Source: Reinekea thalattae (GTDB lineage: Bacteria > Pseudomonadota > Gammaproteobacteria > Pseudomonadales > Natronospirillaceae). Taken from it: a stretch of 64,000 nucleotides of DNA. The DNA lies in NCBI RefSeq assembly GCF_008041945.1, contig NZ_VKAD01000001.1:868001-932000 (forward strand), read 5' to 3'. A program made the translations under genes and the position numbers. The stretch's first letter is position 1, and each line of letters starts with the position of its first letter. Under the pieces are notes generated by a model. It was given only the letters and a program-made list of their open reading frames with translations, had not been told where the DNA came from and ran no database searches. Below, one piece after another: positions 1 through 64,000 of the stretch.

Positions 1-63
1 GTACGCTCTCACATACAAACCAGCATGTACTGAAGCAGCAGCTTCTGCCAAATAAATCGCCCA

Positions 64-1287
64 CTAGGGTTGGCGAATTGTTAGCTGTAAAACCGCTGGC
101 TGATTTTGCGGAGCAACTAATACCGGTTCGGCTTGCCAGTCTCCCGCGCTGGGGCTTGCAGAGCCAGACAGCGAAATACGGGCAAGCACTTCCAGCTCGC
201 TGAAATCGCCCATTTGCGCACCGGTCATGCTGTCGTTATCGCTCAACAGTATCGACATCTGTTGCGCCGTCACCGCCAAACGCTTTACCGCAATAGGCTG
301 CCGCTCACCCGGGACTCGGGCATAAACAAACAGCGCCGCCTGTGGCGTTAAGCCTTGCCAAGCCTCGGGCAGCAACAGTTTTAATTGCAGCCGTGTCTGT
401 TCGCTGAGCTGGTAATCGATGCCTTGCGCCGCTAAAGCTGCAATGGAGGTTTCGATAAAGCCATCGATTAGGCTCATATCTGCCTCAGGATTAGCATTTT
501 TTAATTGCAGCCAGTAGTCGATTGACTGCTCGTACTGGCCTAATTCATAACTGACGCGGCCAGCTAAGCCTAAGGCTGTGTTGGTTTGAGCCAGCTGTAA
601 TGATTGCTCGAACGCTGCCAATGCTTCTGGCCGTTGCGCTAAGAAAAAGTGCATCTCTCCGATTGAAGACAGCAAGCTGGCTTCATCGAGCACATTGTGC
701 TCCACCCTGCGTATTTGGTTTAACAGATGCTGGAAGCTGGCCAGCGCAGGCTGATACAGCTGCAAGTCTTTTTGTAAATTCGCCAGCTGAAACCAACCTT
801 CTAGGTTTTCTGGCTGTGTTTGCAAGAGAGCTTGGTAATCGCTGATGGCGCGATACACCGCTTCGGCGTCGAACTCATCGGCATTGGCAAGCTCGGCAAA
901 CTGCTGCTGCACCTTAACCGCACTGGCAGAACCCAACTGCTGGTAAGCGACAAAAGCAGCACTGCAAACCAGCAGCGATAAACCCAACCACCAGCCATAG
1001 CCCAAACGACGACTTTGCTGTACTGCTTTATTATTTTGTGGCGCAACACTGAGTGCACTGTCGGCTAACAGAGCGCGTTGCTGCTCTTGCTTAAGCGCAT
1101 GGTAATCCGCTTCGTTGAGCTGACCTTGCTGATACTGCTGTTCTAGCTGAGCCAACTGTTCACGATGAATATCGATGGCTCGAATGGTGGAATCTTGCGC
1201 GCTGATCAGCTGCTTTCTGAGCCGCACGGCAAACAATAAAAATAACAGCGCCGGTAGTAACAACAGTAACATCCATAGGTAAAGCAT
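64..1287 (-). CDS. ccmI: Cytochrome c maturation protein CcmI (CycH-like)
   Basis: CcmI is the apocytochrome c chaperone of System I cytochrome c maturation, presenting unfolded apocytochrome to the CcmF/H haem-ligation complex. The 407-residue protein has a first membrane segment at about residues 3-21, a charged cytoplasmic loop with the family's EQQYQQGQLNEADYHALKQE region, a second membrane segment at about 95-118, TPR-like helices at about 150-265 and a C-terminal periplasmic domain. Length fits the family. It is the last gene of the ccm operon; its ATG overlaps the ccmH stop by one base. After its TAG stop the same frame stays open for the remaining 21 codons to the window edge, which I regard as chance. 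Confidence 0.93.
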   Translation of the reverse strand: MLYLWMLLLLLPALLFLLFAVRLRKQLISAQDSTIRAIDIHREQLAQLEQQYQQGQLNEADYHALKQEQQRALLADSALSVAPQNNKAVQQSRRLGYGWWLGLSLLVCSAAFVAYQQLGSASAVKVQQQFAELANADEFDAEAVYRAISDYQALLQTQPENLEGWFQLANLQKDLQLYQPALASFQHLLNQIRRVEHNVLDEASLLSSIGEMHFFLAQRPEALAAFEQSLQLAQTNTALGLAGRVSYELGQYEQSIDYWLQLKNANPEADMSLIDGFIETSIAALAAQGIDYQLSEQTRLQLKLLLPEAWQGLTPQAALFVYARVPGERQPIAVKRLAVTAQQMSILLSDNDSMTGAQMGDFSELEVLARISLSGSASPSAGDWQAEPVLVAPQNQPAVLQLTIRQP

Positions 1288-1772
1288 CAGTCGCGCTCCT
1301 CAAGTACCGGCTTCGATAACAGCTCGTCCAACCGTGCTTGCTCAGCGGCACTAAAATCGGTTTGCGGTGTTTGTTTACCGCGCACCGATAAGCGAACCAC
1401 CAAAATAGAACCCAGCACCAGCAAAGCCAACGGTAACAGCCACAACCAAACCGTAATGAAAGACAGCTGCGGTTTATAAATAACAAATTCGGTATAGCGC
1501 TCGACCATGAAATCGATAATTTCTTGGTCGCTATAGCCCTCGCGTATCAGCTGATAGGTTCTTGTACGGATATCTTCGGCAATGGGCGCGTTGGAGTCGG
1601 CGACATTTTGGTTCTGGCACTTTGGGCACCGCAGTTCAAAGGTCAGCTGCAAATAGCGCTGTCGTTGCTGCTCATTATCGAATTGCAATAACTCTTCGGC
1701 CGACCAAGCCGTACCTTGGCAAAAAAACATCAGCAATAGGCTGCTGATTAAAACTTTAGACCATGTCATCAT
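1287..1772 (-). CDS. ccmH: Cytochrome c maturation thiol reductase CcmH
   Basis: CcmH is a membrane-anchored periplasmic thioredox protein that reduces the haem-binding cysteines of apocytochrome c before haem attachment. The 161 residues show a signal peptide (1-24), the family motif LRCPKCQNQNVADSNA with redox cysteines C49 and C52, and one C-terminal membrane helix at about 105-127. This is the short CcmH form, with the CycH-like part encoded separately by the downstream ccmI. The start overlaps the end of ccmG by 17 bp, so the two are probably translationally coupled. Confidence 0.95.
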   Translation of the reverse strand: MMTWSKVLISSLLLMFFCQGTAWSAEELLQFDNEQQRQRYLQLTFELRCPKCQNQNVADSNAPIAEDIRTRTYQLIREGYSDQEIIDFMVERYTEFVIYKPQLSFITVWLWLLPLALLVLGSILVVRLSVRGKQTPQTDFSAAEQARLDELLSKPVLEERD

Positions 1773-2289
1773 AAATCGACTTCAGTTGCTCTTGCCAAAG
1801 GGTCTCTGTAATGGGCCCTTGAAAGCGATATTGAATGTAACCTTTGGAGTCGATAAAGAAGGTTTCTGGTGCTCCGGTAACACCCAAATCAAACCCTAAA
1901 CTGCCATTAATATCGTAAATATCGACCGCGTAAGGGTCGGCATAATCACGCAACCAGTTAAGTGCATAATCGCGATGATCTTTATAATTCAAGCCAACTA
2001 TTTTAACGCCATCGGCAGCAAGCGAATTTAAAACCGGATGTTCGTATTTACAGGCTCGACACCAGGTTGCCCAAACATTCAATAAAAACGGCTCACCGAG
2101 CAATTCTTTTCTGGTTACCGAGCTCTGCTCATCTTGCAACATCGGTAGCGAGAATTTTGGCAGCCGCTTGCCCATGAGTGCCGATGGCACTTCATTAGGA
2201 TTAACGCCAGTGACCAAAGCAAAACCAAACAAGCCCAACAACGTGGCAACAAAAACTAAGGGCAATAAATAAATCATTCTAATTTTCAT
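1756..2289 (-). CDS. ccmG: Thiol:disulfide interchange protein CcmG/DsbE
   Basis: CcmG (DsbE) is a periplasmic membrane-anchored thioredoxin-like protein that passes electrons from DsbD to CcmH or apocytochrome. The 177 residues carry an N-terminal anchor (about 6-28), the active site WCRAC (C77 and C80) within NVWATWCRACKYEHP, and the conserved cis-proline loop GAPETFFID (P141). The length matches the family. It lies 9 bp downstream of ccmF and overlaps ccmH. Confidence 0.96.
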   Translation of the reverse strand: MKIRMIYLLPLVFVATLLGLFGFALVTGVNPNEVPSALMGKRLPKFSLPMLQDEQSSVTRKELLGEPFLLNVWATWCRACKYEHPVLNSLAADGVKIVGLNYKDHRDYALNWLRDYADPYAVDIYDINGSLGFDLGVTGAPETFFIDSKGYIQYRFQGPITETLWQEQLKSIYDDMV

Positions 2290-2298
2290 GGTGTCATC

Positions 2299-4335
2299 TC
2301 ACTCTGTTTCTTGTTTGGTGCTTCTTTCGTTTAGCGCTGTTTGTATTGAGCTGTCTTGTATTGCACTTTCTTGTGCTGCACTGCCTTGCATTGTAGTGAC
2401 GCGCTTACGGTAACGGCGATCGCTAGCAGCAAGCACAGCACCTAAAGACATAATAGCCGCTCCCCACCAAATCCAACTAACAAAGGGTTTTACCTGCACA
2501 CGCACAGCCCAAACTCTGGCGCTGTTATTCAACGGTTCGGCCATCGAAACATAAATATCACGCAGTAAATTACTATCGATTCCGGCTTCGGTCATAACGC
2601 TGCCCTGCACATTGTAATAACGCTTTTCTGGCATCACTAGAGCCACCTGTTGCTGGTCTTTAAACACCGAAACGATGCCTAGTTCCGATACATAGTTTGG
2701 CCCTTCAACCGACATAAAGCGATCTACATCGAAGCGGTACGGCGGTAATTCGATAGACTCACCCTGAGCAACGCGGAAGTCTTTTTCAATATCGAAATTA
2801 GAAACCAACACCACGCCGGTTGTCGAAACAACAAGACCTAAGTGCGCCAACCACATACCCCAAAAACCCAGTTCGATTTTTTTAATACCAGCCCATAAGG
2901 ATTGACTGTGCTTAAGCCGGTTCATCAGTAACTGGAACAGGCTGGCGACAGTCCAAAATACCAACGCCATACCTAACCATACTTGCCAATGCAGTTGGCC
3001 TGAAATCGTCCAAGGCAGAATCAACGCAACAATAACGGCAAAAGATGCCATCACTAATAAGGTCTTTAGCCAACCCTGTTGGCGATGTTTTTTCCAGCGT
3101 AACAGCTGGCCAATACCTAACAGGCTAAGCAGCAATACCATCAACGTATTAAATACACTATTAAAATAGGGTGCGCCCACAGAAAGCTTTCGCCAACCAA
3201 AGGCATCTGCCAGAAGTGGCAGTAGCGTGCCAAACAAAACAGCAAAGGTTATGACTAGCAGCAAAGTATTGTTCATCAACAAAAAGGCTTCACGCGAGAC
3301 TAACTGAAACTGGCCACTGCTTTTTATTTTATGAGATTGCACAGCATAGAGCAGCAAACTACCGCCAATGGTAACGGCAAGAATCATCAGCATAAACAGG
3401 CCGCGTTCAGGGTCAGAAGCAAAGGCATGCACGCTGGTTAACACGCCAGAGCGAACTAAAAAAGTACCTAACAAGCTGAACGAAAACGCAAAGATCGCCA
3501 ACAGAATCGACCAGCTCTTAAACAGGTTGCGCTTTTCTGTCGCTGCTTGCGAATGAATCAGTGCGGTGCCAACTAACCAAGGCATAAAGGAAGCGTTTTC
3601 AACCGGGTCCCAAAACCACCAGCCGCCCCAGCCGAGTTCGTAATAAGCCCACCAGCTGCCTAAGGCGATACCCAGCGTTAAAAACGCCCAAGCCATGTTG
3701 GTCCAAGGTCGTGACCAACGCACCCATGCCGAATCGAAACGGCCGGTAATCAGCGCTGCGACAGCAAAAGCAAAAGCCACCGAAAAGCCAACGTAGCCCA
3801 TATAAAGCATCGGTGGATGCAGAATCAAACCGATATCTTGCAGCAATGGATTAAGGTCGGCACCGTCCGGCGGTACATTCGGTAAAATCCGCTCAAACGG
3901 ATTAGATGTAAACAGTAAGAAGGTCGCAAAACTGACACTCACGATACCCAGCACAGCTAACACGGCAGCTTTTAATTCGATCGTTAGGCTGCGGGCAAAA
4001 ACTACAACGGCCAATGTCCAAGTTGAAAGCATCAACAACCAAAGCAACATCGAACCTTCATGATTACCCCAACTGGCAGATAATTTGAAATACCAGGGTA
4101 AGGCACTATTGGAATTGGCCGCCACTACAGCCACTGAAAAATCGTCGTGATAAAAGGCGTGTAACAACATCGCAAAGGCGAGCATTAAAAAAAAGAAATT
4201 GGCGCACGCAAAGGCACTGGCGGTTTGCTGTAAGGCCGGTTTTTTTTGTACTACACCAAGCAGCGGTATCGCCGCAAGTAAAGCCGAAAATAGCCAAGCT
4301 AGGATAAGAGAAAACAGTCCAATTTCAGGAATCAT
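2299..4335 (-). CDS. ccmF: Haem lyase subunit CcmF
   Basis: CcmF is the large integral membrane protein that takes haem from holo-CcmE and, with CcmH and CcmI, ligates it to apocytochrome c. The 678-residue sequence is highly hydrophobic with many membrane helices and has the tryptophan-rich haem-handling WWD motif WGGWWFWDPVENASFMPW (about residues 236-253). Conserved ILHPPMLYMGYVGF precedes it. The hydrophilic C-terminal tail is rich in Gln, Ser and Thr and looks non-conserved. It follows ccmE by about 20 bp. Confidence 0.97.
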   Translation of the reverse strand: MIPEIGLFSLILAWLFSALLAAIPLLGVVQKKPALQQTASAFACANFFFLMLAFAMLLHAFYHDDFSVAVVAANSNSALPWYFKLSASWGNHEGSMLLWLLMLSTWTLAVVVFARSLTIELKAAVLAVLGIVSVSFATFLLFTSNPFERILPNVPPDGADLNPLLQDIGLILHPPMLYMGYVGFSVAFAFAVAALITGRFDSAWVRWSRPWTNMAWAFLTLGIALGSWWAYYELGWGGWWFWDPVENASFMPWLVGTALIHSQAATEKRNLFKSWSILLAIFAFSFSLLGTFLVRSGVLTSVHAFASDPERGLFMLMILAVTIGGSLLLYAVQSHKIKSSGQFQLVSREAFLLMNNTLLLVITFAVLFGTLLPLLADAFGWRKLSVGAPYFNSVFNTLMVLLLSLLGIGQLLRWKKHRQQGWLKTLLVMASFAVIVALILPWTISGQLHWQVWLGMALVFWTVASLFQLLMNRLKHSQSLWAGIKKIELGFWGMWLAHLGLVVSTTGVVLVSNFDIEKDFRVAQGESIELPPYRFDVDRFMSVEGPNYVSELGIVSVFKDQQQVALVMPEKRYYNVQGSVMTEAGIDSNLLRDIYVSMAEPLNNSARVWAVRVQVKPFVSWIWWGAAIMSLGAVLAASDRRYRKRVTTMQGSAAQESAIQDSSIQTALNERSTKQETE

Positions 4336-4354
4336 AAAGGGTAAAAGCCTTAAA

Positions 4355-4789
4355 TTATTTTGCCGATTCAGCTTGCTCTAATGCGTGGGTAACTTCAGGC
4401 GGCATATAGCTTTCATCGTGTTTGGCTAAAACGGATTCTGCCATGAACAACCCGCTTGTTTGCAGCTGCCCCATCACGACTACGCCCTGCCCCTCTTGAA
4501 AAAGATCGGGCAGAACACCCTCGTAGCGAACATCAATGGTGGCAGCATAATCGGTGACTTTAAAGTCGACCCTCAGTGAGTCGGCATGGCGCACAACTGA
4601 GCCTGGCAACACCATCCCTCCGGCCCGAATGGCTTTATTTTGGGGTGCTAACTGAGCCGAAATTTCTGTCGGAGTATAAAAATAATTCAGATTTTGTCGC
4701 AGTGCATAAAGCAACAAAAAGACGGCAATCGCCAAACCAATCACGCCTAATAAAATTAACACTAGCCGCTGTTTTCTTTTTGGGTTCAT
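4355..4789 (-). CDS. ccmE: Haem chaperone CcmE
   Basis: CcmE carries haem in the periplasm through a covalent bond to a histidine and hands it to CcmF. With the ATG at 4789 the protein is 144 residues: membrane anchor at about 9-29, then an OB-fold domain with the covalent haem motif LAKHDESYMPPEV (H124, Y128). The reading frame continues upstream to 4903, but the extra 38 residues resemble nothing in the family. The ATG at 4789 overlaps the ccmD stop as ATGA, a typical operon start. Confidence 0.95.
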   Translation of the reverse strand: MNPKRKQRLVLILLGVIGLAIAVFLLLYALRQNLNYFYTPTEISAQLAPQNKAIRAGGMVLPGSVVRHADSLRVDFKVTDYAATIDVRYEGVLPDLFQEGQGVVVMGQLQTSGLFMAESVLAKHDESYMPPEVTHALEQAESAK

Positions 4790-4959
4790 CCCCGCTCCCG
4801 ACGCAACTGCCGTTGATATTGTTGAACCAGCTTTTTCTTGGACAGACGCAATGCCAATAAATTCATCACAATCACCAAAGCGCTGATACCATAAGCAAGC
4901 CAAACGTATACGCCATGACCGTCCATAAAAATAAATTCACTGAGGTTATTAAATGGCAT
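4786..4959 (-). CDS. ccmD: Haem exporter accessory protein CcmD
   Basis: CcmD is a tiny membrane protein needed to release holo-CcmE from the CcmABC complex. The start at 4959 gives 57 residues beginning MPFNNLSEFIFMDGHG, with the family-typical YVWLAYG entry to a single membrane helix and a basic tail (KKKLVQQYQRQLRRERG). An upstream in-frame ATG at 4998 would overlap ccmC and adds a lysine-rich stretch unlike other CcmD proteins. It sits between ccmC and ccmE, its usual place. Confidence 0.88.
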   Translation of the reverse strand: MPFNNLSEFIFMDGHGVYVWLAYGISALVIVMNLLALRLSKKKLVQQYQRQLRRERG

Positions 4960-4963
4960 CGCT

Positions 4964-5749
4964 CTATTCCCCTTTGCCTTGGCTTTTGACAACGCCATAC
5001 ACTAACTGTGCTATTTCTTGTTGCGCCCAAGCAGCCTTAGTTTCGCGGTGTAATATTTCTAGCCGAGTACGAATAAACAACAAGGCTAAAAAGGATAAAT
5101 AAAAACCTAAAATCGATAACAACAAGGGTATTAGCATACTGATGTGCATGGGCGCTTTTTCTGTCAGCTTTAACGTTGCTGGCTGATGCAAGGTTGTTAC
5201 TAGGTTGACCGAAAACTTAATCACCGGAATATTCACCACGCCAACCAAGGCTAAAATGGCTGCGGCTTTATCGGCGCTGGCACTGTGTTCAATGGCGTTA
5301 TGCAACGCCCACAAACCAACATAAAGCAGCAATAAAATCAGCATAGAGGTAATTCGCATATCCCATACCCACCATTGGCCCCAAGTCGGTTTTCCCCAAA
5401 TAGCACCGGTGACCAATGCCACAAATGCCATGCTAATGCCTAAACCAATGGCGGCTTTTGCGACATAAAAAGCCAACTTTATACGCCAGATCAAACCTAT
5501 AGCACCGGCAACCGCAATGCCGATGTATATTGCCTGAGAAAGAAACGCGCTTGGCACATGAATAAAAATAATACGATAACTATTCCCTTGCAGTCGTTCT
5601 TCTGGCGCGAAGCCTAAACCCCAGACAATGGCAATAAGGCTAATTAATGCGCCTAAACAGCCAAGCCAAAAACTCCAAGGCTGGGAGATTTGATAAAACC
5701 ATTTTGGTGAGCTCCAGCGATGAAACCCTTTAACCAACGAGCGCCACAT
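4964..5749 (-). CDS. ccmC: Haem exporter permease CcmC
   Basis: CcmC binds haem and, with CcmE and CcmD, forms the holo-CcmE assembly complex. The 261 residues form about six membrane helices. The WWD motif WGQWWVWDMR lies at about 123-132, flanked by the haem-ligand histidines H64 (IFIHVPSA) and H188 (NLVTTLHQPATL). The size matches the family. A 65-bp gap to ccmB is the longest inside the operon and shows no clear promoter. Confidence 0.96.
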   Translation of the reverse strand: MWRSLVKGFHRWSSPKWFYQISQPWSFWLGCLGALISLIAIVWGLGFAPEERLQGNSYRIIFIHVPSAFLSQAIYIGIAVAGAIGLIWRIKLAFYVAKAAIGLGISMAFVALVTGAIWGKPTWGQWWVWDMRITSMLILLLLYVGLWALHNAIEHSASADKAAAILALVGVVNIPVIKFSVNLVTTLHQPATLKLTEKAPMHISMLIPLLLSILGFYLSFLALLFIRTRLEILHRETKAAWAQQEIAQLVYGVVKSQGKGE

Positions 5750-5814
5750 GTAAATACCAAACTCCCAAAAATAGACCTAGGTTAACGAACCGAACCAGCC
5801 TAACGAACAAAACA

Positions 5815-6489
5815 CTAAGCCGAATCCGATAGGGTAATTTTTAATGCTGCCACAACCAGCCAAGGCACAATCGCAAACGCCGCTGCGGTATAGGCAGCTA
5901 AAAAAGCCAAGTAACCGTTCCACGGTAAATTCAGCGAAGCGGCTTGCAAGGTTGTGGTGGCAAAAATAAGCACCGGCACTAATAACGGCAATATCAAAAT
6001 CGCCAATAACAGGCCGCCATTACCTAAAGCCACGGTCAGCGCAGCACCAATACTACCAATAAGACTCAAAGCAAAGGTGCTTAATAATAACGTCAACACC
6101 AACAAACCGATCGTGTCACCGGGTAAAGCCAGCATCATAGCAAGTAACGGCGAAACAAGAGCCAACGGAACGCCTGTTAGCAACCAATGGCTAACTATTT
6201 TACACAGTACAATCATTTGGCTGGAAGCATTGGCTATGAGCATCTGCTCTAACGAGCCGTCTTGGTAGTCGCTACGAAACAATAAATCGAGCGACAGCAA
6301 GGCTGCCAACAATGCACAAACCGACAAGATACCAGCGGCGATTTCGGAAAGCTTTGAGGCCTCGGTGCTAATGCCTAATGGGAACAGGCTGACCACCAAA
6401 ACAAAAAAATAGATTGGGTTTAACAGCTGCGCTCGACGTCGATAAGCCAGTGTAAGCTCACGCCTAAAGGTTGCAGTTATCACAGACAT
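5815..6489 (-). CDS. ccmB: Haem exporter permease CcmB
   Basis: CcmB is the permease partner of CcmA in the ABC transporter that drives release of haem-loaded CcmE. The 224-residue protein has about six hydrophobic helices, a basic N-terminus (TFRRELTLAYRRRAQLLNP) and the family segment FRSDYQDGSLEQMLIA at about 72-87. Its start overlaps the end of ccmA by 10 bp. Confidence 0.95.
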   Translation of the reverse strand: MSVITATFRRELTLAYRRRAQLLNPIYFFVLVVSLFPLGISTEASKLSEIAAGILSVCALLAALLSLDLLFRSDYQDGSLEQMLIANASSQMIVLCKIVSHWLLTGVPLALVSPLLAMMLALPGDTIGLLVLTLLLSTFALSLIGSIGAALTVALGNGGLLLAILILPLLVPVLIFATTTLQAASLNLPWNGYLAFLAAYTAAAFAIVPWLVVAALKITLSDSA

Positions 6490-7145
6490 GGTCGCTGCTC
6501 TTTTTTAACCGACTGATTAGCTTGACCAATCACCAATTCTTGTACCGACGCATGGTTAAACTCATGATGGCTAATTAAAATGACACTGCCGCCACCTTCA
6601 ACAAACCTCAACATGTTAACTTCGAGCTGAGCACTAGCGTTAGCGTCGAGCGCATTAAAGGGTTCGTCTAGCAGCCACAATTTGACGTCTGGCAAAGGCA
6701 AATAAAGCCGCGCTAATGCGATTCTCTGTTGCTGCCCAGATGAAAGCCGATGCGCAGGCACATCTTCATAACCGGCTAAACCGACATCGGCCAGTGCTTG
6801 CCAATAGGCTGAACGGGTTAATGTTTGTTGTTGCAATGCAACGGCATAACGTAGATTTTCTAGCGCTGTTTGCGCAAGCGTTACCGCCGGCCGATGCGCC
6901 AAATACCAAAAGCGCTGACCGTCGATACGCTGGCCACGCTCAGAAACTGAAGGATGGAATTGAACATCGCCTTCGACAAAAGAATTCAGCCCCACCAAGC
7001 GCCGCAGTAGCGTCGTTTTACCGGCACCATTAGCGCCTTTGATATGCAGAATGTCACCTTGCGAGACGCTAAAGGATAAGTCTGCAAATAAACAGCGATC
7101 GTCGCGTTCACAGCGGAGCTTTGTGGCCACGGCCAGCGTTGTCAT
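6480..7145 (-). CDS. ccmA: Cytochrome c biogenesis ABC ATPase CcmA
   Basis: CcmA is the ATPase of the CcmAB transporter. From the ATG at 7145 it has 221 residues, with Walker A GANGAGKT (37-44), signature LSSGQQQR (134-141), Walker B and catalytic Glu in WLLDEPFNALD (157-167) and a switch histidine in ISHHEF. I prefer this start over the in-frame one at 7193 because an AAGGAAGG ribosome binding site stands 5 bases before it and the family starts here. It is the first gene of ccmABCDEFGHI, divergent from the fliK-like gene. Confidence 0.94.
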   Translation of the reverse strand: MTTLAVATKLRCERDDRCLFADLSFSVSQGDILHIKGANGAGKTTLLRRLVGLNSFVEGDVQFHPSVSERGQRIDGQRFWYLAHRPAVTLAQTALENLRYAVALQQQTLTRSAYWQALADVGLAGYEDVPAHRLSSGQQQRIALARLYLPLPDVKLWLLDEPFNALDANASAQLEVNMLRFVEGGGSVILISHHEFNHASVQELVIGQANQSVKKEQRPCL

Positions 7146-7285
7146 AGCAACCTTCCTTAAGACGTATGATTCATTATAAACACAGCTTTTCATGCTTATC
7201 GAGTATCGACATTCGCACCCAATTCAAATTTGTGCTGCAATATCGATAATTGAGTAAAAACCATTACAGCAAAGGTTGTGTCAGC

Positions 7286-9507
<2,222 letters not shown>

Positions 9508-9511
<4 letters not shown>

Positions 9512-9840
9512 CCGATGTCAGCAAGGCAGCAACGCTAAAATATCGAGATCGAAAAACACCGATTGTTTCGGCCGTCGGTGAAAACCAACAAGCCGAAGCT
9601 ATTCTAGCCTTAGCCAAAGAGCATCAGGTGCCAGTTTATGAAGACCCAGAACTGGTTAACCTACTGTGCCAAATCGATGTCGGTAGAGCAGTGCCTGCCG
9701 AGCTGTTTGAATGGGTGGCCAGCGCAATCGCCTTTTCTTTTTTTGCTCGTAATGAAGTGCCAGAAGGCTTTTCACCAACGGCGACAAAAACCGCCTACGA
9801 TCGTGTTAAAAAAACCTACACAGACAACCAGCAGCCCTAA
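9508..9840 (+). CDS. FlhB C-terminal-domain-like protein (EscU/YscU/HrcU family)
   Basis: The 110 residues align by eye with the cytoplasmic C-terminal domain of FlhB: KYRDRKTPIVSAVGENQQAEAILALAKEHQVPVYEDPELVNLLCQIDVGRAVPAELFEWVASAIAFSFF corresponds to the FlhB region after its autocleavage site. In FlhB this domain controls the switch of type III export substrates together with FliK. Here there is no membrane domain and no NPTH self-cleavage motif, so it resembles only the post-cleavage fragment. The gene overlaps the fliK-like gene by 4 bp, implying coupled translation. Such soluble FlhB homologues are known next to ccm genes in gammaproteobacteria; their function is unclear. Confidence 0.82.
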
Positions 9841-9921
9841 AGCTTAACCTAATTAACGAAACGAGTTAGCATCAAAAAATTAGTATTAACAAAACGAACG
9901 GCATCAACGGAATAAATAGCA

Positions 9922-9950
9922 TTGACAGCAATCTCGGCACGCTAAAATAA
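9922..9950 (+). promoter_or_regulatory. Weak candidate promoter for lnt
   Basis: A perfect TTGACA (9922-9927) is followed by TAAAAT (9943-9948) after a short 15-bp spacer. It lies about 125 bp before lnt in the 235-bp gap after the FlhB-like gene. The spacer is below optimum, so this is only a candidate. Confidence 0.3.
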
Positions 9951-10075
9951 GTGACCTGATGCAGCTTTAAGTAAATTTGACAAACAATGATGCCAAAACA
10001 CAACGAATGTCACTTGGGTTCGTTTTCATTCTTCGGTAAAGTGCAGCCGATTCTTTTTTAGGCAGACTTCTGGCC

Positions 10076-11632
10076 ATGACGTTAAAAAAATCCCTACCCT
10101 TTGCTGCACTTCTTTTTGGTTTATTACCGCCATTGGCACTTGCGCCTTTCAACTATTGGCCATTGATGGTGGTCGGCATTGCTGGCGCTATCTGGCTCAG
10201 TTATTCAGCTCGCTCTACTAAACAGGCGCTATGGCTGGGCTGGCTATTCGGCGTGAGTTTTTTTGGTGTTGGGGTTTCTTGGGTTTATGGCAGCATGCAA
10301 ACGGTGGATACGCCAGTACTGCTCGCCATTTTGCTAACACTGATTTTCTGCTGTTCTTTAGCGCTGTTTTTTGCGTTTCAATTTTGGTTCTTCAATCGTT
10401 TTTTAAAAAATCTGCCATGGGCATTGAGTCTAATCGCACCTCTATGGTGGCTGATCAATGAATGGCTACGCGAATGGGTTCTCACAGGGCTGCCTTGGTT
10501 ATATGCCGGTTACGCCGCCTTGCCGTTGGCAATGAGTCAACTGGCTGCAGTGATTGGCGTTTATGGCTTGGGCTTGGTGTTCGCCTTTTGCGCCAGCTGG
10601 TTAGTCTTGGCGGTGCGCCGGTTTCGATCCGGTGATAACCCCATTGCCAGCAAACCGCTAATTGCGGCACTGCTGTTATTTGTTATCACTAATCTATTGG
10701 GCGCACTACTTCCTGCTACTTTATGGACAAAAGACGACCAAGTACTGAAAGTTGCCGCGATCCAATCAAATATCGATCAAAAAACAAAATGGTCTAACAG
10801 CCAACAGGCCGATACGTTGAAATTCTACGCTGAAGCGCTGACGCACACAGAACGAGTCGACCTGATGCTCTGGCCAGAAGCTGCTATGACCCGGCTTGAG
10901 CAAGATATTTTTAGCTTTATTACCAGCATTGATTCTTACGCTGAATTGCAGGATACCGCGCTATTACTCGGTATTGTCAGCACCGATGGCGAACATTATT
11001 TCAACAGCCTAAAAGCCTATGGCCGCGCTGACGGTGAATACCTGAAGCAACATTTGGTGCCGTTTGGTGAATATGTACCGCTTGAGCGTTACTTGCGTGG
11101 CTTGATCCAATTTTTTGATTTACCGATGTCGACCATGCAGCCAGCACTGACGACTCAGACTCCGATCTTAGCTGAATCACGTAATGGGCCTTACTTTATT
11201 GCGCCAGTGATTTGCTATGAAGCGGCTTACCCGAACTTGGTCAGAAAGTTAGCAAAAGATGCCAATATCATCAGCGTAGTCAGTAACGATGCTTGGTTTG
11301 GCGACTCGATTGGGCCGCATCAGCACTTACAAATTACCCAGATGCGAGCGATCGAAAATGCGCGTCCAATGGTACGCGCAACCCAAAATGGTATTTCTGC
11401 CATTATTGATGCCAACGGCAATATTTTAAGCCGTTCCGCACAGTTTGTTGAAGCAACGCTGACCGGTGAGATTACCCTGCAGCAAGGCAAGACACCCTTT
11501 CAGCACTACAGTACACACAGCTTACCGATACTGGCGATGATGATATTGGTGCTGATCTATTTCCGCCATTCTACGCCGGTTCAGCGACTGGCAGCGTTGA
11601 GTTTGCAACTGGTTCAGCGCTTCAAGCGTTAG
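10076..11632 (+). CDS. lnt: Apolipoprotein N-acyltransferase Lnt
   Basis: Lnt adds the third acyl chain to the N-terminal cysteine of lipoproteins in the inner membrane, a step needed before Lol sorting. The 518-residue protein has hydrophobic helices over about the first 215 residues and one at the C-terminus, around a periplasmic nitrilase-fold domain. The catalytic triad is visible: E268 (LWPEAAM), K324 (EYLKQHLVPFGEYVP) and C380 (PVICYEAAYP). Length equals the family norm. It is not next to corC/ybeX, its common partner. No strong ribosome binding site precedes the ATG. Confidence 0.96.
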   Translation: MTLKKSLPFAALLFGLLPPLALAPFNYWPLMVVGIAGAIWLSYSARSTKQALWLGWLFGVSFFGVGVSWVYGSMQTVDTPVLLAILLTLIFCCSLALFFAFQFWFFNRFLKNLPWALSLIAPLWWLINEWLREWVLTGLPWLYAGYAALPLAMSQLAAVIGVYGLGLVFAFCASWLVLAVRRFRSGDNPIASKPLIAALLLFVITNLLGALLPATLWTKDDQVLKVAAIQSNIDQKTKWSNSQQADTLKFYAEALTHTERVDLMLWPEAAMTRLEQDIFSFITSIDSYAELQDTALLLGIVSTDGEHYFNSLKAYGRADGEYLKQHLVPFGEYVPLERYLRGLIQFFDLPMSTMQPALTTQTPILAESRNGPYFIAPVICYEAAYPNLVRKLAKDANIISVVSNDAWFGDSIGPHQHLQITQMRAIENARPMVRATQNGISAIIDANGNILSRSAQFVEATLTGEITLQQGKTPFQHYSTHSLPILAMMILVLIYFRHSTPVQRLAALSLQLVQRFKR

Positions 11633-11645
11633 CCCGTTAGAAAAG

Positions 11646-12446
11646 TTAGGGCTTGACGCAGTTAGGTCGCTGACCTGCTTCAACCACTTGCAAATAACGC
11701 GAATAATATTCGTCTTGTGCTGCCTGTAAATCGCTGATGCGAGTATCGTGCGATGGGTGCGTAGACAACAATTCAGGTGTCGAGCTGCTGGCGTTTTCGC
11801 TCATACGAACCCAAAGCTGAGCCGCCTGCCGAGGATCGAAACCGGCGTCGGCCATCAGCTCTTGGCCAATCAAGTCGGCTTCAGACTCATGACTACGACC
11901 GTAGGGTAAAATCAATAACACCTGACTGGTGATACCCAAGCCTGCCACCCAAGCCTGCTGGTTCTCGTTCTCAGCCAGCGCCAAGCCCGCCACCATTAAA
12001 CCTAGCGCAGTCATTTGTTGTGAGCTCAGCCGAGCATTGGAATGATTTGCCAATACATGCCCAACCTCGTGACCAACAACCGCCGCCAGCTGATCGGCAT
12101 TATCCGCCAACTCAATAAGCCCGGTGTAGATACCAATTTTTGCACCCGGCAAGGCAAAGGCATTAACCGCTTCACTGTCAAAAACCACCACTTCCCATTC
12201 TTCAGGCGCATAGCCATACTCTTCTGGCACGACCGAAACAATGGCTTGTGATATGCACTGAGCATAGGCATTGATAGCTTCGTTACGACTTACCTCAAGG
12301 TTTTGCTTAAGCTCTTCAAAGGATTGTTCACCTTTGGCAGCCATGCTGGATCGATCATAGAACAGCAATTGCTTTTGCCCTGTCGGCGAAGTCGCGCAAC
12401 CTGAAATGACTGCAACACAGAATAAGCAGAACAGTTTTACCTTCAT
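11646..12446 (-). CDS. M48-family zinc metalloprotease lipoprotein
   Basis: A 266-residue secreted protease. The lipoprotein signal peptide ends in ISGC (C17). The zinc motif HEVGH lies at 126-130 and the third ligand glutamate in HESEAD at about 187, as in M48B peptidases such as LoiP, YcaL and the N-terminal half of BepA, which act on outer-membrane proteins in the periplasm. Unlike BepA it has no C-terminal TPR domain. It is convergent with lnt with only 13 bp between them and transcribed alone. The exact orthologue cannot be fixed by eye. Confidence 0.9.
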   Translation of the reverse strand: MKVKLFCLFCVAVISGCATSPTGQKQLLFYDRSSMAAKGEQSFEELKQNLEVSRNEAINAYAQCISQAIVSVVPEEYGYAPEEWEVVVFDSEAVNAFALPGAKIGIYTGLIELADNADQLAAVVGHEVGHVLANHSNARLSSQQMTALGLMVAGLALAENENQQAWVAGLGITSQVLLILPYGRSHESEADLIGQELMADAGFDPRQAAQLWVRMSENASSSTPELLSTHPSHDTRISDLQAAQDEYYSRYLQVVEAGQRPNCVKP

Positions 12447-12854
12447 GTCACCCTAAACCCTAAATAGAAAAGAGCCTCAATTATTGATGATCGTCGTCAT
12501 AATTCAACCGTAATCAGCAATTCATAAGCCGCCGATCATGAACTGCAATTGATAATAAATAATCCAAAACAACCAACAAACGCGCAATCTACAACGCCCT
12601 AATCATTAAATTCCCCCAAGAACGACAGCCAAGGCGAATAAATTTTATAAAAAGCCAGATCACTAACAAATTATCGTGACAGATTGCTGACCCGCTCTGC
12701 GATACAGGGTAAAATCGACGGCCTTTTACGCAGGCATATGAATAGCAACCGCGACAGCGGTATAGCGCATCGTCAGCAAAGGCCAAACCATCCTTTGCGC
12801 TCGTCGCTGCTGCACTTTTATATCTGCCAAACGCTTTAATGGGGAACCTAGCAG
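12447..12854 (+). other. Divergent intergenic region between the M48 protease and livG
   Basis: About 400 bp, AT-rich in its first half, must hold promoters for both neighbours. I see no supported ORF, no perfect inverted repeat of note and no convincing -35/-10 pair; TGCGATACA near 12698 could be a weak extended -10. A minus-strand reading frame here (12589-12861) has no start signal or recognisable protein. Confidence 0.5.
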
Positions 12855-13628
12855 ATGTCATCGATGATCGAAGTAAAGTCGGTCGGTAAGTCCTTTGGCC
12901 AGTTAGCGGTCATAAACGACTGTAGCTTTAGCATAGAAAAAGGCTCTATCACCGGCATGATCGGCCCAAACGGGGCAGGTAAATCAACCATATTCAATAT
13001 TATTGCCGGCACCCTGCCGCTCGACAGCGGCAACATTATTTTAGACGGCGAAGATGTCACCAATCTCAGTGCCGATCGACTCTTCAGTAAAGGTCTATTG
13101 CGCACCTTCCAAATCGCACATGAGTTCTCGCACATGACCGCGTTGGAAAACCTAATGATGGTGCCGCCAAAACAGGTCGGTGAAAATCTATTCAGCACCT
13201 GGTTTCAACCAAGCAAAGTCGCTAAACAAGAAGCTCGCAATAAGCGAAAAGCGCTTGAAGTGATTGACTACATTGGCCTTAGCCACGTCAAAAACGAACT
13301 GGCCGGTAACCTTTCTGGTGGTCAAAAGAAATTACTCGAGCTGGGTCGAACTATGATGACCGACGCCAAAGTGGTGCTACTCGATGAAGTCGCTGCCGGT
13401 GTTAACCGAACGCTATTGAAAGGGTTGACCGATAACATTTTACGTATGAACCGCGACTTCGGTGTCACCTTCTTGGTGATCGAACACGACATGGACATGA
13501 TCGCCAAGCTGTGCGATCCGGTGATTGTCATGGCGCAAGGCAGCGTTATGGTCGAAGGCAAAATTGAAGACATTCAGAACAATCCTCGCGTTATCGAAGC
13601 CTATTTTGGCAGTAGCGACATCGCCTAA
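12855..13628 (+). CDS. livG: Branched-chain amino acid type ABC transporter ATPase LivG
   Basis: One of two ATPases of a HAAT-type importer for branched-chain amino acids or related compounds. The 257 residues contain Walker A GPNGAGKS (37-44), the LivG-typical TFQIAHEFSHMTALENLM region, signature LSGGQKK (153-159) and Walker B VVLLDEVAAGVN, where the usual DEP is DEV (V179). It is the first gene of livG-livF-livH-livM. A second in-frame ATG at 12864 gives MIEVKSVG; a GGGGA stretch upstream could serve either. Confidence 0.9.
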   Translation: MSSMIEVKSVGKSFGQLAVINDCSFSIEKGSITGMIGPNGAGKSTIFNIIAGTLPLDSGNIILDGEDVTNLSADRLFSKGLLRTFQIAHEFSHMTALENLMMVPPKQVGENLFSTWFQPSKVAKQEARNKRKALEVIDYIGLSHVKNELAGNLSGGQKKLLELGRTMMTDAKVVLLDEVAAGVNRTLLKGLTDNILRMNRDFGVTFLVIEHDMDMIAKLCDPVIVMAQGSVMVEGKIEDIQNNPRVIEAYFGSSDIA

Positions 13629-13643
13629 TAGACTGGAGTGATC

Positions 13644-14348
13644 ATGGCAATTATTGAAGCGAAAGACATCCATGCAGGCTACGGCGGCATGAACATTTTA
13701 AATGGCATCAACATGGCGGTAGAAGCCGAAGAAGTCGGTGTCATTATCGGCGCTAACGGCGCTGGCAAATCGACCTCTCTAAAAGCTTTGTTTGGTTTGT
13801 TGCACGTCAGCCAAGGCAGCATTGAGTTGAACGGCGAAGACATCACCAACGCCGACCCCAACCGTTTAGTTGAATTAGGCATGGCGTTTGTACCACAAGA
13901 AAAAAACGTCTTCGTCAGTTTAAGTGTTGAAGAAAACCTAGAGATGGGCGCGTTTTTACGCAAAGATAACTTTAAGCGCACGCTCGACTCGGTATACCAC
14001 TACTTCCCAGATTTAAAAGACAAACGCCATCAACCAGCTGGTGAGCTTTCTGGTGGCCAGCGCCAAATGGTTGCTATGGGCCGTGCGCTAATGATTGAGC
14101 CGAAAGTTCTATTGTTGGATGAACCGACGGCTGGGCTTTCACCTCTGTACATGAATGAAATTTTCGATCGAGTCAAAGCGATTAATAACGAAGGCGTTGG
14201 TATTTTAATGGTTGAACAGAATGCCAAGCAGGCCTTAGCCATTGCCGATAAGGGTTTTGTATTGGCCGCTGGCCGCAATCGCTTCACCGACACCGGTGCA
14301 AACTTATTAAATGATCCGGAAGTGGCCAAAAGCTTCCTTGGCGGTTAA
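13644..14348 (+). CDS. livF: Branched-chain amino acid type ABC transporter ATPase LivF
   Basis: Second ATPase of the same importer, 234 residues from ATG 13644. Walker A GANGAGKS lies at about 36-43, followed by the LivF-type VPQEKNVFVSLSVEENL segment, signature LSGGQRQM and Walker B LLLDEPTAGLSP. The ATG is preferred over an in-frame GTG at 13638, because GGAG at 13635-13638 gives a good 5-base spacing and overlaps that GTG. It starts 15 bp after livG. Confidence 0.93.
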   Translation: MAIIEAKDIHAGYGGMNILNGINMAVEAEEVGVIIGANGAGKSTSLKALFGLLHVSQGSIELNGEDITNADPNRLVELGMAFVPQEKNVFVSLSVEENLEMGAFLRKDNFKRTLDSVYHYFPDLKDKRHQPAGELSGGQRQMVAMGRALMIEPKVLLLDEPTAGLSPLYMNEIFDRVKAINNEGVGILMVEQNAKQALAIADKGFVLAAGRNRFTDTGANLLNDPEVAKSFLGG

Positions 14349-14365
14349 CGGATAGGAGAATTATC

Positions 14366-15364
14366 TTGAACGAATTAGTCTTTTTTATAAATAAGGTGAT
14401 GATCTCCGGTGCGGTGATCGGCTCCATTTACGCCATGGGCGCAATTGGTGTGACACTTATTTTTTCAATCTTACGCTTTGCGCATTTTGCTCACGGCGAC
14501 CTAATGACCACCGGCGCGTTTTTAACCTTTTTATTAACCGCCCTCTTTCCGCATGCTGGCGCAGCTATTGGCATACCGACGGCCTTTTTAATGATGCCGA
14601 TCGCTATGGCGATCACCAGTTTACTGGCAGTCGGTTTAGACAAGGCCTTCTATAAACCCTTGCGCGCGCATAATGTAAAGCCGGTCGTTATGGTGATGGC
14701 TTCTATCGGTGTAACCCTTATGCTGCAGGGCATTATTCGTATCTTTTTTGGTACCAGCTCTCGCAACCTCTTTATTGATGACCGCAAAGAAATTTTCCGT
14801 TTGGAATTGCCGTGGGAATTGGCTTCTCGCAAGCTCGTGATTACTGAACCACAGCTTTTATTGTTCTTATTTACCGCCATTGCGGTGGTCGCGCTGCACT
14901 ACTTTTTAACTCGCTCTCGCTTAGGCAAGGCGATGCGTGCGACATCAGACAACCCAGACTTAGCACGAATTTCTGGTATTAATGTCGACAAAGTAGTGAT
15001 CGTTACTTGGGTCATTGCTGGCTCTCTTGCGACGGCGGCAGGCACCTTACTGTCTTTGGATGTTGCATTAAAACCTGACCTGAGCTTCCAAATTTTATTA
15101 CCCATTTTTGCTGCGGCCATTGTTGGCGGCGTTGGCCACCCATACGGCGCTATCGTCGGCGGCTTTGTGGTCGGCTTTGCCGAAACACTGTCCGTTTTCA
15201 ACTGGGCGATTCTGTTGCGACCACTGGAAAAAGCGATGGAGTGGGATTTGCCCAACAACCTCGCTCTGGTTCCTACGGAATATAAAATTACCGTTCCGTT
15301 CTTCATTCTTGTTGCCATCTTGGTGTTAAAACCAACCGGTATTCTGAAGGGGCAAGTTCTATGA
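14366..15364 (+). CDS. livH: Branched-chain amino acid type ABC permease LivH
   Basis: The 332-residue inner-membrane permease has about eight hydrophobic helices and the LivH hallmark region GINVDKVVIVTWVIAGSLATAAG, as well as PIFAAAIVGGVGHPYGAIVGG near the coupling region. It begins with TTG at 14366, supported by AGGAG ending 7 bases upstream, and no nearer ATG fits. It ends in an ATGA overlap with livM. Confidence 0.92.
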   Translation: MNELVFFINKVMISGAVIGSIYAMGAIGVTLIFSILRFAHFAHGDLMTTGAFLTFLLTALFPHAGAAIGIPTAFLMMPIAMAITSLLAVGLDKAFYKPLRAHNVKPVVMVMASIGVTLMLQGIIRIFFGTSSRNLFIDDRKEIFRLELPWELASRKLVITEPQLLLFLFTAIAVVALHYFLTRSRLGKAMRATSDNPDLARISGINVDKVVIVTWVIAGSLATAAGTLLSLDVALKPDLSFQILLPIFAAAIVGGVGHPYGAIVGGFVVGFAETLSVFNWAILLRPLEKAMEWDLPNNLALVPTEYKITVPFFILVAILVLKPTGILKGQVL

Positions 15365-16641
15365 TCAGCCAACAATCTATTCTGGATTACAAAAAAGAAC
15401 TCATTCTGTTTAGCGGCCTTTTCGTCATGATCATCGCCATCATGCTGTTTATGGGTTCTGCTTACGGTTTACGCATGCTCGTTGAAGCCAGCTGCTACGC
15501 CATTATTGCTTTTGGCCTCACTATCCAATGGGGTTACGCGGGCCTATTTAACGCTGGCATTATGGGTTTTATGGCGCTTGGCGCCTTTATGACCATGCTA
15601 TTCAGCTTCCCAGTTAATGAAGATTTTTGGTCATCCGGCCTGCCTTCAGAACTCGGCGCTGTTCTGCTTAAACTGATCCTCGGTATTGGTTTAATTTGGG
15701 CTTCAACCAAGCTCACGAAAGTTGGTGTTGCGCAAAAATGGCAGCGACTCATTACTGTGTTATTAATTGCCATCGTTTATATCGGCTACATGTCGGCTTT
15801 AGGCCCTGTGGCAGAATCGATTGAAAAAGAAGTTGGTTTTATTGGTGGCTTCGGTCTTCCTGGTTGGATGGGTTGGTTGGTTGGCGGTGTTGTCGCCGGT
15901 TTAATCGCCTACTTTGTTGGCCACATTTGTTTAGGCTTACGCAGTGACTACCTTGCCATTGCGACATTGGGCATCTCTGAAATCATCAAAGCCTTTCTAA
16001 AAAATGCGGACTGGCTGACCAACGGAACACTGACCGTTTCGCCACTACCTTGGCCGACACCAGGACCTGCCGATTTAGGTTTTGAGTTAGCGCGCGCCAG
16101 CTATCTTTCAATTACGGCGCTGGTAATTGCCGTGATTTTCTTTTTACTAACGCGTGCTTACAACGCTCCTTGGGGCCGAATGTTACGTGCTATTCGCGAT
16201 AACGAAGTTTCCTCGCTCGCTATGGGCAAAGATGTCAATAAGCGTCGATTAGAGGTGTTTATTTTTGGCTCTTTCTTGATGGGTTTAGGCGGTGCAATTT
16301 TAGCAACCTTTAATGGCCTGTTTGACCCGAACGGCTACATCCCGCTGAACCACACCTTCTTAATTTGGGTGATGGTGATTTTAGGCGGTGCCGGCAACAA
16401 TCTAGGTACGCTGTTTGGTGCGGTATTTGTTTATATTATTTGGACTATGTCTGAACCCGCTGCGCTGTTTGTGTTTGATATCATTCGTCACATTGGCGAA
16501 GCTGCTGGCTGGACTTTACCGGCAGATTTAGACAGCCGCGCATTGCAAGCTAGAGTCTTGGTGATTGGCCTCACCATCAGTTTGGTGCTGCGTTATGCAC
16601 CTAAAGGGCTAATCCCTGAGCGCCTAACGCAACACCAATAA
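15361..16641 (+). CDS. livM: Branched-chain amino acid type ABC permease LivM
   Basis: Second permease subunit, 426 residues, with about ten hydrophobic segments and typical LivM motifs: GLRSDYLAIATLGISEIIKAFLKN, MLRAIRDNEVSSLAMGKDVNKRRLEVFIFGSFLMGLGGA and VMVILGGAGNNLGTLFGA. It is longer than the LivM minimum because of an extra membrane segment and loop at about 75-150. Its start overlaps the livH stop (ATGA). A bidirectional terminator follows at 16734. Confidence 0.92.
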   Translation: MISQQSILDYKKELILFSGLFVMIIAIMLFMGSAYGLRMLVEASCYAIIAFGLTIQWGYAGLFNAGIMGFMALGAFMTMLFSFPVNEDFWSSGLPSELGAVLLKLILGIGLIWASTKLTKVGVAQKWQRLITVLLIAIVYIGYMSALGPVAESIEKEVGFIGGFGLPGWMGWLVGGVVAGLIAYFVGHICLGLRSDYLAIATLGISEIIKAFLKNADWLTNGTLTVSPLPWPTPGPADLGFELARASYLSITALVIAVIFFLLTRAYNAPWGRMLRAIRDNEVSSLAMGKDVNKRRLEVFIFGSFLMGLGGAILATFNGLFDPNGYIPLNHTFLIWVMVILGGAGNNLGTLFGAVFVYIIWTMSEPAALFVFDIIRHIGEAAGWTLPADLDSRALQARVLVIGLTISLVLRYAPKGLIPERLTQHQ

Positions 16642-16733
16642 CAGCCAAACCGAACGACCAGGCTATAGTCATAAAAACAATGACTGTGGCCTTAAAGATT
16701 GAATACCCTATTCAAACAGAATTTATTTAAAGC

Positions 16734-16764
16734 AAAAAAAAGCGCGGTATTAACCGCGCTTTTT
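16734..16764 (+). terminator. Bidirectional terminator between livM and livK
   Basis: A perfect 8-bp stem AGCGCGGT/ACCGCGCT with a 4-base loop is flanked by seven A on the left and five T on the right. It can terminate livM on the plus strand and livK on the minus strand. Confidence 0.9.
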
Positions 16765-16809
16765 AGTTTATGAACTCGCTATTAAATAGCGGCCAGCTAT
16801 CACTTAAAC

Positions 16810-17994
16810 TTACAGCTCGCCTTTCTCTACGAAAGAGCCGTCTTCTACTAGCATTTCAATAATCAAACCAGGGACATCGCCGTTGGCGTCGAATTCATGA
16901 TCGCCAGCTGCGCCTTGGTAATTGATATCTTTGCCTTCAGCAATCAGCTTTTTCGCTTTCGCCCATTCACCTGGCAAAATAATTTCGCCTGGTGCGCTAG
17001 CGACTGTGCGTAACGCTGCGCTTAGGCCTTCTTTATCTGCCGTGCCAGATTGCTCAATCGCTAAGGCAATCAAGAAAGCAGCATCATAGGCTTGGCCAGC
17101 AAAAACTGCGTTTGGATCAAGCGATTTTGCTCTCATTTCTGTTTCGAAAGCACTTTGTCCAACCACTTCTGGGGTACCCGGTTTGGTAGCAATCATGCCT
17201 TCTAGAACGTCAGCACCAACCGCTTCAACCAAAGAATCACCCACCATGCCATCACTACCAACAAACTGAGTGAAGTCACCGCTTTCATAGGCTTGGCGTA
17301 AAATGGTTTGACCTGAGGTGTCGGCATAAGCAATAACCACAAGAGTCTCAACACCATTAGAAGCTAAAGAACCTAGCTCTGAACGGTAATCGGCTTTGCC
17401 GTCTTCATGTGCTTCACTTGCCGCAACGGTACCACTGAAAGCAGCTTCTAGGCCTTCGGCGAAGGGCTTGCCATAATCGTTATTGACGTAAGTAATGACG
17501 ATTTCATCGATACCTTTAGATTCTAGCAACTCAGCCATCTTAACAGCTTGGAAAGAGTCGGACGGCGCGGTGCGGTAAAATAAATCATTATCCGCAAGGC
17601 CACTAATAGACGGTGATGTTGAAGCTGGTGAAATCATTAGCACGCCAGCCGGTACAGCAACGTTATTTGCCGCAGCAATTGAAGAGCCAGAGCACAAGGC
17701 ACCGACGATAGCAACCGCGCCTTCAGAGTTGATCAGACGATCCGCACCGTTAGAGGCTGCTGATGCATCGATACAACCAGTGTCTGCACTTGGCATAACA
17801 ATGCTTTCGCCGCCGAGCAAACCACCTTGAGTATTAACATGCTCCATTGCCAGCTTTGCGCCCTCAAAAATTGGCGGCGTTAAGCTTTCAATAGGGCCGG
17901 TAAAGCCACCTAAAAAACCTACCTTTACTTCTGCTTGTGCTGCGTAGGCGACAGACGCCATAGCAACCACACCTAGGGTTTTCTTGAAGTTCAT
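16810..17994 (-). CDS. livK: Branched-chain amino acid type periplasmic binding protein
   Basis: A periplasmic binding protein of the LivK/LivJ family (394 residues from ATG 17994; one more Met at 17997). A signal peptide ends near AYAAQA, then the mature part starts with EVKVGFLGGFTGP. Family features include SADTGCIDASAASNGADRLI with the first disulfide cysteine, VGALCSGSSIAAANNVAVPAGVLMISPASTSP with the second, and VNNDYGKPFAEGL. It faces livGFHM tail to tail across a shared terminator, so it has its own promoter and can be made in excess of the membrane subunits. The exact ligand is not determinable. Confidence 0.9.
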   Translation of the reverse strand: MNFKKTLGVVAMASVAYAAQAEVKVGFLGGFTGPIESLTPPIFEGAKLAMEHVNTQGGLLGGESIVMPSADTGCIDASAASNGADRLINSEGAVAIVGALCSGSSIAAANNVAVPAGVLMISPASTSPSISGLADNDLFYRTAPSDSFQAVKMAELLESKGIDEIVITYVNNDYGKPFAEGLEAAFSGTVAASEAHEDGKADYRSELGSLASNGVETLVVIAYADTSGQTILRQAYESGDFTQFVGSDGMVGDSLVEAVGADVLEGMIATKPGTPEVVGQSAFETEMRAKSLDPNAVFAGQAYDAAFLIALAIEQSGTADKEGLSAALRTVASAPGEIILPGEWAKAKKLIAEGKDINYQGAAGDHEFDANGDVPGLIIEMLVEDGSFVEKGEL

Positions 17995-18329
17995 CATTAT
18001 CTCTCTTTAATCTGCCATTGAAGGTCGTTCAGCATGTTGCGAAACTTTACTCAGAAATTCAAGAACTAGTGACAGATTGATGACAAAGGATATCGACTGC
18101 TTGTTCAGCTTTAAGTCATTAGGTCCATTAAAAATACGTCTGGTGTTGTTGCAGCCAAATTGCTGCCTTTTATTGACAAAAAAAACATTAGTTGCTGACT
18201 TATTGATCCAGTTCCAAAAATAGCACTTATTTTTACGCCTAATTTTTATTTTTTACTTGAGCAAACTGATGAAAAGCGTATCCTCCTTGAGCCAAATTTT
18301 TATGAAAATTAGTGATTGTAAACGGCTGA

Positions 18330-18349
18330 TTCAGCGTAATTTCGCTGAA
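18330..18349 (+). promoter_or_regulatory. Palindrome upstream of ackA, possible operator
   Basis: TTCAGCG and CGCTGAA form perfect 7-bp arms around a 6-base AT-rich centre (TAATTT). There is no following T-run, so a dimeric regulator site is likelier than a terminator. The regulator is unknown. Confidence 0.4.
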
Positions 18350-18423
18350 CTTTCGAGAAGTTAAACTCTTTTTGCCTTTACCCTGCTACTGCACTCAAAC
18401 AACGATGCATGTTGCGTGTTCTG

Positions 18424-18454
18424 AATTCATATTAATGTTTTTAATTCATATTAA
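18424..18454 (+). repeat. 12-bp direct repeat upstream of ackA
   Basis: AATTCATATTAA occurs at 18424-18435 and again at 18443-18454, a 19-bp period, about 85-115 bp before the ackA start. It may be a tandem activator or repressor site. Confidence 0.6.
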
Positions 18455-18537
18455 ACTGGATAACCGTTTAATTCTTATAGGCAGGGGCGCCGATAACGCC
18501 CTACTTTCTTTCAACCTAAATACAGTCAGGCTGGTAA

Positions 18538-19716
18538 ATGTCCAATAATATCCTTGTAATTAACTCTGGTAGTTCTTCTGTTAAATTTTCTTTATTCGAT
18601 ATGTCGTCAGAAAGTGAGAGCGCAAGTGGCTTAGCCGAGCGCCTAAACACTGCTGAAGGTGAAATCACAATTAAGTCTGCAGAAGGCAAAATTAATCTTA
18701 AGTTAGAAAAAAGCGATTACCGCTCTACTCTAGAAGTCATCATTAATACGCTTACCGAGCAAGGTTTGTTAGAAACATTGCCTGTTGCCATTGGTCACCG
18801 TGTTGTACACGGCGGCGAATTCTTCAGCGATCCTGTGCTTATTAACGATGATGTTTTAGGCAAAATCAAAGACTGCATTCCACTTGCTCCTTTGCACAAC
18901 CCTGCTGCCGTTTCTGGTATTGAAGCGATGACCAGCCTATACCCTTCTATTCCTCAGGTTGCGGTTTTCGACACAGCATTCCACCAAACTTTACCGCCTG
19001 AAGCCTACCTGTATGGCGTGCCTTACGAGCTATACGAAGAATTAGGCGTACGTCGCTACGGCATGCACGGCACCAGCCACCAGTATGTCGCTTCTGAAGC
19101 AGCTAAACGCCTTAACCTACCTGCAGAGCACGGCATTCTAACCGCTCACCTAGGTAACGGCTGTAGCTGTAGCGCCGTTGTTAACGGTAAGTCAGTTGAT
19201 ACCACCATGGGTATGACTCCACTTGAAGGCCTGTTAATGGGTACTCGAAGCGGTGACGTTGACCCTGGTTTACACCAGTTTTTGCATGCACAAAAAGGCT
19301 GGAGCATCGATGAAATCACCGATGTATTAAATAAGAAAAGTGGTCTACTAGGTATTTCTGGTGTCTCTAACGACATGCGCTCAGTTGAGCAAGAAGCTGA
19401 AAAAGGCAACAAGCGTGCTCAATTAGCGCTGGACGTTTTCCACTTCCGTCTAGCACGCCAGCTAGGTGGCCTAGCAGCTTCGCTACCTCGCTTTGACGCT
19501 TTAGTGTTCACTGGTGGTATTGGTGAAAACTCTCGTGAGACACGTGCTCTAATGCTTAACACCATTAAGATTTTTGGTATCGAATTAGATGAAGCGTTGA
19601 ATAAAACCAACGGTGACGAGCGTGGCGTTATCTCTAAAGGTAACGGCCCAACGGCGATTGTAGTCAATACTGCCGAAGAACTTATGATTGCTCGCGCGGC
19701 ACAAGCCCTTATCTAA
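18538..19716 (+). CDS. ackA: Acetate kinase AckA
   Basis: AckA interconverts acetyl phosphate plus ADP with acetate plus ATP in the cytosol. The 392 residues begin with the ASKHA-fold phosphate loop VINSGSSSVKFSLF and contain GHRVVHGG, VFDTAFHQTLP, RRYGMHGTSHQYV, AHLGNGCS, TRSGDVDPG and VFTGGIGENS, all conserved in the family. Length is normal. It is 19 bp upstream of pta, the usual ackA-pta operon for acetate overflow and reuse. Confidence 0.98.
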   Translation: MSNNILVINSGSSSVKFSLFDMSSESESASGLAERLNTAEGEITIKSAEGKINLKLEKSDYRSTLEVIINTLTEQGLLETLPVAIGHRVVHGGEFFSDPVLINDDVLGKIKDCIPLAPLHNPAAVSGIEAMTSLYPSIPQVAVFDTAFHQTLPPEAYLYGVPYELYEELGVRRYGMHGTSHQYVASEAAKRLNLPAEHGILTAHLGNGCSCSAVVNGKSVDTTMGMTPLEGLLMGTRSGDVDPGLHQFLHAQKGWSIDEITDVLNKKSGLLGISGVSNDMRSVEQEAEKGNKRAQLALDVFHFRLARQLGGLAASLPRFDALVFTGGIGENSRETRALMLNTIKIFGIELDEALNKTNGDERGVISKGNGPTAIVVNTAEELMIARAAQALI

Positions 19717-19735
19717 TCAAACAGGAGATTCGTCA

Positions 19736-21895
19736 GTGAAATATACCTATTTTGTCGCGGCGACTGGCACAGGCACGGGCTTAACGTCCGTCTGCCTAGG
19801 CTTGGTTCGCGCTTTGGATCAACTGGGTGTACGCGTTGCTTTTGCAAAACCTATTGCTCAGCAATTCGGTACCGAAAATGAGCCTGAACGCTCTACTCAC
19901 TTAGCCAATGCAACGCTAGGTCTTAAGCCTGCTAAGCCAATTGAGCTAGCCTATGCACAGCAGCAATTGGCTGCTGGTCAATCTGATCCGCTTATGGAAG
20001 ATGTGATCCAGATGACGCAAACATCGGCTGAAGATGCTGATGTATTGATCGTTGAAGGTTTGGTGCCTGTTTCGGATGAAAACTACATCCCAGAATTGAA
20101 CCGCAATATGGCCAAAGCGTTAGACGCCGATGTTATTCTAGTCGCTGCCAAAAACGCCGACAGCACGGCTCAGCTAAACGAACGTATTAAGATGAGCGCC
20201 AGCCTATTTGGCGGCATCGAAAGTCGTCGAGTTATCGGCTGCATTCTTAACAAAGTCGGAGCTCCAGACCCTTCTAGCCAGCAAGTTATGGCAGAGGAAG
20301 ACCCAACAGATGCTCGCAATGTTAAAGAAGGTGAAGCGCTAAGCGTAGAAGATTTCACCAAAATCCTGCCTGTGTTCCAAAGTGACGACTTCAAATGCTT
20401 AGGCGCTATCCAATGGAATCCATTGTTAGTCGCGCCTCGTACCAGCGATGTTGCAAACCACTTGGGCGCTGCCATCATCAACGAAGGTGAAATCGCTGAA
20501 CGACGCGTACAAAGCATCACTGTATGTGCACGCACCATGCCGAACATGCTACAAACACTCAAAGCAGGTGCTTTGGTTGTAACACCAGGCGATCGTAACG
20601 ATGTCCTGTTAGCCAGTTCAATGGCGGCCTTAAATGGCGTACCGCTAGCGGGTGTTGTGCTAACTGGCGATCTAACACCGCCTGAGTCAGTGATGAACCT
20701 GTGTCACGCTGCCTTTAAAACAGGCCTGCCGGTGATGACCTCTAAACTCAACACCTTCAGTTCTGCTCAACGTTTAAATTCTATGAACACTGAAGTGCCT
20801 GCTGATGACATCGGCCGCATGGAAAATGTAATGGATGACGTTGCCAGTGCAATCAATGCCAAATGGTTAGCAGAACGCGCTGAAGTGATTGAAGAGCGTC
20901 GCCTATCACCACCTGCGTTCCGTCACCTGCTTGTTCAACAGGCGCGTGCAGCAGCAAAACGCATTATCTTACCAGAAGGCACCGAGCCACGAACTATTCG
21001 TGCTGCAGCGATCTGCCAAGAAAAAGGCATTGCTCACTGTGTGCTGTTAGGTAACCCAGACGAAGTACGTCGCGTTGCTCAAACACAAAATATTACTCTG
21101 CCTGATAGCTTAGAAATCGTTGACCCTGAACAGGCTCGTAGAAAATACGTTGAGCCAATGGTTGAGCTAAGAAAGCACAAGGGCTTAACCGCTCCTATGG
21201 CAGAAGCTCAGCTGGAAGACTGCAACGTACTTGGCACCATGATGCTAGCGTTGGATGATGTTGACGGCCTCGTTTCTGGCGCAGTAAACACCACAGCAAA
21301 TACAGTTCGCCCAGCACTGCAGCTGATCAAGACTCGTCCTGACAGCAGCTTAGTATCATCGATCTTCTTCATGCTATTACCAGAGCAAGCGGTTGTTTAT
21401 GGTGACTGTGCGATCAACCCAGACCCTAACGCTGAGCAATTAGCCGATATCGCAATTCAATCGGGTGATTCTGCTAAGGCTTTCGGTATTGAACCACGCA
21501 TCGCCATGATCAGTTACTCTACCGGTCAGTCAGGTACAGGCAGTGATGTTGAAAAAGTCCGTGAAGCCACGCGTATTGCTAAAGAGCGTCGCCCAGATCT
21601 ATTGATCGACGGCCCGCTACAGTACGATGCAGCATCAACGCCATCAGTAGCCGCCTCTAAAGCGCCTGACAGCGATGTAGCTGGTAAAGCCACTGTGTTC
21701 GTGTTCCCAGATCTAAACACCGGTAACACAACTTATAAAGCAGTACAGCGTAGCGCCAACGTCGTCAGTATTGGCCCAATGCTGCAAGGTTTGCGTAAGC
21801 CTGTAAACGACCTGTCTCGTGGTGCGTTGGTTGAAGACATTGTCTACACCATTGCGTTAACTGCGATTCAAGCGGCTCAAATGAGCAACAGCTAA
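19736..21895 (+). CDS. pta: Phosphate acetyltransferase Pta, long form
   Basis: Pta converts acetyl-CoA and phosphate to acetyl phosphate and CoA. From GTG 19736 it has 719 residues: an N-terminal P-loop domain (VAATGTGTGLTSVCLGL, about 5-21), a central DRTGG-type domain (about 225-335) and the catalytic PTA domain (about 395-719) with ILPEGTEPRTIRAAAICQEKG, GAVNTTANTVRPALQLIKT and GDCAINPDPNAEQLADIAIQ. GTG is chosen because AGGAG lies 8 bases before it; the upstream frame overlaps ackA. The long form, as in E. coli, is usually metabolite-regulated. Confidence 0.97.
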   Translation: MKYTYFVAATGTGTGLTSVCLGLVRALDQLGVRVAFAKPIAQQFGTENEPERSTHLANATLGLKPAKPIELAYAQQQLAAGQSDPLMEDVIQMTQTSAEDADVLIVEGLVPVSDENYIPELNRNMAKALDADVILVAAKNADSTAQLNERIKMSASLFGGIESRRVIGCILNKVGAPDPSSQQVMAEEDPTDARNVKEGEALSVEDFTKILPVFQSDDFKCLGAIQWNPLLVAPRTSDVANHLGAAIINEGEIAERRVQSITVCARTMPNMLQTLKAGALVVTPGDRNDVLLASSMAALNGVPLAGVVLTGDLTPPESVMNLCHAAFKTGLPVMTSKLNTFSSAQRLNSMNTEVPADDIGRMENVMDDVASAINAKWLAERAEVIEERRLSPPAFRHLLVQQARAAAKRIILPEGTEPRTIRAAAICQEKGIAHCVLLGNPDEVRRVAQTQNITLPDSLEIVDPEQARRKYVEPMVELRKHKGLTAPMAEAQLEDCNVLGTMMLALDDVDGLVSGAVNTTANTVRPALQLIKTRPDSSLVSSIFFMLLPEQAVVYGDCAINPDPNAEQLADIAIQSGDSAKAFGIEPRIAMISYSTGQSGTGSDVEKVREATRIAKERRPDLLIDGPLQYDAASTPSVAASKAPDSDVAGKATVFVFPDLNTGNTTYKAVQRSANVVSIGPMLQGLRKPVNDLSRGALVEDIVYTIALTAIQAAQMSNS

Positions 21896-21935
21896 ACGCA
21901 GCTAAAGCCTAAGCTGTTCCACTTAGAGAACAGCC

Positions 21936-21977
21936 AAAAAGCCAACCTATTGAGTGATTTCAGGGTTGGCTTTTTTT
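21936..21977 (+). terminator. Terminator of ackA-pta
   Basis: GCCAACC (21941-21947) pairs with GGTTGGC (21964-21970) around a 16-base loop and is followed by seven T. Confidence 0.88.
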
Positions 21978-22366
21978 ATGGCTGATAAAACTGAAACAGA
22001 GCCCAGCGCAGGCTTTATGATACCGCCCAAAAAACAGAATCACTCTTTCAAAAAACCAAAACCTCTCTTTTTGAACACTGAAATGGCAGTAACCAGAGGT
22101 TTTTAAAGCGAAAATCTGGCCACATAATCGTTTTTATTAAGTATTTTTACTCACAACTGTGATCACCCTAGCCAAGCCAATCCACCTGCAAAGCCTTATA
22201 GGCTCTGGCATTGCCTAAAATAGCGACTGAACGGCAAAAAAGAAGACATCCGTATATTAATAATCAGCTGCTGTAAACTGTATTTATAGCCAATATAATA
22301 GCTCGAACGCCTTAATGACCGAGTCAGTAAACACCTTATTGTCGAGTCATCCAATGGGAAGCCGCT
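21978..22366 (+). other. Intergenic region before the MaoC-type gene
   Basis: About 390 bp, AT-rich, no supported ORF. It contains a good -10 element close to the downstream gene (see 22271-22299) and nothing else I can name. Confidence 0.5.
22271..22299 (+). promoter_or_regulatory. Candidate promoter of the MaoC-type gene
   Basis: A consensus TATAAT at 22294-22299 lies about 70 bp before the start codon. The -35 at the proper 17-bp distance (CTGTAA) is poor, so an activator or a strong -10 may carry it. Confidence 0.4.
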
Positions 22367-23059
22367 ATGAAAGTTTTAGACATCATTAGAGAAAAAAGTG
22401 ATCAGCTGACAAAACAACCAGCTGAGTTTTTTGATCGCCTAAACCCTCAGGTGCGTAGCTATTTATCCGATGCGATGCACAGCGCCAAAAATAGCCATTG
22501 GTTTAACTGGTCTGCGGACGCAAAAAACAACGATGCCAATCTCGACGACTCAGTGATGAACGATCAGCATTGGCAACATGAAACTGGCTCTCCGGTTCAC
22601 GCCGCCTATCAACGCTTAAGTGAACATCTGAATCAAACCACTTACGTCAGCGACTGGGTTGAAATCAATCAAGAACGAATCAATCTCTTTGCTTCGGTGA
22701 CCGAAGACGAACAGTGGATACACACAGACCCTGAGCGTGCCAAAACCGAATCTCCCTATCGAAGTACTGTAGCGCACGGCTTTTTAACGCTGTCGCTTAT
22801 CCCTCGATTAATGAGCAGTGTTGGCGATTCCGATGTATTGCGAACCTCCAACGCGAAGATGATCATCAACGTTGGCCTTAATCAGGTGCGCTACCTTTAT
22901 CCTGTGAAGGCAGGCTCTAATGTGCGTGGATCAAAAAAGGTCATCAGCGTGCAACAGGTTAAGCGTGGTTTAGAAGTGACCGAACAGGTTACCATCGAAA
23001 TCGAAGGCATTCGTCGTCCAGCCTGTGTTGCAGAAACGGTATCACTGCTGGTTTTTTAA
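22367..23059 (+). CDS. MaoC-family (R)-specific enoyl-CoA hydratase-like protein
   Basis: The 230-residue protein has a hot-dog MaoC domain at about 95-225. The hydratase-2 signature is recognisable: FASVTEDEQWIHTDPERA with catalytic Asp and His, then STVAHGFLTLSLIPRL and NVGLNQVRYLYPVKAGSNVRG. Such enzymes hydrate trans-2-enoyl-CoA to the (R)-3-hydroxy form, for PHA synthesis or fatty acid metabolism. The first 90 residues are extra and polar, with no recognised domain. It stands alone between ackA-pta and a chemoreceptor, so the substrate is unknown. Confidence 0.85.
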   Translation: MKVLDIIREKSDQLTKQPAEFFDRLNPQVRSYLSDAMHSAKNSHWFNWSADAKNNDANLDDSVMNDQHWQHETGSPVHAAYQRLSEHLNQTTYVSDWVEINQERINLFASVTEDEQWIHTDPERAKTESPYRSTVAHGFLTLSLIPRLMSSVGDSDVLRTSNAKMIINVGLNQVRYLYPVKAGSNVRGSKKVISVQQVKRGLEVTEQVTIEIEGIRRPACVAETVSLLVF

Positions 23060-23551
23060 CTCGCGACCTTCTTCTTCCTACCCATTTACTCGAAAAAACC
23101 TAAGCTAGCAAAGCTGGCTTAGTTTAGCTCGCCTGTAAAATACAGCTCAGTATATTTATTACTTCCAAATACTAATCAAAAATCCTCAATTTAAATCACA
23201 CATGATTTATAAAATATCAAATGCTATCGAGTTTTCATAAACACTCATGATAAAGACGGCTGCCGTGTCATAAAAAGATAAAAATAACTCATTTTAATCT
23301 TAAAATTAGCCTTATATTTCACTCGCCCATGCCGATACCTCCCTTACACCCAACGGATATTAGGCAGCAATGGTAATTCTAAGCGATTATAATTGGGCTT
23401 GATCATTGCTGATTATAATTGATTAATCGAATAGGCTTAGGATAGCGCCTTAACAGATGAGCCGTTCCTTTATTAGATGAAAAGCTCCTTTAATAGACGG
23501 GTAGCACCAGCACATCGTAATTCATAACTTCAAAGCTAAAAGTTGAGACAT
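23060..23551 (+). other. Intergenic region upstream of the first chemoreceptor
   Basis: About 490 bp of AT-rich DNA with no supported ORF. It holds two copies of GATTATAATTG (23385-23395 and 23411-23421) and, closer to the gene, degenerate 20-bp units beginning AGATGA at 23455 and 23475. No clear terminator for the upstream MaoC gene was seen. Confidence 0.5.
23385..23421 (+). repeat. 11-bp direct repeat upstream of the chemoreceptor
   Basis: GATTATAATTG is repeated with a 26-bp period. Each copy contains the near-palindrome ATTATAAT, so these could be promoter elements or paired regulator sites. Confidence 0.45.
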
Positions 23552-25576
23552 ATGGATATTAAACTTTCAACCAAAATCATTATCTGCTTTTCACTTATTG
23601 GCCTGCTGTTTATGGGGTCATCTTGGCTCGGCTATAAAAGTCGAGATAACGTTATCGATAGCCTAACTATTATCACCGAGTCATCGACGCCAGTGGTGAA
23701 GCTTTCTTCTGATTTAAGTTTGCATGTTCAGACCGCAGAACTTTTGATACTAAAACTTTCTGACGCAAAAGATCTGAACGAATTTACTCAGAAACTACAG
23801 GACGTAAACGAGAACAATGCTCTGATTCAAGCAATGCTGACTGAATTAGAAGACGCACCTATCGACAAATATGTTCACACTGCTATCCAGCCAGACTTAG
23901 ATCGCTTAAATACAGTTATTGAGCAAATGCTGGAATACTCAGACAAACTGGTTAGCCATGAAAATGAATACTTACGATTAACTCTCGAGGCGGAACGAAT
24001 CTCAGAAGAGCTAACCCTTTTACGCGATAAGGTAACCCCACTGCTAACCAATATTCTGTTAGAAGTTGAGGCAGAAAGTGTTATCTCAGTCGTCAATCAA
24101 ACCAACGCTTCTGTTACCGCAGGTATGCTAATTATTGAGCAGCTAGTAAATACCGATGACATCGCACATTTACAACAGTATCGAGATAGTTTCATCCACT
24201 GGCAAAATGCTCACTCTAGCTTACTTCCATCACTTATATTTTCTTCTAACGATGACAATTTCGAACAATTTGTATCTGAGCTATCACTGCTCACGTTATC
24301 GATCTTAGATGCTGTTGAGGGTAATAATGGCCTGCTAGAAATACAAAGAAAAAGATTAGAGCTTGCCGAGCTTTCACAAAACGATTCCAACATGCTCGGA
24401 GAAAGAATCATTTCAGCAGAAGAAGCAACTCATAGCTTACTTGATACTGCCTTTATCATTAACGATGATCTTGCTAACAACATCCGTAAAGATGCCATTC
24501 AACAAAATACGATTAATATCTTCTTAGCGATATTAATTTTAATTGCCGTAGCCGCTATATCCATTTGGATCAGTTCGTATCTCAAGCGATCAATTAAAGT
24601 GCTGATGGAGCAATTAAATTCGTTATCAAAAGGCCATTTAAAACGAATCAAACCAACACGCCGAAAGGATGAATTTGGTCAATTAAATAACTATATGGTG
24701 AACGTCATTGATGGACTTAGACAAACCGTCAGCAGCATTGACCAGTCATCACACATTGTAGAAAGCTCGGTTCAAAGTGTTGCCACTAGTGCGCAAAGCA
24801 CCTTGGATATTGTCACCAAACAAAAGACAGAAATAGACCTAGTCTCAACAGCGCTCGTTGAAATGAGTTCAACAGCCAATGAGGTGGCAAAACATACAGA
24901 GCAAACTCACGCCCAGGTACTTTCTGCTGCCGAACTATCGAAAGAAAGTCGCGGCCACGTACAATCAAGTTTTAACAGCATTGAGCAAATATCACTTCAA
25001 ACTGGTCAAGCCATTGGTGTTATTCAAGAGTTGGACAGCGCTGTTACAAGCATTGAAGGCGTTATCGATACTATTACAGAAATTGCAGACCAAACAAATT
25101 TACTAGCATTGAATGCAGCTATTGAAGCCGCTAGAGCAGGCGAGCAAGGCCGAGGCTTTGCTGTCGTTGCGGATGAAGTTAGGACACTGGCAACCCGAAC
25201 ACAGGAGTCGACACAAGAAATTCAAGATAAGATTCAGTCTATGGTGACTAATTCTAGAATGGCTGTCGATGTTATTAAGCAAAGTGAACTTAAGGTCGCA
25301 GAAAGCTTAGAACAAGCCAGAATTTCTGATCAAAGTATTGTTCAATTTGAAGGTCAAATGAACGAAATACGTGAGCTTTCTTATTTAATTGCCACAGCAG
25401 CTGAAGAGCAAGCACAAACCGCATTAGAGCTGGAGAATAGTTTAACTAAAATCGCTGACCTGACTGATGAAACCCGGACCACTGCCGAATCTGCAAAAAA
25501 TGCTGCTGTATCGCAAGTCGATGTCGCGCATTCGCTGCAGGAAAATGTTTCCAAATTCCTTCTGGATGAGGCCTAA
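23552..25576 (+). CDS. Methyl-accepting chemotaxis protein with large helical sensor domain
   Basis: This 674-residue transducer has one membrane helix at about 8-27, a periplasmic region of about 290 residues that is nearly all helical, a second helix at about 322-345, a HAMP linker, and a signalling domain with the conserved tip [38 protein letters not shown]. The size and helical character fit a helical bimodular (HBM) sensor domain, but I cannot prove it. No CheR/CheB pentapeptide is at the C-terminus. Start ATG 23552 is taken over TTG 23543. A solute-binding protein gene follows after 6 bp. Confidence 0.92.
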
Positions 25577-25582
25577 TTCATT

Positions 25583-26980
25583 ATGCTAATTTCTAATAAG
25601 CTAACTCTTACGTTACCAGCTTTTACAACGACAGCTGTTAAACTTATACCCCGCTACTTTGTTTGTATTTTATCAAAAACTAAAAAGCTTTCGGCTGCAT
25701 TATTTTTTATCGCCCTGAGTGCTGCTTCTTACAGTTCTGCGGTAGAGCTTAATATCGCCACCGTTAACAACGGCCATATGATAGAAATGCAGAAGTTAAC
25801 CTCAGAATTTGAAAAAGCATATCCGGATATCACGTTAAAGTGGAATATCTATAACGAAGGCAGCTTACGCATGCGTGCTATTGCCGACATTGCCTCCGGT
25901 GGTGGCCGTTATGATGTATTAACCATTGGTATGTATGAAGCACCCATTTGGGCAGAGCGAGACTGGCTACAGCCGTTAGATTTCGATTCTTCTTATGATA
26001 TGAACGATCTACTACCGTCTGTACGCGATGGCTTATCCTATAACGGCAAGCTCTATGCGGCGCCCTTCTATGGCGAAAGCTCTATGCTGATGTATCGAAA
26101 AGACCTTATGGACAAAGCTGGTATTACCTTAGATGAACGGCCAACTTGGCGATCCATTTACTACGCGGCACAAAGTATTCATGACCCAGAAAATAACCTT
26201 TACGGCATTTGCTTACGTGGCAAACCCGGCTGGGGTGATAACATGGCGTTGATCACAACGATGGTCAATAGCTTTGGTGGTCAGTGGTTCAACATGTCTT
26301 GGACCCCTCAGCTAGAAAGTACGCCATGGCAAGAAGCGGTTTCATTTTATATTGATCTACTCACTAGCTACGGCCCGCCTAACTCAGAAAAAAATAGTTT
26401 TAACGAGATATTGCAGCTGGCTCGCAATGGTCAATGTGGCATGTGGATCGATGCTTCTATTGCCGCATCCTTTTTAACTGACGGCAATCAAAGTGACTAC
26501 GCTGACAACTGGGCGTTTGCCCAAGCGCCTTATAAAACCACAAGCTCTGGTGCTAACTGGTTATGGGCTTGGTCTTTGGCGATTTCCAAAAAATCTCAAA
26601 ATGTTGAAGCAGCGAAAACCTTTATTAGCTGGGCAACGTCAAAAGACTACATCAAACTTGTTGCCAGCAAAAACGGTTGGGCAAACATTCCGACAGGTAC
26701 TCGAACCTCTACTTACCAACAAGAAGAATTTTTGTCTGTTGCAGGTGATTTCGCAAAAGCCGAGCTAGAAGCGATGAGAACAGCCGACCCAGAAAATAGC
26801 ACCCTACTGCCCTCGCCTTACACCGGAGTTCAGTTTGTTTCTATTCCTGAGTTTGTTGCTATTGCCGGCGCAACTGGGCAACAAATTTCTGAAGCATTAG
26901 AGGGTAAGATAACAGTACAACAAGCACTTTCTAGATCGCAGACCATTGCACTACGAGAAATGCGACGCTCTGGTAATTAA
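25583..26980 (+). CDS. Extracellular solute-binding protein, family 1 (sugar type)
   Basis: A periplasmic binding protein of 465 residues resembling sugar or polyol ABC binding proteins: VELNIATVNNGHMIEMQKLTSEFEKAYPDITLKW, YDVLTIGMYEAPIWAERDWLQPLD, YAAPFYGESSMLMYRKDLMDKAGI and a C-terminal half with several tryptophans. The signal peptide hydrophobic core is at about 36-50 with cleavage near YSSA-VEL, leaving an unusually long 35-residue leader; no alternative ATG, GTG or TTG in that stretch gives a normal one. It is co-directional with the chemoreceptor 6 bp upstream, and no permease or ATPase genes are nearby, so it may feed a receptor rather than a transporter. Confidence 0.88.
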   Translation: MLISNKLTLTLPAFTTTAVKLIPRYFVCILSKTKKLSAALFFIALSAASYSSAVELNIATVNNGHMIEMQKLTSEFEKAYPDITLKWNIYNEGSLRMRAIADIASGGGRYDVLTIGMYEAPIWAERDWLQPLDFDSSYDMNDLLPSVRDGLSYNGKLYAAPFYGESSMLMYRKDLMDKAGITLDERPTWRSIYYAAQSIHDPENNLYGICLRGKPGWGDNMALITTMVNSFGGQWFNMSWTPQLESTPWQEAVSFYIDLLTSYGPPNSEKNSFNEILQLARNGQCGMWIDASIAASFLTDGNQSDYADNWAFAQAPYKTTSSGANWLWAWSLAISKKSQNVEAAKTFISWATSKDYIKLVASKNGWANIPTGTRTSTYQQEEFLSVAGDFAKAELEAMRTADPENSTLLPSPYTGVQFVSIPEFVAIAGATGQQISEALEGKITVQQALSRSQTIALREMRRSGN

Positions 26981-27025
26981 GCAACAAAAACGGCTCAGTA
27001 TTTTTATAATCATTTTGCTTGATAA

Positions 27026-27056
27026 CAAAAAGGCGTCTATCTAAGACGCCTTTTTT
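27026..27056 (+). terminator. Bidirectional terminator between the binding-protein gene and prmC
   Basis: AGGCGTCT (27031-27038) pairs with AGACGCCT (27044-27051) around a 5-base loop. Runs of A before and T after allow termination in both directions for these convergent operons. Confidence 0.9.
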
Positions 27057-27095
27057 AGTAACCATATTAGGACAAGCCACAAAGAAAAATTTTCA

Positions 27096-27917
27096 TCATT
27101 TAAGCTGACCATAAGTTACTCGATCATTACCTGCATAATCTTTAACACAACCAACTTCGCTAAAACCTGCCTCGATCATTAGTTGGCGAACGTCGTCCGC
27201 CTGCTGCCAACCGTGCTCGATGTAAAGCGCTCCCGCTTGCTTTAAACAACGACGAGCCTGTTGCGTTATTATTCGAATATCCGCTAAGCCGTGCTCGTCG
27301 GCAACCAACGCACTTTTCGGCTCAAAACGCACATCACCCTGACTTAAATGTTCGTCTTCGGCATCAATATAAGGAGGGTTGGAGACGATTAAATCGAGCG
27401 ACTGATCGACTACCGATTGACACCAATGCGCCTGATAAAAGTGCACATCAAGCGCTAGCTGTTGAGCATTTTGCTTAGCTAACACGACGGCTTCTGGCAT
27501 GCGGTCAACGCCAGTAACTCGCCAAGCAGGCCGTTCAACTTTAAGCGCTAAAGCAATTGCGCCAGTACCGGTACCTAAATCTAAGCATTGGATAGGTTCG
27601 GCTGAATGGTTTTGCAGTACGGTTTCGACCAACACCTCAGTGTCTGGCCGTGGAATCAAGGTCGCTTTAGAGGTTTGAATCGGTAACGACCAAAACTCTC
27701 GCACTCCAGTTAAATAGGCGACAGGTTCACCCGATAATCGCTTTTCTACCAACGACTGAAATGCACTAAGCTGCTCAGCACTAAGCTGTTTTTCTGGCCA
27801 AGCTATCAAATAGGTTTGGCCTTTATTAAGCTGATGCGCCAATAACACCTGGGCGTCTAAACTATCCAAACCTTTCGCCTTGGCATAGCTTAGCGCCTGT
27901 TCAATGGTTTGGCTCAA
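27096..27917 (-). CDS. prmC: Release factor glutamine methyltransferase PrmC (HemK)
   Basis: PrmC methylates the glutamine of the GGQ motif in RF1 and RF2. The 273 residues have an N-terminal helical domain, the family [24 protein letters not shown] segment, an SAM-binding loop DLGTGTGAI (113-121) and the substrate-binding NPPY motif (180-183). The gene overlaps the 3' end of prfA by 4 bp, pairing enzyme and substrate in one operon. Confidence 0.97.
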
Positions 27918-28999
27918 GACTGCCCCATTTCAGCAAACAACTGCGCTTGATGCTCAGTCAACAACGGCTGAATGATATGTTCAAGCTGACCAGCCATCAC
28001 TTCATCGAGCTTATAGAGCGTCAAGTTAATGCGGTGATCGGTGACTCGACCTTGCGGATAATTATAGGTGCGAATACGTTCCGAGCGGTCACCACTACCG
28101 ACCAACGATTTACGTTGATCTGCTTGTTCTTGCGCCGCTGAACTCTGCTGCGCATCCTTTAGTTTTGCCGCCAATAACGACATCGCTCGTGCTTTGTTTT
28201 TATGCTGCGAACGCTCATCCTGACACTCAACCACCATACCGGTTGGTAAATGCGTTAAGCGAATTGCAGAATCGGTTTTGTTAACGTGCTGACCACCAGC
28301 ACCAGAGGCTCGAAAAGTATCAACGCGTAAATCGTTTTTATCGATCTCAACTTCTTCTAATTCATCTGCTTCTGGCATTACTGCAACGGTACAGGCCGAG
28401 GTATGAATACGGCCCTGACTTTCTGTTTCTGGAACACGCTGTACTCGGTGAGCGCCAGATTCAAACTTTAATTGCGAGTAAACGTTGGCACCACTGACGC
28501 GAGTAATCACCTCTTTATAACCGCCGTGTTCGCCCTCGTTAGTGGATAATATTTCCAGCTTCCAGCCCGCTTTTTCAGCATAACGGCTGTACATACGTAA
28601 CAGGTCGCCAGAGAAAATTGCCGCCTCATCACCGCCAGTACCGGCGCGAATTTCTAAGAAGACATTTTTGCCGTCGTTTGGATCTTTTGGTAACAATAAA
28701 ATTTGTAGTTGCTGGTCTAGCTCTTCAATTTTTGCCTGAGCAAGCTGTAATTCTTCTTTACCCATTTCACGTAAGTCAGGGTCAGAATCGCTGGTCATCA
28801 GTTCGGCTTCTTCAACATCCGATTCCGCTAAGCGGTATTGTTCAAAACACTTCACCACATCTTCAAGCTCTGCGTACTCTTGAGAATATTTGCGAAAAGA
28901 ATCCTGATTAGAAATAACATCCGGTTGCGATAACAGCATGCCGACTTCTTCGTAACGCTCAGTTAACTCGGTGAGTTTTAATTTTATTGAGTCTTTCAT
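27914..28999 (-). CDS. prfA: Peptide chain release factor 1
   Basis: RF1 terminates translation at UAA and UAG. With ATG 28999 it is 361 residues, the family length. Visible are the recognition loop [22 protein letters not shown] with tripeptide P-E-T, and the GGQ peptidyl-hydrolysis motif in [24 protein letters not shown]. The frame runs 25 codons further upstream into hemA, but AAGG stands just before ATG 28999 and homologues begin MKxSI. It lies 7 bp after hemA. Confidence 0.97.
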
Positions 29000-29006
29000 A
29001 TTTACC

Positions 29007-30266
29007 TTAGCTATCGATATCGAATATCTGCCGTGTCCATTCATTGACATCAGGCATATCGTTTTGGTGAGCATTCTTCAACGCAACGGTTGGGTAATGC
29101 ATCAGTTTGTTGGTGATGTTATGCGCCAACTGTTTTGTCACTTGGATAGGGTCAGCACCACTGGCAATAGCTTTTTCGGCCTTCTCTATCTCTGCTTGTT
29201 TAATTTTATTAGCATGTGCACGGATGCTTTTTATGACATCGCCAGCGTTTCGTGCGTTCGACTTTTGAATAAATTCATCGGTCTGTTGCTCGATAATTTC
29301 TTGTGCTTGCACGGCGGCTTTTTCACGGGTTCTAAAATTATCTTCAATGACGTTCTTTAGGTCATCGACCGTGTACAAAAACACATCTTTTAACTGACTA
29401 ACTTCTGCTTCAATGTCACGCGGCACTGCAATATCAGCCATAAATACCGGCTTATGTTTGCGAACTTTTAGCGCACGCTCGACCATACCTTTGCCGATTA
29501 ACGGCAGTTGGCTGGCTGTCGATGAAATAACAATGTCTGCCTGTGGCAATACATCTGGGATGTCGGACAGCAAACAGGCTTTGGCATTAAACTGTTGCGC
29601 TAATGTCTCTGCTCGGGTCAGGGTTCGGTTAGCAACTGTAATTTTACCGATACCCTTATCTTGTAAATGACGAGCCACTAAGTCGATGGTTTCACCCGCG
29701 CCCACCAACAATGCATGACATTTTTGCAAGTCGCTAAAAATACGACTCGATAAACTCACCGCGGCATAAGCAATGCTGACGGCATTTTCACCTATCGCGG
29801 TTTCGGTACGTACCTGCTTGGCGACTTTAAAGCTGTGCTGGAACAAAAAGTTGAGCTGCGGGCCTACCGAGTTAAATTCTTTTGCTACGGCATAAGCCGA
29901 TTTTAACTGACCAGATATTTGCGGCTCACCTAACACAAGGCTATCCAAACCCGAAGCCACTCGGCTGATGTGTGCTACGGCGTCACGGTCATAAAAGGTA
30001 TACAGATGCTGCGCCAGTTCGTGCTTGGCAATGGCAAACTCTACTGACAGCCAAGACACCAAGGCGTCGACCGTGTTTTCAGTATCGTTAACATCACAAT
30101 AGAGCTCTGAACGGTTACAGGTTGAGACGATTGCCACTTCGTTCACAGAACCGATCGAACGCGCAGCACGCAAAGATTCGGACATGGTTTCAGGTGCAAA
30201 TGCCACCTGCTCACGAATCTCAACAGGTGCCGTATTATGATTAATGCCGATGGCCACTAGTGACAT
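29007..30266 (-). CDS. hemA: Glutamyl-tRNA reductase HemA
   Basis: HemA reduces glutamyl-tRNA to glutamate-1-semialdehyde, the first committed step of C5-pathway tetrapyrrole synthesis, so it supplies the haem used by the ccm products. The 419 residues start [23 protein letters not shown], carry the catalytic cysteine C50 in [10 protein letters not shown], the [14 protein letters not shown] segment, an NADPH fold with [16 protein letters not shown] and a helical dimerisation domain. It is first in hemA-prfA-prmC and divergent from the TPR-lolB operon, as in many gammaproteobacteria. Confidence 0.97.
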
Positions 30267-30291
30267 GCAGTACCGATACTCTTGAATTTGG

Positions 30292-30322
30292 GAATTTGTA
30301 AAAAGGTGAATTTGTAAAAAGG
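30292..30322 (+). repeat. 15-bp tandem repeat in the hemA/TPR-lipoprotein intergenic region
   Basis: GAATTTGTAAAAAGG occurs at 30292-30306 and 30308-30322 (period 16), with a partial copy GAATTTGGG just before at 30284. It lies 26 to 56 bp upstream of the hemA start, where the hemA promoter or leader should be. Confidence 0.7.
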
Positions 30323-30435
30323 CGGTATTCTAACGACTTTGCGGAAAAAGGGCGACCTAGGCTATGCTAATATCGCTTCAAAATGTTACGCCAATGACAA
30401 TATTACACTCTTATTCTCGGTTGACTAGGTGCCTT

Positions 30436-32142
30436 ATGCCAATTACATATTTCCGCCGATCATGCTCATTGCTTCTGGCCTGTACCGTACTTTACGGCTG
30501 TGCTGGCCTATCTAGCCAACAGTCCACTGGAGCCAACAAAGAGTCCGAACAAGCGCTGATCAATAGCGAGCAACTGACTGGACAAAACCTGTTTCAACTA
30601 CTGTTAGCCGAAATCGCAACAAATCGTCGTGAATTAGGTGTCGCTGCTGAGCTATACGGCCAAATCGGCGAAGACTATAACGATGTCGAAGCGCTGCAGC
30701 GCAGTGTGTTGCTCAACCAAGCAATCGAAAATTATCAACAAACTTACAGTGCCGCAAAAAAGTGGGCTCAGTTACGTCCAAATGATGCGACGGCACTGAG
30801 TGCTTTAGCGCTTTCTGCGACGGCAACTGGCCAAGTTGAAGAAGGCGCCAGCGCCTTAGAACAGCTATTGAGCGACAACAAAAAGGCCGACGTACAATTT
30901 TTACTCAGCGCACTTACATCTATTAACTCAGCGCAACGCCAACAGTTCAGCCAACTGCTGGCCGACGTGCAACAGCAATACCCAAAAAATGCCTCACTTT
31001 ATTATCTAAGGGCGCGCCTAGCTTTCGAACAGCCAACGACCTCTTTGGAATTGACCGAATCTTCCATTGCCATTGAATCCAGTCTAGAAGCAGAGCTTTA
31101 TAAGTTAGATCTGCTGCAACTACTCAAACGATTCGATGATGCCAAACTGCAAATTCAACAGCTGCGCAAAAAGCACCCAAAAAACAATCAGGTTGCCGTA
31201 CTCTATGCGCGCTACCTTTATCAATACCAACCAAATAACATTGATGCGTTAGCCGAACTGCATACGCAATTTTCAACTGAGCCAATCATTAGCCGCACCT
31301 ATGCCAGAAGTGCGTTTAATCTTGGTGAATTTGATACCGCACGCGCTATTTATGCACACCTACTGTCAATTGGAGCACTGGATGATGAAGCCTTTTATTT
31401 TCTAGGCAGAATCGATCTAGCAAATAACCATATTGAATCCGCAGCGGACAATTTTCAGCAGGTACAGTACCCACCCTATTTATTACCGGCTATTGCCGAG
31501 TGGGTACAACTGGCCATAGTAGAAGATGAAACCCGCATCATGGCCAATATCGAACAGGCCAAGCTTCAGGACCCAGAAAACGCAGCCGACTACTGGGGCT
31601 TTGCTGCCAGCTATTATCAAAATACCGGCAAGCTGGCATTGGCAAAACAAACCCTGACACAAGGCTTAGCAGAATACCCAAACAGCGTACCGTTGTTGTA
31701 TAGCAAAGCCATGCTGGCTGCTGCCGAAGATAACAATGAACAGATGGAAGAGATTTTATTGCAGGTGCTAGCCATTGAGCCGGACAACGTCGATGCACTC
31801 AACTCTTTGGGTTACACCTGGGCGAACCTGAGTAAAAACCTCACGGTTGCGCACGATTACATCAATCGCGCTCTGGCTCACAACATCGAAAACCCTGCCT
31901 TCCAAGACTCTAAAGGCTGGATTCTATATCGCTTAGGTGAGTTAGAAGAGTCACTGGTTTGGTTACAAAAAGCCTATGCACAATACCAAAACGACGAAGT
32001 GGCCGCTCACGTCGCTGAAGTCCAATGGCAACTTAAGCAGTTTACCGAAGCAAAACAGACGCTTGAGCAAATCAAAACCAACTATCCAGACAGCGACTAC
32101 ATCGACTACCTAAGCAACCTATTTGAGGCGTCAGCACCGTGA
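30436..32142 (+). CDS. TPR-repeat outer-membrane lipoprotein
   Basis: From ATG 30436 (AGG 9 bases upstream) this is a 568-residue protein with a lipoprotein-like signal ending LYGC (C22). The rest is helical with many TPR-like units, clearest toward the C-terminus: EPDNVDALNSLGYTWANLSKNLTVAHDYINRAL and NPAFQDSKGWILYRLGELEESLVWLQKAY. TPR proteins of this type lie upstream of lolB in many gammaproteobacteria. Function is not established. The frame extends upstream to 30364 without a better start. Its stop overlaps the lolB GTG. Confidence 0.85.
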   Translation: MPITYFRRSCSLLLACTVLYGCAGLSSQQSTGANKESEQALINSEQLTGQNLFQLLLAEIATNRRELGVAAELYGQIGEDYNDVEALQRSVLLNQAIENYQQTYSAAKKWAQLRPNDATALSALALSATATGQVEEGASALEQLLSDNKKADVQFLLSALTSINSAQRQQFSQLLADVQQQYPKNASLYYLRARLAFEQPTTSLELTESSIAIESSLEAELYKLDLLQLLKRFDDAKLQIQQLRKKHPKNNQVAVLYARYLYQYQPNNIDALAELHTQFSTEPIISRTYARSAFNLGEFDTARAIYAHLLSIGALDDEAFYFLGRIDLANNHIESAADNFQQVQYPPYLLPAIAEWVQLAIVEDETRIMANIEQAKLQDPENAADYWGFAASYYQNTGKLALAKQTLTQGLAEYPNSVPLLYSKAMLAAAEDNNEQMEEILLQVLAIEPDNVDALNSLGYTWANLSKNLTVAHDYINRALAHNIENPAFQDSKGWILYRLGELEESLVWLQKAYAQYQNDEVAAHVAEVQWQLKQFTEAKQTLEQIKTNYPDSDYIDYLSNLFEASAP

Positions 32143-32681
32143 AAAAACTTGCCAGCCTTAGTTTTTTGCTTTTGTTATCCAGTTGTAGCCTATTTATGAA
32201 TAAACCCGAGCTCGATGCAGATTGGGCTTTTAAAGGCAAGATGGCGGTAAACAGCGCGACCGAGTCGAGTAGTTTTAATATTCAATGGCTACAACAGGGC
32301 GATTACTATCAGATTGAATTAAGCGGCCCATTACGCCAAGGCTTAATCACCATTCAGGGCCAGCCTGATTATGTCGAGCTAAATCACAGTAACGGCACAC
32401 TTTACGCCGAAAGCCTGAGCCAGCTGGTCAGTGATAATACCGAATTTGACCTACCGTTAGACTACTTACAGTTTTGGGTGCGAGCAGTACCGGCGCCCTT
32501 TGAAAAGTTTCAGCGTACTCTCGATGACAATGACCAAGTAGCGACTATTCGCCAAGCGGGTTGGCGCGTCAGTATCAGCGATTATTTTACCGACGACTCT
32601 GATCTGCCTCGAAAATTAGCCTTCGCTAAAGCCGATCAACAGGGTAAACTCATCATCCGTGAATGGTCGATCCAACCCTAA
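32139..32681 (+). CDS. lolB: Outer membrane lipoprotein receptor LolB
   Basis: LolB accepts lipoproteins from periplasmic LolA and inserts them into the outer membrane. The 180 residues start with a signal peptide and lipobox (LLLSSC, C16), then WAFKGKMAVNSATESSSFNIQWLQQGDYYQIELSGPLRQGLITIQG and the PLDYLQFWVRAVPAP segment typical of LolB. It starts with GTG inside the overlap GTGA with the TPR gene, indicating translational coupling. Confidence 0.94.
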   Translation: MKKLASLSFLLLLSSCSLFMNKPELDADWAFKGKMAVNSATESSSFNIQWLQQGDYYQIELSGPLRQGLITIQGQPDYVELNHSNGTLYAESLSQLVSDNTEFDLPLDYLQFWVRAVPAPFEKFQRTLDDNDQVATIRQAGWRVSISDYFTDDSDLPRKLAFAKADQQGKLIIREWSIQP

Positions 32682-32780
32682 CGCTCGGCGTTAAATTCGT
32701 GCTCGACTAATCACTGATCAACCAATAGGCGATCAGCTAGATCGCACGAACACCCTTAGCTAACCGGATTAGAGACTCAC

Positions 32781-33641
32781 GTGCCAGCACCCTCAGTCAC
32801 GATACCTGCGCCCGCCAAACTGAATCTATTTTTGCACATCACTGGGCAGCGCGATGATGGCTACCACAACTTACAGACTCTGTTTCAGTTGTTGGATTAC
32901 GGTGATCAGCTGCGCTTTACCGCCGCCAACAGCGGAGGCATTCGCTTACGCTGTAACAACCAAGCCTTGCAAACCTCAGACAACCTGATCATTCGAGCCG
33001 CTCATGCGCTGGAGCAAGCAAGCGGAAAAACGATTAACATTGATATTGAACTGACCAAACGCCTTCCTATGGGCGGCGGCGTCGGCGGTGGCAGCTCCGA
33101 TTGCGCCACTACCCTGCTGACGCTCAATCAGCTATGTAAACTTGAACTTTCTAGTACCCAACTGATGACTATCGCGGCCTCTCTAGGTGCCGATGTTCCG
33201 GTATTCGTTGCAGGTAAAACCGCTTGGGCTGAAAGCATTGGCGACAAACTGACTGCGTTAGAACTGAGCGAGCGCTGGTTTGTTGTGCTGCACCCGCAGG
33301 TGCATGTATCGACCGCAGAGCTGTTTAAGCACCCTCTTTTAGAAAGAAATCATCCAGCAATAACTTTTGATGATCGGCTAATTGATCAAGGCCAAAATTG
33401 TTTTGAAGCTGTCGCTCGCAAGCTTTACCCAAGCATTGAGCAGGCGTTCCAACTGGCGCAAACCTTCGGCCAAGTCAGATTAACCGGTACCGGTGCCTGC
33501 CTATTTCTCAGTATGAACGATAAGCTCAGTGCCGAAGCCGCTTGCCAAGCCATTGCGCAGCAACAGGCTGATTTATCACCCTTTATTGCTAAGAGTGTGA
33601 ACACTTCACCAGCGATTACGGCGCTAAATAATCTAAGCTAA
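32781..33641 (+). CDS. ispE: 4-diphosphocytidyl-2-C-methyl-D-erythritol kinase IspE
   Basis: IspE phosphorylates CDP-methylerythritol in the MEP isoprenoid pathway. The 286-residue GHMP kinase has the N-terminal PAPAKLNLFLHITGQRDDGYHNLQTLFQ, the glycine-rich ATP loop LPMGGGVGGGSSDCATTLL and the C-terminal LTGTGACLFLS. It begins with GTG 32781. Position between lolB and prs is the conserved order of gammaproteobacteria. A hairpin overlaps its stop codon. Confidence 0.97.
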   Translation: MPAPSVTIPAPAKLNLFLHITGQRDDGYHNLQTLFQLLDYGDQLRFTAANSGGIRLRCNNQALQTSDNLIIRAAHALEQASGKTINIDIELTKRLPMGGGVGGGSSDCATTLLTLNQLCKLELSSTQLMTIAASLGADVPVFVAGKTAWAESIGDKLTALELSERWFVVLHPQVHVSTAELFKHPLLERNHPAITFDDRLIDQGQNCFEAVARKLYPSIEQAFQLAQTFGQVRLTGTGACLFLSMNDKLSAEAACQAIAQQQADLSPFIAKSVNTSPAITALNNLS

Positions 33642-33652
33642 CAGGCTTAGAT
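33631..33652 (+). other. Hairpin over the ispE stop codon
   Basis: ATCTAAGC and GCTTAGAT form an 8-bp perfect stem with a 6-base loop, covering the ispE stop. No T-run follows, so it is not a standard terminator; it may shape processing between ispE and prs. Confidence 0.45.
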
Positions 33653-33744
33653 AAAGAATCTGATCGATGCTTGGCTGACCATAAATGGCGCCGGACAACG
33701 CCGATCAACAACATTTAATCAACTAACCAGAAGGGCCTGACACT

Positions 33745-34683
33745 GTGTCAAACATGATGATTTTTACCGGTAATGCGAATCCTGAACTCGCCAACAAGGT
33801 GGTCGACCGTTTAGGTATACCCCTAGGTGAAGCGACGGTTGGTAAGTTCAGTGATGGCGAAGTGGCAATCGAGTTAACCGAAAATGTGCGTGGCGCGGAT
33901 GTATTTATCATCCAATCGACCTGCCAGCCAACCAGCGATAACCTCATGGAAGTGCTGTTTATGGCCGACGCTTTACGCCGAGCTTCAGCAGCACGCATTA
34001 CTGCGGTTATCCCCTACTTTGGCTATGCTCGCCAAGATCGACGCCCACGCTCTTCTCGCACCCCCATTTCTGCCAAGGTCGTCGCAGACATGCTGACAGT
34101 AACTGGTATCGATCGCATCTTAACGGTTGATCTTCATGCTGAGCAGATTCAAGGCTTTTTCAGTATCCCGGTCGATAACATTTACGGCTCACCAATCCTG
34201 CTCGATGATATTCAAAAACAAGGCTACGAAAACCCAATCATTGTTTCACCCGATGTCGGCGGTGTCATGCGTGCCCGCGCCATTGCTAAGCAATTGGGCG
34301 TTGAACTGGCGATCATCGATAAGCGTCGACCCAAAGCAAACCAAGCTCAAGTCATGCATATTATTGGCGAAGTGAAAGATCGCACCTGTATTTTGGTCGA
34401 TGATATGGTCGATACAGCCGGAACATTGTCGCAAGCATCGAATGCCTTGCTAGAGTTTGGCGCTAAAAAAGTAGTCTGTTATGTCACCCATCCAGTACTG
34501 AGTGGACCGGCCGTAGAACGCCTAAACAACTCACCTATCGAACTGGTTTGTACCGATACTATCCCGCTCTCGCCGGAGGCGAAAAACTGTGATAAGATCC
34601 GCCAGCTTTCGATGGCAGGGGTCCTCGCAGAGGCCATTCGCCGCGTTAGTAACGAAGAGTCCATCAGTGCAATGTTTCGTTAA
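33745..34683 (+). CDS. prs: Ribose-phosphate pyrophosphokinase (PRPP synthetase)
   Basis: Prs makes PRPP from ribose 5-phosphate and ATP for nucleotide, His and Trp synthesis. The 312 residues include [20 protein letters not shown], the flexible loop [26 protein letters not shown], the [11 protein letters not shown] segment and the PRPP-binding loop [20 protein letters not shown] 33745 (MSNMMIF) fits the family N-terminus; an ATG three codons later is possible. Confidence 0.97.
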
Positions 34684-34751
34684 TTCACTGCATTTTTGCG
34701 GAATTTAACGTCACTTTAACTGAACTTAAGGTCTCATAGAGATGGCATTCG

Positions 34752-34812
34752 GTAGTTATTAGCACACTCTTTATAACTACTCTGTGCCTAGCAGCATTGG
34801 TCGCAAATGCTG
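34752..34812 (+). promoter_or_regulatory. Two hairpins in the rplY leader
   Basis: Hairpin 1: GTAGTTAT (34752-34759) with ATAACTAC (34773-34780). Hairpin 2: CAGCATT (34792-34798) with AATGCTG (34806-34812), 7-base loop. They lie between prs and rplY, 28 to 88 bp before the rplY start, with no T-run. If transcribed they would give a structured 5' leader that could serve feedback control by L25. Confidence 0.4.
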
Positions 34813-34839
34813 TTTATTAAATTTTTGGAGCAATATTAG

Positions 34840-35454
34840 ATGTCTACTATTTTTGAAATCAACGCAACTGTTCGCGAAGAGTTAGGGAAAGGTGCGAGCC
34901 GCCGCCTACGTCGTGAGCAGAAAGTACCTGGTGTTATTTACGGCGGTGCTAAAAACCGTAAACCTCAAAGCCTAACGCTTGAGCTGAAAGAACTAGTTAA
35001 AGCGCTAGAAAACGAAGCGTTTTACTCTCACGTTCTAGATGTGAAGATCGGTGACAAGTCTGAGCAAGCTATTGTTATGGACCTACAACGTCACCCATCA
35101 ACTGGCTTCCCTATGCACATTGACTTTGAGCGTGTTACTAAGTCAACCGTTGTACACAAGCGTGTACCTTTGCACTTCATTAACGAAGAAGTTATCACCA
35201 AAACTGGTGCAACTGTACAGCGTTCTGCTTCAGAAGTTGAAATCACTTGTAAAGTGGGTAGCCTTCCAGAATTCATCGAAGTGGATGTTGCTAAACTAGA
35301 AGTCGGTTCTGTATTACACCTTTCTGAGCTAAAACTGGCTAAAGGCATTACTTTAGTAGAACTTAACAAAGGCGCTTCTCACGATGCGGCTGTTGTTTCT
35401 ATTGTTAAGCCAAGCTCAGCAGCTGAAGAAACAGAAGAAGCTGCAGCGGAATAA
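34840..35454 (+). CDS. rplY: 50S ribosomal protein bL25, CTC-type long form
   Basis: bL25 binds 5S rRNA. The 204 residues form the two-domain CTC/TL5 type: an N-terminal 5S-binding domain (FEINATVREELGKGASRRLRREQKVPGVIYGG, about 1-95) and a C-terminal beta domain (about 96-190), ending in an acidic Ala/Glu tail (AAEETEEAAAE). A clear GGAG lies before the ATG. Its codon use and position before pth are typical. Confidence 0.97.
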   Translation: MSTIFEINATVREELGKGASRRLRREQKVPGVIYGGAKNRKPQSLTLELKELVKALENEAFYSHVLDVKIGDKSEQAIVMDLQRHPSTGFPMHIDFERVTKSTVVHKRVPLHFINEEVITKTGATVQRSASEVEITCKVGSLPEFIEVDVAKLEVGSVLHLSELKLAKGITLVELNKGASHDAAVVSIVKPSSAAEETEEAAAE

Positions 35455-35472
35455 GCTTTATTATCCGTTTTT

Positions 35473-35496
35473 AAAAGGGCCTTTTAGGCCCTTTTT
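35473..35496 (+). terminator. Terminator after rplY
   Basis: AAAAGGGCC pairs with GGCCCTTTT around TTTTA and is followed by further T, only about 20 bp before pth. It may reduce rather than abolish transcription into pth. Confidence 0.85.
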
Positions 35497-35516
35497 ACGT
35501 TATAGCGACTTATTAT

Positions 35517-36110
35517 ATGAACGATTCCATTCAACTTATTGTCGGCCTGGGCAACCCTGGTAGCGAATACCACCAAACGCGGCATAATGCAGGCTTCGAT
35601 TTTTTAGATTGCCTAGCACAGCAGCAGGCTGGGCAATGGAAAAAAGACAGCAAGTACAAGGCTGAGATCTGCTCAATCAACCTAAAGGGTCATAAGGTTT
35701 GGCTTATGAAGCCGATGACTTTTATGAACCGCAGTGGCCAATCCGTTGCCCCCTTCGCCAACTTCTACAAAATACCGGCGGATCAAATCTTGGTGGCACA
35801 CGATGAGCTAGATATAGAAGCCGGCACCGCACGCTTTAAAAAAGGCGGCGGCCATGGCGGACACAACGGTTTACGCGATATTATTGCAAGCCTTGGCAAC
35901 AACAAAGATTTTTACCGCTTACGACTGGGTATTGGTCATCCTGGCCAAGCATCGGAAGTGGTTAACTATGTACTGCGCAAAGCGCCTGCTGACGATTACA
36001 TTGCGCTAGAACGAGCCATCGATTGCGCTATCGATCAGCTACCGTTAGCGATATCTGGTGATTGGGCAAAGGCCATGAATCACTTGCACAGTTTCAAATT
36101 GGGTGAATAA
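35517..36110 (+). CDS. pth: Peptidyl-tRNA hydrolase Pth
   Basis: Pth frees tRNA from prematurely released peptidyl-tRNA. The 197 residues show LIVGLGNPGSEYHQTRHNAGFDFLD with the active-site N13 and H23, the MKPMTFMNRSGQSV segment, catalytic aspartate in VAHDELD and KKGGGHGGHNGLRDI. It sits between rplY and ychF as usual. Confidence 0.97.
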   Translation: MNDSIQLIVGLGNPGSEYHQTRHNAGFDFLDCLAQQQAGQWKKDSKYKAEICSINLKGHKVWLMKPMTFMNRSGQSVAPFANFYKIPADQILVAHDELDIEAGTARFKKGGGHGGHNGLRDIIASLGNNKDFYRLRLGIGHPGQASEVVNYVLRKAPADDYIALERAIDCAIDQLPLAISGDWAKAMNHLHSFKLGE

Positions 36111-36206
36111 TCCAGCAACTCACTATTCAATGAATTGCACCATAACAGACTTAACAGATTGCGTTGATCTACAAACGCTTTAATTATTTTTAGGGGAGAT
36201 ACAAAT

Positions 36207-37298
36207 ATGGGAATTAAATGCGGTATCGTTGGCTTGCCTAACGTCGGTAAGTCTACGCTGTTTAATGCCTTAACTCAGGCCGGCATCGATGCAGAAAATT
36301 TCCCATTTTGCACCATTGAACCGAACACAGGTGTTGTACCAGTACCAGATCCTCGTCAGGACAAAATTGCCGAAATCGTTAAGCCTGAAAAAACCATCCC
36401 GACAACTATGGAGTTTGTCGACATTGCCGGTCTGGTTGCAGGCGCGGCCAATGGTGAAGGCTTAGGCAATAAATTTTTGCACAACATCCGTGAGACCGAC
36501 GCCATTGCTCACGTAGTGCGCTGCTTTGATAACGACAACGTCATCCATGTTGCGAACAAGGTTGACCCTCTGGCGGATATCGAAGTGATTAACACCGAGT
36601 TAGCGCTTGCTGACTTAGACAGTGTTGAGAAGCAATTAGTGAAACTACTGAAAAAAGCCAAAGGCCAAGACAAAGAAGCCAAACGTTTGGCCGATTTATT
36701 AGAAAAAATTAAACCACACCTCGACCAAGCTAAGCCGGTACGTTCAGTAGAGCTGACTGTTGATGAGCTAAAAGACTTGCAGCAATTTCAACTACTAACC
36801 AGCAAACCAACACTGTACATCGCTAACGTCAATGAAGACGGTTTTGAAGACAACCCTTACTTAGATCGTGTTCGCGAAATCGCCGCAGCAGAAGAAGCCG
36901 AAGTCGTGGTCATCTGCAACAAGCTGGAAAGCGAAATTGCTGAATTGGACGATGAAGAAAAAGCCGAGTTCTTAGGTGATCTAGGCATGGAAGAACCCGG
37001 TCTAAACCGAGTGATTCGCGCAGCCTACAAGCTACTAGGCTTGCAAACCTTCTTTACCGCTGGCGTTAAAGAAGTTCGCGCATGGACGGTAAAAGTCGGT
37101 GCCAGCGCCCCCAATGCCGCAGGTGTTATTCACACCGATTTCGAAAAAGGCTTCATTCGTTCTGAAACGATTTCTTACGCTGATTTCATTGAATTCAACG
37201 GCGAATCTGGTGCAAAAGAAGCCGGTCGTTGGCGTTTAGAAGGTAAGGATTACATCGTACAAGATGGCGATGTGATGCATTTCCGATTCAATGTCTAA
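36207..37298 (+). CDS. ychF: Redox-regulated ATPase YchF
   Basis: YchF is an Obg-family P-loop protein that binds ATP and associates with ribosomes. The 363 residues contain [15 protein letters not shown] (8-22), the G3-like DIAGLVAGA, the altered G4 motif NKLE that favours ATP, and a C-terminal TGS domain ending [16 protein letters not shown] strong ribosome binding site (AGGGGAGA) precedes ATG 36207. Confidence 0.97.
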
Positions 37299-37537
37299 CG
37301 GTTAAAAAATACCTTAACTAGGCTATTCAGTTCGGCACTTGCTATTAAAAGATGCTTATCAAAAGATAGCTATCGATAGTAAAGAGCCGCGCTGCTTAGC
37401 TAAGTTCAACCACATCATCGCTTCAGGCTAAGTAATACAAACGCCTACCCGTTAACAAATTCAACACGCCAGTGGAACTTTCTGTCACCGTCATCGTCTA
37501 CACTGATTAACAACTTAATCAATATGTGGACCGATGA

Positions 37538-38659
37538 ATGCCAAGTACTAAAACAGCCGCCGATAGCAGCTACGTCTGCCCAGGGATGCCTCCGTTACAA
37601 CTCGGAAAAACGACGTCTTTTTTTGAATTTTGGCCAACTTGGCTGATGTACTTTCCCATCTCTATTCAGTGGTTAGCACTGTCTATTCGATATCGCTCCC
37701 TCACCTTGCCGCTTATCGCAAACCCCCAATTACCACTCTCCGGTATGGTTGGCGTTGGTAAAAGTGAACTCCTCAGTCAAGCCCAAGGCGACTTAAATAA
37801 TGTCATCCTGCCTTGGTTCACCGTGACAAAAACGGAAGCTCCATTAGAGCAACAGGTTGATCAACTCAAGCTTGCCGTCACTGATTCTGGCTTTGCATAT
37901 CCGTTTGTCTGTAAACCTGATATCGGCTGCCGAGGCATTGGTGTCAAGTTGATTAAAAACGAACAACAACTAATTGAAAACTTCACCAGCTACCCAGAAA
38001 ACGCCAAATTATTTATTCAAAAATTAGCCGACTTTGAACCCGAAGCAGGCGTTTTCTTCACTAAGCATCCCAATGAAAAAAACGGCAAAATCATTTCAAT
38101 GGCATTGAAATATACGCCTTATGTTATTGGTGATGGTGAAAAAACCTTAGGCGAGTTAATCGAAAGTGATCAACGTGCCGGACAGCTCATTCATCTATAT
38201 CAATCACGCCATCAACAGCATTGGAACCAAGTCATTGCCAAAGACCAGCCTTATCGTTTGGTGTTTTCTGCCAGCCACAGTAAGGGTGCAATCTTTAAAC
38301 AGGCAAACTATTTAATCACTGACGCATTAAGTGAAAGGCTAACCCAACTCTTGGCCAACCTACCCGACTTTCACTATGGCCGCCTCGATATTAAATTTAA
38401 AGACACAGAATCATTAAGCCGCGGCGAACATATTCAGATTGTCGAGATCAACACCGCCAGCTCTGAACCATTGCATATATGGGACAGCAACACGCCTTTT
38501 AAAGAAGCTGTGCGCGCCCTGTTGTTTCAATATCGAATTTTATTTGTCTACGGCAACGAAAATCGTAAAAAAGGTTTCACACCGCCCGGCTTTAAAAAAT
38601 TAATTCAGCACTGGAAACTAGAGCGAAATTTATCTCGCTTCTATGGTGAAACCGACTAA
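37538..38659 (+). CDS. ATP-grasp-domain protein of unknown substrate
   Basis: The 373-residue protein looks like a D-Ala-D-Ala-ligase-type ATP-grasp enzyme: YPFVCKPDIGCRGIGVKLIKNEQQL (lysine and glycine loop, about 125-150), FEPEAGVFFTKHPNE, KYTPYVIGDGEKTLGELI and a metal-binding end YGRLDIKFKD...IQIVEINTASSEP. Before it lies an aromatic segment, FFEFWPTWLMYFPISIQWL then RYRSLTLPLIANPQLPLSG (about 28-70), which may be membrane-associated and which I recall only from uncharacterised relatives. Members normally join a carboxylate to an amine using ATP. It lies 126 bp upstream of an OlsF-like acyltransferase. The substrate is unknown. Confidence 0.75.
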   Translation: MPSTKTAADSSYVCPGMPPLQLGKTTSFFEFWPTWLMYFPISIQWLALSIRYRSLTLPLIANPQLPLSGMVGVGKSELLSQAQGDLNNVILPWFTVTKTEAPLEQQVDQLKLAVTDSGFAYPFVCKPDIGCRGIGVKLIKNEQQLIENFTSYPENAKLFIQKLADFEPEAGVFFTKHPNEKNGKIISMALKYTPYVIGDGEKTLGELIESDQRAGQLIHLYQSRHQQHWNQVIAKDQPYRLVFSASHSKGAIFKQANYLITDALSERLTQLLANLPDFHYGRLDIKFKDTESLSRGEHIQIVEINTASSEPLHIWDSNTPFKEAVRALLFQYRILFVYGNENRKKGFTPPGFKKLIQHWKLERNLSRFYGETD

Positions 38660-38733
38660 TAGATTTTGATTATCGACATCTGTTTGCAACAAAGACGATA
38701 CAACATTGCTATGGGTTTATTGCAAAAAAACTA

Positions 38734-38747
38734 ATGCAGATCTGCAT
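38734..38747 (+). promoter_or_regulatory. 14-bp perfect palindrome upstream of the olsF-like gene
   Basis: ATGCAGATCTGCAT is self-complementary and lies 38 bp before the start codon, in the 126-bp gap after the ATP-grasp gene. This is a plausible operator position for a separate promoter. The regulator is unknown. Confidence 0.4.
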
Positions 38748-38785
38748 GAATCCATTATTACTGACTTTGATTTTGAGATATTAGA

Positions 38786-40576
38786 ATGAACGCAACTCAA
38801 AACCCATTCAAACTGGGGCTTAAACCAAGCTGGCTTGCTGGTTCAATCGAAGGACTCCTCGGCCTTACACCCTTGGCGCGTGCCTATGATGCTCGCGCAG
38901 AGAACCTCAATGCTGAGCAATTTTTAGATCACACACTCAGCTCTCTGGATTGCTCTGTGATGCTCGAGGGGCAATCACTAAACAGTGTCATCCCAGAAAC
39001 TGGTCCGGTTATTGTGGTGGCAAACCATCCTTACGGCGGTATCGAAGGCGTTGCTTTATCGCGTGCGTTATTATCGGTTCGGCCTGACACCAAAGTCCTG
39101 ACTAACCAGATGCTGTCGTCCATCCCTGAACTGAGCGACATTTTTTTAGGCGTTGATGTTCTAGGGAAAAAAACAGCACATAAAAACACCGCCGGTGTAC
39201 GAGCGGCACAACAACATCTGCAAGATGGACATCTATTACTGCTGTTTCCTGCCGGTCAGGTTAGTGCTCGCACTTGGAAAAACAAACAGGTTTCGGATCG
39301 CGACTGGAATGCCATGGTCGGCCGCTTAGCCCTAAAGACTCAAGCCAGTTGCGTGCCTATCTTTATTGACGGACACAACCCCGAATACTTCCAACTGGCA
39401 GGCCTCATCCACAAGCGTTTACGCACCCTACTGTTACCACGTCAATTGAGTAACAAAAAAGGTAAGGTTTTACGCATGGTTGTTGGCAATGCCATTGATA
39501 AACGCGATTACGCGCAACTTAATTCGGCAAAAGCCATTACTCATCTGTTGCGCATGTCGACCTATTTATTAGCGCCAAACAAATCCAACAGCTACAAACC
39601 TGTGATCGAACAACTGGCAATCAAAACTCAATTCAATAGCCCAGTTATTGAACAGGAATTACAAACGCTGGCTGAATTTAAATTGCTCAGCAAAGGCAGT
39701 TTTGATGTTTACTGCGCGCCTTACGAAAAATTAAATCATACCTTCGATGCCATCAGCGAAGCGCGTGAACACACCTTTCGCGCAGCCGGGGAAGGCACTG
39801 GAAAAGATAAAGACACCGACCAATTTGACAGCCATTACGATCATTTATTTATTTGGGACAACGAACAAAAAAATATTGTTGGCGGTTATCGACTGGGTCA
39901 GGTAGATCGCATCATCGAACGCTTTGGCGTAAACGGTTTATACAGCCGAAGTCTGTACCGTTTTGATGAGCAACTACTTAACGAGGTGGATGGCGCGTTA
40001 GAAGTGGGCCGTTCATTTATTACCGAAGCCTACCAACGCCACCCTTCAGCACTGGATGCATTATGGCGAGGTATTGGTCACTACTTGGTAAAAAACCCAC
40101 AATACAAAACGCTTTTTGGCTGCGTCAGTATTTCTTCTTCTCATTCTAAAATGGCTCGCGCTTTTATTAGCGATGCCATGATGGAAAATTTTAAAGCCGA
40201 ACAGGTTTTTCTTGAACAGGTGAAACCAATCGTACCGCTAAAGGTCAAAGGAAAAGTCTGGACAGCAGCGATGCTGGCATCAATTAATGATATCAGTGTG
40301 TTTAATCGCTTAGTTGGCCAATGTGATCCGGGCAAAACCATTCCTGTGTTATTGCGTCATTACCTTGCACTGAACGGACGCTTTGTTGGGTTTTCCATTA
40401 ACCGTGGTTTTAATGATTCTCTCGATGGACTCATTATGGTCGATGTAACCAAGATGCCAGCTCGATATGTTAATCGTTACCTCAGTAAAGCTGGTGCTGT
40501 TGAATTTTTAAATTATTGGAACAAGCATGAACAATCTTTGCCAAGCGAACATCGAAGCACTCAACCAGCTGGTTGA
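38786..40576 (+). CDS. olsF: OlsF-like bifunctional acyltransferase (PlsC-type plus GNAT-type)
   Basis: The 596 residues combine two modules. The N-terminal half resembles lysophospholipid acyltransferases: IVVANHPYGGIEGVALSRALL (H81, E87; not a strict HX4D) and LLLFPAGQVSARTW. The C-terminal half (about 310-590) resembles the hemolysin/OlsB acyl-ACP-dependent GNAT family: REHTFRAAGEGTG, YDHLFIWDNEQKNIVGGYRLG, EVGRSFITEAYQRHPSALDALWRGIGHYL and FGCVSISSSHS. This order matches OlsF, which makes ornithine lipid from ornithine in one protein. The amino acid used here is not proven. The 3' end overlaps the next gene by 50 bp. Confidence 0.8.
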   Translation: MNATQNPFKLGLKPSWLAGSIEGLLGLTPLARAYDARAENLNAEQFLDHTLSSLDCSVMLEGQSLNSVIPETGPVIVVANHPYGGIEGVALSRALLSVRPDTKVLTNQMLSSIPELSDIFLGVDVLGKKTAHKNTAGVRAAQQHLQDGHLLLLFPAGQVSARTWKNKQVSDRDWNAMVGRLALKTQASCVPIFIDGHNPEYFQLAGLIHKRLRTLLLPRQLSNKKGKVLRMVVGNAIDKRDYAQLNSAKAITHLLRMSTYLLAPNKSNSYKPVIEQLAIKTQFNSPVIEQELQTLAEFKLLSKGSFDVYCAPYEKLNHTFDAISEAREHTFRAAGEGTGKDKDTDQFDSHYDHLFIWDNEQKNIVGGYRLGQVDRIIERFGVNGLYSRSLYRFDEQLLNEVDGALEVGRSFITEAYQRHPSALDALWRGIGHYLVKNPQYKTLFGCVSISSSHSKMARAFISDAMMENFKAEQVFLEQVKPIVPLKVKGKVWTAAMLASINDISVFNRLVGQCDPGKTIPVLLRHYLALNGRFVGFSINRGFNDSLDGLIMVDVTKMPARYVNRYLSKAGAVEFLNYWNKHEQSLPSEHRSTQPAG

Positions 40577-41033
40577 TCTAATCAATAAAAGCAAAACTAT
40601 TTATAAAACCAAAACCGATGCAACGGCGAGTATTGGTGAACACTGCCGTCACATTCTCGATCATTATCGGGCGGTACAAAAGGGCCTCGAGAATTGCTGT
40701 ATCGATTACAACTTACGGACTCGTAACAGCGCTGAGGAAACCCAGTTTGAAAGCGCTCTCGACAATATCGAGCAGATCAGCGCTTGGCTGAATAATCTAC
40801 AACAGTCCGACTATTCCGATGTTGCAGTTATTTCAGAAATTTGCCTTGATCAAGAACAGAGTGAAACACTGTCGTCTAATCTTGATCGGGAACTACTCTA
40901 CCTATTGAACCATTCGATTCACCATCTTGCTTACGCTTCATTGTCGGCAAGAAACTTAGGCATTGAGTTACCCAAACATATTGGTTTAGCTCCTGGAACC
41001 GCAACCTATTTACGTCACAAAGAGGCCAGTTAA
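40527..41033 (+). CDS. DinB-like four-helix metal-binding protein
   Basis: This 168-residue, mostly helical protein has the histidine pattern of the DinB/YfiT superfamily: GEHCRHILDHY (H39, H42, H46) and LLNHSIHHLAY (H129, H132, H133). The fold binds a divalent metal; some members are thiol transferases or hydrolases, most are uncharacterised. It overlaps the olsF-like gene by 50 bp in another frame and ends 1 bp before the YHS gene, so the three are probably one operon. A later start would remove the overlap but also N-terminal helix residues. Confidence 0.75.
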   Translation: MNNLCQANIEALNQLVDLINKSKTIYKTKTDATASIGEHCRHILDHYRAVQKGLENCCIDYNLRTRNSAEETQFESALDNIEQISAWLNNLQQSDYSDVAVISEICLDQEQSETLSSNLDRELLYLLNHSIHHLAYASLSARNLGIELPKHIGLAPGTATYLRHKEAS

Positions 41034-41034
41034 T

Positions 41035-41484
41035 ATGATTATTCGCAAAACCTTGCTGTTAGCTTCAACATTATTTGCCTGCGCAACACGCGTTTTCGCA
41101 GTCGAGCCTATTTTTACCCCTTGGAACAGCGACCTTGCTATTCGCGGTTACGACACCGTGGCTTACTTTACACAGAACAGCGCTGTCGAAGGACTAAGCG
41201 ATTTTGAATACCAGTGGCAAGGTGCTACTTGGCGCTTCAGCAATGAAGATCACCTGAAACTGTTTGCTGAAAATCCAGAGAAGTATGCGCCACAATACGG
41301 TGGTTATTGCGCCTATGCGGTAGCAAAGAACTCGACAGCCAGTATCGATCCAAGCCAATTTTCTATCATCGATGGCAAGCTTTACCTCAACTACAACGCT
41401 AAAATTCAACAGCGCTGGCAAGAAGATATTGCCGGCTTTATTGATCAAGCCGATAAAAACTGGCCAGGTCTTCTAAAAAAATAA
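41035..41484 (+). CDS. Exported YHS-domain protein
   Basis: The 149-residue protein begins with a signal peptide (to about VFA-VEP) and has a YHS-like domain: RGYDTVAYFTQNSAVEGLSDFEYQWQGATWRFSNEDHLKLFAENPEKYAPQYGGYCAYAVA. The domain may bind metal in some relatives. Secreted YHS proteins with GYDPVAYF motifs are common in marine Proteobacteria but have no set function. It is last in the olsF-dinB-YHS run and followed by a terminator. Confidence 0.82.
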   Translation: MIIRKTLLLASTLFACATRVFAVEPIFTPWNSDLAIRGYDTVAYFTQNSAVEGLSDFEYQWQGATWRFSNEDHLKLFAENPEKYAPQYGGYCAYAVAKNSTASIDPSQFSIIDGKLYLNYNAKIQQRWQEDIAGFIDQADKNWPGLLKK

Positions 41485-41583
41485 GCTCTTCAAAAGAAGT
41501 GCTTTAGCTAAGTAACCTTTTTAATTTTTTAATAAACAAAATTTAAAATAATAAGAGCCATATAAAACGAATCGTCAGAATAC

Positions 41584-41610
41584 AAAAAGCCAGCAATTGC
41601 TGGCTTTTTT
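41584..41610 (+). terminator. Bidirectional terminator between the YHS gene and nfuA
   Basis: A perfect 16-bp inverted repeat GCCAGCAATTGCTGGC (effectively a stem with a tight loop) is flanked by five A and six T, serving both convergent genes. Confidence 0.9.
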
Positions 41611-41647
41611 AATTAGGCTAAACATTTATTAAACTGCTTTTTTACCG

Positions 41648-42238
41648 CTATTGATAGTAAGCGTTATCCGTTACCGTGTGATCGGTTGCATCACGCACAC
41701 CTGTCAGCTGCGGTAAGCGTTCAAGCAAGGTTTTTTCAACGCCATCTTTTAACGTTAGGCTGACGGCAGAACAACCTTGGCAACCACCACCAAAGCGTAA
41801 GATGGCCACACCCTGTTCGGTAATTTCTTCTAGGGTGACATCACCACCATGCGAGGCCAAACCTGGGTTGATTTCAGTGAATAGGATGTAGTTCACCTGA
41901 TCTTCAAGCGGGCTATCTTTATTGACCTTCGGCATTTTCGCATTCGGCGCCTTAATGGTGAGCTGGCCACCCATACGGTCTTGTGCGTAGTCAACTTCGG
42001 CTTCGTCGAGATAAGGCTGACTGATTTTTTCTAGGTAGACACGAATATGCTCTAACTCCAACAGCACATCGTCGTCTTTCTCTTCGCCTGGCCGACTGTA
42101 GGCTAAACAGGTTTCCGCGTACTTGGTACCCGGCTGAGTCACAAACATACGCACTGCCATACCGTCGGTACTTTGCTTCGCCAAAAGCTCTGCAAGGTAT
42201 TTTTGTGCTGACTCAGTAATCGTTAATTCTATATCCAT
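41648..42238 (-). CDS. nfuA: Fe-S cluster carrier NfuA
   Basis: NfuA carries 4Fe-4S clusters to target enzymes under iron or oxidative stress. The 196 residues comprise a degenerate A-type N-terminal domain (about 1-100, lacking its cysteines) and a C-terminal Nfu domain with the cluster motif [11 protein letters not shown] (C153, C156). Length matches E. coli NfuA. It is divergent from metH, with 259 bp between them. Confidence 0.96.
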
Positions 42239-42409
42239 GCTCAGTCCTAAATTTTTCTTAATTTTAAAGTGCCCTCAGTTTTTAAAGTGCACTTTGTTTA
42301 TAACGGCTAGTTTAACGTATTTTTCTTGCAGACTAAATAACCAACTAAATCACTCAAGTATAAAGAAGCCTCTTCATCATCCGCTTTTTGTAGGAGTCGA
42401 ACAAATTCT

Positions 42410-42442
42410 ATATCAAAATTATTTGATATAGCTTGATATATT
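42410..42442 (+). promoter_or_regulatory. Large palindrome upstream of metH, candidate operator
   Basis: CTATATCAAA (42410-42419) and TTTGATATAG (42424-42433) form perfect 10-bp arms around ATTA. A third half site TTGATATA follows at 42435-42442. It lies 56 to 88 bp before the metH start, a usual operator position. ArsR-family regulators of the methionine cycle such as SahR use AT-rich palindromes of this kind, but I cannot confirm that the motif matches. Confidence 0.6.
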
Positions 42443-42497
42443 GCTCATTTTAGGCTTTCATTGCAGCTTACGGCATTTGCATAAAACAGAGACGGTT

Positions 42498-45400
42498 ATG
42501 ACAACAAGAACGCATCGCATCCAACAACTCCACGCAGCTATAAAGGATCGAATCCTGATATTAGATGGCGCGATGGGCTCGCTCATCCAAAGTTATCAAC
42601 TCGAAGAGCAGGACTATCGTGGCGATCGCTTTGCCGATTGGAACAGCGATATCAAAGGCAATAACGACCTCTTATCGATTACCCAGCCCGAGATCATCAA
42701 AACCATCCACAAAGCCTATTTGGATGCTGGCGCCGACATCATCGAAACCAACACCTTTAACTCGACTGAAGTCTCTCAAGCCGACTACAACATGCAAGAG
42801 CTGGCATTTGAGCTCAATAAACAAGGTGCTGCCATTGCACGCCAAGTGTGCGATGAAAAAAGCCTAGAAACCCCCGATAAGCCGCGCTGGGTCGCCGGTG
42901 TGTTGGGGCCAACCAGCAAAACCCTGTCGTTATCTCCTGATGTGAATAACCCTGGTTATCGAGCAATCGATTTTGATAGCCTCGCCAGTGATTATAAAAA
43001 AGCCACGCTGGGCCTCATTGAAGGCGGTGCGGACATCATCTTGATCGAAACCATCTTCGATACACTCAATGCCAAAGCCGCAATCTTTGCCACTCAAGAG
43101 GCGTTCGAAGAAGCAGGCATTGAATTACCTATTATGATCTCCGGCACCATTACCGACGCTTCTGGCCGCACACTATCTGGCCAGACAACGGAAGCCTTCT
43201 ACCACTCTGTACGCCATGCCAAACCTCTTTCCATTGGCTTAAACTGTGCTTTAGGAGCCAGCGAATTACGCCAATACGTTGAAACACTGTCCAACATTGC
43301 CGACTGCTCGGTTTCTGCACACCCGAATGCGGGCCTACCTAATGAGTTTGGCGAATACGATGAGTCACCTGAAGAAATGACCGAAGTGGTAACCGAGTTT
43401 GCCCAGTCCGGTTTTTTAAACATCATCGGTGGCTGTTGCGGTACCACGCCTAAACACATCGAGCTGATTACTCAGTCGATGGCACAACAAAAGCCGCGTA
43501 AAGCACCAAGCATTAAACCACTCATGCGACTTTCTGGCTTAGAGCCGTTTACTGTTACTGATGAGCTGAACTTTATAAACATCGGCGAGCGCACTAACGT
43601 TACCGGCTCGGCAAAATTTAAGCGTCTTATCAAAGAAGAGCTCTATGATGAAGCGCTGGCCGTGGCTCAAGAGCAGATCGAAAACGGTGCTCAGATTATC
43701 GACATCAATATGGATGAAGGCATGCTCGACTCCGAAGCTGCGATGACGATTTTCATGAACCTTATCGCTTCTGAGCCCGATATCGCCCGCGTCCCTATCA
43801 TGGTCGACTCATCCAAGTGGAACGTCATTGAAGCGGGCCTCAAATGCGCTCAAGGCAAATGCATTGTGAACTCAATCTCGCTAAAGGAAGGCGAAGCTAA
43901 CTTTTTACAGCAAGCAAAACTGTGCCAACGCTACGGCGCTGCCGTCGTAGTCATGGCATTTGACGAAACTGGCCAAGCCGATACCCGCGAGCGTAAACAA
44001 GAAATCTGTAAGCGCAGTTACGATCTCTTAGTTGCAAACGGTTTTCCACCTGAAGATATTATTTTTGACCCCAATATTTTTGCGGTAGCAACAGGTATTG
44101 AAGAGCACAACCGTTACGCAGTCGACTTTATCGAAGCCACCGAGTACATCCGCAAGGAGCTTCCCTATGCCAGTGTCAGCGGCGGTGTTTCTAACGTCTC
44201 GTTCTCGTTCCGTGGTAATAACCCAGTACGTGAAGCGATCCACTCGGTATTCCTCTACCATGCCGGTCGAGTCGGACTCAACATGGGCATTGTCAATGCC
44301 GGTCAATTAGTCATCTACGACGACATTCCCGACGAATTACGCGAACGGGTTGAAGATGTCATTCTCAATCGTCGCGACGATGCCACCGACCGTTTATTGG
44401 AAATCGCCGACAACTATCGCGGCGATGGTACTGTTGCAGCGAAAGAAAGTTCGGAATGGCGTGAATTCCCAGTGGTCGAACGCATTGCCTACTCGCTGGT
44501 CAAGGGCATCACTAGCCATATTATTGAAGACACCGAAGAAGCACGCCTGCAAGTCAACCGCCCTATTGAAGTTATCGAAGGGCCGTTAATGGACGGCATG
44601 AATCAGGTCGGTGATCTGTTCGGTGCTGGCAAGATGTTTTTGCCTCAGGTGGTGAAGTCCGCTCGTGTTATGAAACAAGCAGTCGCACATCTGATTCCAT
44701 ATATTGAAGCCGAAAAAACAGAAACCACGCGAGCCAAAGGCAAAATATTAATGGCCACGGTTAAAGGCGATGTTCACGACATTGGTAAAAATATCGTTGG
44801 CGTTGTACTTGCCTGTAACAATTACGAAGTGGTCGACTTAGGCGTCATGGTACCGGCTGACAAAATACTCAAGACCGCGATCGAAGAAAAAGTCGACGTT
44901 ATTGGTTTGTCTGGTTTGATTACACCCAGCCTCGATGAAATGGTGCACGTTGCACGTGAAATGCAACGACTCGATTATCAATTGCCATTACTGATTGGTG
45001 GTGCAACAACGTCTAAAGCCCACACCGCAGTTAAAATTGAACCGCAGTACAAAAATGACGCCACTATTTACGTCACCGATGCATCGCGTGCTGTGTCTGT
45101 TGTGCAGTCGCTATTAAGCGACGAACGCAAAGCCGACTTTGTTGCTGAACGCCGTAATGAATATGAAAAAGTCCGAGAGCGTAATAAAAACCGTAAATCC
45201 AAAGCGCTGTTCAATTATCAAGACGCGATTGCCAACGCACCTCAACTTGACTGGCAACATTACACGCCACCTAAACCACAATTTACTGGCACGCGTGTTT
45301 TTGAACAATACGATGTTTCAGAGCTGGTCGACTACATTGATTGGACGCCATTTTTCATAACCTGGGAACTGCACGGCAAATACCCGAAAATTTTAAACGA

Positions 45401-46181
45401 TGACAAGGTCGGTGAAACCGCAACCAGTCTGTTTAACGATGCTCAGGTGATGTTAAAACAAATCATCGATGAAAAATGGTTAACGCCAAAAGCCGTCATT
45501 GGTTTTTGGCCGGCGCAGCGCAGTGCAGCAGATACCATTCAGGTGACTAACGGTGATCAAGCCGTTAACTTAGAACAGTTACGCCAGCAAAGTATTAAAC
45601 CCAACCAGCAGCCGAATTTGTCGCTCGCCGATTACATCGCACCAACGGGCACACAAGAAGATTACCTCGGTGGCTTTGTCGTCACCGCCGGTCACGGCGT
45701 TGACGAGCGAGCGGCGCAATATGAAGCCAATGGTGACGACTATAACGCCATTCTATTGAAATCACTTGCTGACCGACTCGCAGAAGCCTTTGCCGAACGT
45801 ATGCACGAACGTGTGCGTAAAGAGTTTTGGGCTTATGACAGTAACGAAAGCCTAAGCAACGAGCAGCTCATTAAAGAAAGCTATCGCGGCATTCGCCCTG
45901 CTCCTGGTTATCCTGCTTGCCCTGATCATACCGAAAAAGACAAGCTGTTCGATCTGTTGCAGGCTACTGAAAACACCGATGTACACCTTACCGACGCCTA
46001 CGCGATGACGCCGACGGCCAGTGTTTCAGGTTGGTATCTGAGCCACCCTGAAGCTCGCTACTTTGGTATTGGTAAGATCAGCAAAGATCAGGTTGAGGAT
46101 TATGCCGAACGCAAGGGAATGTCTCTAACAGAAACTGAACGCTGGCTTAGCCCAGTGCTGGCGTACGAGCCCTCTGCATAG
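42498..46181 (+). CDS. metH: Cobalamin-dependent methionine synthase MetH
   Basis: MetH transfers the methyl group of methyltetrahydrofolate to homocysteine via cobalamin. From ATG 42498 it has 1227 residues, the same length as the E. coli protein. Domains in order: homocysteine-binding with zinc cysteines in NCALGAS and GGCCGTTP, pterin-binding ([16 protein letters not shown]), cobalamin-binding with the axial His in [13 protein letters not shown], and the AdoMet activation domain with [15 protein letters not shown]. The frame extends upstream to 42441, but GAGACGG just before 42498 and homologue starts favour the shorter form. The cell therefore needs B12 for this enzyme. Confidence 0.98.
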
Positions 46182-46214
46182 AATATTCAGATAACAATAT
46201 CAATCTATCTGAAA

Positions 46215-46248
46215 TAAAAAACGGCTGCCTCATGCAGCCGTTTTTTTA
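46215..46248 (+). terminator. Bidirectional terminator between metH and mtgA
   Basis: ACGGCTGC (46221-46228) pairs with GCAGCCGT (46234-46241), loop of five, with A-run before and seven T from 46241. It serves both convergent genes. Confidence 0.9.
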
Positions 46249-46290
46249 TTCTACGTTAATAATTCAATAGATTGATCTATCAATTCGCGA

Positions 46291-47151
46291 TTAAAAATAT
46301 TGCCAATTGAGATAACGACGGTACTGACTTGGACTGATGTATTCTTTATACAGCATGTCAGACAACACTCGCTTCAACTTGCGCTGATGTCGCGGCACCA
46401 GGTTTTGATTCTGAAAAATACTGTAATGATACTTTCTTGGCGACGGCAGCATTAAAGCTAAAAAAGCCCCTTCTGCTGCGTTAATCTGGCCCACCGGCTT
46501 AGAGAAATAATATTTTGCGGCATGCGACACGCCATAGATATCTGGCCCAAACTCAGCAACATTTAAATATAACTCTAATATTTCATTTTTCGTCAATTGC
46601 GCTTCTAGCTCTCGGGTTACAAAGAACTCAATAAGCTTACGATGCAGTGATTTTGTACTGGAACGAATAAATACATTTTTTGCAACCTGTTGACTGATGG
46701 TGGAACCACCAAAGCTAAGTTGCCGACGTTTAATATTTTCACCAATGGCAGTAATTAGGGCGTCCCAATTAATGCCCTGATGTTCAAAGAACAAGCCATC
46801 TTCACTCATCACCACTGCGTATAGTAAATCACGATTCACATCGGCCAAGCGAACCCAATGATATTCTGCTCGCTTAGATCGGCTGTCTATTTTTTCCAAA
46901 ACGCTGTTCACGCCTAGTTCTCTGAGTTGCTGAAACTCAACGTTTTTTAAATCCGGAACCTGATTGAAAATAAAATAAAAATAAACCGCTATCATTGATA
47001 CTAATAACCAGACAAAAGATCCAGTTATGATGAGAATCATTTTCAAATAAGACAGCGGGCGTTTTATAAACATTGAGGTGAAACGAGACAAAAACTGTTG
47101 TGATCGTTCTTTGAGCGGAGCTTTGGTCTTCCCAGACTGATTGGAGATCAT
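46291..47151 (-). CDS. mtgA: Monofunctional peptidoglycan glycosyltransferase MtgA
   Basis: MtgA polymerises lipid II into glycan strands at the inner membrane. The 286 residues have one membrane helix (about 37-62) and a GT51 domain with the catalytic-glutamate motif MSEDGLFFEHQGINWDA, then GGSTISQQVAKNVFI, LEAQLTKNEILELYLNVAEFG and AEGAFLALMLPSPRKY. No transpeptidase domain follows. A cytoplasmic N-terminal tail of about 35 basic residues is somewhat long for the family; a later in-frame Met at residue 27 is an alternative. Confidence 0.94.
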   Translation of the reverse strand: MISNQSGKTKAPLKERSQQFLSRFTSMFIKRPLSYLKMILIITGSFVWLLVSMIAVYFYFIFNQVPDLKNVEFQQLRELGVNSVLEKIDSRSKRAEYHWVRLADVNRDLLYAVVMSEDGLFFEHQGINWDALITAIGENIKRRQLSFGGSTISQQVAKNVFIRSSTKSLHRKLIEFFVTRELEAQLTKNEILELYLNVAEFGPDIYGVSHAAKYYFSKPVGQINAAEGAFLALMLPSPRKYHYSIFQNQNLVPRHQRKLKRVLSDMLYKEYISPSQYRRYLNWQYF

Positions 47152-47477
47152 TACACATACCTACTCAGATTAAGCCAAAGACTCACCAACATAATTTTAA
47201 TATTGGCAAGCTAACATGACCTTTTTAATTAAAATATTGTCTTTTTACAACAAATGGCCTCTTTTCTGAAATTTAACATAAAGTATTCAGTTGCCCTGCC
47301 GTTACTTATTTTGATTTTTTAAGGTTTTAACCTAGCATTTTTAGGTATACCTAAAGCTTCATCAAAAAGACGTTAAAGACTAACGCTTGCTATTGGTCAA
47401 TTATGAGTTCTATCTCACATACGCTCATTGAGAAAGACTTTAGGCTATACATAAAGGATCCAAAGGACCTAAGAATT
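47152..47477 (+). other. Divergent region between mtgA and the second chemoreceptor
   Basis: About 325 bp, very AT-rich, with no supported gene. It holds two palindromes at 47322-47355 described separately. The chemoreceptor frame itself runs back to ATG 47403 but the segment 47403-47477 looks like leader. Confidence 0.5.
47322..47355 (+). promoter_or_regulatory. Twin palindromes upstream of the second chemoreceptor
   Basis: AGGTTTTAACCT (47322-47333) and TTTAGGTATACCTAAA (47340-47355, a perfect 16-bp palindrome) share AGGT/ACCT-like ends, and their centres are 20 bp apart, two helical turns. This looks like a pair of sites for one dimeric regulator. Confidence 0.5.
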
Positions 47478-49352
47478 ATGAAACAATTTAAACTTCAAGT
47501 ATTTTCAGCCCTAGGCTGTATCGTAGCGGTAATCATTTTGATTATTGCTCTACTCGACTTCTTGTCGTTCCGATCTGAAAGCCGTGATCTCAACAAGCAG
47601 ATTCTGATTGAACGAAACCTTGCTCTAGAAGCAGAAATGACTGAAAAGTTTAACAGCTATGTCGACGTTTTTGCATCGATGGAGATGGGCGGTCACGATG
47701 TTAATGAAGAACATCTAAATGAGCAAAATGTTGCGACGATGTCATCGGTTTATGAAATTTTAAAAAATCGAAGCAATGGTGTTTACCTGTTTGACACCTC
47801 CGGTTCAGCCTATCGCCGCTCTGGTGAAAAGATGTCGGCCAACTATAAAGGTCGCAGTTACTACAACGCGATTTTTGAAGACGGCAAACAATTTTACGTT
47901 GGCTCACCGTACACAAACAAGAGTAACAACAAAGTCTCTTTTGCTATGGCGTATAAGTTAAAAGCTGATACCGCTCTAATGATAACGGTGCATCTAGATA
48001 TCTTCATCAATCATCTTGCAGAAAGAAAAAATCTCTTTATGTATACCGACAATGGCACCATTGTAGTGGCGCCGAATGAAGAGCTAATTGGTCAAAAGAT
48101 TTTCGAAGCTATTCCTGAATTCGAAGAATTTAGCGAAGAGTCACCAGAAATGACTTACGTTGATCGCTCTGGTGGTAAGAAGGTTGAGTACACTGCTTTT
48201 TGGGGTCAAATGGACATCAACGGCTGGGGCTATGTCAGCTTGGCTGAAAACGATGTTATTTTCAAAAGCGCCAACCAGCAGCTAATTACGTCTCTATCAA
48301 TTGGCCTTATCTCATTCATCATTGCCATTGTCATCCTACACTTTGTACTAGAAAAACTGGTATTACGACCAATCGGTGGTGCACCGCAACACATCGCCTC
48401 ACTGATGGAAAAAATGGCCTCTGGCGATTTAAAATTGAACCTTCGTGCCACAGCAAAAGATACTGGTATTTATCGTTCACTGATCGAGTTGTCATCTCAG
48501 CTGCATGAACTGATTGGTAAGTCGACAGCGGTTTCAGACAGTGTTTCATCTTCGTCACAAGAACTTAACGTCGTGATGAGCGAAACGCTAACCAACATGG
48601 AACACGAAAAACTGCAGGTCGAGCAAATTTCAACAGCAATTTACGAGCTTTCCAGTACCTCACAAGAAGTTAGTGATAAAGCGGTCAATGCTGAAGAAGA
48701 AACCAAGCTTAGCCAAACAACCATTGCAGACGGTAAAGAGACGCTTGAGAAAAACATGGCGTTGGCAAAAGACATCAACCACTCTGTTACAGAAACAGCA
48801 ACCATTGTTGATGAGCTACGCAAATTCTCAATCGAGATCGGCACTGTAACTGAAGTTATTAACGGTATTTCAGAGCAAACCAACCTACTGGCACTGAACG
48901 CCGCTATTGAAGCAGCACGAGCCGGTGAAGCAGGTCGAGGCTTTGCGGTTGTTGCTGACGAAGTACGTGCTTTAGCATCGAAAACCCAGCAATCGACTGT
49001 CAGCATTCAAGACATCATTCAGAAGCTGCAAGAGAAGTCTGAAACGGCAAGCAGCAACATGACTCAAAATGTTGAACTGATCGAAAGCTCGGTAGAACTG
49101 ACCGAACAGGTGAGAGAAGCGTTCGAAGAAGTCTCGCTAGCGATTAACAAAATTTCTGAAATTAATGCCATGGTTGCCACCGCATCGGTTGAGCAAACCG
49201 GTGTTACCGAAGAAATTTCGCAAAATACCACCAAAGCATCCGACTTGGTTCAGCAGAACGTATCTGCAATCAATCAGGCGCTACAGGCATCTACCGAACT
49301 GGCAAAACATGCTCAGGCTCAAAAAGACGCCCTAGACTACTTCAAAGTCTAA
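47478..49352 (+). CDS. Methyl-accepting chemotaxis protein with Cache-type sensor domain
   Basis: From ATG 47478 (AAAGGA about 10 bases upstream) the protein has 624 residues: membrane helix at about 9-29, a periplasmic region of about 240 residues with the Cache features [55 protein letters not shown] and IDINGWGYV-type end ([13 protein letters not shown]), a second helix at about 270-290, HAMP, and the signalling tip [38 protein letters not shown]. Cache domains bind small molecules such as amino acids or organic acids. No pentapeptide tether at the C-terminus. Single gene with its own terminator. Confidence 0.93.
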
Positions 49353-49370
49353 TCAACCGGTTAGAACCAA

Positions 49371-49400
49371 AAAAAAGCGAGTCTCGGCTCGCTTTTTTTA
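49371..49400 (+). terminator. Bidirectional terminator between the chemoreceptor and tyrR
   Basis: AAGCGAG (49375-49381) pairs with CTCGCTT (49388-49394) around TCTCGG, with A and T runs on both sides. Confidence 0.9.
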
Positions 49401-49455
49401 TGCTTAACTTTTTACGAATAAACGGTTTAATTGCCTACGAATAACAGGATTCGCA

Positions 49456-50988
49456 CTAGCCGTCTGCATGCTTACCAATACGATATTCACGTAGCTTATT
49501 AGCAATCGCGGTATGGGACACACCCAGCTTTTTCCCCAACTGCCGACTGCTTGGATAAGAGGGAAACAGACTCTTTAGAAGCTGAGCTTCAAAACGCTTC
49601 ATGGTTTCATCTAAGCTTCCATCAAAGCTATCAATCGACATCAGAGCATTATCCTGACTTTGAGGCAATTCAAGGTGATCCGGTTCCAATACGTTATCTT
49701 CTAGCATGAGCACAGCACGCAATAACGCATTTTCTAACTGACGAACATTGCCTGGCCACGCGCTGGCTTTAAGTGCATCCTGAAAAGCCATCGACATCTG
49801 AATCGGTGTTTGTCGAGATTCAGCATAACGATTCACAAATTTAGCTGCGATCGGCAAAATATCTGCCTTACGTTCGCGCAACGGTGGAATGTGTAACTTG
49901 AGCACATCCAATCGATAATAGAGGTCTTCCCTAAACTGCCCTGCTTGACATAGCTCGATCAGATTCTTTTGTGTCGAGCAAATAATCCTGACATTGGAGC
50001 GATATTCTTTTTCATCACCGACACGCCGATAGCTGCCATCTTGCAACAGACGTAAAAATTTATTTTGCAGCAATGGCGACATATCACCAATTTCATCTAA
50101 AAAGACGGTGCCTTCTTCAGCCAACTCAATGATGCCTTTTTTATCGGCACTGCCAGCAAAGCCAAACAATTCACTTTCGGCAGCGTCATCTGGAATAGCG
50201 GCACAGTTTAAAACTAAAAATGGCTTTTCACGCCGCAAGCTGTTTTGGTGGCAGGCCTTAGCCAATAACTCCTTGCCCGTTCCTGTCTCACCGGTAATGA
50301 GCAACGGTGCATCTAAATCCGACATTCGCTGCGCTTGATCGACCAGCTTTTTCATCGCTTGGCTCTGCGCTACGATTTGGTCAAATTGATTCGACTGCTG
50401 ATGGTAAGCATTAATTTGTCGCCCAAGGCGCTCTGGTGATTTAAAGGTCATCACGGCACCGGCGATCAATGGGCCTTCTCCTCCATCGGCTAAACGTATG
50501 GGATACAGATCGGCTAAATAATCCTGCCCTTTTAAATCAACATTAACAGCCTGTGATTCAGGGTGATCACTATCCAACCAACGATTAAGATTAAAGCCTT
50601 TTAGCCAATTCTTTAGCGGTTGCTCTCGCAGTTGCGCAGCAGACAGCCCTAATAAGTTTTGAGCAGCCTCATTGGCAACAATTACTAAACCGCGGGTATC
50701 AACTGAGATAACAGGCTCAGGCAATGTCGCTAAAATGGTTTTGTAAGCCTGCTGCTCGCGCTCCATCGGGCTGTATTCAATCAGTGATACATCCTCAACA
50801 CCGACAATAAGCCGTATTTCAGGCATCAGCTGCTGAATCGTTGAGAACTCAACGTCCGGCAATTGCAGAAATATTTCATCCGCCTTAGAGGTCTCAATAC
50901 CCACCAGATCAATCTGGTGTTGAACAACGATCTCTAAGATTTCAGCACAGATACCTAGTCTCTGCTCACAACGTATATGCAGTTTCAT
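49456..50988 (-). CDS. tyrR: TyrR/PhhR-type aromatic amino acid regulator
   Basis: TyrR-family proteins control aromatic amino acid synthesis, uptake or breakdown. With ATG 50988 the product has 510 residues and begins MKLHIRCEQRLGICAEIL, an ACT domain like that of TyrR; a PAS domain follows (about 80-190), then an AAA+ domain with GETGTGKE and GTVFLDEIGDMSP, and a C-terminal helix-turn-helix SSRQLGKKLGVSHTAIANKLREY. The sigma-54 contact loop GAFTGA is absent (GFAGSADKKG in its place), as in TyrR, so it should act on sigma-70 promoters. Close relatives include PhhR; the regulon cannot be read here. Confidence 0.92.
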   Translation of the reverse strand: MKLHIRCEQRLGICAEILEIVVQHQIDLVGIETSKADEIFLQLPDVEFSTIQQLMPEIRLIVGVEDVSLIEYSPMEREQQAYKTILATLPEPVISVDTRGLVIVANEAAQNLLGLSAAQLREQPLKNWLKGFNLNRWLDSDHPESQAVNVDLKGQDYLADLYPIRLADGGEGPLIAGAVMTFKSPERLGRQINAYHQQSNQFDQIVAQSQAMKKLVDQAQRMSDLDAPLLITGETGTGKELLAKACHQNSLRREKPFLVLNCAAIPDDAAESELFGFAGSADKKGIIELAEEGTVFLDEIGDMSPLLQNKFLRLLQDGSYRRVGDEKEYRSNVRIICSTQKNLIELCQAGQFREDLYYRLDVLKLHIPPLRERKADILPIAAKFVNRYAESRQTPIQMSMAFQDALKASAWPGNVRQLENALLRAVLMLEDNVLEPDHLELPQSQDNALMSIDSFDGSLDETMKRFEAQLLKSLFPSYPSSRQLGKKLGVSHTAIANKLREYRIGKHADG

Positions 50989-51009
50989 TAACCGTACACC
51001 CAAGCCCAA

Positions 51010-51317
51010 TAAGGATCATCGAAACAGCATTAAAGCCGCTTGCGACACAAAGCAGTGAAACTGCCCTAAGCCTTAGCGAATGTCAACTAATCGTTACAGC
51101 GTAAAGCTACTGGCTTTCCTCAAATAGTGGCTTTCTTTAAATGGTGTTTTTTTTATTTAAACCTAGCTTGGTTGAGGTGCTGTACAGGCTCTGCTGGTTG
51201 CATAAAGCCACGCCGCGATAACAACGAGAATGGATTAAAAAGACAATATTTTGGCAAAAAAAAGCCCTTACTGACCATCATTGCCAGTAAGGGCTTTTTA
51301 TATAGGTTGTAGCAGTG
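51010..51317 (-). other. Intergenic region between tyrR and the glycosyltransferase gene
   Basis: About 310 bp carrying the tyrR promoter region and the terminator of the upstream minus-strand operon (51257-51300). A 61-codon plus-strand frame here runs through that terminator and is not credible. Confidence 0.6.
51257..51300 (-). terminator. Terminator of the PAP2-glycosyltransferase operon
   Basis: AAAGCCCTTACTG (51261-51273) pairs perfectly with CAGTAAGGGCTTT (51285-51297), a 13-bp stem with an 11-base loop. The A-run on the left becomes a long T-run on the minus strand. Confidence 0.9.
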
Positions 51318-52379
51318 CTAAGAAACGCTGACTAACGGTGCGTAATCAATATCATCATGTGGGAACACCACACCTTGCCACGCTTGCTGCACAAGTGACT
51401 CTACCGACTGCTGAGGGTATTTTAACAGCCATTGCGCTAACAGCGCTGGTACGTCGCTATAATTAACTTGACTGTGACGCGCACTGGCTAAAAAGCGCTC
51501 AATCGCCTGAGGATTAATTTTAGTCGTCGATAAACCTAAGCCCAACTGCGATAAAGCTAAAGCATTAGATGCTTGCTCCATCTGGCCTTTCAATGGTTTA
51601 ACCATGATTTTACGGCCCAAACTTAAAGCTTCTGAAGCCAGTTCAAAGCCTGCGTTACAAATAACACCATCGGTTGAATGCAAGCTGTCTTTAAAGCCGT
51701 CACGACTAAAGCCGCGTACCAATACATTGCCGTATTCACCCGGAGCAATATCACCACAGTGATAAATAAACGGATGCTCAAACTGCATCAGCACGCTTAG
51801 TACTTGCTGGCTCTTCTCGAACGGCAAGTACACTAAGGTACGATTCGTTCCTGTGCAGGCGTGGCTGTCGCGCTCAATGATAGGTGGTAACACAGGAGCG
51901 CCAAAGTGATGCCAATGTACGCCAACACCTAGATCTACCGGTGCAAACCATTTCATGATGGCTTCACTGGCGATTGTATTCTCTGCTTTCGGTATGTCTT
52001 GATCAAAAGCGTATTGATGGCCAATGCCGATACAAGCAATGTTTTTCTTACGTGCCGCCCATGCAACCACCGGCTCAAAATCGGTGACGACCAAATCATA
52101 ATGCTCGACGTTCAGCGTCCGTATATCTTGATACATCTGAACAAGCGAAGCTTCTGCAAAGGTTTTAATTAGATCAATCTTACCTGCACGAGTGGCAAAG
52201 CTAAGGCCTTTAAAAACCTTATAGTCACCAAAGGCTTGCATATCAAAGAACTTATCTTTGTCGCGACCAGAAAACACCCAATCGACTTCGATTCCCGCTT
52301 CTGCCAAAGCCACCTGCATGGCACGTGCGCGAGTAATATGACCATTACCCGTACCTTGAACTCCGTACAAAATCTTCAC
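51318..52379 (-). CDS. MJ1255/VC2487-type glycosyltransferase
   Basis: From GTG 52379 the protein has 353 residues beginning VKILYGVQGTGNGHITRARAMQVALAEAGIEVDWVFSG, an N-terminal Rossmann start typical of GT-B glycosyltransferases, and a C-terminal donor-binding stretch DGVICNAGFELASEALSLGRKIMVKPLKGQMEQASNALAL, as in MurG/UDP-glucuronosyl-transferase folds. It resembles the conserved MJ1255 family of undefined acceptor. The frame goes back to 52505 inside the PAP2 gene, but the GTG overlapping the PAP2 stop (GTGA) is the natural start. The acceptor may be a lipid, given its partner. Confidence 0.82.
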   Translation of the reverse strand: MKILYGVQGTGNGHITRARAMQVALAEAGIEVDWVFSGRDKDKFFDMQAFGDYKVFKGLSFATRAGKIDLIKTFAEASLVQMYQDIRTLNVEHYDLVVTDFEPVVAWAARKKNIACIGIGHQYAFDQDIPKAENTIASEAIMKWFAPVDLGVGVHWHHFGAPVLPPIIERDSHACTGTNRTLVYLPFEKSQQVLSVLMQFEHPFIYHCGDIAPGEYGNVLVRGFSRDGFKDSLHSTDGVICNAGFELASEALSLGRKIMVKPLKGQMEQASNALALSQLGLGLSTTKINPQAIERFLASARHSQVNYSDVPALLAQWLLKYPQQSVESLVQQAWQGVVFPHDDIDYAPLVSVS

Positions 52380-52906
52380 AAAAACGCTCCATAATTCAAT
52401 ACAACAATACCGACACTCGACCCTAGCACTGCACCCACTACCGTATCGGTTGGAAAATGTACGCCTAAAAAGATTCGAGACATGGCAACAAGAACGGCCC
52501 AACAAAGTAAAAGCGGCATCAGCGCAGGAAACAGATATCCGACAAAGACCACAAACAGAAATGCTGCCGAGGTATGGCCGGATGGAAAACTGAATTTATC
52601 GGAAGGCACAATAAAGCTTGAGAAGTCGTCAATCGCATCGGCTGGGCGATGACGTTTAAAACCGTTTTTAAGCACAAAGTAAATTAAACGCTCAATAACA
52701 AAGGCAGATAAAAAGTATTTCAGATAATGTGCGCCGTGAGGCCAATCAATGGCAGCATAGGCAAACACGAACAATGCATAGACCCAACCGTCGGCTGTTT
52801 TGGAAATTGCACGACCAATATTGGTTAGCAGATGGCGACGGCGGCGGGCCATACACCACTGAAACATGGCTAAATCTAAGTTATGTACTGGCTGAAATAA
52901 TTTCAT
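52376..52906 (-). CDS. PAP2-family membrane phosphatase
   Basis: The 176-residue protein has about five hydrophobic segments and the three phosphatase motifs: KNGFKRHRP (KX6RP), FPSGHTSAAF (PSGH) and SRIFLGVHFPTD (SRX5HX3D). PAP2 enzymes dephosphorylate lipids such as phosphatidic acid, phosphatidylglycerol phosphate or undecaprenyl pyrophosphate, usually on the periplasmic face. It is translationally coupled to a glycosyltransferase (GTGA), suggesting a shared lipid or glycolipid pathway. Confidence 0.92.
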   Translation of the reverse strand: MKLFQPVHNLDLAMFQWCMARRRRHLLTNIGRAISKTADGWVYALFVFAYAAIDWPHGAHYLKYFLSAFVIERLIYFVLKNGFKRHRPADAIDDFSSFIVPSDKFSFPSGHTSAAFLFVVFVGYLFPALMPLLLCWAVLVAMSRIFLGVHFPTDTVVGAVLGSSVGIVVLNYGAFL

Positions 52907-53086
52907 AGCAAACCCTCTTATACATAGAGGCTATTATTCATCGAAATATTTCACTTAGCTGACATTGATGTGAAAGTTTCATGACAACGCATATTTACCG
53001 CCAAACTGGCTTTTTGCGTCAATAGGAAAAAGGTCATCGGAATAAAACGTTCAGGCAGCTTAAATTCACTTGAACCAAACACTATA

Positions 53087-54211
53087 ATGGCGCTAGCGCC
53101 GATTAAAAAAAGTGAGGATGCGTTGAACTATAAGCTTCTAGAACAGTGGCAACCGATGGCATTAGGCGACGACAACCCCTTTATTTCAAACGCCTTTTTA
53201 TGCGCATTAGAGTCAGCTGGTATTTGCAGTGCCGAAACTGGCTGGCAACCGTTACATATTGAGTTAGATGAGCGGCTTCGCTTACCGGCCTACATCAAAG
53301 ACAACTCTTGGGGCGAATATGTTTTTGATTGGTCATGGGCAGACGCTTACCAGCAACACAACCTAGACTACTACCCTAAATTATTAATCGCTGCGCCCTT
53401 TACGCCCTCGGTTGGGCCTCGACTGATTAACGCCAATGAGTCGGATGCCACTATGCTTTTTGATAGCCTCAAAGCCATCTGTAAAGAACAGCAGCTCAGT
53501 GGCTTTCATATTTTATTTGCCAACCAACAAGACCAACAACTGCTCGACAAGCTGCCTTTATTGCAACGCCACGACATTCAATACCACTGGCAAAACCAAA
53601 ACTATCAAAGCTTTGAGCATTTTTTGCAGCGGTTTAAATCACGTAAACGAAAAAACATTAAAAAAGAACGCAAAGCCGTTTCAGACCAGGGTATTCGTGT
53701 GGCGACCATTCAGGGGGCAGAAATCAGCCAAGAACAGCTGAATGTGTTTTACCACTACTACCATGCCACCTATTTGAAGCGAGGCCGACAAGGCTATCTC
53801 AACCGTGCTTTTTTTCAGCAAATATTACAGGCCATGCCCGAAAAGCTGGTGCTCTTTATGGCCTACTTAGACGAGCAACCAGTGGCGGCCGCGCTCTGCT
53901 TTCAAGATCAAGAATGCCTGTATGGCCGTTACTGGGGCTGCTTGGAAGAATACAACCAATTGCATTTTGAGGTTTGTTATTATCACGGTATCGACTATTG
54001 CATTACCACCGGTCGAAAACGCTTTGACCCCGGCGCGCAAGGTGAGCACAAAATTAGCCGTGGCTTTGAGCCGGTCATAACCCGCTCTTATCACTGGCTG
54101 GCGAACAAAGACTTTTTTGCCGCGGCAGAAAGCTTCTGCCAAAGAGAAAAACAATACGTCGAAAAGTATCGCGATGACGTTATACAATCGTTACCCTTTA
54201 GCGAACAGTAG
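53087..54211 (+). CDS. GNAT/FemAB-like protein (COG3146, DUF482 type)
   Basis: The 374 residues match the COG3146 pattern: NPFISNAFLCALE near the start, YIKDNSWGEYVFDWSWADAY, PKLLIAAPFTPSVGPRLI, and a C-terminal acyltransferase-like part with HFLQRFKSRKRKNIKKERK, PVAAALCFQDQECLYGRYWGC and FDPGAQGEHKISRGFEP. The family has a tandem GNAT fold and is found beside many functions; its substrate is unknown. It is divergent from the PAP2 gene and 50 bp upstream of the glyoxalase. Confidence 0.85.
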   Translation: MALAPIKKSEDALNYKLLEQWQPMALGDDNPFISNAFLCALESAGICSAETGWQPLHIELDERLRLPAYIKDNSWGEYVFDWSWADAYQQHNLDYYPKLLIAAPFTPSVGPRLINANESDATMLFDSLKAICKEQQLSGFHILFANQQDQQLLDKLPLLQRHDIQYHWQNQNYQSFEHFLQRFKSRKRKNIKKERKAVSDQGIRVATIQGAEISQEQLNVFYHYYHATYLKRGRQGYLNRAFFQQILQAMPEKLVLFMAYLDEQPVAAALCFQDQECLYGRYWGCLEEYNQLHFEVCYYHGIDYCITTGRKRFDPGAQGEHKISRGFEPVITRSYHWLANKDFFAAAESFCQREKQYVEKYRDDVIQSLPFSEQ

Positions 54212-54261
54212 GCTAACAACAGCCTGCCGGTGACGATTCAACTTAAGCGTTAGGAGCAACT

Positions 54262-54681
54262 ATGAAATTCTTACATACTATGGTCAGAGTGAAAGACTTA
54301 GATCAATCCATGCACTTTTATTGCGACCTTTTAGGCCTTGTTGAAACTCGCCGAAAAGAAGTTCCCGAAGCTAAATTCACGTTAGTTTACTTAGCAACAA
54401 AGCCTGGCGAGCCCGAAGTGGAACTAACTTACAACTGGGACAGCGATGAAGACTATGGCGATAGCCGCCACTTTGGTCATTTAGCGTTCGAGGTTGAAAA
54501 TATTTATCAGCTCTGCCAGCAATTACAGGACGCTGGTGTCACCATTAATCGACCACCTCGCGACGGCCGCATGGCATTTGTTCGCAGCCCAGACAATATT
54601 TCTATTGAACTGCTACAGGCTGGCGACAAGCTTGAACCGCAAGAGCCGTGGCTGAGTATGGAAAGCATCGGTCACTGGTAA
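54262..54681 (+). CDS. gloA: Lactoylglutathione lyase (glyoxalase I)
   Basis: Glyoxalase I converts the methylglyoxal-glutathione hemithioacetal to S-lactoylglutathione. The 139-residue VOC protein has the four expected metal ligands: H5 ([10 protein letters not shown]), E54 (PEVELTYN), H73 (FGHLAFEV) and E116 (ISIELLQ), with the family segment [22 protein letters not shown] stretch precedes the ATG. Length and spacing match GloA. Confidence 0.92.
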
Positions 54682-54864
54682 GTCATACCACTGATAATTG
54701 GCATATCACCAGTAGGCTAATCTCGACACCGAATCAGCTGCTTTTCAACTGGTCTTACCTTCTGAAAAGCTGGTAAACTTCGCGATCGAAAATTTCTTGT
54801 TCTAATTCCCGTCAAGGCATGAGAGTAACGCTGCCTTGGCGACTTCTAACATAAGGATCGCTCA

Positions 54865-56586
54865 ATGCGCGCAAGCCGCTACCTTCTGTCGACGGTTAAA
54901 GAAACCCCAGCCGATGCTGTCATCGACAGCCATAAACTCATGATTCGTGCGGGCCTAGTTCGCCAACTTGCTTCTGGTCTATACAGCTGGCTGCCGACAG
55001 GGCGACGCGTGTTATCTAAGGTCGAAAAAATCATTCGCGAAGAATTGGATCGAGCTGGCGCCCAAGAAGTGCTCATGCCAACGGTACAGCCTGCTGAGTT
55101 GTGGCAGGAGTCTGGTCGTATCGATCAGATGGAAGGCCAAATGCTGCGTATTAAAGACCGACACGATCGTGACTTTGTTTATGGCCCAACACACGAAGAA
55201 GTGATCACCGATATTGCTCGCAACGAACTCAAAAGCTACAAGCAATTACCGATCAATCTGTATCAGATCCAAACCAAATTCCGTGATGAGTTCCGTCCTC
55301 GCTTTGGTGTAATGCGCTCTCGTGAGTTCATCATGAAAGATGGCTACTCCTTCCATGTTGATCAACAAAGCCTGAGCGAAGAATACGACAACATGTATCA
55401 AGCCTACAGCCGCATTTTTCAACGCTTAGGTCTGGACTTCCGCGCTGTACTGGCCGATACCGGTGCAATGGGCGGTAAAGCCTCACACGAATTCCAAGTT
55501 TTAGCCGACTCTGGTGAAGACTTTATTGCTTACGCCGTCGGTGGTAGTTATGCGGCAAACATTGAGCAGGCTGAAGCGCTGATGCCAGCAGGTGAACGCG
55601 CAGCACCAAGCCAAGAAATGACTTTAGTCGATACGCCAGATGCTAAAACCATCGACCAGCTGGTTGAACAATTTAACCTACCGATTGAGAAAACGGTGAA
55701 AACACTGATCGTTGAAGCCAGCGAAGACAGCGAGCACGAGTTGATTGCTCTGATTATCCGTGGTGATCACGAACTCAACGAGCTAAAAGCTGAGAAGCTT
55801 GCGCAGGTTAAAGCGCCGCTGACCATGGCCGACGAAGCCGCGATTAAACAAATCATTGGTGCAGCGCCAGGCTCGCTTGGCCCTGTTGCTCTAAAAGTGC
55901 CATTTATCGTCGATCGCGCTGTTACACTGATGTCTGATTTCGGTGCCGGCGCCAATATCGATGGTAAGCACTACTTTAATATTAACTGGGATCGTGACGT
56001 CGCCTTAGGTGAGGTTGCCGACTTACGCAATGTTGTCGCTGGTGACCCAAGCCCTGATGGCGTAGGCACGCTCGACATCGTTAAGGGTATCGAAGTCGGC
56101 CATATCTTCCAGCTTGGCGATAAATACGCCAAGGCACTGAACGCAAACGTACTGGATCAGGCCGGTAAAGCCAGCACCATGCTAATGGGCTGTTATGGCA
56201 TTGGCGTAACCCGAATCGTTGCTGCGGCTATTGAACAGAACTTTGATGAGAACGGCATTAAATGGCCAGGTGCCATTGCACCGTTCCATGTCGGCATCGT
56301 GCCGTTGAACGCCCATAAGTCGCCACAGGTGATGGAAGTCGCAGAGAAGCTTTACCAAGAGCTACAGGATGCAGGCTTCGATGTGTTACTGGATGATCGC
56401 GACAAGAAAACCAGCCCTGGCGTTAAGTTTGCCGATATGGAATTGATCGGCATTCCACACCGTTTAGTGGTTAGCGATCGCGGCCTCGAAAACGGCATGA
56501 TTGAATACAAAGCAAGAAATGAAGCCGACAAGGTTGAGATTGCATTAAGCGAAGCCATCAGCCATATCAAGGCGCAGATGAACTAG
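54865..56586 (+). CDS. proS: Prolyl-tRNA synthetase, bacterial type with editing domain
   Basis: ProS charges tRNA-Pro. The 573 residues have class II motifs: motif 1 near [17 protein letters not shown], motif 2 with [25 protein letters not shown], and motif 3 in [18 protein letters not shown]. An insertion domain between motifs 2 and 3 (about 225-400, with [13 protein letters not shown]) is the editing domain for mischarged Ala-tRNA. The C-terminal anticodon domain starts at about 475. Length is typical of the bacterial type. Confidence 0.97.
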
Positions 56587-56618
56587 CCGGTTTAAGTAGC
56601 AGAAAACCTCCAATCCCT

Positions 56619-56648
56619 AAAAACCGAGCACTGCTCGGTTTTTTTTCG
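56619..56648 (+). terminator. Terminator of proS
   Basis: ACCGAGC (56623-56629) pairs with GCTCGGT (56633-56639) around ACT, followed by eight T. Confidence 0.9.
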
Positions 56649-56683
56649 CTTGCGGTCAGCCCCCTACCGCTCAAGTATCTAAA

Positions 56684-56748
56684 TCTAAGCACTTAATAAA
56701 CCTAAGCACTTATAAACCTAGGCACTTATAAACCTAGGCACTTATAAA
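56684..56748 (+). repeat. 16-bp tandem repeat between proS and the CBS gene
   Basis: The unit CCTAGGCACTTATAAA appears twice exactly (56717-56732 and 56733-56748), once with one change (56701-56716), once as a diverged 17-bp copy (56684-56700), and a decayed piece follows (CCAAAGCAC). It lies downstream of the proS terminator and about 110 bp before the CBS gene. Confidence 0.9.
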
Positions 56749-56856
56749 CCAAAGCACGACAAATCGAGTCACCTGACAACATTTACAACAGCCACAAGTC
56801 TGACTAGTGTTAAACAAAGCAGTACTCAATAACAACAACCAAAAAGGAGCTGACTT

Positions 56857-57258
56857 ATGGCTGTTCATGCTATGACAGTGGCCGACTGTATGGTGCCACC
56901 CAAACTGACCTTGAAAGCTGAAATCACCATTCACGATGCGGTACGTAAAATGATTCAGGCGCACGTTATTGGTGCTGCGGTATTAGACGAACAGGCGCAT
57001 GTTGTTGGCTACATATCCGAACAAGACTGCCTGCAACACTTACTGAACGAAAGCTACCACCACGAAGGCCAAATGCTGGTCAACGATGTGATGCATAAAG
57101 ATGTGCTCTTTGCCCTGCCTGATATGTCGATTGTCGATCTAGCGCAGCTAATGTGCGGCAATAAGCCTAAGAAATACCCAGTCTGTAGCCCTAGTGGCCG
57201 CTTACTTGGCATCATCACCCGCACACAGGTATTGCAAGCCTTACTAAAACAGGGCTGA
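56857..57258 (+). CDS. Tandem CBS-domain protein
   Basis: The 133 residues consist of two CBS motifs: TVADCMVPPKLTLKAEITIHDAVRKMIQAHVIGAAVLDEQAHVVGYISEQDCLQHL (about 6-61) and VNDVMHKDVLFALPDMSIVDLAQLMCGNKPKKYPVCSPSGRLLGIITRTQVLQAL (about 74-129). CBS pairs bind adenine nucleotides and usually regulate a partner; none is fused or adjacent. An AAAGGAG ribosome binding site is present. The target is unknown. Confidence 0.9.
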   Translation: MAVHAMTVADCMVPPKLTLKAEITIHDAVRKMIQAHVIGAAVLDEQAHVVGYISEQDCLQHLLNESYHHEGQMLVNDVMHKDVLFALPDMSIVDLAQLMCGNKPKKYPVCSPSGRLLGIITRTQVLQALLKQG

Positions 57259-57447
57259 GTGCTGCCATCTAACCCAAGAGATTATTCAATATCTCTTTTA
57301 TACAGTCGCCTAGCCAGCCATTGGCGACTTAGCGGATTCACTGACCCTAAGTTCACAGATTGATGCCCTGTTTTACCTCAATGACTCGATATTCACGTCA
57401 TTTTCATTAAAATAGCGCCCCTTATTGTTTTTGGAGCCAAAACCCTG

Positions 57448-60400
57448 ATGCTACCCCGCCTACACGAGATCGACTCGGTACAGCAGTCTTACCTTGCTTT
57501 TTTAAAAGCATTGCAAGAATGTGGGTTCTCAGGTGAGCTTTGCCCAGACTACGCCAACCGTACGGTACTGGCGACGGACAACTCCATATACCAAGTTCTG
57601 CCGCAAGCGGTTGTCTACCCAAAAAACACCCAAGATGTGCAACATATTTGCCGCCTAGCCGCGACCGATGAATGGCAGCACATCGTGCTTTCTCCTAGAG
57701 GTGGCGGCACCGGCACCAACGGCCAATCGTTAACCGATGGCATTGTCGTCGACCTATCTCGCCATATGAACCAGCTGTTGGAAATCAACGCTAAAGAGGG
57801 TTGGGTACGGGTGCAAACCGGCGTCATTAAAGACCAGCTAAACCAAGCTCTAAAGCCGTTCGGTTTGTTTTTTGCACCTGAACTTTCAACCAGTAACCGA
57901 GCAACCATCGGCGGTATGATCAATACCGATGCCAGCGGCCAAGGCTCAGTTAGATATGGCAAAACTCGCGATCACGTGCTGCAACTCTCTACCGTATTGT
58001 TAGGTGGCGAACTCATGCACAGCGCTGCAATGTCGAAACAGCAATTAGAGCCGATGCTGTCACAGCAGGATCGTATCAGCCAGGTACACGCTACCGTCAA
58101 CGATATCTATCAGCGTCGCGAACAGGATATCAAAGCCAAATTTCCACCACTGAATCGCTGCCTGACAGGCTACGATTTAGCGCATATTTATGAACAGGAT
58201 CACTTCAACCTCAACAGCGTGTTGTGCGGCTCCGAAGGCACCCTAGGCTTTATTGTTGAGGCCAAGCTCAATGTCTTGCCTATTCCGAAAACCTCGGCTC
58301 TGGTTAACGTTTTTTATGACTCATTTGAAGCTTCGTTGCGTGATGCACAATCGCTAATGAGTGCCAAACCAGCATCGATTGAAACCATCGACAGCACGGT
58401 ATTAGGTTTAGCTAAGCAAGACATCATCTGGCATACCGTCAGCCAGCACTTCAATGCGCCTGCTATTGAAGGCATTAATTTGGTCGAATACACCGGCGAC
58501 AGCGAAGAAGAACTGCAACAGCAGCTTCAGCAACTGACGCAAAGGCTCGAGTCAGAAACCGGCAAAGCCGGTAAAAACACCGGCTTTTCTATTGCTATGG
58601 GCAGCATTGATGTCAAACAGATTTGGACGATGCGTAAAAAAGCGGTCGGCCTATTAGGCAACGCCAATGGTGAACGACGTCCTGTCCCCTTTGTTGAAGA
58701 CACCGCAGTACCACCTGAAAATCTTGCCGACTTCATTATGGAATTCAGAGCCGTACTGGACAGAGAAAAACTGCGCTACGGCATGTTTGGCCATGTCGAC
58801 GCTGGTGTTTTACACGTTCGCCCTGCTCTGGATTTAAAAGACGAGCAACAGTTTAAATTAATTCGAAAAATCACCGCCGAAGTCGTTGAGCTTGTTAAGA
58901 AATATAATGGCTTACTTTGGGGTGAACACGGTAAAGGTGTGCGTTCAGAATTCTCACCAGATTTTTTTGGTGATCTGTACCCAGAACTGCAAAACCTAAA
59001 GCGAGCGTTCGATCCCTTTAATCAGCTAAACCCCGGCAAAATTGCCAACGCCGACGATAAGGTAGAGCTGCTAAAAATCGATCAGGTAACAACACGTGGT
59101 GAGCTGGACAGAACCATCTCATTAAAAAACTGGAGCCAGTTCAGCAGCGGTATGTATTGCAACGGCAACGGCGCCTGTTTCAATTACGACCCGCTCGATG
59201 CGATGTGCCCGTCCTATAAAATAAGCCTAGACCGCAAGCAGTCACCTAAAGGTCGGGCCTCATTAATTCGTGAATGGTTGCGTTTGTTAGAAAACAAATC
59301 TTACGATACAACCGAATTAATAAAGCAGCGCCAACTGCCGCTACTGCATTTTATTCCTCGGGCGTTTAACAGCTTGACGAAAGGCTTTGGCCAATACGAT
59401 TTTAACCATGAAATCGAAAGCGCAATGTCGACCTGTTTATCGTGCAAATCCTGTAAAGGCCAATGCCCTGTTAAGGTTGATGTTCCGGAGTTTCGATCGC
59501 AGTTTTTGCAGCACTATTACAGTCGCTACCTAAGGCCGCTGAAAGATTATTTTATTGGCATGCTCGAATTTATTATGCCGCTATTAACGTTAACGCCCGT
59601 TAAATGGCTGTATAACTTCTTTATGTCTCAACGGCCTATCAAGGCGCTGTTAAAACACATTGCAGGTATGGTCGACAGCCCACTGCTGTCGTCAGTTAAT
59701 TTTAAACAGGAATTAAAAAAGCGCGATGTCCATTACGCCACAGCGAAAAACATCGATGGCCTCAGTGACACTGAAAAAGCACGCTCATTAATTATTGTGC
59801 AAGATGCTTTCACCAGCTTTTTTGAAACTGAAACCTTTATGGATATTGTCGACTGTCTTAAGTTACTTGGCTTCAACGTCTTTATAATGCCCTATCAGCC
59901 GAACGGAAAGCCGCTGCATATTCATGGTTTCCTTAAACTCTTTAAAAGGGTTTCAAATAAAGCCTTAAAGAGATTAACCGCGTTGCAGCAAAGCGGCATT
60001 GCTTTGGTTGGTATCGATCCGGCGATGACACTAACCTACCGAACTGAATACCAAAATTACACGGATGGATCAGCCGTTAACGTCCAGCTGTTGCAAGAAT
60101 TTTTACTGCAAAACCGGCCTTTATTGCAGAGTCACGCACAGTACTTCAAACCAGGAGTCGCTAAACTGTTAGGCCATTGTACTGAAAAGACCAATGCACC
60201 TGCAGCGGTGAAAGACTGGGTCGCGATATTTAGCGCTCTCAATCAAGAACTACGCGAAGAACAGGTTGGTTGTTGCGGCATGGCGGGAACTTTCGGCCAC
60301 GAAACACGCAACCGAGACAATTCTGAACAAATTTATAACCTCTCTTGGCGCAATGTCATCCAAGAGAACGAGCCTGAAACGCTACTTACCACCGGTTACT

Positions 60401-60480
60401 CTTGTCGCTCACAAGTAAAGCGACTTAGCCACCAGCAACTTGCTCACCCACTGCAATACTTATTAAAACAGGCTGTCTAA
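57448..60480 (+). CDS. ydiJ: YdiJ-type FAD/Fe-S D-2-hydroxyglutarate dehydrogenase
   Basis: The 1010 residues follow E. coli YdiJ closely over their whole length by eye. Order: PCMH-type FAD domain (LSPRGGGTGTNGQSL, PELSTSNRATIGGMINTDASGQGS), FAD-oxidase C-terminal domain with GMFGHVDAGVLHVRPALD and LLWGEHGKG, two cysteine sets for 4Fe-4S (CNGNGACFNYDPLDAMCP, CLSCKSCKGQCP), and a CCG-type domain with VGCCGMAGTFGHE. YdiJ oxidises D-2-hydroxyglutarate to 2-oxoglutarate and passes electrons on. A single gene, with a CoA-transferase 120 bp downstream. Confidence 0.92.
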   Translation: MLPRLHEIDSVQQSYLAFLKALQECGFSGELCPDYANRTVLATDNSIYQVLPQAVVYPKNTQDVQHICRLAATDEWQHIVLSPRGGGTGTNGQSLTDGIVVDLSRHMNQLLEINAKEGWVRVQTGVIKDQLNQALKPFGLFFAPELSTSNRATIGGMINTDASGQGSVRYGKTRDHVLQLSTVLLGGELMHSAAMSKQQLEPMLSQQDRISQVHATVNDIYQRREQDIKAKFPPLNRCLTGYDLAHIYEQDHFNLNSVLCGSEGTLGFIVEAKLNVLPIPKTSALVNVFYDSFEASLRDAQSLMSAKPASIETIDSTVLGLAKQDIIWHTVSQHFNAPAIEGINLVEYTGDSEEELQQQLQQLTQRLESETGKAGKNTGFSIAMGSIDVKQIWTMRKKAVGLLGNANGERRPVPFVEDTAVPPENLADFIMEFRAVLDREKLRYGMFGHVDAGVLHVRPALDLKDEQQFKLIRKITAEVVELVKKYNGLLWGEHGKGVRSEFSPDFFGDLYPELQNLKRAFDPFNQLNPGKIANADDKVELLKIDQVTTRGELDRTISLKNWSQFSSGMYCNGNGACFNYDPLDAMCPSYKISLDRKQSPKGRASLIREWLRLLENKSYDTTELIKQRQLPLLHFIPRAFNSLTKGFGQYDFNHEIESAMSTCLSCKSCKGQCPVKVDVPEFRSQFLQHYYSRYLRPLKDYFIGMLEFIMPLLTLTPVKWLYNFFMSQRPIKALLKHIAGMVDSPLLSSVNFKQELKKRDVHYATAKNIDGLSDTEKARSLIIVQDAFTSFFETETFMDIVDCLKLLGFNVFIMPYQPNGKPLHIHGFLKLFKRVSNKALKRLTALQQSGIALVGIDPAMTLTYRTEYQNYTDGSAVNVQLLQEFLLQNRPLLQSHAQYFKPGVAKLLGHCTEKTNAPAAVKDWVAIFSALNQELREEQVGCCGMAGTFGHETRNRDNSEQIYNLSWRNVIQENEPETLLTTGYSCRSQVKRLSHQQLAHPLQYLLKQAV

Positions 60481-60605
60481 ACATCAGCCAACCGATTTCC
60501 ATGAACCGCGACGAAAACCAAATCGTACGATAAAACAGACTAAACAATCAGTTTAGCACCGCCTAACGGCGCTAAATAAAAGAGAGATTAAGGACCCGAT
60601 TGATC

Positions 60606-62774
60606 ATGTGTTCGACATTAAAAACTACAGATTACACCAACCTTTTGGAACTCGCTGAGGAGCTTTTCAAAAAACTCGACGGCAATATTGTTATGGGCGT
60701 GCCCATTGGTATTGGTAAAGCAACACACATGATTAATGCAGTCTATAACGTTGCTAAAAAGAACCCTCAGTACCGTCTAGAAATTAATTCAGCCTTGTCG
60801 TTAAACCGACCTAAATTAAAAACCGACCTTGAGCGCCGACTACTAGAGCCGTTCTTTGACCGTCAGTTTAAAGATTTACCCGAATTAGAATTTGCTAACG
60901 ATGTTCTTAGTAAAAAATTACCTGCTAACGTCTCCATTGTTGAATTCTATTTTAAGCCGGGTGAAGTATTAAAAAACCCAAAAGCTCAGCAATATGCACT
61001 GTCCAGCAACTACACTCACGTACCGCGTGATTTGATGGCTCGAAATTGTAATCTGGTTTGTCAGATGATCGGCAAAAAAGAAGAGCAAGGTCGCACTCGT
61101 TACAGCCTAGGTTCCAACCCAGACGTTACCATCGACGTACAAAATATGATGCGTGAGGCAACTGCTCAAGACGGCAAACCACGCTTCATGATTGGTCAGG
61201 TCAACGACCAAATGCCATTCATGCCAAACGATGCTGAAGTAGCTGCAGACTTTTTCGATCTTATTCACGACGATTCAGCGCTGTACAGTCCGATCTTTGC
61301 AACGCCTTATACTCCAGTAACACCAGCTGATCACATGATTGGTTTTTACACCAGTCTGTTAATTAAAGATGGTGGCTCGTTACAAATTGGTATTGGTTCA
61401 TTAGGCGATGCCATTGTTAACTCTTTGTTGGTCAGAAACAGCCAAAACGACATCTACCAACGTCTCATTGGTCAAACCGAAGCTTTGTCGAAATTCCCAG
61501 TCGTAAAATCCATTGGCGGCTCAGAACCATTTGAGCAAGGGCTATACGGCAACACAGAAATGCTCGTACCAGGCTATCTGGAACTGAAAAAGGGCGACAT
61601 CTTAAAGCGTAAAGTTTACGACGACCTGCACATCCAAGAACTGGTTAATCAAGGCTTAGATCCAAACCAGCCATCATTAGAGTGGCTAGACGCCTTAATT
61701 CAGTTAGAAAGAATCACTCCGCACTTAACACAAAGTCACGTTGACTACCTAAAACAGTGGGGTCTACTAAAAGCGGAAGTGAGCTACAACGATGAAACGC
61801 TGAGCTATGAAGGCAAGTCCGTTGCCGCGTCATTAACAGCCGACGAAACTCGTCAATGGCTGACACAACATGGTTTAGGCGATCGCATTTTAGGAGCCCG
61901 AGTTATTCACGCTGGCTTCTTTGTTGGTGGCCACCAGTTCTATGATTCGTTGCGTAACATGCCAGAAGCTGAACTCAATGAATTCAATATGACGTCGGTA
62001 ATGTTCACAAACCAAATTAAGGGCAACGAAGAGCTGCGTATTAAGCAATTGCAGCACGCGCGCTTTATTAACACCTGCATGAAAACAACTCTCTCTGGTG
62101 CTGCCGCAAGTGATGGCTTAGCAGATGGTAAAGTTGTTAGTGGTGTCGGTGGCCAGTTTAACTTTGTCACCATGGGTCATGAAATTCCTGACGCTCGCTC
62201 TATTCTAATGATGCGTTCTTGCCGCCGCCGTGGTGCCGAAGCAGTCAGTAATATTGTTATGAATTATGGTCACGTCACCGTACCACGCCATATGCGCGAC
62301 ATTGTGGTCAGCGAATACGGCATTGCCGACTTACGTGCAAAAACCGACCAAGAGATCATTGAAGAGTTGCTAAAAATCACCGACTCACGCTTCCAAGAAG
62401 ATCTGATCCAAAAGGCCAAGCAAGCGGGCAAGTTGCGTCCAGATTACAAACTGCCTGAAAGCGCCAAGCACAATACCCCTGAAGCACTCAGCCAGCTGTT
62501 AGCAGACTTTAAAGAACAGTTCCCTGCCTTCCCGTTCGGTTGCGATCTAACCGACCAAGAAGTGGCTATTGGTGGCGCATTGCGCCAGCTAAAAACCAAC
62601 GTCGATAAAAAATGGCCATTGGTAAAAGCGTTGCTGTCTAAGGTGTCTGTAGAGCGTAAAATGGAAACCAAGGAATACTTAGAACGACTTGGCTTGTATG
62701 AGGTTAAAGGCATCAAGCAACGCATTCTAAGAAAGCTGGTTATCAGCGTTTTACCATCCCAACTAAATCGCTAA
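60606..62774 (+). CDS. Acetyl-CoA hydrolase/CoA-transferase family protein, long form
   Basis: The 722-residue protein belongs to the family of acetyl-CoA hydrolases and succinate/propionate CoA-transferases. Visible are GSLQIGIGSLGDAIVNSLL, and the C-terminal block SGVGGQFNFVTMGHEIPDARSILMMRSC followed by VTVPRHMRDIVVSEYGIADLRAKTDQE. It is about 200 residues longer than typical members, with an additional segment at about 350-500 and a long C-terminal tail. ATG 60606 is 11 bases after AGGA; TTG 60600 is also possible. Substrate unknown. Confidence 0.85.
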   Translation: MCSTLKTTDYTNLLELAEELFKKLDGNIVMGVPIGIGKATHMINAVYNVAKKNPQYRLEINSALSLNRPKLKTDLERRLLEPFFDRQFKDLPELEFANDVLSKKLPANVSIVEFYFKPGEVLKNPKAQQYALSSNYTHVPRDLMARNCNLVCQMIGKKEEQGRTRYSLGSNPDVTIDVQNMMREATAQDGKPRFMIGQVNDQMPFMPNDAEVAADFFDLIHDDSALYSPIFATPYTPVTPADHMIGFYTSLLIKDGGSLQIGIGSLGDAIVNSLLVRNSQNDIYQRLIGQTEALSKFPVVKSIGGSEPFEQGLYGNTEMLVPGYLELKKGDILKRKVYDDLHIQELVNQGLDPNQPSLEWLDALIQLERITPHLTQSHVDYLKQWGLLKAEVSYNDETLSYEGKSVAASLTADETRQWLTQHGLGDRILGARVIHAGFFVGGHQFYDSLRNMPEAELNEFNMTSVMFTNQIKGNEELRIKQLQHARFINTCMKTTLSGAAASDGLADGKVVSGVGGQFNFVTMGHEIPDARSILMMRSCRRRGAEAVSNIVMNYGHVTVPRHMRDIVVSEYGIADLRAKTDQEIIEELLKITDSRFQEDLIQKAKQAGKLRPDYKLPESAKHNTPEALSQLLADFKEQFPAFPFGCDLTDQEVAIGGALRQLKTNVDKKWPLVKALLSKVSVERKMETKEYLERLGLYEVKGIKQRILRKLVISVLPSQLNR

Positions 62775-62981
62775 ATTAAACGCGCAAATGTAATCAACTG
62801 ATAGGATTCTGGCTCAGACTCTGCTATATCTTAATAGCAGTGGCTGGGTCAGTGTTCTATTTGTTCAGCCGATATTGTCTATACTGATAACGGTTCAAAG
62901 CAGCCGATAAACAGAGGCAACAGGGTTACATCAGCCTATTTTTAGTGCCTTTTAGCAAGCACCCAGAAAATTGAGTCGTCG

Positions 62982-64000
62982 ATGAAGTTACAAAACAGAT
63001 TTATTACAAACATCGGGTTTCTAGTTGGCATCATCTCACTGCTCTGTATTTTCTTTATTCAAAAAAATATTCGCCAATACAACTCCGAACAATTGGATCG
63101 CCAATTGTCAGCTCAACTAACCACCAGTAGCGACTACTTTAATGAGGTTATAAATAACACCCAGTCCAATCTAAACCTAATTGGACAAAATATCCTGGTG
63201 CAAGATTACCTCGCTGCAACACAAGTGGATCATAAGCAATACGCACAGGCGTTGATCGTCCGTCTATTCAATCAATACATTACTCTGAATGATGTTTACT
63301 CTGAAATCAGCATCATATTACCAGACGGACAAGAGGCTATTTCGGTTCAGCAGACGCCTTCTGAAAATGAACCTATTAGCTACGACTCAAGTCTTGCACG
63401 AATAGAGTCAGACCACCTAGAGTACATCAATAACATTTCGTTTCTCTTGGAACATACTCAAGAGGATGATCGCCTTGCTGCCTATTACCCTATTATCAGT
63501 ATTCCGCAACAGCATCCGCTAGGCTTCCTCAAAATATCCATTAGTCTGCCGTTGATCTCAAACAAGCTCAGCTCTAAGTTATTTATTATCGGCTTTTATT
63601 ACGACAGTAAAAATATAATAGACGACACCATCAGCGCTGAATTTGGCCTCAGCATGACAGATAATCTGGATAGCAAAGATTACTTTTATCAGCAGAACGA
63701 AATTTTTGATGATTTTTATATTCGCACTATTCGCAAGGTCGATGTCTTAAGCGCAGAAACAAAGGCGCTAATATTAAGCAGCTGGCTGTATATTGCTCTG
63801 GCGATTATCCTAATTGTGCTTATCAGTATCATTATTTTAAGAAAAACGATTCTAGAGCCTTTAGACCTATTTGCAGGCCTAGTAGAGCGGTCTGATATCT
63901 ACAGTCATAAACCAGAGAAGTTCGAAAAATTTAATGACTATGAATTTAAAGCCCTCACCCGCAGCCTCAATAAACTCATGGTTCGCTTGCAGCGTTCATC
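62982..64000 (+). CDS. Membrane sensor protein, cut by the window end
   Basis: An open frame from ATG 62982 runs to the edge (339 codons so far). It has a membrane helix at about 9-26, a periplasmic region of about 230 residues (YFNEVINNTQSNLNLIGQNILVQDYL resembling Cache-type sensor N-termini), a second helix WLYIALAIILIVLISIIIL at about 267-285, then a HAMP-like linker (RKTILEPLDLFAGLVE). The output domain lies beyond the window, so histidine kinase, diguanylate cyclase or chemoreceptor are all possible. Confidence 0.75.
   Translation, partial: MKLQNRFITNIGFLVGIISLLCIFFIQKNIRQYNSEQLDRQLSAQLTTSSDYFNEVINNTQSNLNLIGQNILVQDYLAATQVDHKQYAQALIVRLFNQYITLNDVYSEISIILPDGQEAISVQQTPSENEPISYDSSLARIESDHLEYINNISFLLEHTQEDDRLAAYYPIISIPQQHPLGFLKISISLPLISNKLSSKLFIIGFYYDSKNIIDDTISAEFGLSMTDNLDSKDYFYQQNEIFDDFYIRTIRKVDVLSAETKALILSSWLYIALAIILIVLISIIILRKTILEPLDLFAGLVERSDIYSHKPEKFEKFNDYEFKALTRSLNKLMVRLQRS

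Follow-up and report, generated by a model that had tools for sequence, protein, structure and literature searches.

A chemoreceptor gene and the gene of a periplasmic solute-binding protein (SBP) form a pair for which no cognate permease was found. Very likely the two proteins constitute a dedicated sensory unit, in which the transporter-less SBP presents a polyol to a chemoreceptor with a predicted TorS-like fold. A unit of this kind had been proposed in a sequence-only reading of the same DNA, and the proposal is supported by the conservation of the pair, the lack of a detected permease, the TorS-like predicted fold and an altered segment in the SBP. Activation of a chemoreceptor by an SBP is a known sensing principle, while the form found here is new and unusually clear-cut. 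The SBP appears to have given up its role in nutrient import and now to serve a sensor.

Gene pair and search for a transporter

The window, i.e., the whole 64-kb stretch of DNA that was analysed, probably stems from a marine bacterium. Its plus strand carries the gene of a methyl-accepting chemotaxis protein (MCP; 674 aa, 23552-25576), followed after a 6-bp gap by the gene of the SBP (465 aa, 25583-26980) and by an intrinsic terminator with a 12-bp stem and flanking A and T runs (27027-27055, no strand assigned). All these open reading frames and coordinates were confirmed as first read. A Shine-Dalgarno-like sequence GGATGAGG for the SBP gene is located within the end of the receptor gene (25564-25571, plus strand), and a similar arrangement is present in two related loci, L061 and L254. 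Both genes are presumably co-transcribed. The terminator hairpin was missed by a simple consensus scan for terminators; in the fold computation it reached −16.4 kcal/mol (z −6.6), equalled by 0/200 shuffles. It is probably common to the SBP gene and prmC on the minus strand. The pair is flanked by a MaoC-like gene and by prmC and prfA, the latter two encoded on the opposite strand.

As had been noted, the pair comes without permease or ATPase: the genome has 52 BPD_transp_1 matches, all of them outside the 64-kb window. A polyol-type permease gene is located near 71 of the best 80 SBP relatives. SmoE and MtlE, polyol ABC importer SBPs akin to the window SBP, represent a type encoded with cognate permeases and ATPase, an arrangement that the window SBP does not share. 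For the search of the genome, one permease type (PermF of L071) was used as query. Among eight matches, the best-scoring one was 25% identical and adjoins a different SBP, while weaker ones were 22-31% identical. As to whether the permease genes lie elsewhere, permease-domain matches exist in the genome, but none to the PermF query was close.

An SBP with a double role like PstS or MalE, which would additionally supply an ABC permease encoded at another locus, is unlikely. The 52 permease-domain matches would allow it, MCPs occur near whole polyol ABC operons in the same bacterial family (L148, L150-L152, L155), and the enterobacterial SBPs and PstS that are described in PMC4926252 as serving chemoreceptors all come with transporter genes. 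However, the best-scoring polyol permease has little identity and another SBP beside it, and the operon-conserved segment of residues 86-112, which is altered here, stays operon-like in 5/5 SBPs with both permease and MCP nearby.

Predicted fold of the receptor domain

In the receptor, Pfam detected the MCP signalling domain (PF00015, MCPsignal, 127 bits; residues 483-638, 24998-25465), a HAMP domain that barely passed (PF00672, 25.6 bits, cut-off 25; residues 339-390, 24566-24721) and weakly 4HB_MCP_1 (29.8 bits, cut-off 27). Among families listed with E values of 1 or below, the HBM model was absent, so that of the suggested HBM or 4HB assignment only the latter was recovered by HMM search, and weakly. 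Hydrophobic spans begin near residues 9 and 323 and leave about 290 periplasmic residues between them. The ligand-binding domain (about residues 30-322; 23639-24517, plus strand) was modelled by AF2 with a pLDDT of 87.9, and the predicted model consists of two stacked helical modules, as expected for the HBM/TorS type. Its top match in Foldseek was the TorS sensor domain (E 2.9e-7). With VIA, the predicted model again matched TorS best (3i9y; Z 21.0, 1.9 Å, 229/229 residues of 3i9y), followed at lower scores by PilJ (Z 16.9), McpZ (16.3) and McpS (16.1). TTYH channels and designed bundles (Z 12-15) were treated as helical-bundle background and not as relatives. Thus, the analogy to TorS drawn earlier was borne out by the predicted fold. 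Because the HBM Pfam model was unmatched and the profile of the receptor-domain family finds no TorS sequence (in the PDB it gave coiled-coil-like matches, with TorS absent in the best 60 of 74), the link to TorS is one of predicted fold.

Some domains of this fold class are known to bind ligands directly, and McpS, solved with malate and succinate, is among the structural matches. A McpS-like receptor with the SBP as a neighbour in another role (scavenging, buffering or regulation) is nevertheless very unlikely, as TorS outscores McpS, the two genes stay adjacent even where their orientation differs, and the SBP diverges in parallel with the receptor domain (see below).

For the two-protein sensory unit, the following course is likely. 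The SBP, akin to SBPs of polyol ABC import, would bind a polyol in the periplasm, and the loaded SBP would dock on the TorS-fold domain of the upstream-encoded chemoreceptor rather than on a permease. Docking would displace the second transmembrane helix, a movement that would be relayed to CheA by HAMP and the signalling hairpin and would lead to taxis to the polyol at concentrations where the SBP fills. One H-kinase_dim match (CheA-type dimerisation domain) above cut-off is present in the same genome. In 15 aligned members of the receptor-domain family, S187, G191, W217, H221 and G260 are invariant, and the 14-residue motif with W217 and H221 (residues 217-230; 24200-24241, plus strand) is a candidate docking or signalling element. 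Since both open reading frames are in frame across one TAA, receptor and SBP could be folded as a single read-through chain (1142 aa, 18-row alignment), which resulted in a pLDDT of 69.5 and a pTM of 0.39; the model was discarded because at such values it gives no information on an interface.

Ligand class, recurrence and altered segment of the binding protein

The SBP belongs to SBP_bac_1 (PF01547, 167 bits) and is homologous over the mature protein to its best PDB match, 4rya, named 'Sorbitol' (E 2e-149). SBPs from operons that include a polyol dehydrogenase are about 48-67% identical to it. By homology, polyol-type (sorbitol/mannitol/arabitol) fits better than the former description as 'sugar-type', and the ligand is probably a polyol of the mannitol, sorbitol or arabitol type. 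PA2338, annotated as the binding protein of a maltose/mannitol ABC transporter, is described as binding mannitol with a KD of 0.83 µM (PMC6829864). A plasmid search yielded 892 records with an SBP relative, every one below 60% identity. As to possible mannitol use, the genome has genes for a mannitol-1-phosphate dehydrogenase and a fructuronate reductase.

The receptor-SBP pair was found at nine loci, in the bacterium's own order and in Marinomonas, Alteromonas, Psychromonas and Vibrio. Four pairs are co-directional (window, L061, L254, L142) and five divergent (L062-L065, L067), and receptor homologues were recorded at L061-L065, L067 and L254. No ABC permease was detected beside the nine pairs in the DNA examined around each. 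The sequence-only reading had been staked on conservation of the pair and against an SBP that always accompanies a permease and lacks predicted contact; it holds up with nine loci, none with a detected permease, and an adjacency retained in both orientations, a conserved genetic link of the kind that would support, without strictly defining, an SBP-activated chemoreceptor. In the SBP tree, a single branch (8 rows, support 98/94) unites the window-type SBPs with L142, and each of its rows is MCP-adjacent; L254 was added later, through a search with the receptor domain. The identities of SBPs and receptor domains correlate (r 0.84 over 8 pairs; 1 in 20,000 permutations reached this value). All 23 other MCPs of the genome (23/23) are more than 15 kb away from any SBP_bac_1 gene. 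A single-sequence scan for the receptor domain in 369 sampled genomes of the class gave the own genome only, and the distribution of the pair is patchy.

Receptor-paired SBPs diverge from operon SBPs in residues 86-112 (25838-25918, plus strand). Ten operon-conserved positions are altered in 7/7 window-type SBPs, and eight of them fall within 25 residues, as in 0/20,000 random draws. This segment is more operon-like than the remaining protein in 79/79 operon SBPs and less so in 7/7 window-type SBPs. L254 was left out when the ten diagnostic positions were defined; its SBP lacks the operon residue at 10/10 and has a residue that occurs in paired SBPs at 9/10 of them. In a second, separate receptor-paired lineage (L146/L147), 6/10 of the same positions are altered in both SBPs (hypergeometric p 1e-5). 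L142 shares the SBP branch of the window type and has an MCP 54 bp away, yet its segment is operon-like (+0.10), with only 4/10 diagnostic positions altered. In permease-less double-domain SBPs, one of which directly adjoins an MCP, the segment is also below the rest in 6/6, in one case by just 0.01. As these are altered as well, the altered segment points more surely to a former constraint being lost than to a new partner being gained.

An alteration of this kind would follow if contact with a permease were lost, and permease and ATPase are absent beside the SBP. Even so, an SBP that is the remnant of a lost polyol operon and lies beside the receptor by chance is hardly credible, as both reading frames are intact, 152/171 operon-conserved positions are retained, and conservation extends to several of the newly acquired residues (A101 and Y110 in 8/8 paired SBPs, but not in L142).

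With regard to the sensory unit, a wider reading is possible, if somewhat doubtful: the receptor-domain family may provide carbohydrate SBPs in general with a docking adaptor, and at least two times polyol SBPs may have turned from importer parts to pure receptor ligands by alteration of the same operon-conserved surface segment (86-112), a change from transport to sensing that could be read in sequence. Equivalence of the segment to the Tar-docking loop of maltose-binding protein was suggested by phmmer (3puz_E, query 102-188 to chain 49-134) and set aside. Mutants of maltose-binding protein relevant to this docking are at T53, D55 and T345. As the literature offered nothing further, the idea does not count as evidence here.

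Significance and comparison with known systems

SBP-activated chemoreceptors are difficult to recognise, since their SBP is usually part of a transporter encoded elsewhere. A conserved transporter-less pair identifies both candidate partners together and offers a small system for docking studies, and the segment signature may help to find further SBPs used for sensing rather than transport. Mannitol is a common algal polyol. If it were the ligand, the swimming of marine bacteria would be tied to algal exudates.

The window SBP shares its SBP family with the SmoE/MtlE polyol ABC importers, unlike which its locus has no permease, ATPase or dehydrogenase and its segment 86-112 is altered. In E. 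coli, much as proposed for the window pair, a sugar-loaded SBP acts on a chemoreceptor, MalE on Tar and RbsB or MglB on Trg. In contrast to the window pair, these SBPs are described as common to an ABC importer (PMC4926252) and the receptor domain as four-helix (PMC6321045). BasB-BasT and CosB-CosT of Halobacterium differ in being archaeal and in their ligands, amino acids and compatible solutes. Work by Kokoeva in 2002 is said to have placed BasB and CosB beside their transducers, serving taxis only. Both are reported as putative periplasmic binding proteins that were copurified with their respective transducers, BasT and CosT (PMC3579733). In Pseudomonas aeruginosa, loaded PstS activates the chemoreceptor CtpL in a 1:1 complex with a KD of 3.7 µM (PMC4926252), and the CtpL domain is termed HBM (PMC6321045). 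PstS is presented as part of the Pst transporter (PMC4926252), whereas the window SBP is encoded beside its putative receptor and no cognate transporter was found. For TorT-TorS, the complex structure is reported as solved (PMC6321045). As proposed for the window pair, the helical two-module sensor domain of this TMAO-sensing system is controlled by a periplasmic binding protein, and among the structural matches of the receptor domain TorS ranks first. It differs in that TorS is a histidine kinase instead of a chemoreceptor and is not matched in sequence by the receptor-domain family profile; TorT is of a different SBP class.

Gene order and the usual partner of the binding protein

The chemoreceptor (MCP) ORF on the forward strand (ATG at 23552, stop ending at 25576) is followed after 6 bp, in the same frame, by the ORF of a sorbitol/mannitol-type periplasmic solute-binding protein (SBP; 25583-26980, forward strand), so that both ORFs and their spacing agree with the sequence-only reading. 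The terminator proposed behind the SBP gene was also recovered, as a 12-bp stem with A and T runs at 27027-27055 that folds far better than shuffled sequences (z -6.6). A MaoC-like gene lies upstream of the pair, while prmC and prfA lie downstream on the opposite strand. The claimed lack of a permease holds, since none of the 52 permease-domain matches across the 2.94-Mb assembly (5 contigs, 98% completeness) falls within the window. The genome further contains 14 SBP_bac_1 matches, 24 MCP signalling domains and one CheA-type domain. L071, a locus from another genome, encodes two polyol permeases; a search of the R. thalattae genome with one of them gave eight matches, and the gene of the best-scoring one (25% identical) adjoins another SBP. 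The window also contains a second chemoreceptor at 47403-49352, matched by MCPsignal only (Pfam, E up to 1e-6).

The closest solved relative of the SBP is 4rya, named as a sorbitol-binding ABC protein (E 2e-149). One genome per species was scanned, with 549 relatives confirmed; among the 80 best of these a polyol-type permease gene was found near 71, an MCP without permease near 6, and neither near 3, two of which are close to a contig end. Where the stretch was long enough, the operons usually also contained an ATPase and a polyol dehydrogenase; that of L071 was closest to D-arabinitol dehydrogenase, below the cut-off of that model. In an even sample of the class, the SBP was present in 13 of 369 genomes. 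Outside the order, a permease adjoins it in nine of ten such genomes, while in the tenth the contig stops at the locus (L230); no MCP was seen in the fetched stretches of the ten loci. Because of the permeases near 71 of the best 80 relatives and at nine of these ten loci, the permease is considered the usual partner.

Two other forms of the SBP were observed. For a lone polyol-type SBP (L145:7030-8343), 15 kb of sequence revealed no permease gene and no receptor gene. Six secreted-looking double-domain SBPs of 678-699 aa (L148:13638-15707, L157:5995-8046, L158:6001-8040, L159:6982-9069, L160:9443-11479, L161:6547-8646) carry an N-terminal domain joined to a polyol-type SBP_bac_1 part; of the three N-terminal domains scanned, that of L148 matched SBP_bac_3 below the cut-off and those of L157 and L158 had no match. 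No permease is directly beside any of the six, and a chemoreceptor is directly beside one (47 bp) and 4.6 kb from another. Possibly, these proteins are two-ligand sensory SBPs.

Recurrence of the pair and the wider receptor family

The arrangement was found again in an uncultured Marinomonas (L061; SBP 80% identical), an uncultured Enterobacterales member (L062), Psychromonas (L063), Alteromonas (L064), Vibrio galatheae (L065) and another Vibrio (L067). The receptor periplasmic domains at these six loci are homologous to that of the window (30-67% identity), and no polyol-type ABC permease or ATPase was detected in the 8-14 kb around each. Just beyond the receptor of L067, a TRAP-type transporter cluster was noted by reading (L067:582-3654). 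Two more loci come from same-order genomes. At L254, found via the receptor domain, only 3 bp separate the two genes of the pair. At L142 the SBP gene starts 54 bp behind an MCP gene that is truncated at the end of the contig, which kept its sensor domain outside the comparison. The genes are co-directional in the window, L061, L254 and L142 and divergent at the other five loci, and the neighbouring genes vary among the loci examined (by Pfam, one neighbour each at four loci); therefore, the two genes stay together as their surroundings and orientation change. Conservation of the pair thus extends to several genera and two orientations. SBP and receptor-domain identities correlated over eight pairs (r 0.84; 1 of 20,000 permutations as high), to which shared species history also contributes. 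The distribution is patchy: the receptor domain was found only in the R. thalattae genome itself among the 369 of the class sample, and no window-type pair was seen among six other genomes sampled from the genus.

Eight receptors near polyol SBPs in same-order genomes share 11-19% identity with the window domain, which itself finds three of them (23-42 bits). An alignment of these eight with the seven window-type receptors shows five residues shared by all 15 domains, which in window numbering are S187, G191, W217, H221 and G260. Among 390 genomes of the order, the 15-row profile matched at least 20 receptors, spread over 14 genomes; nine of them are seed members and 11 are new. In the class sample it matched only the R. 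thalattae genome of 369; some members may be missed since at most six candidates were scored in most genomes. An SBP gene was present in the fetched stretch of five of the 11 new receptors (L254, L260, L262, L263, L264), compared with no SBP_bac_1 gene within 15 kb of any of the remaining 23 MCPs in R. thalattae (Fisher p 0.0017), a rough background in which different genomes are compared. In the latter four the SBP gene is 5-6 kb away and the family scores are weaker (52-78 bits); these loci contain an ABC sugar importer. GH36 alpha-galactosidase and glycerol kinase genes at L264 suggest galactosylglycerol (floridoside) use, and L260, L262 and L263 resemble this locus by gene starts alone. 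Two new receptors adjoin a GH94 phosphorylase locus, L256 (tested by Pfam) and L259 (by resemblance). A GlcNAc 2-epimerase-family gene and, judged by reading, a LacI-type regulator also belong to these loci; no SBP was seen in either. L257 and L258 receptors are cut by contig ends, and that of L261 adjoins a secreted protein without Pfam match. The second family receptor of R. thalattae (L255:7131-9200, contig 3) has a BaeS-like kinase as its neighbour and lacks a nearby SBP_bac_1 gene.

Divergence of the paired binding proteins

In an SBP tree built from 56 of 110 rows (operon rows thinned to 26 of 80, L254 left out), the seven window-type SBPs formed one branch (support 100/99), and together with L142 a branch with support 98/94 in which all eight are MCP-adjacent. 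A second MCP-paired, permease-less branch elsewhere in the tree consists of L146 and L147, with the MCP 42 and 34 bp upstream, respectively, and adjoins SBPs having both permeases and an MCP near. The pair label requires five changes on this tree, which includes several long branches and in which short contigs (L076, L132, L149) underlie part of the 'unknown' labels.

Thirteen positions at least 90% conserved in the 79 SBPs with a permease gene near (operon SBPs) have the operon residue in none of the seven window-type SBPs, and nine of these lie within residues 88-110. A stricter set comprises 171 positions that are conserved when the five SBPs with permease and MCP are added to the 79 operon SBPs (84 in total). 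Ten of these positions were changed in all seven; eight of the ten cluster within 25 residues, as in none of 20,000 random draws. L146 and L147 are both altered at 13 of the 171 positions, six among the ten (hypergeometric p 1e-5), and L142 at 18, four among the ten (p 0.012), p-values that assume independence which these positions do not have. Identity of segment 86-112 to the operon consensus is higher than that of the rest of the protein in all 79 operon SBPs and all five with permease and MCP, and lower in all seven window-type SBPs and in L146 and L147. L254, outside the set defining the positions, has 0.44 in the segment vs 0.61 in the rest; at none of the ten positions does it have the operon residue, and at nine it carries a residue seen in paired SBPs (position 267 is D, the others having N or E). 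Several results run against this pattern. The segment looks operon-like in L142, where it exceeds the rest by 0.10, and in L145, the lone SBP (+0.33). It is also lower in the six permease-less double-domain SBPs, in one by only 0.01, and lower or equal in four distant L148_12217-type SBPs, two of which have an MCP within 1 kb. It follows that the signature reports first the lost constraint of the permease, and only indirectly would we infer receptor docking from it. Retention of 152 of the 171 positions in the window SBP, 117 of them in all seven, suggests a largely intact ligand site.

Predicted receptor fold and comparison with known sensory systems

An AlphaFold2 model of the receptor periplasmic domain from seven sequences (pLDDT 87.9, pTM 0.75) consists of helices throughout, long ones spanning residues 77-142 and 232-295 (model numbering). 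Its eight Foldseek matches in the PDB at E up to 1e-3 were six TorS sensor domains and two PilJ, with 3o1h at the top (E 2.9e-7). By VIA, TorS of V. parahaemolyticus gave Z 21.0 (1.9 Å, 229 of 229 residues), further TorS entries 17.5-19.8, PilJ 16.9 and 14.6, McpZ 16.3 and McpS 16.1; the predicted TorS likeness rises above the high background of helical bundles, in which unrelated rows reach Z 15. This likeness does not emerge from the sequence: the HBM model gave no match, TorS was not among the listed matches of the family profile, and the TorS-like fold comes from the predicted model.

Chemoreceptors worked by binding proteins are well known. According to the respective papers, BasB and CosB of Halobacterium copurify with their transducers (PMC3579733), TorS was solved in complex with the binding protein TorT (PMC6321045), SBP genes adjoining their sensor-kinase genes have been noted (PMC11113362), and the SBPs named in PMC4926252 go with transporter genes. 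No description of a transporter-less polyol SBP encoded with a chemoreceptor was found in the literature searched (titles and abstract openings, with few subscription papers covered), so this combination may be what is novel within a known principle.

Most likely, the SBP would close on a polyol, and the loaded SBP would dock on the periplasmic module of the receptor, as TorT on TorS and PstS on CtpL, which form a 1:1 complex with a measured KD of 3.7 uM (PMC4926252). The signal would then reach CheA through HAMP and the signalling domain. We infer the contact between the two proteins, the ligand, the sign of the response and the behaviour; both proteins modelled as one chain gave a pTM of 0.39 and no usable interface.
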